From positions 17,769,206 to 17,833,205 of the forward strand of contig OZ038453.1 in the NCBI GenBank assembly GCA_964036195.1: a stretch of DNA of 64,000 bases, given 5' to 3'. Positions 1-64,000 of this stretch are shown here, piece after piece. The stretch comes from Sphaerolaimus hirsutus. Taxonomy: Eukaryota; Nematoda; Chromadorea; Monhysterida; Sphaerolaimidae. The notes beneath the pieces were generated by a model that saw only the letters and a list, made by a program, of their open reading frames with translations, did not search any database and had not been told where the DNA came from. The position numbers were made by a program, and so were the translations under genes. Each line of letters begins with the position of its first letter. Position 1 is the first letter of the stretch.

Positions 1-167
1 TATATTTATGCTGAAAATAGCATGATTTTTTATGTCCATTGCATGACTCTACAAGTGGTATATTTTGTAAACAATTTCTTTATTTCATATACAATTTGAA
101 GCACAATAAAATGATTTTTACTGGATTCTGAATCAGGATCTCTTTGATAAAATTATTTATTTTCCAG

Positions 168-1527
168 TTCTCAGGACTTAACAGAGACTTGCCAAATGAG
201 ATAAATTTGCTCACATTGGAACAGTGGCAAACTAGTAGAAGTGTTTTAATCAGACTGGAAAATGTGTTTCAAGGGAATGAAGGAAAATGGGCTAAAAATG
301 TTTCCGTGGATCTGAGTGTGGGTATTTTCAGATACTTAAATGGGGTGCACACACTAGTTCACTAAAGGAAAAATAACAATTTGGTAAACTTATTTTCCAG
401 CTTCTGAGCGCATTTGAGTTCACCGGAATGTTCATCAAGTACAGTTCACGGAGATGAAAAATAACACATTCTAGTAAACTCAGATGCGCTCAGAAACTGA
501 AAAATCAGTTCACGATACTCTTAGTTTACCATAAGTAAACTAGTGTGGACAGCACCAGTATTTATGTGGTGCCTTTAAAAAACAATGACATATTTCTTAT
601 CAGGGACTATTCACCACATTTGAAGTTTCTACATGCAAACAATTAACTCTGAGTGCAAATAGACTGTTGTGCGAAAGACAAAGGCTGAAATGGAAGCATG
701 AAATGCAAAATGAAGACGTTGACACTGAAACTGATGGTTGTGCGGAATGGCAAAATCACACTGGACAATTTTCAGGTGGCGATGGTGAGTGCAGCAACAC
801 AAAAGTGTAGAGCCATAGTAGCAGGGGTCTCCAAGGGCGGGGGGGGGGGGGTTGGGGGGGGGTTACCCCCCAAATCGCCCAGCTATCTACCCACCCGGAG
901 CAATTTTTGAGAAATTTTGCCAAAATTGTTGCTCAAAATCGCTACTCTGCATGCCTTTTTATAGATTTTCATCTCCAAAATCGTTAGTACATGTTCATTG
1001 TTGCCTATTTTCGGCTATTTTGGCTATATATGAGCAAATATACTTATTTTTAGCCATTTTTCACCTACTTTGAGCGCTTTTTCTACCCTTTCTTTCTTCT
1101 ACAGCCCGAAACAGCCTATATATTGAACCCCCGCGAACCCTCCCCCCAGAAAATTTTTCAGCTATCTCTCCGGAGGAGCGATTGTCTATCCATCCAACCC
1201 CCCAGAGGGCAAAATCTAGGAGACCCCTGCATAGTAGTGCTGTAAAAGCGCCATGGCGCTTCTGGCGCTTGCCGCCATACTTTTAGAAAGCGCCATGGCA
1301 CTCTTGAAATATGACATGGCGCTATGGGTGTGAAAAGCGCCCTTGGCGTTTGGCACCAAAGTTTCGGTTCCAAATTCTAGGTAAAATGGCTATTTTACAT
1401 GTAACTTTTTACCTGATTACCTATATCATTTCTTCTTCCAGAAAACTCCAATGAAGAAAGTAGACTGGTCTACGTTCTAAAACCAATGGATATCGTTACA
1501 TTGCAGTGCGAAATAAAAGCAAAATAG
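168..1527 (+). CDS. MAN2B1-like: Lysosomal alpha-mannosidase, C-terminal exons (gene enters from the left edge)
   Basis: Glycoside hydrolase family 38 enzyme that trims mannose from N-glycans in lysosomes; only the last three exons are present. Exons: 168-317, 604-784, 1442-1527 (TAG at 1525). The first encodes FSGLNRDLPNEINLLTLEQW, matching the family's C-terminal F-S-x-L-x-R-D-L-P..HLLTL segment, and runs on to a DLS/GLFTTFEV junction like the family's NLRDLFSTF. The second carries LTLSANRLLCERQRLKWKHE. The last includes LKPMDIVTLQ, like the usual PMEIRTF close to the C terminus. Phases agree: exon 1 ends between codons, and exon 2 ends one base into a codon completed by AA of exon 3. The catalytic domain lies outside the window. 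Intron 1 holds a foldback (344-556) and intron 2 a hAT element (822-1229). Confidence 0.88.
344..556. repeat. Foldback element, CACACTAGTT family, in mannosidase intron 1
   Basis: Inverted ends GGTGCACACACTAGTTCACT and AGTAAACTAGTGTGGACAGC face each other, with further complementary segments inside (TGAGCGCATTTGAGTTCAC against GATGCGCTCAG). Related foldbacks lie at 10927-11075 and 20035-20240. No transposase and no clear target duplication. Confidence 0.7.
822..1229. mobile_element. hAT-like non-autonomous element, TIR CAGGGGTCTC, 8-bp TSD CATAGTAG
   Basis: The ends CAGGGGTCTCCAAG and CTAGGAGACCCCTG are inverted, and CATAGTAG occurs at 814-821 and again at 1230-1237. It has G and C runs near the left end and repeated blocks such as CCCAGCTATCTACC. 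The same family occurs at 37000-37533 with its own perfect TSD. It lies in a mannosidase intron. Confidence 0.9.
1238..1370. repeat. GGCGCC-type repeat fragment
   Basis: Dense GCGCCATGGCGC words like those of the TAGTGATGG elements at 23470-24463, 34292-35195 and 57596-58254, but without recognisable ends. It adjoins the hAT copy in mannosidase intron 2. Confidence 0.6.
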
Positions 1528-1665
1528 TTGATTTACACGTTTGATTTTGTGCCCTTCTACATACACGAGTGTGATTGACAATGAAGGTAAATACTAAATT
1601 CGTATTAGTCCATATCCACTATTTAATCAAATCATTTAAATTGAAATTTTGGTTTTGAAATTTTG

Positions 1666-1671
1666 AATAAA
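1666..1671 (+). promoter_or_regulatory. Candidate polyadenylation signal AATAAA of the alpha-mannosidase gene
   Basis: The first AATAAA after the TAG stop, about 140 bases downstream, with AT-rich sequence around it. Placed by position and consensus only. Confidence 0.5.
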
Positions 1672-2344
1672 AATTGCTTCTCGTCGGAAAAAAACTCGCA
1701 GCACAGCAGCACTGTTTCCATAAATGGTATTCTAACGTTTTTGAGGTAAAAAACGATTTGCAATACTAAAAAACGACTCGAAATAATGTAAATAAACCAC
1801 TGTGTGCATATATAAATTTTTCACTCTAAAAAACATTTTCGATTGCAAACATTTTTCTGCATCCGAGCGTTTATACCGGTGCCAAAAACTTTATGTAAAA
1901 TACCGTATTTCATCGAAATACACCCAGGGGTTTATTATTTTAACGTTTTAGGTGATAATTGGGGACTTTCATTCCAAAAGTTAACATATCCAGATTTTTC
2001 GATTTTTCAAAATCGCATTTTAAAGTTTGGCGCTGGCCCGGCAGCGCCATGTTTGGGCGACAAAGCTTGCCCTGCACTTTTCAGATATCTCGGACATTTG
2101 TCTACAATTTTTGTGTCCCTAAATTTTGTCGGCTGATAAATATTTTGGGAGTTATGTCATATTTTGTAAACCACCCAAAATAAGGAGTAAATTTGAAAAT
2201 TTGAACTTGAAATGTAAATAACTTCCTAACGGTGCATCGCAGGGCAAAACCAATTACACCACTGAGAAGCCCTTTTCGAGAAGTACACAAACCTAAATTT
2301 TCATATCTGTATTTATACCCGTACTCGATTTATAGAGCAAAATA

Positions 2345-2590
2345 TATTTGGAAATTCACGTATGCACATTTGGAAATGAAACTTTTTTTTGTATGGGAAA
2401 TCCGGCCGGCTCTTCGCGAGCGATCCGGAGCACGCGTGCACTTTTGGAAATGAAACTATTTTTTGGATATGTGCACTTATGAAATGAAACTCCGGTGGTC
2501 CGACATGGATATGTGCACTTACGAAATGAAAGTCCTATTTTTCATAGGGGATCTGAGATGGATATGTGCACTTTCGATATGAAAATTGTG
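2345..2590. repeat. Degenerate minisatellite built on ATGTGCACTT..GAAATGAAACT
   Basis: Five or so diverged units of a GTGCACTT-(T/A)nGAAATGAAA word at irregular 40-60 base spacing, in the intergenic stretch between the mannosidase and GTPase genes. The sequence before it (1672-2344) shows nothing recognisable. Confidence 0.6.
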
Positions 2591-2789
2591 ATTTTTCTGA
2601 AAAACGGTACCACTGTATCTCGGGAACGAAATGGACTATAACACTAATTTTTTTACCAAAATGGGCAGAATTATACGTGGATGTCGAATCCACAGCTAAC
2701 TCGATTTTTCTGGATTTGGCACTTGTGAACTTTTGGAACGGATGTCCCCAATTACGTATTTCACCAGAAATTTCATGAAAGTCCATGAC

Positions 2790-3593
2790 CAGGGTTGGCA
2801 AAATGCCAGAAAAAAACAAAAATAAAATAAAAATAAAATGGAAAATTTAAGAATGAAATGAAATGGAAAATTTCAACAAAAAACATAAAAATTCGTATTT
2901 TTTTTGTAAAATTGTATAATTTTTTTTTGTAAATTAGTAATATTTTTTTTGTAATTTTTTTGTCCTGTTGTTTGAGTTTCTACCTGTTTTTTTCATGGAA
3001 CTGGGGGCAGTCACAAGCTTCGTAAAGTGTCAAATGTCATGTAAAATGTCATGCAAGTGTCAATTGTCATGACAAATATAAATTAAAGTGTCAATTGTCA
3101 AGCAAATTGTATCCAAATTTTATGTTTTGTATCCAAAATTGATGTTTTGTATCCAAATCTTGTTGTTTTGGAATCCAAGTCTTACGTTGACATTTAGATA
3201 CAAAAAATATATGATTTGGATACAAAACATAAGCTTTGGATACAAAAACATAGTATTTGGATACACAATTTACACTTTGCATGACATTTGTCATGTCAGT
3301 TGCCACTTTGCTGACATTTGCGATGACAATTGACACTTAACTTAACATTTGTCATGACACTTGACACTTAATGATGACCTTTTTCTGGCCTTGCATGCAT
3401 GATTCCGATTTTTTGTAAAATTTTTGTAGATTTTTTTTGTAAAATGGTGTCATTTTATTTTTTAATGACTTTTGGGAATAAAATAAAATAAAATAAAACA
3501 ATAATAAAATTAAATAAAACAAGAATAAAATAAAAATAAAATACAAATTTTCATACAATTTGTATACAAATAATTTTTATAAAACCAACCCTG
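2790..3593. mobile_element. hAT-like element, CAGGGTTGGCAAAAT family, TSD TCCATGAC
   Basis: The ends are CAGGGTTGGC and CCAACCCTG, flanked by TCCATGAC at 2782-2789 and 3594-3601. Inside are AAAATAAAAT arrays at both ends, then words such as AAAATGTCATGCAAGTGTC and GGATACAAAACATAAG in inverted halves. Relatives: 22871-33580 (with insertions), 24555-25342, 48389-49400 and 51847-52863. No coding capacity. Confidence 0.92.
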
Positions 3594-3601
3594 TCCATGA
3601 C

Positions 3602-4338
3602 CAATTTGTTGATATCAAAAAAAAATCCTAGTCAGATTTGAAGAAATATAAGGAACAAATATGTTGAAATATGATGCATAAACATGTGCCCTGAAATATC
3701 CGATGACAAAAATAAATTTCAATTAAGATTTTTACGGTGACTCATCAGTCGATGGTGACGCAAACTGACACGGAAAATGATAAATTCACGAATAAATGAA
3801 TGCATAAAGAAACTTCATCGATGATTCATTTCATGTGATTCAAGATGATAAAAATAGATGCGCAAATAAAAAGTGACCAATTTACGTTACCGAATGTGTA
3901 ACAGATGTGCAAAATTTCTATCGTTAAAATGCATGAGTGCACAAATTAGGTGGAAACAGTTGTACTTTTTTACAGATATGAATATCGAGTATTTATCGGG
4001 TTATATGGCAACTTCCCAATGAATACTGGACAAAAACGGTTGTTTAAATTTCTAAATTTTATGAGAAAAACAGCCGAGTAAATTTGTTCATTAAGATTCT
4101 TTGAAAATTGTTTTTATTGTACTGGATGAACGAGTGTGTACACTGAAAAATAAAAAAATGTGTAACCCAATATGGTTTCGCTTTGTCCCGGATTTTTAAT
4201 CCCTTTTCAAAAATTAAAACTTCACCCATACTTCCAGATTTTGTACTAATCTAACATGTCATTCCAATCACTTAGCTAATCATATTCATTTTCCATCGAT
4301 ACAAGAAAACACGAAAAAGTCACTTAAAACACCGTAAA
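3602..4338. other. 5' flank of the GTPase gene, nothing specific seen
   Basis: AT-rich single-copy-looking DNA between the hAT copy and the GTPase start codon. The promoter and 5' UTR should lie here, but no TATA box or initiator stands out. Confidence 0.4.
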
Positions 4339-7300
4339 ATGTCGGCGCCAAGCAGACAGATAAAATGTGTTGTTGTTGGAGATGGAACGGTGGGAAAAAC
4401 TTGTATGCTGATTTCCTACACAACTGATTCTTTTCCCGTTGAATATGTGCCAACTGTGTTAGTTTCCTGTTTTTGATTGTGTTGGTCAATTGGTAAATTG
4501 CACTGAGAATGGTGTTAGTTTTTTGGGGGTTACAGATTTCCCCGTATAAAGCGTATAAAACTATATCGTCTAGAAATTACTTTAGCTTACCGTTTTTTTC
4601 CGGTGGATGAGTGTTAACATCGTTTGGTGGGTTCCTGCCGATTTACCGTACCGTTTATTGGTGGTTAATGGTCCATTATTTATTACTGTACCGTATGCTA
4701 TTTTTCGTATAGTTCACTACAGTGCGCCAAATAAAGCTTGTCACATTACCTCCGAAATCTCCACCAGAAAGTATCTATCTCGCCCTGCCCCTGTTTCCTC
4801 AAAATTCAGGTCTCAAATCAATAAATCATTGTCACTTATATATTTTCAGATTTGACAACTACAGTACGCAAATGGTCGTGGACGGGTGCACAGTCAATTT
4901 GGGACTTTGGGACACTGCGGGACAGGAGGATTATGACAGATTGAGACCTCTCAGTTATCCCCAGGTGAGGTTTCTGCGGCGGGCGTATTTTTGTGATTTT
5001 TGGGGGTCATGTATGCTTATGAAACTTTGTCCTTGATTTTCTATTTGTACTCTAATATAAGTTCTAGTTGTGCCACTTGACCTGTCAAAAGTCCAAGGAT
5101 CAAAAATAGTGACAGTGGAATGACATTTTCATTTTTACATGATTGGGACTACGGATAGCCTGTTTCAATTCATCGCATTTCACAATTTGAAAAACTTTGT
5201 TTAAAAAAACGGGCTAGTTGAAAAACATCCCTTTTTCCATCCCTAATTGAAACCGAATGATCTAGACATTGCGCTGGACTTTCATACACGTATCCGCTTG
5301 AAGACATACCCTCAAATAACCCCCACCATTTCAGACGGACGTTTTCATTCTTTGTTTTTCACTGGTGGCTCCCGTCAGTTTCGACAACGTTTTGACAAAA
5401 TGGATACCTGAAATTAGGCATCATTGTCCCGACACACCCATCGTTTTAGTCGGTAAGTTTTCGGATGGTTTTAAGTTCAAGTTTTAACTTAATTATGATA
5501 AAAAATTCCCCAAATGGTGGGAAATGCCCAAATTTCCAAATTGGGATAACATCCCAAAATTGCTGAAATCATATTTTCAATGTTTATCGTTTTTAATTAG
5601 TAAGTAAAACTGTGGCAATGGCACCTCTAGTTTTTGAGGTGTCACAGTTAGAATTGAAAATATCTCTGGGAGATTTTAAGAGAATATAAAATTTTCTGAG
5701 ATTTATATTTTTTCACGATTTTCTAGAGAGATTTAATTATATATATATTTAAATTTCAGAAAATCTCTCAAAATCTGATATTTATATTTATTTATATTTT
5801 TTCCAGGGTTTTTTGAGAGATTTAATTATATATTTTTCGTGAGAGATTTTCTGAGATTCTATTTAATCATATTTTCTAAAAATTGACGATTTTATCAATG
5901 CTAGTCACAGTTAAGACTAGGGTTGGCCGATGTTTTTTTAAACGTTTTATTTAAAAAAACGTTGTTTTATTAAGACACGAGGTCCGAAACGTTTTTTTTA
6001 AATCGGCGAAAATTTTTAGTACTAAGCCTTAGGTATTTTGTTAAATTTTTGCGCTCAATTTCACACACAATTTGACATTGGTGGTTGTTTTCATTGATTT
6101 TGTGGCATTTTTAGTATCAAAGCAACCAGTTCTATGTGCTACCATGGGTAAATAAGCCATCATATGTTGCTGTAGTATATTATGTTCAGGTAATTTGCTT
6201 CCATGTACCTCCACAATGTGTAACATCACTCCCAAAGTAACAACCTCCTTTTATAACCTTGTTTGATCACTATTCCATGCCAAACTTCACTTGAAGTCAC
6301 GAACATTCGACTATAAGACGATAAAAGAACATGTCGACAAAAAATGGACATTTTTGACACAAATCACCACTTATAATGCTATCCCATGGCTCCACAGCCA
6401 TTAAATGGTCATATATAACATCACAGAGTATTGCCACTTGTCTGATATACCTATAAATGTTGACCCAATGCCATATCTGGGGGCTTTAAAAAAACGTTTT
6501 GTTTTAAAAAAACATGGAGTTAAAAAAAACGTTTTTTTCCAACCCTAGTTGAGACTAGTTGTTGCAATTAAATCAATCTGTGGGGTTACGGAGTTGCCGC
6601 ATTTTTGTGGGGAGGCGCTCGAGAAAAAGGCGACTGCTGAGGTGGGAAGTAAAATGGCAAATGTGATATGAATTGGGAAGAAAATTGGCAAGTATGAAGT
6701 GACATGAGAAGTGAATTGAGAAAATAATTGGCAAAAGCGAAGGGAAATGGTAAGTAAATTGGCAAAAGCGAAGTAAAAAAAATATTAAATTTTTTTATTT
6801 CCCTTCGCTTTTGCCCATTTCCTTCTCAATTCAATTCACAACGCATTTGCCATTTTACTTCTCACTTCTCAATTTGCGAACTGGCCCCAGATCAACATCG
6901 TTTCACCCCCACTCCAAATTAAAAAAAACACCCAGGCACAAAATTGGATCTACGCGACGACCCTTCACACGGGCGTCAATTAGCTGCCGAGGGTCGGGCG
7001 CCGATAAATCGAAATCACGGGGCCAAAATGGCCGGAAAAATTCGGGCCGCCAGATATTTGGAATGTTCCGCTTTGACACAGCAGGGGTTGAGTCAGGTTT
7101 GTTTGTGGAATTTTTATGCTGTGGTTTGCTTTGTGCGTGCATTTTTTAAGTTGCGATATTACTGTTCTCATAGGCTTCCAATTGTCTTATATAACCTGGC
7201 CAGTGGTATGGCCAGGATTTTTGAGGGGGGTAGATTGTATACGGAGCCCGGTGGATGGGGGGGCGCCCCCCCAAATGTGGTCCGTATGATAGTGCAATGG

Positions 7301-7838
7301 AGTTATGGCGCTGGCGCCATTCGTAGGCGCCGCGTCATGACATAATTGGCGCCAATTTCTACTAAACAAGAACGAAAATGTACCTAAATGACTGAAAATC
7401 GGGCAACATTTGGTCATTTGTAGCGGGATTTACACTAAAATAAAGATAAGACAGGTTGAGAACGAAAGAAATGAGCGCCAGCGCGCAAAATTTCTCAACT
7501 ACCTACAAAATCGATATAGAAAAGTGCCATTCCCGGCATTTTTTCGGTCTGACCCGGGAAGGGGGGGGGGGTCGAACTCCCAGTACTTATTCGTTGTTTG
7601 TAACGTACGCAGAAGTCGAAAAATGCAGCAATAACCCGACACGTATAAGCGTCTATAGACTTATTTATAAGTATTTAGATGGTGTAAGTAAAGTTGGTCC
7701 TGGTATAAGTTTCAAAGCAGCATTTAAAAACCGTTCATTCTAACTGTGACAAACACTTTGCAGGTTTTCGAGGAGGCAGTGCGAGCAGTTTTGAGACCGC
7801 CCCCCACCCGTCAAAAGAGATCATGTGTCATAGTTTGA
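4339..7838 (+). CDS. Rac/Mig-2/RhoG-like Rho-family GTPase, 5 exons, complete
   Basis: Membrane-anchored GTP/GDP switch for actin dynamics. Exons 4339-4457, 4850-4964, 5335-5452, 6936-7096, 7764-7838 (TGA at 7836), phases 2, 2, 1, 0, total 195 codons. Visible motifs: P-loop GDGTVGKT (residues 14-21), switch I with YVPTVFDNYS and Thr39, switch [11 protein letters not shown] (61-69), base-recognition TKLD (119-122), SAL (162-164), a C-terminal basic patch and CAAX box CVIV (192-195) predicting geranylgeranylation. The start [16 protein letters not shown] fits the Mig-2/Mtl/RhoG branch better than classical Rac (which opens [12 protein letters not shown]). Oddities: Val34 where Rac has Gly in FPGEY, and an insert region a few residues shorter than in Rac. 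Intron 3 carries a hAT element (5918-6547) and a snapback repeat before exon 4. The exact subfamily is uncertain. Confidence 0.92.
5630..5905. repeat. AT-rich repeats of AGAGATTT / AAATCTCT in intron 3
   Basis: The words GAGAGATTT, AAATCTCTC and TTTCTGAGAT recur in both orientations, giving weak self-complementarity. No element ends could be defined. Confidence 0.45.
5918..6547. mobile_element. hAT-like element, TAGGGTTGGCC family with AAAACG arrays, TSD GTTRAGAC
   Basis: TAGGGTTGGCCGATG at the left and TTCCAACCCTA at the right; flanks GTTAAGAC (5910-5917) and GTTGAGAC (6548-6555) differ at one base. AAAAACGTTTTTT words crowd both ends. The core (CATTGGTGGTTGTTTTCATT, CTACCATGGGTAAATAAGC) is shared with 12439-12932, 17467-18133 and 19009-20029. 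It lies in the GTPase intron. Confidence 0.9.
6575..6890. repeat. Snapback MITE with AAATGGCAAAAGCGAAG words, next to GTPase exon 4
   Basis: The left half repeats AAGTAAAATGGCAAA and AAATTGGCAAAAGCGAAG; the right half gives their complements (CTTCGCTTTTGCC, GCCATTTTACTTCTCA) and ends TTTGCGAACTGGCC. A better preserved relative is at 55608-55841. It ends about 45 bases before the exon 4 acceptor. Confidence 0.65.
7200..7760. repeat. Mosaic of element fragments in GTPase intron 4
   Basis: It starts CAGTGGTATGGCCAGGA, like the CAGTGGCGTAGCCAGG end of 19133-19509, and passes through GGCGCC words. It then continues as GTACGCAGAAGTCGAAAAATG..TATAAGTATTTAGATGGT, the core of the C/G-run elements at 11361-11778 and 22345-22480. 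No complete element could be bounded. Confidence 0.6.
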
Positions 7839-7868
7839 TATTTGCTTAGAAAAATGGTAAAGTTTCTA

Positions 7869-7874
7869 ATTAAA
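7869..7874 (+). promoter_or_regulatory. Candidate polyadenylation signal (ATTAAA variant) of the GTPase gene
   Basis: ATTAAA about 30 bases past the TGA stop. Weak, based on position and hexamer only. Confidence 0.3.
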
Positions 7875-8104
7875 ATGTGTAATTATGATTTTATGATGTC
7901 ATTGCTAGCTTGGCATCCACATTTTTAGATCATTTTTTTGCTAATATTTACCTTGTCTGTTCCGGAATTTGAGAGCTGTGGTTTGAAGATGAAAATACCG
8001 AATAATCTCATCTTAATTCGTCTCTTATTATTGTGTCCCCATGTAAATACGTCGAATATTCGACAATGTAACTATAATGATGTATTTAATTCCGGAGCAA
8101 ACCA

Positions 8105-8270
8105 GTTGCCACTCCCAGACACTGTAAAATGTCAAATGTCATGCAAAGTTAAAAAGTCATGTTAAAAGCCCTGGAAAATGGCAAACGACAGGTAGAAAAA
8201 GCATAAAAATTCGCTATTTTCCCGCTATAAAAATTCGCTTTTTCCAGGGCCTGGGAGTGCCCCAGTATTA
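8105..8270. repeat. Short foldback (TGTCAAATGTCATGCAAAG family)
   Basis: CCACTCCCAGACACTG at the left pairs with CAGGGCCTGGGAGTG at the right, and AAAATTCGCTATTTT is locally palindromic. Same style as 8615-8800 and 10667-10820. Confidence 0.6.
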
Positions 8271-8614
8271 CTAGCGCACATTGCTAATATCGTTCACATG
8301 GTGGTTCACTTCTTTTTATCTAATTGGCGCATGAGACATTTAATTATGTTTCTTGTGTCAATACCGCATTATGACAAGTGACACATTTCTGTTAAATTGA
8401 CACTTTTTCGGTATCGTGGTTTGTTAGAAACCATGTCTAGCGGCAGACTACACCGACTTTAGAAAGTTTGAACATAATTTTATTTGTCAGTGTAAAAGCA
8501 GTTGAACCACGATGAATAAATTGCAAATAAACCCCCATAATGATTAGGAACGCAATCCCCACCATATTCATGTAAACTAACGGATATTTAGTATTCAGTT
8601 TGACGCCCAAACCG

Positions 8615-8800
8615 GGTGCCAATCCCAGACCCTGTAAAGAGCCCTGTAAAATGTCAAATGTTATGCAAAGTGTCAAAAGTCATGGAAAATGCCCCGCAAA
8701 ATACACAACTCGGTTGCCATTTTGCAAGGCATTTTCCATGACTTTTGACACTTTGCGTGACATTTTACAGGGCATTTTACGGGGTATCCAGGACTGCCCC
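8615..8800. repeat. Foldback with a near-perfect long hairpin
   Basis: The left arm, CCCTGTAAAATGTCAAATG..CAAAGTGTCAAAAGTCATGGAAAATGCC (8633-8694), is answered by GGCATTTTCCATGACTTTTG..GACATTTTACAGGGC (8729-8774) around a loop of roughly 35 bases. The words resemble those inside the CAGGGTTGG hAT family. Probably a MITE; a small-RNA precursor is possible but untested. Confidence 0.7.
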
Positions 8801-8801
8801 C

Positions 8802-10030
8802 GAATTGCATTGTTTACACGTAAATGAATTTTGTGGCAACATCACCAGGGAATGAGAAGACTTTTTACTACTTTTTTAAAATTGAAGCGATTTTTTCAAA
8901 ACTTTGAAAAACGGGGTCGTTGAAAAACTTTTTTCCATCCCTGTCCCTAATCATTACATTATTATAGCATTCAGTATTTAGACACTATGGTTGTTGCCTA
9001 CTGATTTTCCAACTTTTTGGTACTTAATTGCAGGGTGATTTACAGTTAGAGAGGTATTGTTCCCATTTTCTATTGTGTGAGTGACCAAAATACATATTCT
9101 TATTTTTTCTTTCTCGAAAATTTCTTTTTTCAAGTTTCTTTGCTATTTTTCTTATTTAAATAGCAGTAGAGTGAATTTTATGTCAGTTAAATATCTCAGT
9201 TCCAAAACAGTAAATATGATTGTGCCATTGTTTTATAGGAGTGTTTTTTATTGAAATATATCAAAATCAAAGGAAATTAAGATTCCACATTTTTATTAGT
9301 CATGATTTTGGATATCGCCTGCCTAGGGATTAATGAAGTTCCTTGATCTAAAATCCATTTATAAATTGTTGTCATTATTGAAATTAGATGGAACCAGTTT
9401 AATGCAACAAATAATATATTTTTTTGCTTTTTGGTCAAGGAGCTTCAGTTTGAATCACAGTTTGAAATTTTAAACGCTCAAATATGGCTATAGTGGACAT
9501 TTTTGCTGTGCGTGAGATGTGGGGCCTTTTCATTTAATTTTGCATGCCAACTGAAATTTCACAAATTTTTATGACAAACCTCGTATTCACCATAATTGCT
9601 CAGTTATGACCCAAGGAATTTTCTGTAAGATTTCCCCAAATTTTTTTTAGGAGACTGGTAGTTTTCTAACCTTGATGGTTTCGATAACTGAGCAAATAAT
9701 GTTTCCCATGTTAAAAAAAACATTTTTACCATTTCAGACTGCATTTTTATGAAAATTTGTCCAATTTATCGCTTTTGGTCAATTTCTTGCTTAACTTCAT
9801 CGGCATTTCATAAGAATCAAAACTAATATTTATTTGTGTATAAATTCGATTGTGTACAATTTTTCTGTGTAAAACTTTTACGGTGCCCTGAATCGCCGAG
9901 CTTCCTAGCTTTCATTTGAGTTGCAATTTTTTCCCTTATGTAGTTTAAGATATATTCATTTGTTGAAAATAATTGTGTGAAGAAATTTTATTGATGCGTA
10001 CCCTTGACGTGTCTGTATTCATACTTTGGA
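8802..10030. other. Featureless AT-rich intergenic DNA
   Basis: No coding exon, inverted repeat or element end could be supported here. Confidence 0.4.
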
Positions 10031-10039
10031 ACGTACATA

Positions 10040-10336
10040 TCGTATTTGCTTGAATAATCCCCGTGGGGGATTATTATTTCGCCAGACTTTTTTTAGGGGG
10101 CAACTATTCGAGGGGGGGAATTATTATTTCGTCAAAATGTTGGAGCATTTTTATATCATGTCAATTCACGCAATGTGCTTTTTTAACACAAAAACGTGCC
10201 ATTTTTGTTAAAATTTGGTACAACTAACTGATGAAATATCTTTAACGGGGGGATTATTCGAGGGGGGAATTATTATTTCCTCACTCGTCTTACAGGGGGG
10301 ATTATTCAAGGGGGGGAACTATTCAAGCAAATACGG
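10040..10336. mobile_element. TA-flanked C/G-run MITE, TIR (T/C)CGTATTTGCTTGAATA
   Basis: TCGTATTTGCTTGAATAATC at the left is inverted as ACTATTCAAGCAAATACGG at the right, and TA lies immediately outside both ends (10038-10039, 10337-10338). The sequence repeats GGGGGATTATT blocks near each end. TA duplication suggests a Tc1/mariner-type transposase in trans; none is encoded here. Confidence 0.82.
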
Positions 10337-10666
10337 TAAATACATGGGTTGGTACATTTGCACATGCAAGACTGAATTTGCAAGAATATTTAGCCGCTAG
10401 ACGATTTAACCTACGATCAGCTAGTGAATATTTGTCGACACAGTTGTCTGATAGGAGAATTTTTTAATAGAAATTTCAACAAAGTTTTCACTCAAAATCG
10501 CGAATTTTCATCCGCACTTTAAAAATCACTAGTTCATGCGCTTCAGTGTCTATTCTCAGCTAATCTTGGTTATATACGTCCCTACATTTTCGAGCGATTT
10601 CTTATCAACCCAACCATTGCAAGAGATTCAAATCTACAAGAGCCCTGTGTCGACATTTACATGCTG

Positions 10667-10820
10667 GTGTCAATCCCACACCCTATAAAATGTCAAAAGT
10701 CATGGAAAATGCCCTGCAAAATGGCAAACGTACGTTTGGCATTTTGCAGGGCATTCTATCCATAACTTTTGACACTTCGCATGTCATTTGACATCTTACC
10801 GGGTCTGGAAGTGGCCCCTG
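10667..10820. repeat. Foldback hairpin around CAAACGTACGTTTG
   Basis: AAATGTCAAAAGTCATGGAA, then AAATGCCCTGCAAAATGGC, lead to a central CAAACGTACGTTTG. The complements follow: GCATTTTGCAGGGCATTC and CATAACTTTTGACA. Same family as 8615-8800, with almost no loop. Confidence 0.72.
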
Positions 10821-10926
10821 AGTACCTTAACTCGTGATATAAAAGCGCCAAGCCGCTGGCGCCTGACGCTGTCGTCACAGCGAAAAGCACATGTAGTTTT
10901 TTGCTCTGGCGCCATTGACCCTGGTG

Positions 10927-11075
10927 TACAATGGGCCCACACACTAGTTGATATCGACACCAAATGTCAACTGGTTCCGATCCCGATTCAAAGCTTGCTG
11001 ACGAGTCGACAAACCGGGATCGGAACCAGTTGACATTTGGTGTCGATGTCAACTGGTGTGTGTGTGAGGCAAATG
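10927..11075. repeat. Foldback, CACACTAGTTGA family
   Basis: Left arm CACACACTAGTTGATATCGA then CACCAAATGTCAACTGGTTC; right arm GAACCAGTTGACATTTGGTG then TCGATGTCAACTGGTGTGTG. Arms of about 60 bases face each other around CAAAGCTTGCTGACGAG. It is surrounded by GGCGCC words (10850-10920, 11076-11100). Confidence 0.8.
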
Positions 11076-11360
11076 GCGCCAAATTCCGGGCGCTTTTTAC
11101 ATGATTAACATTACCGCACTGTTTGTTGCATAATGAGTAGCCTCGTAATTGTTTTATATATAGTTTTGTGGCAACTTCCATTGTCGGCGTGAGATTAGAA
11201 TGTATTTTACGGCAATTTATACAAATAAAGTCAAAGCGCAATTTTTGCTTGAAAACCTTTTTCGCATCATTTCAAACGAGGTCTTTTTCCCACCACCCAT
11301 GCGCGTGTTTCTTATGATGTGATGTTTCTCTGTCGAGGTTTGGTTGAAGTTCGATGTTTA

Positions 11361-11778
11361 CCGTATTTCCTCGAAATACCCCCCGGGGGGTGATTGTTTC
11401 ATAGTGGTCCCGAGAGGGGGGGGGGGTTAAACGAGGGGGGGTATTTTTTCACAAGAAAATTTTTGAAAACCAAGTACGAAATTGTCGTCTGAAACGTACG
11501 CAGACGTCGAAAAATGCAACAAAAACTGCCATTTATAAGGTTCTGTAGACTAATATTAGTATGTAGATGGTATGTACACTGTTCTAACGTGACACCGACA
11601 TTGTTTTAACGTGTGTTCTGCAGTACACAGAACACAAACTACAGTTATTGTCATGTACGTTCCCTTTACACTCAATTTGGGGGGGTATTTCGAGGGGGGG
11701 GGGGTGGTGATTGTTTCATAGTGGTCCCGAGAGGGGGGCGGGTATTTCGAGGGGGAGCGGTATTTCGAGGAAATACGG
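11361..11778. mobile_element. TA-flanked C/G-run MITE, TIR CCGTATTTCCTCGAAATACC
   Basis: The left CCGTATTTCCTCGAAATACC is inverted at the right (GGTATTTCGAGGAAATACGG), with TA outside both ends (11359-11360, 11779-11780). Poly-G/C tracts flank a core with GTACGCAGACGTCGAAAAATG. The same element lies at 27190-27629 in the opposite orientation. Confidence 0.9.
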
Positions 11779-11910
11779 TATATCGATTCTACCCGATTTG
11801 AACAAACCCTCGAATTGTGAAATGAAAGACTCCTGTGAGGTTGAATTTCGTCAAATTTTTATTTTTTTGCATAGATGTGTTTGCCGAGTGTTTGACGTGA
11901 CAAATATCTA

Positions 11911-12304
11911 CCACGTTTTCTCGAATTACCCCCCCCCCCTTTGAATAACCCCCCTCGAAATTCCCAAACCCCAGGTCTGAGCGAGGATGTATTCCCAATA
12001 TGGTATAAGGTACATCATGTATGCAATGTACATGATATGTTGATTGCTGCCAATTTCCATCGCAGCTACGCATAGACTAGTTTGTGTAGACACAATAAGT
12101 ATACATGGACAAATATAACCAGTTGGGCAGGTTTATTACTAGTTTTGGGTGTACAAAAGCCTATTATTAACTATTGTCCTTCACCAAAATTTCTGACGAA
12201 ATCATGACCCGCCTCGAATAAGCCCCCCTCGAATTAACTCCCCCTACCCTCAACGTTTCCTGGCGAAATAATCAATCACCTGGAAGTATTTCGAGGAAAT
12301 ACGG
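11911..12304. mobile_element. TA-type C/G-run MITE, second subfamily
   Basis: Left end CCACGTTTTCTCGAATTACC after TA; right end AGTATTTCGAGGAAATACGG followed by TG where TA is expected. The core includes CAAGTATAC- and TGTACATGATATG-like segments and ends with CCTCGAATTAACTCCCCC. Only about 130 bases separate it from the previous copy. Confidence 0.72.
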
Positions 12305-12438
12305 TGTATTGAGTATTTTTAAGGATTTTAGTGTCTGTTTGATTGTAAAAATGCTCGATATCCTTACCCTTGATCAAAACAAACTGTATTAATTGTGAGG
12401 TGCCTTCCCGACTTTTTGACCAAAAGTACACCTACACA

Positions 12439-12932
12439 TAGGTTTGGCCGATTTTTTTTAAAAGCTTTTTTTGAACATGACGTCCGAAATGTTTTTTTAT
12501 AAAAACATCAGCCGAAATTTTTAGTACTAAGCACTAGGTATTTTGCAAAAATTTTGCGCACAGGCGCGCAATTTCACACAAATTGACATTGGTGGTTGTT
12601 TTAATTGGTTTTGTGGCATTTTTTAGTATTAAAGCATCCATTTCTATGTGCTACCATGGGTTAATAAGCTGTCATATGTTGTTGAAGTATATAATATTGG
12701 GGTAGTGTGATTCCATGTACCTCCACCGTGTGTAACTTCACTCCCAAAGTAACAACAACCTCCTTTTATAACCTTGTTTGATCACCATTCCGTGCCAAAC
12801 TTCACCTGAAGTCACGAACATTCGACTATACAAACTTATCGACAAAAAAAATGGATATTTTTGACACAAATCACCACTTATAATGCTATCCCATGGCTCC
12901 ACAGCCATTGTATGGTCATATATAACAACACA
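12439..12932. mobile_element. Truncated hAT-like element of the TAGGGTTGGCC/AAAACG family
   Basis: It begins TAGGTTTGGCCGATTTTTTT and follows the 5918-6547 core through GGTCATATATAACA. It is then cut off by the CCGGTGCCCAAGTA array, and its right end does not reappear. Confidence 0.75.
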
Positions 12933-13100
12933 GATGGGCGTGGGTCGGTGCCCAAGTAAAACCGGTGCCCAAGTACGCCCGGTGCCCAAGTATAAAGACC
13001 GTTGCCCAAGTACGCCCGGTGCCCAAGTAAAGTGCCCGTACTTGTGCACTTTACTTGTGCACCGGGCGGCTGTTTACTTGGGCAAAACTTGGGAACACTT
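12933..13100. repeat. CCGGTGCCCAAGTA array, left cluster
   Basis: About seven copies of CGGTGCCCAAGTA, first in direct and then inverted orientation (CTTGTGCACCGGG). A mirrored cluster lies at 13955-14150, so the two may be the ends of one element now split by 13346-13789. Confidence 0.7.
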
Positions 13101-13345
13101 GTGCATTACTTGAACTTGAACTTTAGTGCACAGGCATATTTTTGTTACATTTATGTATTTATTTTGTGGCATTTTGTTGTGTGTATACTCGGCGGACCAT
13201 AATTTGATGAATAAAATCTTGTGATTAATTTCGTAATTAATTATTCCATAGCAAAAATAAAATATTATGATGAAAAACTATCAATTTTGATTAATTATTC
13301 AGATGTGTTATGGTCAGATGTGTTATGGTAGGTTTCCATACTAAG

Positions 13346-13789
13346 CAGGGACGTATCCAGGATTTTGGAGCGGGGGGGCTGCTTGTTTACGGAGCCCGGC
13401 GAACGGGGGGGGCTCAGCCCCCCCCCCTAAATTTTTCCCTATGTGGTGGCGGAAAGGCGTCATGGCGCTGGCGCCATTCGTAGGCGCCACGCCATGGCGC
13501 CATTGGCATTGGCGCTGGCGCCAAAAATTGCCTATATATATGTAAATATACGTACATATATAGCGAAAACACGTCCATTTCATCTTTTTAAAAGAAAACT
13601 GTGAGAACAGGGCCGATTTTTTCAAAATACCCCTGTGTAATGGACAAATGCGCGCTTGCGCGCAAAATTTTTACAGTACACCTTCAAACGTTGTACTAAA
13701 AGTTGCATTTTCGGCAACTTTTTTAGTTCTCGCCCGGGAAGGGGGGGGGGGCTGCAGCCCCCCCCGCCCCCCCCCTGGATACGTCCTTG
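13346..13789. mobile_element. hAT-like element, TIR CARGGACGTATCCAGG, TSD ATACTAAG
   Basis: CAGGGACGTATCCAGGA at the left and CCTGGATACGTCCTTG at the right, with ATACTAAG at 13338-13345 and 13790-13797. Inside are G/C runs and a palindromic GCGCTTGCGCGCAAAATTTTT. Relatives: 15303-15738, 19133-19509 and fragments at 7200 and 45495. Confidence 0.9.
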
Positions 13790-13954
13790 ATACTAAGTGT
13801 AATGTCCGCCGAGTATACTTAATTCATGACATCCAAATGGCGCTCCACACACAGCGATTTTTAAAGTAAGTTTCGGGGTATGTTGTATGAGAATAGGAAT
13901 GCTGGGCAGGTATGTGATCTGCACCGCTCCCATGCGCTATCGCCCATCTATCGC

Positions 13955-14150
13955 TCCCTACTTGTGCACCGGGTGCCCTGCCCTGCCCGGTGCCCAAGTA
14001 AACATCCGCCCGGTGCCCAAGTAAAGAGCCGCCCGGTGCCCAAGTACGAACACTTTACTTGGGCACCGGGCGTACTTGGGCACCGGAAATTATACTTGGG
14101 CACCGGGCGTACTTGGGCACCGGTTTTACTTGCGCACCGGCTCAGCGCCG
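13955..14150. repeat. CCGGTGCCCAAGTA array, right cluster
   Basis: Direct copies (GCCCGGTGCCCAAGTA) for the first half, inverted copies (TACTTGGGCACCGG) for the second. The counterpart is 12933-13100. The following 14151-14325 shows nothing specific. Confidence 0.7.
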
Positions 14151-14333
14151 AAGAAACAGCATGAGCGCATATTGATTGCATCATAATTTCACTTTTTTAC
14201 AATGATTGCACCACTTTTACCAATTGCATTCAAAAACACAAACAGTAATCATTGCATCAAGACACTTTCTTTATACAGTTCTAACTACCCCTCAATTTCT
14301 CGCAGGTATCTCACACCCTTGATTAGGGTTGGC

Positions 14334-15022
14334 AAGCGATTTTTTTTAAGCGATTTTTTTTAAAAAATTTTCGATTTTTAAAAAAAAAAATCGCAGCACC
14401 CGTACCGATTTTTAAAAAAAAAAATCGCTGGCAAAAATTTTTGGTACTCAAGCACTAGGTAAAATGCAAAAATTTTGTGCGCGAGCGCGCACTTTCATGC
14501 AAACAATCCACAAGTTGCTTTTTTCATGGCTTTGACAACCACTTTGGGGGGTGTAGTACCCATTTATGTGTGCTTTTAAGCGTGTAAGGTAGGCTGTGAA
14601 TTATTTTAGGAAGTATTCATAGTTATGCTTTGTGTTGTCACATCAAACATTTATGCAAAATGCATCCATGTTCACTTCCAATATCATTTATATTTTGTTC
14701 TGAGCAAGAACATGCTATTTCTGCAAACAAAATTGCAAATTGTCAATGAAGTGTGATTCACGTCACAAATATAACAATTTAATTACATTTACACTTAAAA
14801 ATAACTGACTTTCAAGCTTTTCCGAAGCTCTACTGTACTTATATTAGCACATAAAGTATAAGTGTGCACTCCCTACCAATTTATATGGCTTTTATCAACC
14901 CCAGAGGCGATTTTAGGCAGAAATGGGGCTAATTTTGACCCCAGCGATTTTTATTTAAAAAAATCGATTTTTATTTAAAAAAATCGGGGTCGTTAAAAAA
15001 AATCGATTTTTTTCCAACCCTA
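14334..15022. mobile_element. hAT-like element with AAATCG arrays, TSD CCCTTGAT, just upstream of the MBF1 start
   Basis: The ends are TAGGGTTGGCAAGCGA and TTTTCCAACCCTA, with CCCTTGAT at 14326-14333 and 15023-15030. The end arrays use AAAAAATCG/CGATTTTTT where relatives use AAAACG. The right end is 60 bases before the MBF1 ATG, so promoter or 5' UTR sequence is partly element-derived or displaced. Confidence 0.9.
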
Positions 15023-15082
15023 CCCTTGATTTTCATCCTTCCTTAAAAACTGAAATTCCTACACTCCCTACCGATCATCAAA

Positions 15083-18000
15083 ATGTCTAAACTAGGCAAC
15101 GTCAATTCGGACGCGGATTTTGAGTCTGTCACTGTTTTGAGGAAAAAAGGACCCGCTGTGAAAACTGTCAGGACTGCTGGGGTGCGTTTTTTCAACTTAT
15201 TTTCATTGCAACATTTTTGTGACCTGTTTTACGTTGCTCAAAAACAGTTGAATACTGAATTGCGTGTGGTCCTGGTTGAAGTCTATAAATAAGCGATCTG
15301 AACAAGGACGTATCCAGGGGGTGGGGGGGAGCCCCCCCCTTCCCGGGTTGAGACCTAAAAAATCCCGGAAACTGCAACTTTTTCTATGTATTTGTCGATG
15401 TTTCTTAAAAATTTTGCGCGCAAGCGCGCAATGTCGTCATCAAACATTGTATTTTCAGTGGATCGGCCCCTGTAAACCAATATCCTTTGAAATGGACACA
15501 TTTTTGCGAATTTCGCCATATATGTATGCATATTGACATATTTACATATAAAGTGGTTCCTGGCGCTGGCGCCAACGCCAATAGCGCCATGACGTGGCGC
15601 CTTTGTATGGCGCTAGCGCCAAAACGCTTTTCCGTCCCTATATATGGAAAATATTTGGGGGGGGGGGGGCTGAGCACCCTGTTCGCCGGCCCCGTAAAGA
15701 AGCAGCCCCCCCGCTCAAAAATCCTGGATACGTCCCTGGATGGACGTAAATACAGCAAAGACTAATCGGTACACTCTACGATTACGACCGCCCAGACTCC
15801 TAGGATGTGCAAATGTAAAAGTACACCCCGTACATGGCGAGAATTCGGCCGTAAAGTAAACCCGGCCGTAAGGCATAGTTGTACAAACGTATTTACGTTT
15901 ACTCGATAAATACGTATACTCGAGTGCTGCGTAAATACGTTTACGCGCCTCCCGAAAAAATACCGGTACTCAGTTACTCGCGTACTTTTTGAAAGTACGC
16001 GAGTACAGAAAACGAATATTTACAGATATTTACGTTTACTCACCTTTTACACAGCGTAAAAGTAGAAAAATTTTACTTTACGTTTTCTGTATTGAGGTTT
16101 GACTAAAAATAAAATACTTTACGTTTACGTTTACTTAAAAAAAGTTCAGTACTTTAAACAACTCTGCCGTAGTGATGCCCGGCCTAAAGTAGCACCCTCT
16201 ACTTTACGGCCGGGTTTACTTTACGGCCAGACCATCCCCGAAGTACATACCGTAATCAAAATAAACTAACCGAAGCCAGGAGAATAACTCCAATACAGCG
16301 CGACGAATATTTTTCTTATTTTTGGAACAGTTTCCACTATTTCACCAATGATGACGTCATGATGGGTTGTTTTCTCTAGAAAAATACATGGCATGCGGCC
16401 CGTGGTGTATTCGTTGGCGTGTTTTTTTCCGTGAGACAAGTGTTTGGACGTGTAAATAAAAATGAATCAGCAAATATGCATATTTTATGTTCCAATCAAC
16501 TCTGTCTGATATAAAACAAACTGTGTTGTATACATTAAATAATGTGTATAAGACATATAAATTTGTCACAGGAACTGAATGCCGCGCAGCGGGCAGGTGC
16601 CACTATCGAAACTACGAAGAAACACCAGGCTGGCGGCAATGTGCAACATCAGATGACCAAGAATGCTTCCAAGGTGGGTTTTTGCATATATGCAAAGTAC
16701 GTGGCTGTGTAGAGTCATGACTGTGTGTCCGCGTTTTTTTGTTATGCACTGTATCATAAATCTCACTCCGGATTACCGTATTTCTTCGAATTATCCCCCC
16801 CTCTTATTGACACCCTCATCTGTAAGAATGTAAATGATGTAAATATTAATTCTGCCCATTAGGTACAGTTATTTACCCAGGGATTAATTTGTGTAGATAT
16901 ATACGTATAAATATGTGCAAATATAACCCGTTCTGTCACATGTATAGGGTTCAAACGGGATTGACTTTTCGGGATCGGGATTGGGATTCACTTTTTGAGA
17001 TTTCGGGATCGGGATCGGGATTGGGGTTTCGGGATCGGGATCGGGACTGCCAAATCCCGGAATTTCACGGGTTCCGGGATCGGGATCGGGATCCCGTTTG
17101 AACCCTACACATGTATTACAATTTTTGTGTATGATAAATCCTAATTTACTATCATCATCCACTAAAATTTATGACGGAATAATAACCCCCCTCCCATCGG
17201 GTAAAATATTATAGAAACTTGAAAACTAATATTTTTGGACAAGCCAAAAATGAAAAAAAAGTGACTGAAACACATCATTTCCAGATCGATGCAGAAACTG
17301 AACAGTTCAAATTGGACCACGTCGGTTTGGACGTGGGCAGGCTGATCCAACAAGCGAGACAAGCGAAGGAATGGACCCAGAAGGATTTGGCCACTGTGAG
17401 CGGGTCATTTTTGTACTGCGCAGACTATGTTTTCGGGGTTGAGGTAGGGTTTAAAAGTGATAAGACTAGGGTTGGAAAAAAAGTTTTTTTAACTCCATGT
17501 TTTTTTATATAAAAACAACGTTTTTTTAAAAAGAAGGTTTTTTAAAGATAAAACACGTTTTTTTTAAAGCTCCCAGATATGGCCTTGTGTCAACATATAT
17601 AGGTATATCAGACAAGTGGCAATACTCTGTGATGTTGTATATGCCCATATAATGGCTGTGGAGCCATGGGATAGCATTATAACTGATGATTTGTGTCAAA
17701 AATATCCATTTTTTGTCGACATGTTCGTATATCGCCTTATAGTCGAATGTTTGTGACTTCCAAGTGAAGTTTGGCATGGAATAGTGATCAAACAAGGTTA
17801 TAAAAGGAGGTTGTCACTTTGGGAGTGATGTTACACACTGTGGAGGTACATAGAAGCACATTACCTCAATATTATATAAATACTACAGCAACATATGACG
17901 GCTTATTAACCCATGGTCGCACATAGAAATGGATCCTTTGATACTAAAAATGCCACAAAACCAATGAAAACAACCACCAATGTTAATCTGTGTGTGAAAT

Positions 18001-20528
18001 TGCGTGCTTGTGCGCAAAAATTTTGCAAAATACCTAGTGCTTAGTACTAAAAAATTTCGGCTGATGTTTTAAAAAACAACATTTTGGGCGTCATGTTAAA
18101 AAAAAACGTTTAAAAAAACATCGGCCAATCCTAGAAACGACTTTTCGGGGTCGGGATTTAGGACAAAGTTGTTGTATTTGTTATTTTTCTTCAATTATCC
18201 TATTCAATTAAAAAATTGTCTTTAACCACTTGGATGCAAGAGAAGTCGCATAAAATTCACATTGGAGGTTTACATTCACATTTATCTGTGCAAAAAACCT
18301 TTGGTAGATTTTTCAAAATTTTACTGATCGGGTGTGGGAAATTTTTTTATCGTGATTTGAAAATTTTCAGCATTGGGATTGTCTTTTCAAGTTTTCGGAT
18401 CGGGATCGGGATCATTGAATCCGAAAATAATCGGGATTCGCAAACGGGTTACTGTTTGTACCCTACCCAATCCTTGGGTAGTTTTCATCGGGATCGTGTA
18501 GTAGTCTCTGCTTCAATGATTTTTTGTTTCAGCGAATCAACGAGAAGCCGCAGGTGGTGAACGAGTACGAATCTGGCAAAGCGGTGCCCAATCAGCAGGT
18601 GGTTTTCACGTTTTTTGGGGGGCACGGCGGTGTTGCCTTCCGTTTCTGATGGTTCGATCTGCACCCGAACTAGGGTTCAAACGGGATTGACTTTTCGGGA
18701 TCGGGATGTTTTTTTTTGTGAGATTTTCGGGATCGGGATCGGCACCACAAAATCCCGAAATTTTTTTGTATTCGGGATCGGGATCCCGTTTGGCCCCTAA
18801 TCCAAACCCGACATATTTCTCTACGTCTCCATTACACAAAGTCGAGTTGGTTGAACTGAACACGAGGGTCTTCAGCGGAGTGAGGGGGGGCTCACAAGCT
18901 TGGGCGTGCTGTCTATGTGAAGCCCATTCCCCCTCTCGTTTTTTCCTTTAAGCCTACCTGTAGTATGAATTGGAATATAAAATGAAGCCCCAACGACATT
19001 GACATGCCTAGGGTTGTAAAAAACGTTGTTTTAACTGTCTTTTTTATTTTAAAACAACGTTCTTTAAAATAAAAAAACGTTTTTTTGAAAAGCTCCCAGA
19101 TATGACCTTGTTTCAACATATATAGTTATATCCAGTGGCGTAGCCAGGGGGGGGGGCGGGGGGGCGCCCCCCCCCTTCCCGCGTGAGACGTGGAAAATGT
19201 GCGGAAGTGGCGATTCTAGGTACCGTTTTCGTGGGTGCTGTGAAAATTTTTGCCCTTCCCACAACAGGTATTTTGAGTCCACTTGTCTCTGAGGCCTAGA
19301 AATCCTTAGCATGTACACTCAGGGTGTCCACTTCGCTGTAAAATACATACATTTAAAGCGGTCTTTGGCGCCAGTGTCAACGCCAATGGCGCCATGGCGC
19401 CATTCTCTTACTACAGGGGTAAAATTTTAGGGGGGGGGCGCCGCCCCCCCCCGTTCGCCGGGCTCCGTATACAATCTGCCCCCGCTCAAAAATCCTGGCT
19501 ACGCCACTGGGTATATCAGACAATACTCTGTGATGTTGTATAAGACTATATAATGGATGTTGAGCCGTGGGATATAGCATTATGAGTGGTGATTTGTGTG
19601 AAAAATGTCCATTTTTTGTCGACACGTTCGTATATTGCCTTATAGTCGAATGTTCGTGACTTCAGGTAAAGTTTCGCACGGAATAGTGATCAAACAAGGT
19701 TGTAAAAGGAGGTTGTTACTTTGAGAGTGAAGTTACACACTGTGGAGGTACATGGAAGCACATTACCTCAATATTATATACTACAGCAACATATGATAGC
19801 TTATTACCCCATGATAGCACATAGAAATGGATACTATGATACTAAAAATGCCACAAAACCAATGAAAACAACCACCAATATCAACTTGTGTGTGAAATTG
19901 CGCGCTTGCGCGCAAAAAATTTGCAAAATACCTACTGTTTAGTACTAAAAATTTCGGCCGATGTTAAAAAAAACATTTCGGATGTCATGTTTTTTTGTAA
20001 AAACGTTTAAAAAACATTGGCCAACCCTAGGCATGCCACACACTAGTTGACACGTGCGTCTCAACTGGTCTCTGTCAACTCAGATTCCGGCTTCACGTGT
20101 TGCAGAGCGATCTCCAAATGCACGCGGAAATGTTGAAAAATACATATTACGGCGAGTGCATTGGGAGATCACTGTGCGACATGTGAAGCCAAACCCTCAG
20201 TTGACACAAAGCTGTTGACGTGTCAATTAGTGTGCGCGCAGCCATTACGCCATGGCACAGCGCCAACCAATGGTGCCAGCTCCATGGCGCCATTCCGTTA
20301 TTACGGGAAAGTTTTAGCCCCCCCCCTTCGCCAGCCCCCCTAAACAATTCAAAAATCCTCGGCACTTCCCCGAATTGTCTCTCCTGTTCACTACTTTCCA
20401 TTTGCGATATTCAGATTATGGCGAAACTCGAACGGAATCTGGGTGTGCGATTAAGGGGCAAAGAAAAAGGTCAACCCATGGTGCCGAGAACTTCGGGCAG
20501 TTCCAGCGGCGGCGTGAAGAAAAAGTGA
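15083..20528 (+). CDS. EDF1: Multiprotein bridging factor 1 / EDF1, 5 exons, complete
   Basis: Conserved coactivator bridging bZIP or nuclear-receptor factors and TBP; it also binds collided ribosomes. Exons 15083-15181, 16572-16673, 17285-17395, 18533-18598, 20415-20528 (TGA at 20526), all phase 0, 163 codons (family about 150). The N-terminal MBF1 domain contains FESVTVLRKKGP, LNAAQRAGATIETTKKHQAG and NVQHQMTKNASK. The Cro/C1-type helix-turn-helix spans about residues 84-141: LIQQARQAKEWTQKDLAT, then RINEKPQVVNEYESGKAVPN, then KLERNLGVRLRGKEKG. The Ser/Gly-rich tail ends KKK. The start is the only in-frame ATG, followed by the expected opening. All four introns contain inserted elements. 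Junctions were read from GT-AG sites and reading-frame continuity. Confidence 0.95.
15303..15738. mobile_element. hAT-like element, CARGGACGTATCCAGG family, in MBF1 intron 1
   Basis: CAAGGACGTATCCAGGGG and AAATCCTGGATACGTCCCTG are inverted. The flanking octamers (GATCTGAA, GATGGACG) no longer match. The core has the TGCGCGCAAGCGCGCAATG palindrome and GCGCTAGCGCCAAAAC. Confidence 0.8.
15845..16230. mobile_element. Nested pair: CGGCCGTAAAGTAAACCCGG element containing a TACGTTTAC hAT (15874-16166)
   Basis: Outer inverted ends: CGGCCGTAAAGTAAACCCGG at the left and CCGGGTTTACTTTACGGCC at the right. The inner element runs from CATAGTTGTACAAACG to TTTAAACAACTCTG, with flanks CCGTAAGG and CCGTAGTG (6 of 8). 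It is packed with TTTACGTTTAC and GAGTAC words. Relatives of the inner one: 25408-25835 and 56463-56952. Confidence 0.7.
16776..17200. mobile_element. Diverged C/G-run MITE in MBF1 intron 2, interrupted by 16945-17107
   Basis: After TA it begins CCGTATTTCTTCGAATTATC followed by a C run, and ends near GACGGAATAATAACCCCCC without a clear right TIR. Confidence 0.55.
16945..17107. mobile_element. hAT-like element TAGGGTTCAAACG, GGGATC vocabulary, TSD CACATGTA
   Basis: A 163-base element: TAGGGTTCAAACGGGATTGA to ATCCCGTTTGAACCCTA, with CACATGTA at 16937-16944 and 17108-17115. Between the ends it is almost only CGGGAT words. The same ends with other words occur at 43643-45959 (GGGACC) and 44586-45376 (CGATAT). 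Confidence 0.93.
17445..18465. mobile_element. Older TAGGGTTCAAACG/GGGATC element split by a nested hAT
   Basis: TAGGGTTTAAAAGTGATAAG at the left continues after the insertion as CTTTTCGGGGTCGGGATTT; the far end is GGGTTACTGTTTGTACCCTA, with CGGATCGGGATCGGG arrays. Its own TSD is no longer visible. Found in MBF1 intron 3. Confidence 0.7.
17467..18133. mobile_element. hAT-like element, TAGGGTTGG/AAAACG family, nested in 17445-18465
   Basis: TAGGGTTGGAAAAAAAG to ATCGGCCAATCCTA, opposite in orientation to 5918-6547. Flanks GATAAGAC and GAAACGAC match at 6 of 8 positions. The core words CATATATAGGTATATCAG and TTATAAAAGGAGGTTG are shared with its relatives. Confidence 0.82.
18671..18799. mobile_element. 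hAT-like element TAGGGTTCAAACG/GGGATC, 129 bases
   Basis: TAGGGTTCAAACGGGATTGA to ATCCCGTTTGGCCCCTA with CGGGATCGGGATCGG inside. Flanks ACCCGAAC and ATCCAAAC match at 6 of 8. MBF1 intron 4. Confidence 0.8.
19009..20029. mobile_element. hAT-like element, TAGGGTTG/AAAACG family, TSD G(A/G)CATGCC, in MBF1 intron 4
   Basis: TAGGGTTGTAAAAAACG to TTGGCCAACCCTA, with GACATGCC at 19001-19008 and GGCATGCC at 20030-20037. It contains a second hAT at 19133-19509; without it the length is about 640 bases, as in its relatives. Confidence 0.9.
19133..19509. mobile_element. hAT-like element CAGTGGCGTAGCCAGG, TSD G(T/G)TATATC, nested in 19009-20029
   Basis: CAGTGGCGTAGCCAGGGG to CCTGGCTACGCCACTG, with GTTATATC (19125-19132) and GGTATATC (19510-19517). 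Long G and C runs lie near each end and GGCGCC words inside. The host sequence rejoins in register when it is removed. Confidence 0.92.
20035..20240. repeat. Foldback, CACACTAGTTGACA family, in MBF1 intron 4
   Basis: CACACACTAGTTGACACGTG at the left and TGACGTGTCAATTAGTGTGC at the right, with GGCTTCACGTGTTGCAGAG against GCGACATGTGAAGCC inside. GGCGCC words and a fragment of a C-run hAT end (20240-20365) separate it from MBF1 exon 5. Confidence 0.7.
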
Positions 20529-20894
20529 AAAAAAAATTAAATTTTTTTTGGTGTTGGGTGATTTTCAGTGTAAACTGGGGACTGGGGACTTGGTTGTATT
20601 TAAACTGGGATGTGTTTTTGTGAATGATGAGAGGTTTTGTTCATTATTTATTGTTGAGTTTACAGTTTATCGTGGCAGTTGAACTTTTTCTGTCATCAAA
20701 TTTGTTTCTCAGCAGAAAAATTGTGATTTTATGGGAGAAGTTTTCTTGATGTATCAGAGTATTATTAGTGCTTAACGCGCGGCAAATCGTACGACGTGTG
20801 CAAATTCAAATGAAGTAAACATTGTCAACCTCTAACTAAGGTGCCGTCAACACGTAGTGGTGTCAAGTGATTATCAAAATTATAAGCACTTGTA

Positions 20895-21065
20895 AGGCCG
20901 GAATAAAAATTTTATCGGCCAGAAAACGGAAAAGGTAAAAAAAATTTATCGGCCGGAAAACAGAAAGGGTAAAAATTTTAAGCTGCCGGAAACGGGTAAT
21001 GGAAAAATGAAACGCCGGAAAACGGAAAACGGAAAGCGAAATTTACGCGGAAACAGAAAAATTTA
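20895..21065. repeat. TTTCCG-array fragment (read as CGGAAAACGGAAAA on +)
   Basis: Words GGCCGGAAAACAGAAA, GCCGGAAAACGGAAAACGG: the complement of the arrays that end the RT-bearing hAT-like elements at 29078-31033 and 60608-62540. No RT sequence is present here. The preceding 20529-20894 is AT-rich with nothing recognisable. Confidence 0.65.
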
Positions 21066-21179
21066 CATGACTGAAGAAACACCTGCATGTATGCAGCATG
21101 CTTGCGCTGCAGGTGATACCTTGAAGAAACTCAAATTGATTATAAGATAAATAACACAGTATATTTTCAACATTCAAAA

Positions 21180-21775
21180 TCAAAATATCTACCTGAGCCC
21201 CTTTGTAGATATAATAGACCCCCTGGAATAGGCCCCCTTCGAATTAACCCCCCCCTGAAAATTTGCTGGCAAAATAATAAACCTCCTGGAGGTATTTCGA
21301 GGTAATACGGTACTCGAGTTTGCGTAAATATCGTTACGTTTACTCTGAAAGAAAGTACCTGCACTCACCTTTACGCTTTCTAATGTACTTACATTATTAC
21401 TTTTTGAATGTACTTATGTACAGAAACCGTATTTCGTATAGGTTTTTATATCGGCTTTTTCAAGGCATAGAATACAAAAATGAAAGCAAAAAGCTAAAAA
21501 TAGGGTTTAATAGTGAAAATTTCTTATAAATATTAGCCCACATATTTATAGTCAAGAATAGCTGAAAATGGGCAAAATAGCAGATTAGCTAGTGCATTTG
21601 AAGGTGAAAATGGACAAAAAAGTACGAAAATTAGGCAAAAATTTCCCAAAAACACGTTTTCCAGTAAAAAAGTAACATTTACTCATATGAGTAAAAGTGA
21701 AAAATTACTGTATATTTTTGCTTACTTCAGTTCAGAAAATAGTTCAGTACTTTTAACAACTGTAGCCATGTCATC
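21180..21775. repeat. Fragment of a C/G-run MITE followed by a TACGTTTAC-type hAT fragment
   Basis: 21215-21309 ends GAGGTATTTCGAGGTAATACGG before TA, the right end of a C/G-run MITE. From 21310 on, GTACTCGAGTTTGCGTAAAT through CAGTACTTTTAACAACTGTAG resembles the right part of 25408-25835. Confidence 0.6.
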
Positions 21776-21835
21776 ATATTTTTAAGTAAAGCTGCATTAG
21801 TCAAGAACATTGATCACTCAGTCAAGTGGCTGACT

Positions 21836-22093
21836 TTAAGGAGCCAACTGCCAAACCTCCCAGGCAACTCCACCCGTGTCACTTTCCCACATGTCTGACC
21901 TCTGAGTTAATGTGAGTGAGTGGAGGCAAACTCTGGAATACTTGTCATATGCAACTGCCCTGCACAGGGATGCAGTCCACTTTTTCAGACAGGACATCCT
22001 GCAGAATATTGCATTCTGGACCCCAGTCTCCCTGGACAACTGTGCTCCTGTGGTCACGTTGGGCTTCTTGCCAGCAAAACTTTGCACCAACAC
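21836..22093 (-). CDS. Possible exon with a PAN/apple-like domain
   Basis: On the minus strand a reading frame of 85 codons follows an acceptor-like CTCGCAG at 22094-22100 and ends in TAA at 21836. It contains FCRMSCLKKW then LCRAVAYDKYSRVCLHSL, the C..C..(L)C..AYD...CL pattern of PAN/apple domains (extracellular, disulphide-bonded ligand-binding modules). It is less repetitive than its surroundings. No partner exon was found, and part of a lectin- or protease-type gene is only a guess. The domain call rests on cysteine spacing alone. Confidence 0.42.
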   Translation of the reverse strand: MLVQSFAGKKPNVTTGAQLSRETGVQNAIFCRMSCLKKWTASLCRAVAYDKYSRVCLHSLTLTQRSDMWESDTGGVAWEVWQLAP

Positions 22094-22204
22094 CTGCGAG
22101 TTTTTAACCACTATATTACCTTGAATTACTCCTCGGTTTAACAATAGCCAGGTGGAGAGAAAGTAACTCCATCAAAAAACCTTTCTTAAGTAATGTTTGC
22201 AAAC

Positions 22205-22615
22205 GATTTTGTGAAATACTGTAAATATTTCCTCGAAATACCCCCAGGGGGTTTATTTTTTCAGAGAGAGAATTTTGAAGAGGGGGGGGATTGGAGGAGG
22301 GGGTATTATTTCGCCAGAAATTTTTTGAACTGCCAGTACTAATAATGTACGCAGACGTAGAAAAATGTAACAAAAACCAATATGTATAAGAGTCAACAGC
22401 CTTTTATAAGTATTTAGATGGTATAAACCACGTTCTAACGAAACGCAATCATTTGTTTTAGTGTGTGTTATGCATTGCCGGAATCATAAACCGCAGCTTT
22501 TTTTGGTGCCATTTGAAGGCCGCAAAAAGCACTGCACTGAAATATTGGCACATTCGTGATCAGCACCCATTCTTGAATGGCACCATTTTTCTGGTGCTTT
22601 TTCATCACTATTGTG
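22205..22615. repeat. C/G-run MITE fragment abutting a GGTGCC-type hAT fragment
   Basis: AATATTTCCTCGAAATACCC then the core words GTACGCAGACGTAGAAAAATG and TATAAGTATTTAGATGGT to about 22480. This is followed by TTGGTGCCATTTG..GGTGCTTTTTCATCACTA, a right end of the TAGTGATG type. Apparent ORFs here come from these repeats. Confidence 0.6.
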
Positions 22616-23469
22616 AAAACAAACTAGGTAACCATTTTCACATTGGCACTTTTGGAATACTGGCAAGCATATTTTAGCAGGGATGTTGCAGCAGCGTCAT
22701 ATTTATTCTGCAAAGGTAAACATGTTTCCAGTGACTATCAACTTGTTGTGCAAGCAGAAAAACAAATATCAAATAGGAGTGTTTTCAAAAATGTCCAAAA
22801 ATTGAAAATTCAGGGCCGAGTAGATAATATTTAGAAAGTCAAGGATTATTTTTTAATTGAATGTTTGAAACAGGGTTGACAAAATCTCTGAAAAAAATAA
22901 AAATAAAATGGAAAAATTAAGAATAAAATAAAATGGAAAATTTCAAAATAAAAATAAAAATTGTATAAAAATTCGAATTTTTGTAAAATTGTATACAAAT
23001 TCATATTTTTGTAAAAATTGTATAAAAATTCATATTTTTTGTAAATTTTTTATCATGTTGCTTGGGGTTCAACCTGTTTATTCGCGGAACTGGGGCAGTC
23101 CCAAGCAGGCTGTCCGTGAGAAATTGCGTTTTTCGTATACCACGTTACCACGTTTATTTTTGCATCTGTACCCCGTGCGTAACACGTCCTTCAGTTAATT
23201 ACGTAAAAATAGGTCACCGGTAATTGATACCTTCCGCGTCTAACGTGCAAATGAGCGCGTGCGAAGACAATTGCTTTTTGAATAACACGCAACAAAGCGG
23301 GTGATCGATATTTGGTTACCTCGCCGCTAGTTAGGCCATGCGCGTATCAAAAAACGTATACCCCGTCAGATTTTTTGGTAAACCCAGAAAAGCGTGGTAT
23401 ACCGAGGTTATACCACGTAAATTTGATAGTATAATGTACAGCTCGGATAAATATTGTATCGGACACGAG

Positions 23470-23645
23470 TAGTGATGGAATGGCGCCATGGCGCTGGCGC
23501 CTTTTAATGGTGCCAAAGGACGCCAGTGCCATGGAGCCATTGACGCTTGGCGCCCTTTTCCATGGCGCCTGACGCCATTAATTTTAATGGCGCCATGACA
23601 CCATTGGTGCCTGGCGCCATTTTTCCTGGCACTTTTCCATCACTA
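23470..23645. mobile_element. hAT-like TAGTGATGG/GGCGCC element, 176 bases
   Basis: TAGTGATGGAATGGCGCCAT to GGCACTTTTCCATCACTA, with GACACGAG before (23462-23469) and GACGCGAG after (23646-23653). It is immediately followed by a second element of the family that uses the same octamer. Confidence 0.88.
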
Positions 23646-23653
23646 GACGCGAG

Positions 23654-24463
23654 TAGTGATGGAAAAGCGCCAGGAAAAATGGCGCCGGGCGCCAGAGAAA
23701 ATGGCGCCACGGCGCCATCTGAAAAAATGGTGCCAGGCGCCAAAGGGCACCAGAAACAATGGTGCCGGGCGCCAAAATGTCGCCAAGAAAAAAGTCAATT
23801 TTTCAGCGTGTATATTGTAAAATACAAGAGCGCCATTATATTCATTAAGTCAACTGTTTACCTGCTCTCTATTGGAGGTATGCCATTCTATTACACAAAA
23901 TACGGTATGCATTCAGTGTATTTTTCACAGAATGGTTTGATAAAAATATGGTTGGAATTTTGGCATAATTCTAATCAAGAATAAACAACTTTTATTGAAC
24001 ATAGCGTTTGTGACGTCCATTTCTAAAAAACGATTTCTCCAAATTTGGGTTGAGCGTGGAAGTGGTACCTAGAACTGGCTCCGCATATTGTTCACCATTT
24101 GAAAAAAATTTCAAAATCATTTGCCCCATAGTCACAAATTTGGGACAAACAATAACAATATTAAAAAAGTTGATAACTCCATGCTGTAACCAGCAAAAAG
24201 TCAATACCTTTTTTAAAATATGTTTACAACATAAAGTAGGTAAAAAAACTATATAAAGTAAATAATTTATATTCAAATAGGTAATATTATGCAGTTTGGA
24301 CATGACAATAGTGCGATTTTTACCACTTCTTGGCGCCTTTTCTGGCGCCATCCAAAACAATGGTGCCGGGCGCCACAATGGCGCCAGCGAAAAATGGCGC
24401 CAAGGGCGCCATGGCGCCAGTTGAAATAATGGCACCAGAGAAAAGGGCGCCATTCCATCAGTA
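23654..24463. mobile_element. hAT-like TAGTGATGG/GGCGCC element, 810 bases
   Basis: TAGTGATGGAAAAGCGCCAG to GGGCGCCATTCCATCAGTA, with flanks GACGCGAG (23646-23653) and GACACGAG (24464-24471). GGCGCC arrays occur at both ends and an unrelated AT-rich core in the middle. Confidence 0.88.
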
Positions 24464-24554
24464 GACACGAGTAATAAGACACAAGTTGGCAAGTAGATTT
24501 CAACTCCATTTTTATGCACACTTTACAAGTAAGTAAAATGCCAAACCTTTCAAG

Positions 24555-25342
24555 CAGGGTTGGCAAAATCTCAGAAAAGAATAAAAATAAAATAAAATGG
24601 AAAAGTTAATAAAATAAAATTTAATAAAAAATTTCAAAATGAAAATAAAAATTGTATAAAAATTAGAATTTTTGTAAAATTTTGTAAAATTGTATAAAGA
24701 TTCGTATTTTTGTAAAATTGTATAAAAATTCAGATTTTTTGATAAAATTTTTATCTTGTTGCTTGAGTTTCTACTTGTCTATCTGGGGAACTGGGGAATG
24801 TGAAGAGTCAGTCAAATATCATGTAAAAGGTCATGCAAAGTGGTAATTTTGATGACAAATCTCAATTGTCATGACAATTATAAATTCAACTGTAAATTGT
24901 CAAGCAAATTGTATCCAAATCTTATGCTTCATATCCAAATCTTGTTTTGTATCCAAATATTTTTGTTTTTTGAATTCATGTGAACATTCAGATACAAAAG
25001 ATAAAATTTGGATACAAAAACATAAGATTCAGATACACAATTTACACTTTGCATGACATTTGTCATGACAATTGTCAGTTTGCTTGAAAATTTGACACTT
25101 GACACTTTGATGACAACTGACACTTTACTTTATATTTGTCATGACAATTGACATGTATAGGTCTAATAATAACATTTTTCTGGCCTTGCATGCATGATTC
25201 TGATTTTTTGTAAATTTTTTGTAAATGTAATGGTTCATTTTATTTTATTAATGACTTTTGAAAATAAAATAAAACAATAATAAAAATAAAATACAATTTT
25301 TATACAATTTGTATACAAATAATTTTTATAAAACCAACCCTG
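24555..25342. mobile_element. hAT-like CAGGGTTGGCAAAATCTC element, TSD CT(T/C)TCAAG
   Basis: CAGGGTTGGCAAAATCTCAG to AAAACCAACCCTG, with CTTTCAAG (24547-24554) and CTCTCAAG (25343-25350). Internal order matches 2790-3593. Confidence 0.9.
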
Positions 25343-25407
25343 CTCTCAAGTAAAAAAGTGCATTTTACAAGTAAAATACAAGTGAGTAAAATTATAGAGT
25401 GCACACT

Positions 25408-25835
25408 ATAGTTATTAATAGGTATTTACTTTTACTTTATAAATATGTATACTCGAGTACTAAGTAAATACGTTTACGTTTCCTCTTAAAAAAAGTTCCT
25501 GTACTCGCTTTTACATATACTTTTTCAAGGTACTCAAGTACAAAAAACGAAAAATTGTCGAAAATGAATATATAAGCACATATATAGCCAAAAATTGCTT
25601 CAATTCGGCAAAAGTTATCAAAAATAGTGGTTTTGAGTGCAAATTGGGGCAAACTTTCTGAAAAATACTCACATTTATGTTTTCCAGGGGGAAGTATGTT
25701 TACTCGCGTTGACTCATAAGAAACAGAAAAAAAATTACTTAACGTTTTCTGTACTCAGTGGGTGAGTAAAAAATAAATACTTTACGTTTATGTATACTTT
25801 GAAAAAAGTTCAGTACTTTTAACAACTCTGGCGCG
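25408..25835. mobile_element. hAT-like element with TACGTTTAC words
   Basis: It begins near TATAGTTATTAATAGGTATT and ends CAGTACTTTTAACAACTCTG. Candidate flanks GAGTGCAC and GCGCGCAC match at 6 of 8. The family is best bounded at 56463-56952. Confidence 0.65.
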
Positions 25836-25974
25836 CACGCCACACACAGTCTTAACTACTTTTGCTGGGCAAACGTTGCACTACTTGGTTCCGATCACAT
25901 ACATAGGTAATCATAATTGAATCTGATCGGCGCGTGTATTTATTTGGTTCAAATTTTTTGAACCGCGCAGCTAA

Positions 25975-26165
25975 TCACGCAGCGCGGTGCACATGTTATG
26001 TCAACCGATGTTATGTTTCACGAGCGGGCGTGAACCGCGCAAGCGCTTGCTAGCGCGGTTCACGGCGCATGTGAACCGCGCTGGGTTTAAGACAGCGTGT
26101 TTCACATTTTCATGTGAAACGCGTAGAAGGAAACGCGCTGGAACCCCAACGCGTTTCACCAGCGG
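25975..26165. repeat. GC-rich cluster of GTGAACCGCGC in both orientations
   Basis: GTGAACCGCGC and its complement GCGCGGTTCAC alternate, then GTGAAACGCGT / ACGCGTTTCAC, giving several overlapping hairpins. Part of the interior of 23106-27083. Confidence 0.6.
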
Positions 26166-27189
26166 ACAGCCTGGCGGCATCTAAAAAATGCATGCAGGAA
26201 AATATTCATATGCATTATGAAAATATTCATACGCTTCTTTATAACACGCTCTAACCCGCAAAAAATATTTTCTGTGGGGTAAACTCGGCGGACATGAAAC
26301 AAATCAGGTATTCGGCCCTTGGTTCCCAATGACGTAAATATGTTTTTTACTTCGAACTTGAATGGACGGATTCCATTCGGTTCACGATACATTTTATTTA
26401 ATCCGACCTTTTATAAGAGAACAAAATGAATTTGATAGACATATCGTTACATAAAGTCGGATTGTAAGGCATTAGGCCCGATCTTATCGTCGCGGCCCAG
26501 ATAGATTCCTCCGAAAAAGTACGTATGAAATTTGGCACACGTCCAAATTCCTTGTGTTTCATACCAAAAAGATTTAAGACGCCCGATTTCTGTTCGCGTC
26601 ACGATAATGGCTGCGGAATGTGATTAAGTAAACACAAGTTTCAGCTAGTACGTTTGTCGCCATTTGCGGTCAGTTGCTTCATTGCATTCCGCGGCCATTA
26701 TTGGCGACGTGAACAAAAATCGTGCATCTTTAAACTTGTTTGCATGAAACGCGAAAACTTGGACATATGCCAAGTTTAATTAGTCACACTCATACAAAAA
26801 TCCCGTAGAACAATGACTTCCGCCCAAAAAGTCCGCCGAGTTTATGACAAATGTCCTAACACAATCTGTTCCAAATGATGTGTGTTAGTGAAAAAAAGTA
26901 CCGCGCTACACAAATTGACCCCTATTACGTGCGCGCCCGCTTAACCCGGAATGCGCCGTGTTAGCGAAATAAGCGTAAACAAAACCGCGCAAATAAATAC
27001 TGGTGCGCGTTATAAAAAAATGTTGTTCGCGTGGCGGTATACCACGTACCTATAACACGGGGTATACTTTCACGGTCAGCCTGGTCCCAAGCACTACAAC
27101 TGTCAAATGTCATATGAAATGTCATGCAAAGTGTCAATTGTCATGACAAATATAAATTAAAGTGGCAACTGTCAAGCCAATTGTATCTA

Positions 27190-27629
27190 CCGTATTTCCT
27201 CGAAATACCCCCCCCCCCTTGAAATACCCCCCCCCCTCGTTTGACCCCCCCCCCCTCTCGAGACCACTATGAAACAATCACCCCCCCCCCTCGAAATACC
27301 CCCCCCCCAAATTGAGTGTAAAGGGAACGTACATTACAATAACTGTAGTTTGTGTTCTGTGTACTGCAGAACACACGTTAAAACAATGTCGGTGTCACGT
27401 TAGAACAGTGTACATACCATCTACATACTAATATTAGTCTACAGAACCTTATAAATGGCGGTTTTTGTTGCATTTTTCGACGTCTGCGTACGTTTCAGAC
27501 GACAATTTCGTACTTGGTTTTCAAAAATTTTCTTGTGAAACAATAACCCCCCCCCCCTCGTTTAACCCCCCCCCTCTCGGGACCACTATGAAACAATCAC
27601 CCCCCGGGGGGTATTTCGAGGAAATACGG
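27190..27629. mobile_element. TA-flanked C/G-run MITE, TIR CCGTATTTCCTCGAAATACC
   Basis: Perfect inverted ends, TA at 27188-27189 and 27630-27631. Its core is the reverse complement of that in 11361-11778, including GTACTGCAGAACACACG. It sits in the CAGGGTTGG hAT, whose sequence rejoins as GTATC-TA-AATCTTATG. Confidence 0.93.
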
Positions 27630-27891
27630 TAAATCTTATGTTTTGTATCCAAATCTTGTTGTTGTTTTTGTATCAAATCTTATGTGAACATTTGGATACC
27701 AAAACATAAGATTTGGATACCAAAACATAAGATTTGGATACACAATTTATACTTTGCATGACATTTGCCATGACAATTGGCATTTTGCTTGACATTTGAG
27801 ATGCCAATTGACTCTACTCTACATTTGTCATGACAATAAACACCTAGCATGACACTTTATAAATGTGCCCAGCACACTCTAGTAGTCCTTC

Positions 27892-28509
27892 TGTCACGGC
27901 CGCGTAGTTGCGGGCGTTGAATTTGCTTGGTGGGGGTTTGTTTAGTTGTTTGAAGGAAGAATGGCGGCCCTAATTACACTCTAATTGGTGTGTAGGCAAG
28001 TGCCAATAAAGTTTTTAAGTCCAATTTCCAACAGGCGCTTTTTTTTCAAGCGAAATCCGTTCATAAATATAGTAGAAATTGGGGGAAAAATAGGTAGACT
28101 TATAAGAGAAAATATTGACGAGTCGAAATACAAAAACATTGACTGCCAGCCGATTCAAAATATCAGCTGGACATGCATAAGATATCAGGGGGGTACCTAC
28201 ATAAAAACGTCACAAAACCAATGGCGCCAAACTGTCTACTACAAGGCGCATAGTACCTAACACATACATGAATACCTAAGCCACAGGAAACCGAACACCT
28301 AAAAACCGCTGCGACGCAACCGTTCCGCGGCACGCAAGTACATAATGCATACATGAATACATAAGCACAGAGAAACAATAGGACGGCGCGTGGGGGGGGG
28401 GGGGGAAATCTACTCGCTGGCGTACACTTACAAGTTGCATTTCAAAATCTACCATACGAAAATGAATGTAAATATATAGAAAATAAAGCCTAGGAAGCGC
28501 GGCATAACA
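27892..28509 (-). repeat. LTR (3' LTR in element orientation)
   Basis: Direct copy of 32624-33247, 618 bases, including a G run near 28390 that is longer than in its partner, and AGCCGATTCAAAATATCAGC in the middle. Confidence 0.92.
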
Positions 28510-28858
28510 GCCCCTCCCATGACAACAGTTACACTACCTACGACAGAAACAATAGTGGAACTGGAAGTCAGACAAAAGCTTACATAAAAAGCTACAAAAA
28601 CTTGCAACCACATTGAATTAAGTGGAATTTTCAAGTTACCCAAATATAATGACCAGTAACTAAAAAAACATCCAGAATCACAAATGGATCAGATTGCAGT
28701 GTGATTATAAAAAAACAATTAAGGTACATTTTCACAGCGCACAAATCTATGCCCTAAAATCATGCTAGCACTGCTCAGCCTGGATTCCATCAGGCGCTGG
28801 AACTGAGCCTGGCTTTGTGCTTGCGACGCATGCTCGGCTCGCCCCGATAGTTGGCCAC

Positions 28859-29077
28859 CAGTCAGCCATCGAATTTTGCAACGTCCACAGACATGAACTC
28901 GGCATGTGGTGGCATGTATTTGGCAGAGTTGTAAAAATATTTGGTGTCAGACTTTTTCCATGGGGGTCTGCTGTAGACCTTGGTGCAGTTAGCGCGTGGT
29001 AGTGTAACGGGCTTCGATAAGTGTGATTTTGGATGGCCCACAGTTGGCGCTAAATCGTGTGGTAGCTTAGTGACCAC
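28859..29077 (-). pseudogene. Continuation of the retrotransposon reading frame beyond the hAT insertion
   Basis: The frame from 29077 down to a TGA encodes a basic stretch including PHDLAPTVGHPKSHLSKP and YFYNSAKYMPPHAEFMSV. It belongs to the frame at 31041-31998, with the octamer GTGACCAC duplicated between them. Another 23 codons follow the stop in frame. Function unknown. Confidence 0.45.
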
Positions 29078-31033
29078 TAGGGTGTCAAATTTCCGTTTAT
29101 GTTTTCCGTTTCCGCCTTTCCGCAGGAAAATTTTTTACCTTTCCGTTTTCCGTTTTCCGGCAGCCAAAAAATTTTTACCTTTCCGTTTTCCATTTTCCGG
29201 CAGCCGAAAAATTTTTACCTTTCCGTTTTCCGTTTTCCGGCAGCTGAAAATTTTTTACCTTTCCGTTTCCGTTTTTCCGGCCCATTTTTCCGTTTTCCGG
29301 TTGAAAAATTTTTACCTTTCCGTTTCCGTTTTACCAGGCCATTTTTCCATTTTCTGGCTCAATTTTCAGTTTTCTGGCATTTTGCCATTGTTTTTCCAAT
29401 CTGTATTTATCTTCAATTGGCTCATCCCATTGTGTTGTTTTTGTCTCTTGGAGCAGCATTGACAACTGGGATTTCAGGGTCAGTGAAACAGGTGCTGTGA
29501 ACCCAATTGGGTCATATGCTGACACCAATAATTTATTCAAGTTTTGTCTGGTTGGTGTTGTGATGCTGTCAATTTGTGATATTTGTGTTGATATTGCCAG
29601 CATGTCTGTTCAGTGATTTTATTTCATGCCCATTACTGCAACAATTTTATTCACCTTTGGACTCCTGTCATTTTCTGCTATTTTATTCATGACTGATCTG
29701 GAGTTTGACAGCCATTCCCTCATGTTCATAGAACATTGGTTAAATAAAGCTTTGACTTTGTAATATAGTTCTAAAGCTTCAACTTCATTCGTGACACTCA
29801 TGATGAAGTTATCGATGTAAATGTTGCTTATTATCATTGCCAAATGGTTTTGTTCCCCTTCATTTTCTTCATATTCATTCATATTGTTTATTGTCACATT
29901 TAAATGGTATTTTATGACTGCTCCCAAAATTGCTGGGCTGCAGACAAGTCCAAACAGTACGTGTTAAAAACGAAGTACTATTAAGTTATTTTCAGTTACT
30001 GGTTTTGAGGCATCTTTCAGCCAGAAAAATCGTGTGTAGTCTCTAGCTTGGTCATGCAATCCTATTTGCAAAAGAGTCTTTTCAATATCAGCAATTAATG
30101 CTAGATTGCCTGCCCTGAACCTCAGGAGTAGGCCCAGTGCTAATGGTGTTGTAATTGGTCCTCTAAAAAGGCACTTGTTGAAACTGGGCTTACCTGCAAC
30201 CCATCGTACACGATTCTGCATGATGTCGATTTGCCCGGCATGATTACTGGCTGGTGTGGCAGGTAATGAATCCCCTTGTTGTCTGTTTTGTCATCACAGA
30301 TCTCAATTATTCCCTTTTCTAGTTGGTTGTCCAAAACTTTCCGGTATTGTTCGAATAAGTTTGGATCTTTGTTGAATCTTCTTATCAGTGATTGAAACCG
30401 CACCAAGGCTTCTGCTTTTCCTGTGGGCAGGTCACTGACTCTCTTTATACGGCCAGTCAATATAGTATCGTTTGTTGTTGTCGTTGAATTTTATGCTATT
30501 TATTATCATCTCCTCTGCAATGTTGTCATCAATTGCATAGGGGTCATCAGTGAACCCCACTGCTTCTAGACTGTGAAATTGTCGGAGTGTTTCCTTTCCT
30601 ATTGCCACTATGGCTACTTTTTGATGATTTTTTGTTGGTTCATTTAAGCTTGAACTACAAGTGAAGTTACAGGCATGATCCATAGTTGCAGAATGTACAG
30701 CTACCACAATCAAAGCCAAACAGGCAAACCTGCATGCAGGTTTTCCTTCTGCAAATTTGTCTATTACCGTGCTAATTTCACATTATTTTTTTCCGTTTCC
30801 GTGAAAATTTTGCTTTCCGTTTTCCGTTTTCCGGCATTTCATTTTTCCGTTTTCCGTTTTCCGGCCGACAATTTTTTTTTACCTTTCCGTTTTCCGTTTT
30901 CCGCTGAGTGAAATTTTTTTACCTCTCTGTTTTCCGGCAGAAATTTTTTTTTTACCTTTCCGTTTTCCGTTTTCCGTAAAGTGAAAAAATTTTAACTTTC
31001 CGTTTTCCGTAAAAAAATTTTTTTGACACCCTA
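29078..31033. mobile_element. hAT-like TAGGGTGTCAAA element carrying a BEL/Pao RT pseudogene, TSD GTGACCAC
   Basis: TAGGGTGTCAAATTTCCG at the left and TTTTTGACACCCTA at the right, with GTGACCAC at 29070-29077 and 31034-31041. TTTCCGTTTTCCG arrays fill about 250 bases at each end, in the same orientation. Between them lies the minus-strand RT relic 29331-30719. The second copy is 60608-62540. Confidence 0.88.
29331..30719 (-). pseudogene. BEL/Pao-type reverse transcriptase fragment, frameshifted
   Basis: Frames follow the BEL/Pao RT order: FHSLEAVGFTDDPYAIDD, then EKGIIEICDD and HYLPHQPV, SCRIVYDG, GPITTPLALGLLLRF, ADIEKTLLQIGLHD, YIDN at the catalytic box, and after a stop SAYDPIGFTAPVSL. 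At least two frameshifts, and a stop at 29619-29621 that is also present in the other copy. No gag, integrase or LTRs belong to it; it is bounded by TTTCCG arrays. Dead on sequence grounds. Confidence 0.85.
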
Positions 31034-31040
31034 GTGACCA

Positions 31041-31998
31041 CCGATGGTGTTAGCATTTCCCCTTTAGTTGGGGACCGGCAGGTGTGAATCGATTTGCCCA
31101 TGGCTTTGGGCACGAAATTGGCCTCAAGTTGCTGAAGCTCGGAAATGGCAGTGCGATTCATTTTGAGTGTGCCATAGAGTGCCTTGTGGCCAAATAAAAG
31201 TGGGCTCGATGTGCGTGGGAAGTGTGGTTTCCGTTTAACCACAGCCCAGATGTCTGCCGATTGTTGTTGTCCACCGGGTGTGGTATGCAGCAAATGCAAT
31301 TTGTAGAGTACCAGGTGATGCCCCGGAATTGGCTCGCCAGCAGTCCCCAAACCTGAATCAGGGTATGGCCGGTACTTCACCTTTTCTGTGCTGGCATTGC
31401 ACTGTGCGCGTTTCCATACATCCTTGAGCAGATGCTCCTCGATGATGATCCCCTCCTCACAGCCACTATCGAGTGTGCCTGTGAGCGTGCAGTTCATGAA
31501 ATCCACTTTGGCCAGCGGACGATCACAGCGGGCGTGTCGCATGCTTGGTGGGTTCATGGCACAACCCATCTGCTTGTGAGCTGCGTAGCCGCTAGGGAAC
31601 CACGTTTCAAAATCGGGCTCGGGCTCGGAATCAGATGGTGGATTAGACACATTTTTAGTCAATTTAGTAGATGGATTACCACTAGGTTTAGTGTCAGATT
31701 CAGGGGCACTATAGATGTGCTCATCCACTTTCAGATTGAGTTTGCCACACTCAATGCACATATTTTTCTGAGCATCGTGCTCATTCTTGCCAGCCTGACG
31801 CAGGCTCGTTCCGCCCGATCCACAGGCACAATTCACGTGCGAAGATAGTGCAGGAGTGACTGAACACAACTGGAGTTGCAAAATAGCAGGTAGGTGCCAA
31901 AATGACCGAGAATCGATGTAAATACAAGCAGATGCAGCGATTGGCGCAGTAGTGGCCAAAAGCAACTGCAACCAAATATGCGCAAAACCGGTGCACAA
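31041..31998 (-). CDS. Gag/protease-like reading frame of the 27892-33247 retrotransposon, interrupted
   Basis: About 319 codons on the minus strand before the 29078-31033 insertion. A DSG motif (TLDSGCEEG) and a later LLFGHKAL resemble the catalytic loop and C-terminal glycine motif of a retropepsin. A CxxC pair (CIECG) lies upstream. No capsid domain was recognised. After the insertion the frame resumes at 29077 (VTKLPHDLAPTVGHPKSH) and stops at TGA near 28859. RT, RNase H and integrase motifs are absent. Confidence 0.55.
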
Positions 31999-32091
31999 AT
32001 AGCGTAGCGCAACAGGGAATTCACGTAAAAAACGCGGCAGCAGATGGCTAGCGTCAAAAATTCACACGTTGCAGCGCCTAGGTGCACAAAT

Positions 32092-32475
32092 GGCGCCCCA
32101 GTGGCGCCCTGCGACCAGTGCGTGGGCGTGCAGCACCCCGCGCTGACCCAGCGGAAAACCAGGCCGCACGCGGCCAAATGTGCCTTGAAAATTCGCTGGC
32201 CCCAGTGGCTCAGAGAAAAACGATAAGTTCCCGGTCAGCCCCAGTGGCTGATCGGGTCGACGCGTGGCGCGGCGCCTCGCTGGACTGTCGCTGGCCCCAG
32301 TGGCACAGCGACACGAAAATTGATGAATTCCGGTCAGCCCCAGTGGCTGATCGGATCGAAAACCGGCGCGAAGCGTCGCCACTATGTCGCTAGCCCCAGT
32401 GGCAAAGCGACACGAAAAACGATTTCGATCAGCCCCAGTGGCTGATCGAAGCTGGCCGCGCAGCCCCAGTGGCTG
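32092..32475 (-). repeat. Array of eight constant-loop hairpins in the retrotransposon 5' leader
   Basis: Loops with the same five bases (CCAGT on +, ACUGG in the element RNA) are closed by variable stems at 32092-32108, 32196-32213, 32233-32253, 32286-32313, 32332-32352, 32385-32412, 32424-32450 and 32461-32475. Stems are compensated: GGCGCC/GGCGCC, TCAGCC/GGCTGA, TGTCGCTG/CAGCGACA, and 11 perfect pairs TTCGATCAGCC/GGCTGATCGAA. They lie between the primer-binding site and the presumed coding start at 31998, where retroelement packaging or dimerisation signals are usually found. Function is inferred. Confidence 0.75.
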
Positions 32476-32608
32476 ATAAGCGGCCGGCCGGGCGGGAGCG
32501 ACGCGTGCCGCTAAAGTCCCGCGGCACGAAAACGTGGCGGAATTTTTTCCGCACAGCCGGGTGAACAGGAGGCCCGGGGTCGATTTATGGGAGCTAAATT
32601 AATAGCTC

Positions 32609-32623
32609 CCAGTACGATCACCA
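32609..32623 (-). promoter_or_regulatory. Primer-binding site
   Basis: On the minus strand TGGTGATCGTACTGG lies immediately after the 5' LTR. TGG complements a tRNA 3' CCA; the tRNA is not identified. The adjacent AGCTCCC..GGGAGCT (32590-32610) forms a small hairpin. Confidence 0.7.
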
Positions 32624-33247
32624 TGTCACGGCCGCATAGTTGCGGTCGTTGAATTTGCTTGGTGGGGGTTTGTATAGTTGTTTGAAGGAAGAATGGCGGC
32701 CCTAATTACACTCTTATTGGTGTGTAGGCAAGTGCCAATAAAGTTTCCAAGTCCAATTTCCAACGGGTGCTTTATATTCAAGCGAAATCCGTTCATAAAT
32801 ATAGTAGAAATTGGGGGAAAAATAGGTAGATTTATAAGAGAAAATATTGACGAGTCGAAATACAAAAACATTGACTGCCAGCCGATTCAAAATATCGGCT
32901 GGACATGCATAAGATATCAGGGGGGTACCTACATAAAAACGTCACAAAACCAATGGCGCCAAACTGTCTACTACAAGGCGCATAGTACCTAACACATACA
33001 TGAATACCTAAGCCACAGGAAACCGAACACCTAAAAGCCGCGGCGAAAACCGCCGCGACGCAACCGTTCCGCGGCACGCAAGTACATAATGCATACATGA
33101 ATACATAAGCACAGAGAAACAATAGGACGGCGCGTGGGGGGGAAATCTACTCGCTGGCGTACACTTACAAGTTGCATTTCAAAATCTACCATAAGAAAAT
33201 GAATGTAAATATATAGAAAATAAATGCCTAGGAAGCGCGGCATAACA
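32624..33247 (-). repeat. LTR (5' LTR in element orientation)
   Basis: Direct copy of 27892-28509, 624 bases, with an additional GGCGAAAACCGCC stretch near 33042. The promoter of the element should lie within it. Confidence 0.92.
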
Positions 33248-34005
33248 CTTCCACTTACAATGCAAACCATTCATATCAATAATTGTAACTTAACACTTGC
33301 AACTAGCTAACAATATGTACTGCGTGCAACTTCTGCAAAGTAATGGCAAAATTTGTCACATGTTTTTCATGTTTAGGTCTATAATTATAACATTTTTCTG
33401 GCTTTGCATGCAAGATTCTGAATTTTTGTAAAATTTCTGTAAAATTTTTGTAAAATGGTTCCATTTTATTATTTTATTAACATTTTGGAATAAAATAAAA
33501 TGAAACAAGAATAAAATAAAAATTAAATACATTTTTATACAATTTGTATACAAATGATTTTTATAAAAACAAGTACCCTGGTTTGAAAATAAACCATGTC
33601 TGTGAAATGATTTGAATTTAACGAGACCAACTTTTCTACAGGAGCTTTGTTATGATTAGTAACTGCCAAATATTTTGTACAAATGTCTGAAAAAGTCAGC
33701 GCCATGGACCAGATTCCATGATGGACAAATAAATAGATTCTCTTTGCCAAATAAAAATACTCAGGTATAAAGAATACTTCATTTACGAGTAAAAACATTG
33801 TATTTATCCAATAACTTTTTAACCAGAAAAAAAGTTTCAACAAACAATTTTGCCACTATACCATTCAAACACCATGGTCCTCGTTTCCGAGCCCTCATTT
33901 GGGTCTGGCAATGTCCAACCCCAAAATTCAGGGGTCTGTTCAACTTTGGTAGATGTTGTTGAATTCCACATGTAATACCTGTTCAATTTAAATCAGCCTT
34001 CAGTG

Positions 34006-34140
34006 TTGTAAAAATGTATTTACGTTTACCTGGAATATCCAGTATTTTGGCATCTACCCTTATGTTTACATTTTTGGAAAATACCATTACATTTCATTAC
34101 GTTTTCCTGGCCGAAATATCCAGGTACTATAGAAAATGTA
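34006..34140. repeat. TTTACGTTTACC-type hAT fragment
   Basis: AGTGTTGTAAAAATGTATTT then ACGTTTACCTGGAATATCC, resembling the inverted right end of 56463-56952. The far end is not recognised. The rest of 33589-34005 holds nothing specific. Confidence 0.5.
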
Positions 34141-34291
34141 AAAAATTCTGATAGTTCACACGTTCACATGTTCGAACCGATTATACCGCCTACGAAATAC
34201 AAAATTGCAGTGAACAAAATTCCTACATTTTTACACAAAACGAAAAACAGAAAAAGAAAAAAGGGCGTGAATATAAAAAAGAGACTGCAAG

Positions 34292-35195
34292 TAGTGATGG
34301 AAAAGCGCCAGAAAAAATGGCGCCAGGCGCCAAGGGCGCCATGGCGCCATTCGGAAAGTGGGCGCCAAGCGCCAAGGGCGCCACAGAAAAAGGGCGCCAG
34401 GCGCCAAGGGCGCCATGGCGCCATTCAGATAATGGGCGCCAGGCGCCAGGGGCGCCACGGAAAGAGGGCGCCAAGCGCCAATGGCGCCATGGCGCCATTT
34501 GGAAAATAGGGCGCCAGGCGCCAAGGGCGCCAGGATAAAAAAGTGCCTACAACACCATGTGTGTGCTAAAAATGTTTCTACAGTACCATTGTACGCGCAT
34601 TCACTTCTTAACTCGCGTTCTCCAGGATGTAATGAACAAAAACAAGGCTAGCAACAAAAATTTTTGAATAAAATCCACATGACAAATTCAAACGCAATGG
34701 AAATTGTCATTTGACAACAATCCATTCATTACAAATAGACCTTTCCAAACAATGTTTCCTAATTGCAACGATTTATATCCGTTTATTTATGATTTTGCAA
34801 GTTATACGGTCCATCATTCTTGTCTTCTGATCCGTCAGACAGATTTGATGAACTGTTGGACGAAAGATTTCCACCCACTCACACCACTCCGTCAATTTTT
34901 CTGGCGAATTTAGATCATCCACGGATGCGTTTTTCATTTTTTTTCGTTTACACAGCACTCACCGTGAAACCCGGCTGGCGCCTTTTTGGCGCCCTTCTAA
35001 AGCAGGGCGCCAGGCGCCAAGGGCGCCACGGAAAAAGGGCGCCAAGCGCCAAGGGCGCCATGGCGCCTTTCAGAATGTGGGCGCCAGGCGCCAAGGGCGC
35101 CACAGAAAAAGGGCGCCAAGCGCCAATGGCGCCATGGCGCGGCGCCCTTTGGCGCCCTCAAATGGCGCCAGCGCCATGGCGCCATTCCATCACTA
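34292..35195. mobile_element. hAT-like TAGTGATGG/GGCGCC element, TSD ACTGCAAG
   Basis: TAGTGATGGAAAAGCGCCAG to GGCGCCATTCCATCACTA; ACTGCAAG at 34284-34291 and 35196-35203. Overlapping ORFs of 90-140 codons on both strands come from the GGCGCC arrays. The core (34560-34970) has a 60-codon minus frame (VDDLNSPEKLTEWCEWVEIF) that looks less repetitive and could be captured or transposase-derived; not identified. Confidence 0.92.
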
Positions 35196-35399
35196 ACTGC
35201 AAGTTATCTGAGTTGTTCAAATACCGGTATTTTTGGGAAGCGCAAGCATAAATACACTTTCCAAATTTTGAGTATGGACACAAAACCGCATGGTATTTTT
35301 CAAAAACCTAGGAAAGTGTAAAAAAGATAAGCGAAAATTTTTATAAGAAAGTGCTCTCAGTGTTGAGCATCGGAAAATTCCCTTGCTTCCACTTTTAGA

Positions 35400-36915
35400 T
35401 GATATTAGATGGACAAAATGTTAAGAGTTGAGTTAAAGGTTAAAAGGTGAGTTAAAAGTTGAGTGAAGATTTAAGATACAAGTGGAAAATGATGGTAAAA
35501 CCAAAAATAATAATAAATGTGAAATTGGTATCAATACAGCTATTCGCCGGCATGGTGCCAATTTGGTAGCACAACATTTGAAAATAACGTATCCAAAAAA
35601 ATTATCACAAAAAAAAAGAAAAAAGTCGCGGAACGGTGTTGCAAACAATGCTCTCAAGATCCAAATTCATTTTTTTCATTTTATTTTATTTTTCATTTTC
35701 CCTCATTGTCTTTTGAATCAACTTTTAACTCACCTTTTAACCTTTTTCTCAACTCTTAACTCAACTTTTAACCAACTCTTAACTAGTGATGTTAAAGGCA
35801 CCGGGAAAAATGGCACCGCACCGCACCGGCACCTTTGCCAACGCATGAAAAGGGCACCTGGCACCCTGGGGCACCGGCCAGAAAATGGCACCGCACCGCA
35901 CCGGCACCGGTGCCTTTTGGAAAAAATGGCACCGGCACCGAAGGGCACCGGCGGGTTGCCGGTGCTAGCACCGAAAGGCACCGCACCGGGCTGGAATTTC
36001 TGAAGTAAAACTCGGGCAGTTTCTCAGTGGTTTCACCTTTGGAAGTGCATATTTCCAGGAATTTTCAACCGATTTTGATGGTTGAGCACTTAAAATGATC
36101 AGAATGATGTGGCAATCACTTTTATGAAGCAATTACAATGATTACAAATGAAAGATAAAATATTTAATTTACTACAATGTCCATAGCCACTATTGTCTAC
36201 TGATCGGAGTCGTTGCTGTACAGAGAATGAAACTATCATTGTCATAAACTGACAAACAAATTTTTAACAAAAAAGTAAGATAAATATAAAATATAAAAAT
36301 GATAAAAATTCAACAAATTTTTAGATTCGCTCATCAGATCATGTATCGGGTATAATGGATTTCACAGTAGGTATATTTATTTGATGGGAGGTTTACAAAA
36401 TAAGCAAAAACGGTTGGATAAATATATCGCTGTTTTTTGAAATATGAATAAGCACATACTATGGACAAAATTGCACAGCACATGAAGCCTTGGCCGGTGC
36501 CTTTCCCGGTGCCTTTTACTTTGCCCTGGTGCTAGCACCTTTGGCACCAGCAAAAAAATGGCACCGCACCGCACCGGCACCGGTGCTATTCTGAAAAAAA
36601 TGGCACCGGCACCGGCATGGCACCCCTGAAGATTGCAATGGCACCGCACCAGCACCGGTGCTGGTGCCCTTCGGTGCCCAGCACCGGTGCTGGTGCCCTT
36701 CGGTGCCCAGCACCGGGGCACCGGTGCCCCGGTGCCTTTACATCACTACTCTTAACCTTAGCTCAACTCTTTACATTTAACTCAACTTTTAACTCAACTC
36801 TTAAATTTTAACTTTTCTTTTACACTTTTACTTTACTCTTAACTCGCCATTTGTAATTTTAACTAAACTTTATGTTTTAACTAGTAACTTGTACACTTGC
36901 GGAACCGGCACCAGG
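35400..36915. repeat. CTTAACTCAACTTTTAAC snapback element split by 35784-36748
   Basis: GTTAAGAGTTGAGTTAAAGG words on the left and TTTAACTCAACTCTTAAA on the right, ending CACTTGCGGAACCGGCACC (36892-36911). The left terminus is not clear. It belongs with 40487-40678 and 50163-50338. Confidence 0.65.
35784..36748. mobile_element. hAT-like TAGTGATGT element with GGCACC vocabulary, TSD CTCTTAAC
   Basis: TAGTGATGTTAAAGGCACCG to CGGTGCCTTTACATCACTA; CTCTTAAC at 35776-35783 and 36749-36756. Its ends are built of GGCACCGCACCGGCACC words, while the rest of the terminus is shared with the GGCGCC elements. The core 36000-36470 is AT-rich and noncoding. Confidence 0.93.
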
Positions 36916-36928
36916 TGACGGAAGAGGA

Positions 36929-37605
36929 AGTGATGGAAAAGCGCCATGTCTGGAACCTAGCGCTAGCGCCAAAGCAAAAAGTGCCATGGTGCTTCTGGCC
37001 AGGGGTCTCGAATGGGGGGGGGTTGGGGGGGGGGGGGGTTACCCCCCCCCCAAACCGCCCAGCTATCTATCAATCCCGGGGGCCGCTCAGCTATCTATCT
37101 ATCCCGGAGGCAAAATTTTGGGCTACTACCCCCTAAACCCCCCCCCCCCAAATCGCCCAGCTATCTACCTATCTGGTGCGATTTTTCAGAAACTATACCC
37201 CAATTTTCACTCAAAATCGCTATTTTTCATACCTATATATAGATTTTCACCTCCAAAATCACTGGTTCATGCGTCTAACTGCCTATTTTCAGCTATTTTA
37301 AGTACTATATGCTCTTGTATACCCATTTTGAGCTATTTTACACCTACTTTTAGCGTTTTTACTCCCTTTTCTTCCTTCTATGCCCCGAAAAAGCCTATAT
37401 TTCGAACCACCACAACCCCCCCCCAAACCCCCCCCCAACCCCCCCCAGAAAATTTTTCAGCTATCTATCCCTCCGGAGGAGCGATTTGCTATCTATCCAA
37501 CCACTCGGAGGGTCAAAATTCAAGATACCCCTGCTTCTGGCGCTTGGTGCCATTTTTTGACACTATTGGTAATGGCATTGAAAATAGCGCCATGGTGCGT
37601 GGCAC
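36929..37605. repeat. Diverged GGCGCC element fragment interrupted by 37000-37533
   Basis: AAGTGATGGAAAAGCGCCAT at the left, with GGCGCTTGGTGCC and AGCGCCATGGTGCG after the insertion. The right terminus is lost. Confidence 0.6.
37000..37533. mobile_element. hAT-like CAGGGGTCTC element, TSD CTTCTGGC
   Basis: CAGGGGTCTCGAATGGGG to CAAGATACCCCTG; CTTCTGGC at 36992-36999 and 37534-37541. AGCTATCTATC words and G/C runs as in 822-1229. Confidence 0.92.
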
Positions 37606-37654
37606 CAAAGGCCAGGGCCAGATTTAATTCTTGTGTAATGTGCACTACATGCAT

Positions 37655-37830
37655 GTAATGCGCCCGAAATCGGGCAGCCTCCCTACAGATTGTTTACGGT
37701 TGCCCTACCCTACACGTCTGGCTCCCGACACTACAAAACGCAATTCAATTGCATGTCAGGAGTTCGCCCTCGGGTGTAGGGCAACCGTAATCAATTTGTC
37801 GGGAGGCTGCCCAATTTCGGGCACATTATC
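37655..37830. repeat. Foldback, TGCGCCCGAAATCGGGCAGC
   Basis: Left TAATGCGCCCGAAATCGGGC then AGCCTCCC; right GGGAGGCTGCCCAATTTCGG then GCACATTA. GTTTACGGTTGCCCTAC pairs with GTAGGGCAACCGTAA. Complementary arms of about 65 bases. Confidence 0.72.
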
Positions 37831-37882
37831 CACAGAAATGTTTACAACATAAAAAAAGAAAATGTCCAAAATGTCCAAAATA

Positions 37883-38456
37883 CAGGGGTGGGCATTTTCA
37901 GTTACCGCTGGAAAAACACGATAGCTTGAGCTACGGTTGAGCTATCACAGTGAAATTTAAACACAATAAGGTAGACTCCATAGGACACCTATTCTGAAGT
38001 TTGCAACCCAAACGGCCACATTTTGGGTGAGTTGTGGAACACACAGTTTTTAGTGTAATTTTGTGACTTGGCGTCACCGATAGGATAAATCAAGGGTAAC
38101 ATTTGAGGGGGGGGGGGGGTCACTGGCTTTGGCGTCGTCCCATTCTGTCGTACATTGGCCGATTTTGATGCCCTTTGAGTAAATATGTTGGGGTTTGGGG
38201 TGGGGGCTACGACCAAATTCTTTTTTTTCTCGAACAGTCCCCCAGTCCCGAGATAAAGGCGGCTAAGACACAAAATTACACAAAAAAACTATGTGTTCCA
38301 CAACCCACCCAAAATGTGGCCGTTTTGGTTGCAAACTTCAGAATAGGTGTCCTATGGAGTCTACTGTATTGTGTTAAAATATCACTATATGTGATAGCTC
38401 AACCGTAGCTCAAGCTATAGCGTTTTTCCAGCGGTAACTAAAAATGCCCACCCCTG
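37883..38456. mobile_element. Long foldback with hAT-like ends CAGGGGTGGGCATTTT
   Basis: CAGGGGTGGGCATTTTCAGT to AAAATGCCCACCCCTG. The arms stay complementary for about 220 bases (CTACGGTTGAGCTATCACAG; TGTGGAACACACAG against ATGTGTTCCACAAC). No matching octamer outside the ends. Confidence 0.75.
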
Positions 38457-38895
38457 TAGAAAAAAAAGATGAGCGGCAACGAGCGCGTCCCACCGCTGGC
38501 ACCCACTTTTCGCATGCCGTGCTAATCAAGTATAAAATGTGTGTGCAGTGCATTCTACATTGATAACAAAATACAAACAATGTATTTTTCACAATAATAA
38601 TTCACTGTGTCTCAAAGGATCGCTGACATTATGTGAACTTGGCATTTTTTCAATAGTCTAATCTTGGATTTGGATACGATTACATATTGTACGAACGAGA
38701 GTAAGACACAAGATTACTGTCCGAGTCACTAATTATGTTGGCGGAATGTGATAAAGAGACTGGATATGGTCGCTGATGGCCGCCGACACACTGGCTGCAG
38801 CGCCGGTTCCCCATCGTCAATGGCAGTATACAAACGTGATATCCATATGGCATTTTGGACATGTCCGAAGTTCACATAATGTCGGGATTCGGTCT

Positions 38896-38975
38896 CAAAC
38901 GCATTATGACATGTTGGCACTGAGCCAAAATAGATCTCTATTTTGGCTCAGTGCCAACATGTCGTAATGCGTTTG
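38896..38975. repeat. Near-perfect 80-base palindrome
   Basis: CAAACGCATTATGACATGTT then GGCACTGAGCCAAAATAGA meets its complement with one mismatch and essentially no loop. The flanks 38457-38895 and 38976-39660 show no gene. Confidence 0.85.
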
Positions 38976-39659
38976 TGATCACAATGGATTTATGGAAAAA
39001 AATATGCTCACTGACTATAAGTTCGGATTGAGTGAAATCAACTATGAACCAAACGGAATCCGTCAGTTCAGGGTGGATTTTCATTCATTTTTTTATTTTG
39101 TCAGCCAAGCGCCTGACAAAACGTGAGAATTAAATTTAATACACTACCATGCAGAATAGTTAAGACTTTTTGCGCTGCGTGATTAATGTTGCCAGAATTT
39201 TGAAATGGTCGATATGCAAAACATTTGGATACTATACACGGGTACCCTGGGGGGTTGACTACACATGCCCGGGATGACCACCCCTCAAGTTCAAATCTGC
39301 ATATATTCCTAGTGTACAAACATATGAACTCTGTTTGTTTGCGTATCTCACTTTAAAGTCTATATCCAATTCCTATGTTCATTTTTTAACAAAATTTTTA
39401 CTATGGCAAGTGCTTGCCTGCATTGCTGAACTTTGTGTGCAGCAAAAAACATTCTAAGCATGAACAGCATATGGCAATGCATAAATGGAACTGTGGCATT
39501 TATTTATTTTTGCTGCAGTTTTGCATCCATTGCCAGCAACTCAGAAATGGGGGTAGCCATACTACTGAGTGGGGCTATTTGGTGTGTAAGTTTTAGGTTC
39601 TGGCTTTGCTCTATTAGGGAGAAAAGTTGGCCCAACTGTGAATGAGTAAGGTGCAATTA

Positions 39660-40005
39660 TTTTGTATGGAATGAAGATGGAAGCTTGTAAATGCTATAAC
39701 TTTTGATTTGGAAGAGATATTGAAAAAAAATGTTGTCATATTAATTCTCTCTGTCTAAAGTATTTTATAGACTGTTCAATAACAAAATTTTATTGCTGAA
39801 AACCCCAGTAAAATCAGCATAAAATATTTAGACACCACTGATAACTTTGAAGTACCATAACTTTTGATTGGAAAGAGATATTGAACTCATTTTTGTCTTG
39901 AATGAATCCCCATTGTCTAAAGTATATGATAGCATGTTCAAAAAATAATTTTTCACATTCAAAAGCTGGGTCAAATCGACATAAGCAATTTAGACATCAC
40001 TAAAC
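39660..40005. repeat. Two diverged tandem units of about 165 bases
   Basis: ATAACTTTTGATTTGGAAGA..GTCTAAAGTATTTTATAG..TTTAGACACCACT is followed by ATAACTTTTGATTGGAAAGA..GTCTAAAGTATATGATAG..TTTAGACATCACT. Noncoding; origin unknown. The following 40006-40480 shows nothing specific. Confidence 0.7.
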
Positions 40006-40486
40006 CAGCCACAAAATTAGAATCTGCACGTTTTCCCAATCATTTTAAGTGTTGAATGATCAAAATCAGCCCAGAAATGGTTGAGTTTTTAAGCTCTAAG
40101 ACACTCATCCAGATTGCCCATTTTTTGTATATTTATTGACCATCTTTTTATAGACCCCCCTTATCTCAGGCCTGGAGAATTATTTGAGCAAACAAAAGTG
40201 TTTTGTAGTAGCCCCAGCATCAAACCCCAACATACCCAAACGGCATCAACATTGGGCAAGGGACAAGAAATTGGGAAGCAAAAAAATTGGAGTGGACCCC
40301 CAGCCTACTGTTTCTCTATGTGTGAAAAGTCTCAATTATTCTGCATGGTAGTGTATTTGCTTGTAGGGCGCCTTAGGCGCATAACTTGGCTATGCTTTGT
40401 ACACGGTTTTGTCAGGCGTGTAGGGAGATGTGTGTAGGGTGTTGTGCAAAACTTGAAAATATTTGTAGGGCGAATTAAATCTGGCC

Positions 40487-40678
40487 CCAGGGGCCAGTTC
40501 CGTAAGTGGAAAAGTTAAGAGCTTAAGAGTTGAGTAAAATGACAAATGACAAGTTATGAGTAAAGTTAACAGTTGAGTAAAATGACTAATGAGTTTACTC
40601 AACTTTTAACTTGACTCTTAACTTATCATTTATCATTTTACTCCACTCTTAAAATTTCCACTTGCGGAACCGGCACCT
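40487..40678. repeat. Snapback MITE with GGCCAGTTCCGYAAGTGG ends, CTTAACTC vocabulary
   Basis: GGGGCCAGTTCCGTAAGTGG at the left, CCACTTGCGGAACCGGCACC at the right, GTTGAGTAAAATGAC and complementary ACTCAACTTTTAAC words inside. Twin of 50163-50338. 40679-40870 is a GGCGCC fragment without ends. Confidence 0.75.
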
Positions 40679-41230
40679 TGTGCGTTTTCCATTGCCATGC
40701 ATTAGTCAAGATTTTGACACTAGCCGGGAGGGGGCGCTTGGCACCCTTTTCTGTGGCGCCTGGCGCTCACTTTCTGAAAGGCGCCCTGGCGCCCTGCCTT
40801 GGTGCCGTCTTTCCGTGGCGCCCTGCCCAAAAAGGGCGCCAGAATGGCGCCAGCAGGGTGCTGTGTAAACAAAAAATAGAAAAGCGCATCCATGGATGAT
40901 AACCAGTGTGCTGCATAGCGTGTTTGCACATTGGCCCTATGGCCGACACACACTATGTTTCACCATGACTTGGGTAAAAACTGAAATGACGACATGGCTA
41001 CATTCAGGTCACTGTATGCTATTGTGTGCTATATGTGTTTTAGTTTTCAAAATTTTAAATTTCAACTTTCATTAATTAAAATTTAAATAAAATTGAATCA
41101 TCCCACCGTGATGATTAATTTGCATTAGAAAAATTCCAGTTTTCACCGAAGTGTAGGGCGTAGGCACAATGCGGCGCCATTTTTCCTGGGGCTGAATGCC
41201 TTCCAAAAACAATTGAGGCGTCCAATTCTA

Positions 41231-41751
41231 AAGCCGGAATTAGAGCTCAGCGTCGATTCGACGTGAAATGACGACGTGAAATGACGTCATGAAATTAATT
41301 ACACGAGTGTGGATCATGCTACGGGTCTACAATTTTCTAAGGATAATATATGAATCAATACCTTAATCGTGTCCAATACTGAGTGTTATCAGCCACAACT
41401 AGAGCGAATTGAAAAATTCAATTTTTATCATTTCACGTCACAGTGTCAGGGAACAACTTGACATTTCACGTCAGACTATTGCAAGCAGCAGTCTGACGTG
41501 AAATGTCAAGTTGTTCCCTGACACTGTAACGTGAAATGATGATGACGTGAAATGATAAAAATTGAATTTTTCAATTCGCTCTAGTTGTGGCTGATAACAC
41601 TCAGTATTGGACACGATTAAGGTATTGATTTATATATTACCCTTAGAAAATTGTAGATCCGTAGCATGATCCACACTCGTGTAATTAATTTCACGACGTC
41701 ATTTCACGTCATCATTTCACGTCGAATCGATGCTGAGCTCTAATTCCCGGT
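41231..41751. mobile_element. TA-flanked palindrome with TGACGTGAAATGA words
   Basis: AAGCCGGAATTAGAGCTCAG to CTGAGCTCTAATTCCCGGT with TA outside (41229-41230, 41752-41753). Arms of about 250 bases are nearly complementary throughout. ATTTCACGTCA / TGACGTGAAAT occurs roughly nine times. Confidence 0.85.
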
Positions 41752-42887
41752 TAAAAGTCGACAAGTCCAAAATATGAAAATTTCGAGTTAGGCCCGGAAA
41801 CGTCATCTGGGGCTACTTCTGCACATTTTCCATCATTTTCCATAAATTTTTTGACCTCACATGCCCATATGGCAAAGTGCCAAATTCGACATTTTTGGGG
41901 AAAAATGCAAAAATTTTGGGCAAGAAGTCGTCAAGTCCACTTAGTTTTGGGCTAAAAAACGACAAGTCCATCCTCCGATTCTTTTTTTGATGGGAAAAAA
42001 ACGCAAGAAATGTGATAAGTCCACTATGGGCACCGATTTCTAAAAGGCGACAAGTGCATAATTTTCCCATAAGGCAGCCCATATTTTCCCATGAACAAAA
42101 CTGTTCTCGCGTTCAAGAGGGCGACAAGTCCATTTCCCTCCCAAAAACAGTTTTGCTCTAACCGAATGGAATTTTATGGACACCCCATTTTTCACATATA
42201 CGTTGAGATTAGGGGCTGAAAATTTGACACTTTATTGTCAACATATGGAACTTTATGAAAAGTTTAGGGGGTCCCGGGTACTGGCGAATTGCCAACGCTA
42301 CCCGGGGTTTGTTTTGTAGGGATGGATTCTTTATGACAGGTAGTTAGTGTTCTAGTTCGTTTTTCTAGTATTAATAAAGCCAATTAAATCTTTCCACCAT
42401 TTTTCAACTGACTTCTTTTCATTTTTAAAGAGAGCTTTTACAGCAGTATTTTCGGTGGCCAGTTGAATAATTACAAAACAATATCAGGGGTTGCAAAACA
42501 TAAGTTTCCATGCAATAATAATTTCTAAGTTGTAAGAACAGTAATAAGAATCAGAAATTTACATTTTTAACTCATTACCTGTGTGTGCAGTGCAAATACT
42601 AACAATCTAAATAAATAGGTAGAGAAAAGTAGCAGTTGGACTAAGACCACTGGGGTCCGAATCCTGAATCAGGGCATCTAAAAATACATGTATTCTCCAT
42701 AGGGTCATGATCTAATAGGTAGTGTACACTTTTGTGACCTGATGAAATTCTAGAATAGAATACCAGACTGATTAGTGTTTCCACTGCACACATGCCCCTT
42801 TATGCACAATTATCTGGGGGGGTATCTTCACAAATGGATGGAATTTTACGCAGTTAACAAATTGCGATACGGCAGAAGTGATTAAAT

Positions 42888-42975
42888 TTAGGTGGCATCA
42901 TGCAAACTGCCACTTAAAAGTGTCAAAAAATACGTTTTACAAGGCAGTTTGCTGTAGGTTGCATGATGCCCCCAC
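42888..42975. repeat. Hairpin GGCATCATGCAAACTGCC
   Basis: GGCATCATGCAAACTGCC at 42894 pairs with GGCAGTTTGCTGTAGGTTGCATGATGCC ending near 42970, apart from one 6-base bulge. 43000-43270 is GC-rich with a short CGG run and a second hairpin CACTGCCGA..TCGGCAGTG. Confidence 0.6.
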
Positions 42976-44034
42976 TCATATTTACGACGCCGAATACTTG
43001 GTTTGCCGACGCACTCCGCGTGCGCGCCGCGCCATCTCAGCAAAGATCTATAGTTTCGGGGTGGCGGCGCGTACGCGCGTAGTGTGTCAGCGGGTGAAAA
43101 TTGGGTTGCCGTCGCAGCAGCACGATGTTGTATGACTTTGCTGCGGCGGCGGCGGCTAGGGGTCGTTGTCGCGCGCACAGCGGCGACATTTCCACGTGGC
43201 ACTGCCGATTCTGAGTCGGCAGTGCCCCTGATTAATTACCCCGCGCCGCTACCGCGGCGGCACAGTCCTTAAAGTATCGACTCTATCAACTAGAGTTGAT
43301 ACTAAATCAAAAATGGTGTGGCACTGGCGCTAGCGCCATGGCGTGCCCCCCTACAAAAAGCATGAGAGAGCCAAATTGGACATGCACCACGGGCCTGGAA
43401 TTGGCTCGGAAACTTAAAATGCGATTTACTTGAAATCACATTTTGTGGACTTGTCGACTTTTAGAATTAGACGCCTCAATTGTCAGACACAACAAATAAT
43501 AAATTTTCATGACATGAAAGCCAGAAAATTTGTGTTGGCACACGTAAAAGTGTAAATGCCGCGTAACGTTTTGCTTTTTCATAGGTGCCGCGTATCAATT
43601 GTCGATTTATTTTGCACATTGAACTTAAGAGTGTGTTTTGTTTAGGGTTCAAACGGGACCAGTTTTTCGGACCGGGACCGGTACCAGAAATTTTCTAATG
43701 TCGGGACCGGGACCGGGACTGGGGGGTCGGGACCGGGACCGGGACTGGGGGGTCGGGACCGGGACCGGGTCAGGGACTGGCTTTTTTCAATTGTCGTGAC
43801 CGGGACCGGGACTGGGGGGTCGGGACTGGGACTGGGATTTGCCGAACCAGGTACCGGCACCGCGGTATTGTTTGAACCTTATTGGTATGTAATATCCAGC
43901 CAATGTTGTTCCACACACCTCCACTGTGTGAAGGACCACTCTCAATGTATGAGCCTTTTCTTATAACATTATTCAAGCAGTATTCCATTGCCATCTTCAC
44001 TTGAAGTTGTGAATATATGATGAAACGCAATGTA

Positions 44035-45492
44035 TAGTCGGCAGACATGATATTATACAGGTTGTGTCCACTTATGTTTCCCTTCGCTGAGCGTCAACAT
44101 CTTACTGAACAGTGAAGTGCGATACATCTTAAATATGGTAGAAAAACGGTGCACAGTGGGTCGTGAATATGTCAATAGGTATAGTCGACAGACATATCAT
44201 TCTACAAAATTGGAAAGTTATATTTTGTTCTTGTAGAGCGAGCGAGAAAGGGATTTAGTAAAAAAGAAAATATAAAGATAGTAAGAAGAAAAATAAAAAT
44301 GTGCTGTTCTTTACGCACTCGTTTACTCCAATTTTTGTGCCAATAGGTGCTGCAAATTTTTGATTATACGTTTACCTACGTTTAATCTAATTCATATTTA
44401 GAAAAGTTACACGCTATTGATTCATTTTGAGGAAAACTTGTTGCGTTCAAAATTTTGAATTCAGAAAACGTTCCCGCTTTGTATTTATTCAGATCCAGAC
44501 GACGCTTGGATGGCATCATGCCAAAAAACTCAACTACACTTTGACGGGGGTTTGAATTGTGCGGGCACAATTGAATAGTTTCACTTAGGGTTCAAACGAT
44601 ATGACTTTTCGATATTCGATATTTTTTCCATATTTTCGATATCGATATTCGATATTCGATATTTTTTTCTGAAACTCGATATTCGATATCGATACGATAT
44701 GGAACCTCGATATCGATATTCGATATTTGATATTGAAAAATGGTCGATATTCGATATTTCGATATTTTCGATATTCGATATTGCGATATGCTTTTGGTAT
44801 AGCAAGGCATATTTCAAGTGGCTTATTGTATTTTCGTGTGGTTGCACACATGTTTAATCATCTCTTTACTGAAATGTGAATGGTACAAGTGATTTTAACA
44901 AGCTTTACATCACTCGATGGTAGAAAATAGAAGAAAAACATGATGAATCAAAGTGTATCAGACAAATAACAATTTGTAGATATTACAGTTCATCCGTATA
45001 ACCTAATTGCTTAAGGGCATGTTGCAAAAATTGTATATCAGCGTTTTCTGGCGTCAAATTTAGCACTCCAACAACAATGACATTATAAATACTGTACTTT
45101 TACTCATTAAATACAATACTAAAAGCACATCAGATCAACCATAAACATCTCAAAATGAAAATGAAAAGTACATTTGGGGACACAATACAGGTTTGATATA
45201 TCGAAAAAATGTCGATATTCGATATCGATATTTGATTTTTTTTCAAAATTTTCGATATCGATATTCGATATTCGATATTTTTTCAAAATTTTCGATATCG
45301 ATATTCGATATTCGATATTAAAAAATGGTCGATATACGATATTCGATATTCGATACAATATATCGTTTGAACCCTAGTTTCACTCCGTATATGCGTAAGC
45401 ACGAGTCACCAAAACAGAGTTCTACGGGTTGGATACAGCGTGCATGATATGACATCATGCGACTCATTGTATAGTATCATGTCTGCCGACTA
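44035..45492. mobile_element. TA-flanked element, TIR TAGTCGGCAGACATGATA
   Basis: TAGTCGGCAGACATGATA at the left, TATCATGTCTGCCGACTA at the right, TA on either side (44033-44034, 45493-45494). The 18-base ends are perfect. An internal GTATAGTCGACAGACATATC (44178) repeats the terminal motif. No transposase seen; 44586-45376 interrupts it. Confidence 0.85.
44586..45376. mobile_element. hAT-like TAGGGTTCAAACG element with CGATATT vocabulary, TSD GTTTCACT
   Basis: TAGGGTTCAAACGATATGAC to ATATATCGTTTGAACCCTA; GTTTCACT at 44578-44585 and 45377-45384. TTCGATATCGATATTCGATA arrays occupy about 200 bases at each end. ORFs through them are artefacts (KYRISNID-type). The core 44790-45180 is AT-rich. Confidence 0.95.
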
Positions 45493-46416
45493 TACGCAGG
45501 ATTTTTTTGGGAGGGGGGGGGGGGGCGGTGCCAGTTGTAGGTGCCAACGCCATGCCAGTATTGGCGCTGGCATTGGCGCCAACGTCTACAATATAGGTAT
45601 CTTTATATACCTTTTATTTCGTACTAGAATCATGTTGGGGACCTTTCTAACGCTGTCACATTATGGAAAAATACATAGTAATCATTGGCTGGGTATTTGC
45701 GCGCATGCGCGCAAAAAATTTTTAGATGTTCCTACAAAATCGCTTTAGAAAAGTGCCATTTCTGGCAAAATTTTTTGAAAAATACGTTTTTGCCATCCCT
45801 TGTCGGGACCGCTATAAAATTCCGGGACCGGGACCGGGACTGGGTGGTCGGGACCGGGACCGGGACCGGGACTGGGGTGTCAGGACCGGGACCGGGACCG
45901 CCCCAGTCCCGACTTTTTGCCAAACCATGTACCGGGACCGCGGTCCCGTTTGAACCCTAGTTTTGTTGCCCTGAATTCCCTGAAAATGACTAATCAAATT
46001 CAAGTTCAAAATTCAAATTTTTTCAAAAATAAATCGATTTTTGAGTGTTTTTTTTCTAGAGGCAAACTAAAAATTCAAAAAGTCCCAAAAAATTCAAAAA
46101 TGTGAAAATGTTTTTGAATTGTCGAATCTTTTTTTGCCATTGTCATCGTTGTGCTGATGTGCCAACAGGCGAGTTCATTTGTGCATCATTCTGCATCAAA
46201 TGATGGCATTTCATTGGCAGCGGCACACATCAAGTCTGTTTCATTTTCTAACTCAGACTTGGTGCAGTAGTTTAGTTAGTTTAGTTTATTTCCGTTTGCT
46301 CCGATTTGAATGAGACTGCTAATGAAGTGTCACTATAGATGAATCTCATCGGATCCTAGTGTTAAAGCTGTTGTACCAAAAATAACTTTCACTGAATCAT
46401 AAGAATTTTAAAATCA

Positions 46417-46647
46417 TGGTTGGCGCTTTTTTGGCGCTATTTAAAATGCCGGCACCAGGCGCCAATAGCGCCACCAGAAAATGGCGCCAAGCGCCAAAAG
46501 CGCCATGGCGCTTTCTCAGATGACAGCGCCAAGCGCCAATGGCGCCAGAGCGTTTTAGCGCCAAGCGCCAAGCGCCAAAAGCGCCATGGCGCTTTTTGTT
46601 TTGGCGCTAGCGCCAGGCGCCAGCGCCATGGCGCTTTTCCATCACTA
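46417..46647. mobile_element. GGCGCC-type hAT-like element, left end degraded
   Basis: The right end GGCGCTTTTCCATCACTA (46630-46647) is intact; the left begins GGTTGGCGCTTTTTTGGCGC without TAGTGATGG. No matching octamers. Adjacent 45968-46416 and 46740-47100 show no gene; 46810-46900 has AATAGTGCGCCCC words like 56975-57080. Confidence 0.7.
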
Positions 46648-47099
46648 ATCATCATCCACTTTCATGTAATCAATTTTGCGATAGAATTTTACGCTGGAAT
46701 TTTACGCCCGAGCTGTAATCGCTACATCAGATAGCTTAGAGATTTATCGCTTGAAAATGTGATGCTCACATTTGAGTTATGATAACATTGAAGTTTATGA
46801 TTTGACGAAAAATAAAATGCACCACTCTCCAATAATACGCAATCTCCAATAGTGCGCCCCTTAAAAATGTGCTTAAAACAATAGTACGCCTGGCGCCCAA
46901 TTAGAGAATTTACAGTATACAGTTTACATACAAACGCTCTTGTCACTTTGTCAACTAGTGTGTGGGGTGCCATTTTCGCCCCATTTCCACCGACGTTAGA
47001 CATTTTTGCCACCCATACTCACCATCCGCGGGTATCACGATCTCTCTCCACATTGTACAGCCCCACATTAAAATGAGGACCTGAAATTTTTGAGGTATA

Positions 47100-47935
47100 A
47101 GCTTCCATTGGGTTTGAAATCAATTTCTTTTTAATTATAGATTTAGCCATCGCCAGTGTTGGTTTTAGTAAAGTTCTTTTTACTACAACTGTACGTATTT
47201 TATTTTAATGAAAATTGTATTTTATTTTTATCTTATTCATGTTTCATTTTATTTTATTCTGAAATCGGGTGGGCGCGCCAGCGCCATCCCTCGCTGCCGA
47301 GGGAGGGCGCAAGCGACCCACCCATAATATGGTCAGACACACCAAAATGCGGAAATCGCAAATTTAAAATCGCAATAACTTCGGAACGCAATGCGCTAGT
47401 GCAGAACCGACTGCAGCATTAAAAGCCCGTGTCGATAAGTACCACCATGCAAATTTTCAGATCCAATGGTTGAGTTTGGAGGAAGTTATTACGGATTTGA
47501 TTTTTCAAGTAGTGTTGTTGTTGTTCTTCTTCTTGTTCTCCCGACAATCTTCAAACTGCAATAACATCCTTGAAACACGACCGATTTTCATGGTTGATGG
47601 CTCATATGAAAGAGCATATGATGCCATTTCTTATTTTCGGGAATTTTTTTCACAGGCTCCGCCCACTTTGGGCCGGTATCTGTTTGAAATTTACATACCT
47701 CAATAAATTTAAAATTTGAATACAAATGTGGCAATAAAAAAACTTTGTTGATGTGCGCCATGACTAGAGCTTTTAAATGAGCCAATTTTTGGCGATTTTG
47801 GTTGACATTTACAAAAGTTATTCAAGTTTGCTTGTTTTGTGTAAAATGCGCACACATGCCTAAAGTACTGCTTGATGTGATACTGAGCATGTGACCTTGG
47901 AGTCAGTGATTATGTTCAGGTCATAAAGCTTTAGT
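47100..47935. other. Intergenic DNA with a GC-rich hairpin, no gene supported
   Basis: Around 47287-47306, CCCTCGCTGCCGAGGG forms a small hairpin. ORFs of 78-88 codons here lack any family resemblance or consistent splice context. Confidence 0.4.
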
Positions 47936-48372
47936 GGTTAATGTCAAGTAAAATGTCAAGTGGAATATCAAGTCAAATGTCAAGTTGTATGTCAAGTGAT
48001 GATGTTCATGTGATAATTGTCAAGTATACCAAATCTTAATACCAAATCATCAGTGTCAAGTGGTTAATGGTAAGTGATAAATGTCAAGTAGTTTATTTCA
48101 AGTCACCAATGTCAAGTGATAATCTTCAGGTTGTCAAGTGAAAAATCAGGTTGAATGTCAAGTTGTATGTCAGGTGATAATGTTCATGTGATAATCATCA
48201 AGTGGTTAATGCTAAATCATCAATGCGAAGTGGTTAATGGTAAGTGATGAATGACAAGTGGATATATAAAGTCACAAATGTTAATTGACAACTAACAGTT
48301 GATAAATGTCAAGTGGTTTATGTCTAGTCATCAATGTCGAGTGATAATGTTCAGGTGAAAAATGACATGTGG
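47936..48372. repeat. Minisatellite of ATGTCAAGTGRTTAATG words
   Basis: AATGTCAAGTGATAATG and GTCAAGTGGTTAATGGTAAG recur more than a dozen times. Higher-order duplication: AAGTTGTATGTCAAGTGATG is followed about 190 bases later by AAGTTGTATGTCAGGTGATA. Confidence 0.75.
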
Positions 48373-48388
48373 TTTATTCTGTCTTGAC

Positions 48389-49400
48389 CAGGGTTGGCAA
48401 AATCTCAGAAAAAAATAAAAATAAAATAAAAATAAAATGGAATATTCAAGAATAAAATAAAATAAAATAAAATGGAAAATTAAAGAATAAAAATAAAAAT
48501 TGTATAAAAATTCGAATTTTTGTAAAATTTTTGTAAAATTGTATAAAAATTTGTATTTTTGTAAAATTGTATAAAAATTCATATTTTTTGTACAATTTTA
48601 TCTCGTTACTTGAGTTTCTACCTGTTTATTCATGGATCTGGAAGCAGTCCCAAGTGTAAAGTGTCAAATGTCATGTAAAATGTCATGCAAAGTGTCAATT
48701 GTCATGACAAATGTGAAGTAAAGTGTAAATTGTCGTGACATGTAAAAATTAAAGTATCAATTGTCAAGCAAATTGTGTCCAAATCTTAAGTTTTTATATC
48801 TAAATCTTATGTTTTGTATCCAAATTATGTTGTTGTTGAATCCAAATCTTATGTGAACATTTGGATACAAAAACATAAGATTTGGATACAAAACATACTA
48901 TGGATACAAAAACATAAGATTTGGATACACAATTTACACTTTGCATGACATTTTGCATGACAATTGACACTTAACTTTACATTTGTCATGACAATTGACA
49001 AATTGCATTACATTTTACGAATGTGCCCAGCACACTCCACTAGTCCTTCTACTGAAAATGCAAACCATTCTTATCAATAATTGTAACTTTACACTTGCAG
49101 CTAGCTAACAATACATACTGCATGCAACTTTTGAAAAGTAAGGGAAAAATTTGTCACAGGTTTTTTATGTATATGTTTAATTATAACATTTTTCTGGCCT
49201 TGCATGCATGATTCTGATTTTTTGTAAAATTTTTGTACAATTTTTGTAAAATTTTTGTAAAATGTGTCATTTTATTTTATTAATGACTTTTGGGAATAAA
49301 ATAAAATAAAATGAAACAAGAATAAAATAAAAATAAAATACAATTTTTATACAATTTTTATACAATTTTACTAAAATGAATTTTTATAAAACCAACCCTG
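48389..49400. mobile_element. hAT-like CAGGGTTGGCAAAATCTC element, TSD GTCTTGAC, 1012 bases
   Basis: CAGGGTTGGCAAAATCTCAG to ATAAAACCAACCCTG; GTCTTGAC at 48381-48388 and 49401-49408. Nearly identical to 51847-52863 (two or so substitutions and one 5-base AAAAT unit by eye). No coding region. Confidence 0.95.
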
Positions 49401-49409
49401 GTCTTGACA

Positions 49410-49595
49410 TTGTCTTCCGTTTTCAGTTTTCGCCTTTCTCTGGAAATTTTTAAGCTTTTCGCTTTTCATTTTCCAGCAGCTTAAAAAACTTTTACCTTTC
49501 CGTTTTCTGTTTTCTGGCAGAAAATGTTTGCCAGATAAAAATTTTTGCCTTTCCATTTTCCTTGTAAATAAAGTTTTTTTCGACACGTAGTGAAA
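49410..49595. repeat. TTTCCG-array fragment
   Basis: TTCCGTTTTCAGTTTTCGCC, ACCTTTCCGTTTTCTGTTTT and TTTTTTTCGACACGTAGTG resemble the right part of 29078-31033, ending close to where GACACCCTA would be. No RT. 49600-49940 shows nothing specific. Confidence 0.6.
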
Positions 49596-50162
49596 ACTCA
49601 CATGGAGCTATAGTACACAGGTGTGCAACAATGAATTCTTCTACTGGGTGAAGCAGGTGGCCTTGTGCTGAGTCTGAACCTGTTATTTTTAGACAAGTAT
49701 GAATTGAATTGAAAATACATAGGTATGCTCTCAAGACTTGATACTTAATGTGCAGTTTGTGTCTACTGTTGGCAGCATGCCAATCATAACTCAAACATTA
49801 AATTCTTGTAGAATTACAAAAATGCAAACTGATTACAATGATTTTTTCAGCAATTTTTAGTGTTGCATGTGATCTAGGTATGCTTAGCATACTATTCACC
49901 CTTGTGAAGATATAGCTGTGTACGGATAGTCATTGTAATATACCATATTTTCTCGAATAGTTCCCCACCATTGAATACCCCTGTTAGACGAGTGAGGAAA
50001 AAACAATTCCCCCTTTGAATAGTTCCCCCCACTGACGCTCAAAAATAGTTCACATACTTAAGCGATTGATGAAGCAAGCATAAGCAGAAGAGCAGCTGCG
50101 TCTGGGCTGCAAATGCATCCGGTTTGCAAAAATACATGGAAAGTGTACTACCGATGGGAAAG

Positions 50163-50338
50163 GGCAGGGGCCAGTTCCGCAAGTGGAAAAGTTAAGAGCT
50201 AAAAGTTAAGAATTGAGTAAAATGACAAATGATTTTACTCAACTCTTAACTCTTAACTTCACTCTGAACTTATCATATATCATTTTACTCAACTCTTAAC
50301 TCTTTACTCTTAACTTTTCCACTTGCGGAACCGGCACC
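50163..50338. repeat. Snapback MITE with GGCCAGTTCCGCAAGTGG ends, CTTAACTC vocabulary
   Basis: GGGGCCAGTTCCGCAAGTGG to CCACTTGCGGAACCGGCACC; AAGTTAAGAATTGAGTAAAA is answered by TTTTACTCAACTCTTAAC. No target duplication found. Confidence 0.75.
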
Positions 50339-50436
50339 AGGTATACCCATTGGAACACGTGTATGTTGTGTATACACACATACACGTGCTTTCAATATGC
50401 TGATGAACATGAATTTTAGGCACATGATAAATTAAA

Positions 50437-50628
50437 GTTAGCAGTGACTTCCAGTGATAAAAGTGATCCTAGGCATACAGCATTGAATTAACAAAAAGTA
50501 CATCTGGTGATACATGTCTGATCCCTCTTCCCAATTCGTTGTTTAAATATGTGATAGCTGAGCCCCACCAGGCCAGCAGACAACACCCGAGCCAATGAAC
50601 CAGCAACCACCAACCAGCTCCACCAACT
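50437..50628 (+). repeat. 5' LTR
   Basis: Begins GTTAGCAGTGACTTCC and ends CTCCACCAACT; lacks canonical TG..CA. Matched by 54435-54626. Confidence 0.9.
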
Positions 50629-51162
50629 GGTGCCGCGACCACGCCGAGCAGTGTAACCTCCTGGCCAGTGAGCAGCAGGCATTTAAACCAGTTGACTTCA
50701 ACCACTGGACCAGTATCCAGCAGGCATTGACAGCCTGTTAGGACAGACTGTTTATATTAGTGTGTACCTGTTAGTTGTGCACCTAGTATAGCTTGGAGTG
50801 ACTCTAGATGCAAGACTCCTCCAAAGCTTGGCTGACTGTCTAATTGCAGTTCTCTAGGGCACTGCATGTGATACTCGCCTTGTCACAAATTGACACAGTC
50901 AAAGGCCATTGAGCCTGCATCAATAGCAAGGTGGACTCCAAGGTCCAGACTCACACCTTTGCTCTGTTTTGAGGTCTGCCCTAGCGACGCACAAAGTGCA
51001 CAAAGCGAAAGGCACACGCTCAAACCTGCCACCTGGCAGTGAAATTCAACAAAAGGACCTATTACCTCATAAAGGTTGCCCACTACAAAGTGGTGCTTGA
51101 CTGCTTTTCAGCAGAAAATCAGTATTGACTGATAAGCTCTGAATGAGCAGGCATCAATAAAG

Positions 51163-53744
51163 ATGGCCAATGAACAGGGTGCCAATGATGCCCCTGCATT
51201 TAACACTCGCTCACAGAGTGAAAATACCATGAACAATGGTGCCACTGAAAACAGTGCAACAGAAAGCAGTGCTACAAGGCACAATGCCAGAGCACCAGCA
51301 GCAAGTGCTACTGCAAACAATGACCAGGTAGATATGGTCAAGCACATGTGCACATTCATGCAAAACATGATGCAACAGCAAGAGCACATGGCAGATAAGC
51401 AAACAAATGCCATGGACAGCATGATGCATCAACAAGAGCGCATGGCAGATAAGCAATCAGATGCCATGAAAAAAATGATGACATTGCTGACAGAAAAAAT
51501 GTCCATCAGGCACACTGGAACTGCACCAAGTGCTGTGCATGATTTGACCACTGATGTAAGGTACACATCAGAGCAGCGGCATTTGTGGACACCACTGCTA
51601 AATGACAAATTTTCCACCTTTGACGGTGAAGATCCACTGAAATTCAAATTGTGGATGGGCAATTTGAAGGCCCAGATCAAGCTCACTGAAGTGCCAGATG
51701 AGTTTGCAGTGATCCATGTGCGCAAATGCCTGAGTGGCAGAGCTCTGCGCCAATTTGAGCACCTGTCACATGAGGACAGAATGACCTTTGAACAGGTCTG
51801 TGCATTTTTGGAGTCACAATATGGTGGCCATTTTTCTGCTCAAAACCAGGGTTGGCAAAATCTCAGAAAAAAATAAAAATAAAATAAAAATAAAATGGAA
51901 TATTCAAGAATAAAATAAAATAAAATAAAATGGAAAATTAAAGAATAAAAATAAAAATTGTATAAAAATTCGAATTTTTGTAAAATTTTTGTAAAATTGT
52001 ATAAAAATTCGTATTTTTGTAAAATTGTATAAAAATTCATATTTTTTGTACAATTTTATCTCGTTACTTGAGTTTCTACCTGTTTATTCATGGATCTGGA
52101 AGCAGTCCCAAGTGTAAAGTGTCAAATGTCATGTAAAATGTCATGCAAAGTGTCAATTGTCATGACAAATGTGAAGTAAAGTGTAAATTGTCATGACATG
52201 TAAAAATTAAAGTATCAATTGTCAAGCAAATTGTGTCCAAATCTTAAGTTTTTATATCTAAATCTTATGTTTTGTATCCAAATTATGTTGTTGTTGAATC
52301 CAAATCTTATGTGAACATTTGGATACAAAAACATAAGATTTGGATACAAAACATACTATGGATACAAAAACATAAGATTTGGATACACAATTTACACTTT
52401 GCATGACATTTTGCATGACAATTGACACTTAACTTTACATTTGTCATGACAATTGACAAATTGCATTACATTTTACGAATGTGCCCAGCACACTCCACTA
52501 GTCCTTCTACTGAAAATGCAAACCATTCTTATCAATAATTGTAACTTTACACTTGCAGCTAGCTAACAATACATACTGCATGCAACTTTTGAAAAGTAAG
52601 GGAAAAATTTGTCACAGGTTTTTTATGTATATGTTTAATTATAACATTTTTCTGGCCTTGCATGCATGATTCTGATTTTTTGTAAAATTTTTGTACAATT
52701 TTTGTAAAATTTTTGTAAAATGTGTCATTTTATTTTATTAATGACTTTTGGGAATAAAATAAAATAAAATAAAATGAAACAAGAATAAAATAAAAATAAA
52801 ATACAATTTTTATACAATTTTTATACAATTTTACTAAAATGAATTTTTATAAAACCAACCCTGCTCAAAACACAATGAACAAGCTGATCACCACAAAACA
52901 ATCAGCTAAGGAACAAGTCAAGGATTTAGGCTTGTTGATTGAGAGCTTGGTGCGAAAAGCCATGCCAAACATAGTGCCGGCAGCTCTCAAAGTGCAATTG
53001 AAGCACTATTTTATGTCTGGCTTGCAGAATCAGACACTGCAAAATGCACTGTATGCATTGCCAACTTATGAGCTCATGACATTCAAGGAGCTGGTTGAAA
53101 ATGCTGAAAGGCTGGAATTCGCTGAGAAGCGAGTGAAAGTGCATGCACCAAATGCACAGAAATTTTGTGTCATGCATGGCACACACACACATTCAACTGA
53201 AGAATGTGACATTGCTGCCAGCCAGGCTAAGCGAATTGCAAATGAAAAGCTGGCAAGGCACAATGGCAAGCCTGGAGCAAATGGCTTCAACAGGCCCAGG
53301 CAGTGGAATGCAAATCACTTCCCGCCTCAAGTGCAGCAACATGCTGCAGGTGCTGAAAACAGCCAAATGTACCAGAAAAAATGGTGCAAATTTCACAAGT
53401 CTGTCACACATGACACACAGGATTGCTGGATGTCCAAAAGGGACAATGTGAATGAGCAACCTGTGATAACAGAATGGACAAAGTCCAAAGTGCACAAAAT
53501 TGATTGCAACCAGGAGGGTGGATCTCCAAGTGCTGTGAATAGAGTACAGCATGTGGCACAGCCACAAAAAGTGCAAATGAAGCCAAAAACTGGCTCAAAA
53601 GTCAATCAGCCATGTGCCTATTTGAATGGCACACAATTTGACACTTGTCGCCCAGACAGTGGAGCTGATGTGACCATTGTGACTGGAAATGTGATCAAAA
53701 AGTTGGGCTTGATGGCAAGGCCTGGCAGGAACTGCTTGCTGTGA
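51163..53744 (+). pseudogene. Retrotransposon Gag, interrupted by a hAT, running into protease
   Basis: 51163-51846 codes for a Gln/Met-rich N terminus with repeated MADKQ.DAM heptad-like motifs (coiled coil), then a capsid-like region (FSTFDGEDPLKFKLWMGNLK, LSGRALRQFEHL). The frame continues at 52872, past the inserted hAT and one copy of the octamer. Two nucleocapsid-type knuckles of form CX2HX4HX4C follow (CVMHGTHTHSTEEC, CKFHKSVTHDTQDC), then a retropepsin DSGADVTIV. It stops at 53742-53744 because of a frameshift; the downstream part is 53741-54094. Start chosen at the ATG beginning MANEQGAND. Inactive as it stands. Confidence 0.85.
51847..52863. mobile_element. hAT-like CAGGGTTGGCAAAATCTC element inserted in gag, TSD CTCAAAAC, 1017 bases
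   Basis: CAGGGTTGGCAAAATCTCAG to ATAAAACCAACCCTG; CTCAAAAC at 51839-51846 and 52864-52871. The gag frame would be continuous across a single octamer. One extra AAAAT unit relative to 48389-49400. Confidence 0.96.
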
Positions 53745-54094
53745 ACCAAATGCCAATTGACACAAGGGGATGCATAGACATCAAGATTGACTATGCAGGT
53801 GGCACAGCCGTGCACACATGTCAGATTTCAAATGAAATTGACTGTGACGTCCTGTTGGGACGAGATGTGATGCCAAAATTGGGCATTCACATGAGAGCTG
53901 CTGATGGCAGTAACTTGCTGCCAGAGACCAGAAATGTGCCTGTCACTAATGACATTCAGAGGCAGTTGAGCAAGCACTGCCAATCAAAGAGGTATGACCA
54001 GTCAGCACGGGTCAAAATTCCTGACAAACAGAGCCAGCTAATGCCACTGCACAAGAATGAGCAACCAACTAAAGTGCTCAAAGGTCAAGTGTAA
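53741..54094 (+). pseudogene. C-terminal part of the retrotransposon protease, other frame
   Basis: It contains CDVLLGRDVMPKLGI, the ILGRD-type motif that closes the retropepsin fold and normally lies about 90 residues after the DSG found upstream. A single-base length change near 53735 separates the halves. The frame ends with TAA at 54092-54094. 54095-54434 has further short frames without recognised domains. Confidence 0.75.
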
Positions 54095-54434
54095 AAATTG
54101 GACAAAAGTGAATGGGCCAAAATGTCCAATAGTGGCCACTGCACAAATGCAGAAAATGCCAGCCTAGTTGATGCACTGCATGAGCTGTGCCATGCATCCA
54201 GCCCAATGCACAAAAGTGATGGATGCAAAAGTGTGGAGCGTGACAGTGACACAGGTAATACCCTGTCTTGCAAAATTCCACCAAAACTGAAACCACCATG
54301 GAAATTTAGGTACAGGTACTAAGGAGAGGATCAACAGGAGACCAGTCCAGGAATTTTAGGATCAAAACAGGTGATACAGTGATTTTATTAAGTTTAGGTA
54401 TTTGAGGCCAAATACTTCCTGCACCCCCCGAGGA

Positions 54435-54626
54435 GTTAGCAGTGACTTCCAGTGATAAAAGTGATCCTAGGCATACAGTATTGAATTAACAGAAAGTACA
54501 TCTGGTGATACATGTCTGATCCCTCTTCCCAATTCGTTGTTTAAATATGTGATAGCTGAGCCCCACCAGGCCAGCAGACAACACCCAAGCCAATGAACCA
54601 GCAACCACCAACCAGCTCCACCAACT
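54435..54626 (+). repeat. 3' LTR
   Basis: Three differences from the 5' LTR. Preceded by CACCCCCCGAGGAG, a poor polypurine tract. Confidence 0.9.
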
Positions 54627-54763
54627 TTAAATTGGTTGAAAGAACTGTGGTTGATTCCCCCTTGAATAGTTCCCCCTTAAATAGTTCCCCCCTTGTATAG
54701 TTCCCCTCTTGAATAGTTCCTGCCTCAAAAAGTCTGAGGAAAAAATAATTCCCCAGGGAACTA

Positions 54764-55173
54764 CCATATTACCTCGAATTAACCCCCCCCCTTGAATTAA
54801 CCCCCCCCCCCCCGTCGAATTAACCCTCCCTGATAATGGGCTGGGAAAATAATAACCCCCCCCCCCGAAATACCCCCCCAAATACAGTGTAATCAGCATG
54901 TACACAACAAATACCACAATGAGTGAACTGTAGAGTGACGTTAGTGAAAGGTTTATGTGTATAATACACTTGTATATGCTTATAAACACTCATACGTCTC
55001 TGACAATGTTGTATTTTTCTATGTCTGAGTATGGCAAATTTCATAAAATTTCTGGCGAAATAATAGACCCCCCCCCCTCGAAACCCCCCCCCCCTCGAAA
55101 TAACCCCCCCCCTCCCTCAAAATTTGCTGGCGAAATATATAAAAAACCATGGGGGTATTTCGAGGTAATACGG
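54764..55173. mobile_element. TA-flanked C-run MITE, TIR CC(A/G)TATTACCTCGAA
   Basis: CCATATTACCTCGAATTAAC to GGTATTTCGAGGTAATACGG, TA at 54762-54763 and 55174-55175. It splits the right end of 49943-55190. Runs of 7-14 C. Confidence 0.88.
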
Positions 55174-55192
55174 TATTTGAGAAAATACGGTA

Positions 55193-55605
55193 CACACATC
55201 TCAAAAATAACCACCAACTAGAAAAATTTAAAGAACATCTTGAGACTGTTGTCAATAAATATTGGCATAGTTATTTCCAGTAGAAGCCCTATGTAAAAGG
55301 ATTTACAATTCACTATTGAAAATGCTAGATGCATATTTTATGTAAATATGAATGGCTTTCCATACCATGAATGTCTAATATCTGGTAAAATGTTGATTAT
55401 GCTGGTCATAGTGCACTGTCTAATAAATGTGTTGAGCCAATTGACCCCATGATGCACCTTACACTCATTTGAACTCGCACTACAAAAACAAAGATTTTAC
55501 AGTTGAGATTTCTGCAGCACTCTGCATGTCAACTCACCCGGTGGTATATCATTGCAAGAATCTGCAGCGTCCCACCAGCTCTTGGTGGTTGCGCTATGGT
55601 ACACA
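55193..55605. other. Intergenic, nothing recognised
   Basis: AT-rich; no splice-flanked reading frame and no inverted repeat of note. Confidence 0.35.
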
Positions 55606-55607
55606 AT

Positions 55608-55841
55608 GCAGCTCTGGTGCCAATTCCACAAGTGGAGGAGTGACAAGTAAAATGGCAAAGGCGAAGTGAAATGGCAAAAGCAAAATGAAATGGCAAGTAA
55701 ATTGGCAAAAGCGAATAATAATAAAAAGTAATTTTCTTCGCTTTTGACATTTTACTTCTCAATTCACTTTACTTTTGCCATTTCACTTCACTTTTGCCCT
55801 TTCACTTGTCACTTCTCCACTTGCGGAACTGGTACCTGGTA
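55608..55841. repeat. Snapback MITE, GGTGCCAATTCCACAAGTGG ends with AAATGGCAAAAGCGAAG words
   Basis: GGTGCCAATTCCACAAGTGG to CCACTTGCGGAACTGGTACC. The interior is TGACAAGTAAAATGGCAAAG and complements (CTTTTGCCATTTCACTTC). Same ends as 40487-40678 but different internal words. 55842-56454 shows nothing specific. Confidence 0.78.
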
Positions 55842-56462
55842 CTCATAGAGGTGGTGCTCACTGAGGCCATTGCACGCACTCTCCAGGTCTCCGAATACAA
55901 CTACTGCTAGCAATGCTAATATGCCAAATGTAATAGAAAGTGGTGTTTGATCATGGATGTATTGCAACCTTGCCATGATTGCGAGCTGAGCAAATGGCTG
56001 GATATTTGATTGGTTGTATTTGATTATTTATAATTCAGCTGGATTCTGAGATGGTGACCATATTTTGTAAAATGAAGTTCATAATTATTTTATATATCCA
56101 AAAAACACAGGTATCTTTAAGTCCCAGGTTATTGTGTGGCTTCAACACTTTTGTGCTGACCGTGGTGGTTTCATATAGCGGAGAATACAGATTTGAATAC
56201 CTGTAGGCTGAAAACAAACAAAATGAATTAAACTTGTGCTACACACGAGTAGGTAGTGTTATAGCGAGTTGCCTGGTGCATATAAAGTAATTACTAAAAG
56301 GAAAGCCTGTGTACATAGAAGTTGCCTGGTTACATATGCATCCTACAGCCCCAAAAGGTTGTAGCAGTTGATAATTTGTCATTTTTATGATGTTTAACTT
56401 TGATACTTTGCATGACATTTTACATTTGGCAGGGCTTTATTCAGGGTCAGTAAAAGTGGCAC

Positions 56463-56952
56463 CAGAGTTGTTAAAAGTACTGAAATTTTTCAAAAGTAAA
56501 TGTAAACATAAAGTATTTATTTTTTACTAACAGGTGAGTACAGAAAACGTAAAGTATTTATTTTTTACTTTTACTCATGAGTAAATTACTTTCGTCTCCG
56601 GAAAACGTAAAAGTGGGTATTTTTGAGATATTTTGCCCCAAATTATCGCTCCAACATGCCCAAAAATCACTAATTTTCAAACTTTTTCACCATCAAATTC
56701 ACTAGTTAGTTCACTAGTTTGCTAGTTGTGTTTTTGCCTATTTTTATGTAATTTAGGATATTTTGTCCCTATTTCTTTCATTTATGCCTTGTAAAAGCCT
56801 GTTTGAAATACGTTCTCTGTACTCGCGTACTTTTAGAAAGTACACAAGTAAGTGAGTACCGGTATTTTTTCGGGAGGAAACGTAAACTTATTTATGCAGT
56901 ACTTGAGTATCCATATTTATCGAGTAAATGTAAATACATTTTTACAACTATG
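56463..56952. mobile_element. hAT-like element CAGAGTTGTTAAAAG with TTTACG words, TSD AGTGGCAC
   Basis: CAGAGTTGTTAAAAGTACTG to ACATTTTTACAACTATG; AGTGGCAC at 56455-56462 and 56953-56960. GTAAAGTATTTATTTTTAC and GAGTACCGGTATTTTTTCGG words recur. Confidence 0.9.
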
Positions 56953-56969
56953 AGTGGCACCTACCATAA

Positions 56970-57350
56970 ATACTCTTTTAGTACGACCCCTCTCCAATAA
57001 AGCGACCCCTCCAATAGTGCGACCACCTTGGGAACGTTGTGTAAGTATAATGCGACCCCCTCCAATAATGCGGCCCCTAAATAAAAATGAAAAACAAAAA
57101 ACGGATGTCAGAAAATGATGTGGCAATCTTCGGATGCGCTAATTAGGTGGTCAAGGGGCGGCCAGTTCGCCAGAGCCAGCGGGCAATTCACAAGGGTATA
57201 CATATTGCTATATTGCAAGGGCAATATTCCTTTACAATGCCATGCTCATACTAGGGTTATATGAACAGTTGAGTTGAACAACAGTTGAAAAATACAATGC
57301 GACCCCCTCCAACAAATCACCCGCAAAAATGTGCTGAAAACAATAAAGCG
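56970..57350. repeat. CCAATARTGCGACCCC word clusters
   Basis: CTCTCCAATAAAGCGACCCC, CTCCAATAGTGCGACC, CTCCAATAATGCGGCCCC at 56990-57070 and again near 57298-57350. Similar words at 46825-46890. Probably the ends of a degraded element. Confidence 0.55.
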
Positions 57351-57378
57351 ACAAATGTCGTTATATTGATCACGTTAA

Positions 57379-58491
57379 GGCCCCGTTTACACGGTATTTT
57401 TGTGACGACACCGACAACACCTGAAAAGTACAAAAGTAAAAAACAACACCTCAAAAAGTTGCATATAAAGTTACATATTCCTGCGAAAAAGTGGTCAAAT
57501 ATACATCCCACATAGGTAGATGTAAATGTACCTATGTCAAATTGCAGATAAATCACGCTTATCGCTCAAGGGTTATGAGCCCGACAGGCCGCGACTAGTG
57601 ATGGAAAAGCGCCAGAAAAAACGGCGCCAGGCCCCAAGGCCCATTCGGAAACTGGGCGCCAAGCGCCAAGGGCGCCACAGAAAAAGGGCGCCAAGCGTCA
57701 AGAGTGCCATGGCGCCATTCGGAAAGTGGGCGCCAGGCGCCAAGGGCGCCATGGAAAGAGGGCACCAAGCGCCCAGGGCGCCATGGCGCCATTTGAAAAA
57801 AAGGGCGCCAGGCTAAATAAGTGCGTACAATACCCTGCGTTGCTAACATATACCTATCTCAATCACAGTAGCACACACATTCACTTCTTACTCACGTTCT
57901 GCGGGATGTAATCAGTGAAAAAACGAAACTAGCAACTACTTTTTTGCATATATTCATATTAATTCACGCAAATTTTGATTATCGACGGAAGGGCTTTTTA
58001 TTTTTTTTTGCATTTATGCAGCCTTCATCTTGAAACCCTGCTGGCGCCATTTTGGCGCCCTGTCAGGGCAGGGCGCCAAGCGCCAAGTGCGCCACGGAAA
58101 CAGGGCGCCAAGCGCCAAGGGCGCCATGGCGCCTTTCACAAAGTGAGCGCCAGGGGCGCCACAGGAAAAGGGCGCCAAGCGTCAATGGCGCCATGGCGCG
58201 GCGCCCCTTGGCGCCCTCAAATGGCGCTAGCGCCATGGCGCCATTCCACCACTAGCCGCGACAATGGCATATTTTTTTCAAACATCTATAATTATTCAGC
58301 GACAACCGCGATTTAACTGTAATTTGACATGCATATGGACCTAGGTGGAATGTATATTTGACCACCTGTTCTCATGAATATGGAACTTTATATGCGACTT
58401 ATTGAACTTTTCAGGTGTTGTCGGACTCCGCGACTTATACATTGCGACCTGACAGTCGGAGTCGTCACAAAAATACCGTGTAAACGGGGCC
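57379..58491. mobile_element. TTAA-flanked (piggyBac-type) MITE, split by a hAT
   Basis: GGCCCCGTTTACACGGTATT to ATACCGTGTAAACGGGGCC with TTAA at 57375-57378 and 58492-58495. The ends remain inverted for about 35 bases (TTTTTGTGACGAC against GTCGTCACAAAAA). About 450 bases remain without 57596-58254. Confidence 0.9.
57596..58254. mobile_element. hAT-like TAGTGATGG/GGCGCC element, TSD GCCGCGAC, nested
   Basis: TAGTGATGGAAAAGCGCCAG to GGCGCCATTCCACCACTA; GCCGCGAC at 57588-57595 and 58255-58262. GGCGCC arrays surround an AT-rich core (57810-58030). Confidence 0.93.
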
Positions 58492-58904
58492 TTAAGTTGC
58501 AAATATGTTTTGGGGGCCTTGAATTCCCTGAAAGATTCAAAAAGTATTATCGAATTTTATGAAAACAATTGTTGGTGGTAAATGGTGCCTATATGTGTAT
58601 TACCTTGTTTATGGTGCCTATATGCTTCACTCTATTGATAAATAAATAAATACAACCCGATGGCATCAATGAAATATCTAAAACCTCGTTATCGTTCCAT
58701 TCATCGATAAATCACTCGCGTTTCTGACCCGTTGATGTACCTGCAAATTTTGCTTAAAATACGTGAAAAATCGGGGTAAATGCTTTAAATGGAAAAACGA
58801 CAACTTATCGTGGATAAACAAACACAAACAAACATCTAAAGTGCCCCCTGTGATTACACTTGAGCCTGATCACGCGTGATCACCAATGGCAAGCCCTTTA
58901 CCTG

Positions 58905-60607
58905 TGCCATCCCAGGGGGGGTTATTATTTTGTCAGAAATTTTCACGAAATTCATAGTAAAGAGTACGGATTTATGTACCCAAAATTGGTAATAAACGTG
59001 TCCAAGAGGGTATATTTGGAGATATTAACGTGCATAGCTACACAAACTAGTGTTTATATGTGTAGCAGCGATGCAAACAGCGACCAATATAGGTATACAT
59101 AATGTACAGTGCATACATGATGTAAACACCTTCCCGGACAAGTTCACCACCCATTTTTTTATTTCACTTCGAATGCAATATATCCGTCCATGGGGGTGTT
59201 ATAAAGCCGAAACTTTGTATATCTAAAGTTGTAAGACCCCTCTACTCCCCAACAATGGGGGAGGTGCACTAGACCCAGGGTGGGTCGCCCTATATGCAAC
59301 AATTTTTTTGGCGTTTTTGGTGTCCCAAACAAGTGCACCACCCACACGATTGGCTACACTACGAGAGCCATATCTCCAGCTGTGATGGCGGTATAAAGCT
59401 GAAATTTGGGGGATGTCTTGCCAACAACCCCCCTCACAATACACCAGTGGGGCGGCTGCCAATGACCTACTAAAGCATGGGTCACTGCATATAAAGTTGA
59501 CCATTTTCTAAAAACAGCCCAAGTGTCCCAAAACAAGTTTCTCACCCAACTGCATTGAAAAAATGTTGCAACAACATAACTAATATAAAACTGAATTGGG
59601 TTGGAACACTATTTCAGCCAAAAAAATTTTTTTCAGTAGGGCACTCACCCTGTCCCATAAACGGTAGAATGAAAATTTCACTTTAAACCATTTTTTTGTT
59701 TCACACTTACAAAGTTGGTTTACAAAGTTCACTAGAGAATGGTCTAAGGTTCAAAGTTATGTAAACAACATAACCTCTAAAATGCCTCCATAAGGAAATT
59801 TACTTGGGGTGAATTCTATGAAGTCAAAATGATGTCATTTCAGGAACAAAATTTGACACAATTTTCACTTTTTCATTCACCCCAAATAAATTTCCTTATG
59901 GAAGCATTTTAGAGGTTATGTTGTTTACATAACTTTGAACCTTAGACCCTCCCCTAGTGAACTTTGTAAACCAACTTTTTAAGTGTGATACAAAAAATTG
60001 GTTTAAAGTGAAATTTTCAGTCTGTTGTTTTTGGGACAGGGTGGGTGCCCTACTGAAAAAATTTTTATGAGCAGAACTAGGGTTCAAATCTGATTCAATT
60101 TTACATCAGGTATGTTCTCACAACATTTTTTTGTAATGCAGTTGAATGGCAAACTTGTTTGGGACACTTGGGCTGTTCTTAAAAAAATTATCAACTTTAT
60201 ATGCAGTGACCGATGCTTTAGTGGGTCGTCGGCAGCCGCTCCACTGGTGTATCGTGAGGGGGGTTGTTGGCAAGACATCCGCCAAATTTCAGCTTTCTAC
60301 CGCCCTCACAGCTGGAGATATAGCCTTCAAAGTGTAGCTAATCAAGTGGGTGGTGAACATGCTTGGGACAACAAAAACGCCACAAAAAATTGTTGCATAT
60401 AGGGCGACCCACCCTGTAGTGAGTCGCCGCACCTCCCCCCATTGTTGGGGAGTAAGGGGGTCTTACAACTTTATATATACAAAGTTTCAGCTTTATAACA
60501 CCCCCATGGACGGAGATATTGCGTTAGAAGTGAAATAAAAAAATGGGTGGTGAACTTGTCCGGGAAGGTGTTTATGATACATCATTTCAGACGGGGGTAT
60601 TTCGAGG
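58905..60607. repeat. Remnant C/G-run MITE hosting the 59125-60572 foldback
   Basis: The left remnant has GGGGGGGTTATTATTTTGTCAG; the right remnant ends GGGGGTATTTCGAGG where the RT-bearing element starts at 60608. The left terminus is lost. 58496-58900 shows nothing specific. Confidence 0.55.
59125..60572. mobile_element. 1.45-kb foldback, TIR AACACCTTCCCGGACAAGTT, TA-flanked
   Basis: AACACCTTCCCGGACAAGTT and AACTTGTCCGGGAAGGTGTT are perfect complements; TA outside (59123-59124, 60573-60574). Arms of about 700 bases remain recognisably complementary to the centre near 59845 (GGAAATTTACTTGGGGTGAA against TTCACCCCAAATAAATTTCC). Confidence 0.88.
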
Positions 60608-62540
60608 TAGGGTGTCAAATTTCCGTTTCCGCCTTTCCGCAGTAAAAGTTTTTACCTTTCCGTTTTCCGTTTTCCGGCAGCCGAAAATTTTTTACCTTTC
60701 CGGTTTCTGTTTTCCGGCAGCCGAAAAATTTTTACCTTTCCGTTTTCCGTTTTCCGGCAGCTGAAAATTTTTTACCTTTCCGTTTCCGTTTTTCCGGGCC
60801 ATTTTTCCGCTTTCCAGATGAAAAATTTTTACCTTTCCGTTTCCGTTTTACCAGGCCATTTTTCTATTTTCTGGCTCGATTTTCAGTTTTCTGGCATTTT
60901 TCCATTGTTTTTCCAATCTGTATTTATCTTCAATTGGCTCATCCCATTGTGTTGTTATTGTCTCTTGGAGCAGCATTGACAACTGGGATTTCAGGGTCAG
61001 TGAAACAGGTGCTGTGAACCCAATTGGGTCATATGCTGACACCAATAATTTATTCAAGTTTCGTCTGGTTGGTGTTGTGATGCTGTCAATTTGCAATTTA
61101 GGTGTTGATATTGCCAGCATGTCCATTTGGTGATTTTATTTCATGCCCATTACTGCGACAGTTTTATTCACCTTTGGACTCCTGTCGTTTTCTGCTATTT
61201 CATTCATGACTGATCTGGAGTTTGACAGCCATTCCCTCATGTTCATAGAACATTGGTTAAATAAAGCTTTGGCCTTGTAATATAGTTCTAAAGCTTCAAC
61301 TTCATTTGTGACACTCATGATGAAGTTATCGACATAAATGTTGTTTATTATCATAGCCAACTGGTTTTGTTCCCCTTCATTTTCTTCATATTCATTCATG
61401 TTGTTTATTGTCACATTTAAATGGTATTTTATGACAGCTCCCAAAATTGCTGGGCTGCAGACAAGTCCAAACAGTAGGCGTTTAAAACAAAGTACTATTA
61501 AGTTATTTTCAGTTACTGGTTTTGAGGCAAGTTTCAGCCAGAAAAATTGTGTGTAGTCTCTAGCTTGGTCATGCAATCCTATTTGCAAAAATGTCTTTTC
61601 AATATCTGCAATTAATGCTAGATTGCCTGCCCTGAACCTCAGGAGTAGGCCCAGTGCTAATGGTGTTGTAATTGGTCCTCTAAAAAGGCACTCGTTGAAA
61701 CTGGGCTTACCTGCCGACCCATCGTACACGATTCTGCATGATGTCGATTTGCCCGGCGTAATTACTGGCTGGTGTGGCAGGTAATGAATCCCCTTGTTGT
61801 CTGTTTTGTCATCACAGATCTCAATTATTCCCTTTTCTAGTTGGTCGTCCAAAACTTTCCGGTATTGTTCAAATAAGTTTGGATCTTTGTTGAATCTTCT
61901 TATCAGTGATTTAAACCACACCAAGGCTTCTGCTTTTCCCGTGGGCAGGTCACTGATACCCTCTTTATATGGCCAGTCAATATAGTATTGTTTGTTGTTG
62001 TCATTGAATTTTATGCTATTTATTATCATCTCCTCTGCAATGTTGTCATCAATTGCATAGGGGTCATCAGTGATTCCCACTGCTTCTAGACTGTGAAATT
62101 GTCATAGTGTTTCCTTTCCTATGGCCACTATGGCTACTTTTTGATGATTTTTTGTTGGTTCAGTTAAGCTTGAACTACAAGTGAAGTTACAGGCATGATC
62201 CATAGTTGCAGAATGTACAGCTACCACAACCAGCTGCATGCAGGTTTTCCTTCTGCAAATTTGTCTATTACCGTGCTAATTTCACTTTATTTTTTTCCGT
62301 TTCCATGAAAATTTTGCTTTCCGTTTTCTGTTTTCCGGCATTTCATTTTTCCGTTTTCCGTTTTCCAGCCGAAAATTTTTTTTTACCTTTCCGTTTTCCG
62401 TTTTCCGCTGAGTGAAATTTTTTTACCTTTCCGTTTTCCGTTTTCTGGCAGAAATTTTTTTTTTACCTTTCCGTTTTCCGTTTTCCGTAAAGTGAAAAAA
62501 TTTTACCTTTCCGTTTTCCGTTTTCAGTAAAAAAAATTTC
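60608..62540. mobile_element. Second hAT-like TAGGGTGTCAAA element carrying the BEL/Pao RT pseudogene
   Basis: TAGGGTGTCAAATTTCCG at the left, TTTCCGTTTTCCG arrays at both ends, RT relic between. The right terminus (GACACCCTA) is missing; the sequence breaks off in an A run at about 62538, 24 bases before the CD36-family stop codon. Confidence 0.82.
60848..62100 (-). pseudogene. BEL/Pao-type reverse transcriptase fragment, one internal stop
   Basis: Better preserved than the copy at 29331-30719: one frame from 62080 to 61136, then, after a TAA at 61136-61138, the same frame to 60848. Visible RT landmarks: EKGIIEICDD, LPHQPV, SCRIVYDGSAGKPSFNECLF, ADIEKTFLQIGLHDQARDY, FGLVCSPAILGAVIKYHL, catalytic box YVDN (the usual second Asp is Asn), and AYDPIGFTAPVSL beyond the stop. 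It lacks protease, RNase H, integrase and LTRs, so it is a captured segment. Confidence 0.87.
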
Positions 62541-62563
62541 GACTGAATTGAGAAATACATTTT

Positions 62564-63353
62564 TCATTTATCTTTACAAGCCGCTTGAACTTTACGTCCG
62601 CGTGTTGCAAATATCAGTAAAACCTGAGGCCTACTGCCTGTTGAGTCCTCGTTTTGAGAGAGTTTACTCATTGACTCACCGTTTTGTCTCCATTCCAATG
62701 TTTTGACATGGATGTTTTTATAGCGCCGAAAATGTGCGGCAAAATGGCAATGATCAGAAACAGAATTCCAAGGACAATCAGAAGAGATTTAGCCAATAGT
62801 GGGAGCTGAAATTTGTGTCTTTCACAATGTCTTCATTAAGTAAAATTGTCACACATCATAACTGACTATAACGACATTGGTTTTCATGAGTGAAGTTGAT
62901 TTTTCATCAATTAAAACTTGCTCCTGGATCCATACAATAGGCTGATAAATTGTTGCATTAAGATTTTTCAGCATTCTGGAAATTTCAGTTTGTTTATTTT
63001 AAAAATGGTTCCTTCAAGAAAATATAAATACTTACAGGACATCGGTATTCTTCTCAAGAGGAATGCTCAGCTGTTGATTCAAAAGTACTTGGACAGGATA
63101 GCCGACTGTCTGAAACGTTTCAAATTTTTTGTTGTTTTGCATTTATTGTTTCAGAAAATAATTATCACTAACATCCTGCACATCCCAAAATCCAATTTTT
63201 CTAAATTCTGGATTATTTGCATCCATGCCAAGAGTGGAATGTTTCACAGAATTGTCAGCTGTTGCATAATGTGGTGCGGAAAATGCTGCATTGATGAACA
63301 TGTCTTCTCTTTTGCCTGAGTTTGGATAAAACATAAGGTCAATTAAATCCCAT
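62564..63353 (-). CDS. CD36/SR-B (SCARB) family scavenger receptor, C-terminal exons
   Basis: Two-pass membrane receptor family for lipids, lipoproteins or lysosomal enzymes (CD36, SR-BI, LIMP-2, Croquemort). Minus-strand exons in order: 63353-63173, 63109-63036, 62975-62873, 62805-62680, 62623-62564 (TGA at 62566-62564); phases fit at every junction. Evidence: AAFSAPHYATADNSV aligns with the family's SFPHFYxADP; VGYPVQVLLNQQLS with TGxxLxxAKRLQxN; VLMLKNLNATIYQPIVWIQE with VLKNLxxxxxxPxxWLxE; then a membrane helix SLLIVLGILFLIIAILPHIF and a short basic tail. The N-terminal half lies beyond the right edge. The RT-bearing element abuts the stop codon, so the 3' UTR must be very short or element-derived. 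Confidence 0.82.
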
Positions 63354-63857
63354 CTGAACAGTATATGACAAATCAAATTTTAAAATTTCAGTACTCAATG
63401 AAGGTCCTTTTATGTAAAAAAGTCATTTCGCGGACAAACTGCACTCATTCAACTGAACCTAATAATTGAGTATTTGACCAAGGAACTTTGTGAGAATGCA
63501 TTTCAATATTGCATGATCTTGAGCTGCAACTGGGAACTGATTTGGTTTGTGTAATGGGTCAGTTTTGGAAAATGGTGATCATCACAAGCATAAAAGTGGA
63601 AAGCTGCATGTGGTGTGCAATGAAATGCATTTCAATAGTCACTTTTATCAAAGTGCCCAGGTACCAAATCTAAAGTTTGCCTGAGCAAAATTTTAATGTT
63701 CATAAAAACAAAATAATTGGCAAGGCTATACTAATTTCTACAATTATTTTTGGGGGATTGAAAATTGATGTCCATAACAATCTCTGTAGTATTTATATGC
63801 ATGAAAATGTAGAATACTGTGAATCTGGCCCAAAGGGCCAGACAGGATTCTGCTAGT

Positions 63858-64000
63858 ATACATAAAAATTATAATTCAAACCGGGCATGCATGGAATTGC
63901 TGTCAATCCATCTGGCAATTTGCCAAAGGTTGTGTTTCCCACTTTTCCTCTAATGAATCCAGTATTACCATCATATGAAGTATTGTAAACTTGCTCAGAA
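63858..64000 (-). CDS. Possible upstream exon of the CD36-family gene (at window edge)
   Basis: An open minus-strand frame at the edge reads EQVYNTSYDGNTGFIRGKVG then NTTFGKLPDGLTAIPCMPG, with two N-glycosylation sequons and a cysteine where the family's ectodomain has GFC. A GT at CCCG/GTTTGA could be its donor, but its phase does not match the exon at 63353, so a further exon between them would be needed. Confidence 0.4.

Follow-up and report, generated by a model that had tools for sequence, protein, structure and literature searches.

The window, a 64-kb stretch of DNA, contains an LTR retrotransposon that spans positions 27892-33247 on the minus strand. The element has what characterizes this class: a pair of LTRs with TG...CA ends, a CTTC target duplication flanking the outer sides of both LTRs, and a primer-binding site (PBS). 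Its flanks match another repeat of the window without the insertion. Two near-identical repeat units of the same type as the insertion target lie at 48387-49400 and 51845-52866, 3458 bp apart. The features of the element are listed below.

32624-33247, minus strand: 5' LTR, 624 bp, TG...CA, 94.6% identical to 27892-28509
32605-32623, minus strand: PBS TGGTGATCGTACTGGGAGC, directly after the 5' LTR
32589-32610, minus strand: PBS-adjacent hairpin GGGAGCTA-TTAATT-TAGCTCCC, compensated between copies (GCTA/TAGC to GCGA/TCGC)
31032-31804, minus strand: remnant of a Gag-like ORF, C-terminal part, collinear with 1920-2692 of copy L098
27892-28509, minus strand: 3' LTR, 618 bp

Three parts of the window copy are collinear with L098: the leader, the C-terminal portion of an 874-aa ORF, and the 3' end. 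Most of the Gag-like ORF (about 349-1919 of L098) was deleted, and the collinear matches with other copies leave no pol of its own. The pol piece at 29103-31010, which we take to be Pao-like, recurs at 60620-62521 with about 95% identity; both pol fragments carry TTTCCGTTTTCCG repeats. A Pfam search with the relative at 61136-62101 gave an RVT_1 match only, below the cut-off. This piece is absent from the collinear matches of other copies and is a nested insertion, and BEL/Pao was therefore rejected as the class of the host element. In the case of the autonomous copy L103, Pfam detected RVT_1 and RT_RNaseH(_2), followed by Integrase_H2C2 and rve. By this domain order and by the RNase H models matched, the autonomous copies are classed as Ty3/gypsy-like. 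BEL/Pao elements have the same domain order, so the assignment also leans on the Pfam RNase H models.

Between the PBS and the coding region, the leader holds eight exact minus-strand copies of the core GCCACTGGGGC, with starts at 32095, 32199, 32238, 32294, 32337, 32393, 32432 and 32463. Each core reads GCC-ACTGG-GGC, and all eight lie within 32092-32485; the exact core was found nowhere else in the 64-kb window. The hairpins built on these cores are the following.

32454-32485, minus strand: hairpin 1, PBS-proximal, core 32463-32473; apical 5-bp CAGCC/GGCTG, internal loop, outer GGCCGC/GCGGCC
32424-32450, minus strand: hairpin 2, Q type, loop ACTGG, 11 perfect pairs TTCGATCAGCC/GGCTGATCGAA
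32385-32412, minus strand: hairpin 3, T type, outer 7-bp stem, internal loop of 2+1 bases, core stem of 3 bp
32329-32355, minus strand: hairpin 4, Q type, one A.C mismatch in the element RNA
32286-32313, minus strand: hairpin 5, T type, outer 8-bp stem, one bulged base, core stem of 3 bp
32230-32256, minus strand: hairpin 6, Q type, one A.C mismatch in the element RNA
32192-32217, minus strand: hairpin 7, T type, one bulge and one mismatch
32092-32108, minus strand: hairpin 8, G type, GGCGCC/GGCGCC around ACTGG

In all eight hairpins the pentaloop ACTGG is closed by GCC/GGC, and the stem differs past those three pairs. Four sorts of stem were distinguished: G (GGCGCC), Q (CGATCA/TGATCG), T (GTCGCTG, with a bulge beside the core) and PBS-proximal (CAGCC, with the outer GGCCGC). 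The minimum-energy fold of the window leader closes all eight loops. The description of eight hairpins with one invariant loop in the first-pass annotation is confirmed. Among the stems named there, the 6-bp GGCGCC, TGTCGCTG-GCC with one bulge and TTCGATCAGCC with 11 perfect pairs are present. Several details had to be corrected: the hairpin with its loop at 32396 carries an internal loop, two bases against one, that with its loop at 32202 a bulge and a mismatch, and the outer GGCCGC/GCGGCC stem of the PBS-proximal hairpin (32454-32485) was missing from the list. In addition, two of the three Q-type hairpins (loops at 32241 and 32340) have an A.C mismatch in the element RNA, where G.T is present only on the other strand. 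The stretch 32231-32448 is made up of a 99-bp tandem unit that contains a Q and a T hairpin, and hence the eight hairpins are not of eight independent origins. Native hairpins averaged -17.1 kcal/mol and those with arms exchanged between stem types -9.1 kcal/mol, an average cost of 8 kcal/mol; one exchange reached -19.6 kcal/mol, equal to a native hairpin. When the flanks were shuffled on the element strand, six of eight hairpins ranked in the best 1.5%, and the G type (4%) and the third T hairpin at 32202 (8%) were weak taken singly. The cores are spaced by 31, 39, 56, 43, 56, 39 and 104 nt. They fall in all three reading frames, and a protein-coding repeat was rejected on this ground. Loop-loop kissing of the hairpins was rejected by inspection, since ACUGG is not self-complementary. 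A search of the window against Rfam gave no family at the gathering score.

The genome (348 Mb in 762 contigs) was then searched for other copies, and 44 leaders were read. Forty of them, among which is that of the window, came from a similarity search with the window leader, in which overlapping matches were merged, and are the best 40 of 112 candidates, with less similar leaders under-sampled; four were found by a two-core pattern only, for which two exact cores were required. Exact cores number 7-12 in each of the 44 leaders (8-10 in the four pattern-only ones) and 425 altogether, and the hairpins are thus shared by other copies. The PBS is found at the LTR edge, with 0-2 mismatches, in each of the 44, and the first core follows 87-198 nt downstream. 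All 425 cores lie downstream of the PBS in the orientation of the element; none was found upstream of it in 38,811 nt and none in antisense. In 11 downstream stretches, core starts are confined to the first 59 bases. The position proposed at first, after the PBS and before the ORF, is therefore borne out in the window and in other copies. A second, PBS-adjacent hairpin occurs at the same place in the 44 leaders, with arms GGGAGCTA or GGGAGCGA.

Genome-wide, the paired-core pattern occurs 571 times and the reversed pattern not at all, and the 15-mer CAGCCACTGGGGCTG has 418 places against 13 for its reversed pattern. These places are clustered: among the first 100 listed there is one clear singleton, C2:10159094, and C3:17997966 may be either. 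The leader at C3:1537172-1537701 has a two-hairpin unit of about 90 bp repeated about six times, which is a natural expansion of the array. Twenty loci with the pattern in viral_contigs were rejected; they have no DNA similarity to the window and by eye look like short coding repeats, many of them collagen-like.

To measure the conservation of the loop, hairpins were collected by their flanks and not by the core, with up to 5 mismatches in 28 flank positions to an exact-core hairpin, a procedure that misses joint losses of core and flank. This collection gave 462 places, namely 425 with the exact core, 34 with one change and three with more than one. GCCATTGGGGC makes up 13 of the 34 one-change cores. 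For the Q type, the inferred changes per column were 20.5 in the linker, 9.9 in the stem, 1.2 in the core stem and 2.2 in the loop. The corresponding values were 18.4, 9.6, 0.8 and 0.6 for the T type, and 3.5, 1.1, 0.2 and 0.6 for the PBS-proximal type. The loop thus changed about 9 times (Q) and 31 times (T) less than the linkers. The 10-nt arms occur in 170 distinct forms, which fall into 16 clusters, two of them large (T and Q). Small clusters share the core on stems unrelated to T or Q, such as GATCTACCTG/CAGGTAGA in eight leaders and GTTAACTG/CAGTTT in four; eight of the 16 clusters consist of a single form each, with pairing that ranges from good to almost none. The loop is nearly frozen, and tandem duplication, which multiplies the hairpins, leaves the frozen loop unexplained.

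Compensation in the stems was assessed on trees of 116 Q forms and 125 T forms, with sequences of about 50 nt. The covariation tests left out 61 of the 425 hairpins (46 Qp and 15 other), and the null consisted of 200 simulations that kept the number of changes per column. We counted nine compensatory events in Q and eight in T, above each of the 200 null runs (means of 0.8 and 2.3, maxima of 6 and 6). Eight of 18 pairs tested singly reached p 0.05. One-sided changes that break a pair were more numerous than the null in Q (38 against 23) and somewhat fewer in T (32 against 40). At one Q pair, 34 of the 116 forms have A.C, and at another 24 of 116 have C.A; many of the sampled copies may be dead and decaying. 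Within folds of the leaders, the mean probability of the closing pair was 0.65, compared with 0.19 when the 5' arms were shuffled among hairpins, and 279 of 425 closing pairs are within the minimum-energy fold of their own leader.

An inverted minisatellite, in which tandem duplication multiplies the unit and template switching in imperfect palindromes keeps the stems self-complementary, would require no selection on RNA. Tandem duplication is real, as indicated by the 99-bp units of the window and the units of about 90 bp at C3:1537172-1537701. Template switching can yield compensated changes in the absence of selection, and stem-breaking changes are about as frequent as in the null. This explanation nevertheless fails on the loop, which is not palindromic and stays constant, with about 9-31 times more change in the linkers of the same units, and on the presence of the same loop on stems unrelated in sequence. 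We regard it as improbable. The proposal that a constant loop on differing, paired stems is a sign of selection on RNA structure is supported both by the compensatory events and by the loop counts, and we consider such selection well supported.

The strand on which selection acts was examined in one-sided changes from Watson-Crick pairs. On the element strand, 49 of these changes led to G.U and 30 to A.C (p 0.04), and this excess modestly suggests that selection acts on the sense RNA. It speaks against an array that works at the level of DNA, as an insulator, an enhancer or a set of protein-binding repeats whose inverted arms would be dyad sites. The same sequence is of course present in DNA, and dyad sites are common for DNA-binding dimers. 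However, the conserved 11-mer is asymmetric at its centre, the stems tend to stay complementary as they vary, and each of the 425 cores is oriented like the element. Of the explanations considered here, we hold this one to be the least probable.

Two relatives, at 85% and 79%, were each represented by one leader. In the 85% relative (L111 and L109), the leader was read from the PBS to the ATG; it has no exact core, the best match having two mismatches, and no array. A scan for any ACTGG pentaloop revealed a single hairpin, GGGC-ACTGG-GCCC, with a two-base bulge and an outer CGCTAGTG/CACTAGCG stem, which a search for the exact core or for at least five uninterrupted pairs misses. It is located at about 160-190 of the reverse complement of L109 and has a T-like architecture (a bulge and a long outer stem) on an unrelated stem. 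The hairpin is one of eight pentaloops with at least four pairs in that leader, and if all loops are equally likely, ACTGG is estimated to occur among eight by chance about once per 130 such leaders. The piece read from the 79% relative (L110) contains no ACTGG, and its PBS is similar. The array thus appears so far in one lineage and, judging from the leaders compared, has perhaps grown from a single ancestral ACTGG hairpin like that of the 85% relative. At the place of the PBS-adjacent hairpin, the 85% relative has GGGAGAGCC-GGATT-GGCTCTCCC (L111).

The same relative bears on the view that the loops help to capture or place the primer tRNA by pairing near its T stem. The PBS holds ACTGGG, which is the loop with its 3' neighbour in the core GCCACTGGGGC; by our estimate, a 19-mer and an 11-mer share a run of six bases by chance in about 2% of cases. 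In the 85% relative, an almost identical PBS occurs without the array, and priming needs neither 7-12 copies nor variable stems. A role in priming is therefore very improbable.

The coding capacity of the copies was examined in the 11 downstream stretches. Seven have one long frame of 854-882 aa, one has a frame of 790 aa, one has frames of 608 and 265 aa, and in two, of which one is L103, the long frames reach the end of the stretch. The seven (L098-L102, L105 and L107) have a Gag-like frame and no long pol frame, which points to a Gag-only class beside the autonomous copies. The shorter Gag-like frame shares about 70% identity with L103 over the first 700 aa of the latter. With the first 400 aa of the Gag-like ORF from L098, L101 and L103, Pfam gave no family at the cut-off, so the label Gag rests on the position before pol. 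By eye, the ORF contains a C-x4-H-x5-H-x4-C stretch, which could be a zinc knuckle, and the frame of L098 contains LDSGC, a protease-like motif. In L104 (C3:5012780-5019780), the long frame starts at about 1.8 kb, compared with about 0.2 kb in L103, and there may be an insertion between its leader and the frame. The seven copies resemble TR-GAG elements, which are non-autonomous LTR retrotransposons with Gag only. In the TR-GAG abstracts consulted, which are mainly from plant papers, leader hairpins such as those seen here are not mentioned.

A search of the genome with a 200-aa piece of the reverse transcriptase (RT) gave, among the best 150 of 1812 matches, 20 places at 95-100% identity, three at 84-85%, 114 at 70-80% and 13 at 47-50%; a search of viral_contigs with an RT piece gave no match. 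An RT of the group with at least 95% identity is found within 7 kb of six of the 44 leaders but not of the other 38, and paired cores are present near one 95% RT copy, at C1:9957346. Autonomous and RT-less copies accordingly appear to share the leader signal, as would be expected of a signal for packaging.

We consider it somewhat probable that the array acts in cis as a modular, multivalent RNA signal of this Ty3/gypsy-like family, most likely for packaging by Gag, the presumed partner. Each module would be a stem-loop that presents the pentaloop ACUGG closed by GCC/GGC, with the sequence of the stem free as long as pairing is kept. The 7-12 exact modules, irregularly spaced (31-104 nt in the window), would show one loop many times, and a loop-specific protein could bind several of them together. 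The likeliest binder would be the family's own Gag, which may nucleate packaging of the autonomous RNA and also package the RNA of copies that depend on others for reverse transcriptase. The modules would multiply by tandem duplication, after which the stems drift with compensation and the loop is held. Gag is the most economical candidate for three reasons. RT-less copies must keep what brings them into particles. The packaging region of Ty1 is near the 5' end, where, according to the available part of a review on Ty1 and Ty3, packaging depends on sequence within the first 580 nt (PMC4974528). Finally, as far as the excerpted report states, multiple stem-loops with a common loop motif regulate HBV nucleocapsid assembly in vitro (PMC7612645).

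The main rival is that the hairpins bind an RNA-binding protein of the host, which would act in translation, localisation, stability or germ-line expression control, and not Gag. The leader is part of the mRNA as well as of the genomic RNA, and host regulators use arrays of stem-loops with one loop; the accessible portion of one paper describes destabilisation of Hsp83 mRNA by Smaug via eight SREs (PMC4053848). Smaug recognition elements are similar to the present hairpins in that several occur together, their stems are non-specific and the loop contains CUGG. Their rule, as given in that portion, is CNGG at the 5' end of a loop of 4-8 nt with the preceding base paired (PMC4053848). Here CUGG is preceded by an A that is unpaired in the predicted folds, and a Smaug element was rejected for this reason. 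The clustering of the CAGCCACTGGGGCTG places, with a single clear singleton among the first 100 listed, also argues against a host protein as the partner, and we find this explanation unlikely.

Packaging by Gag, the reading we prefer, has parallels in known systems. As in Ty1 and Ty3, the leader has a candidate cis-acting RNA near the 5' end, and elements without the proteins are mobilised in trans there if the cis RNA is kept; the consulted part of the review, which gives both ends as the site of the cis sequences of Ty3, does not describe an array of hairpins with identical loops (PMC4974528). The packaging signals of HBV (PMC7612645) and MS2 (PMC4751978) likewise consist of numerous stem-loops whose loops have a recognition motif in common. 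In the parts of these reports that were available, their sites are distributed genome-wide and share a short degenerate motif, whereas here copies of one exact pentaloop are grouped together in an LTR-element leader. A retroelement leader signal is thus of a known kind, and for the build of the array, with its one-loop hairpins, no description was found in the open-licence papers searched.

More tentatively, the array may be a new design of packaging signal, a self-multiplying, stem-agnostic array of one pentaloop that would offer many equal docking sites to Gag. It would have arisen in one Ty3/gypsy lineage, perhaps from a single hairpin, and RT-less copies could compete through more or better sites. 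How Gag chooses its own RNA in LTR retrotransposons is an open question, and according to the available part of the Ty1 and Ty3 review, the sequences and structures that act in cis in packaging have yet to be clearly defined (PMC4974528). The candidate signal is unusually testable: the loop is short and exact, it is present 7-12 times on interchangeable stems, and it occurs in both autonomous and RT-less copies. The array would represent a regulatory RNA module that multiplies by duplication under selection.
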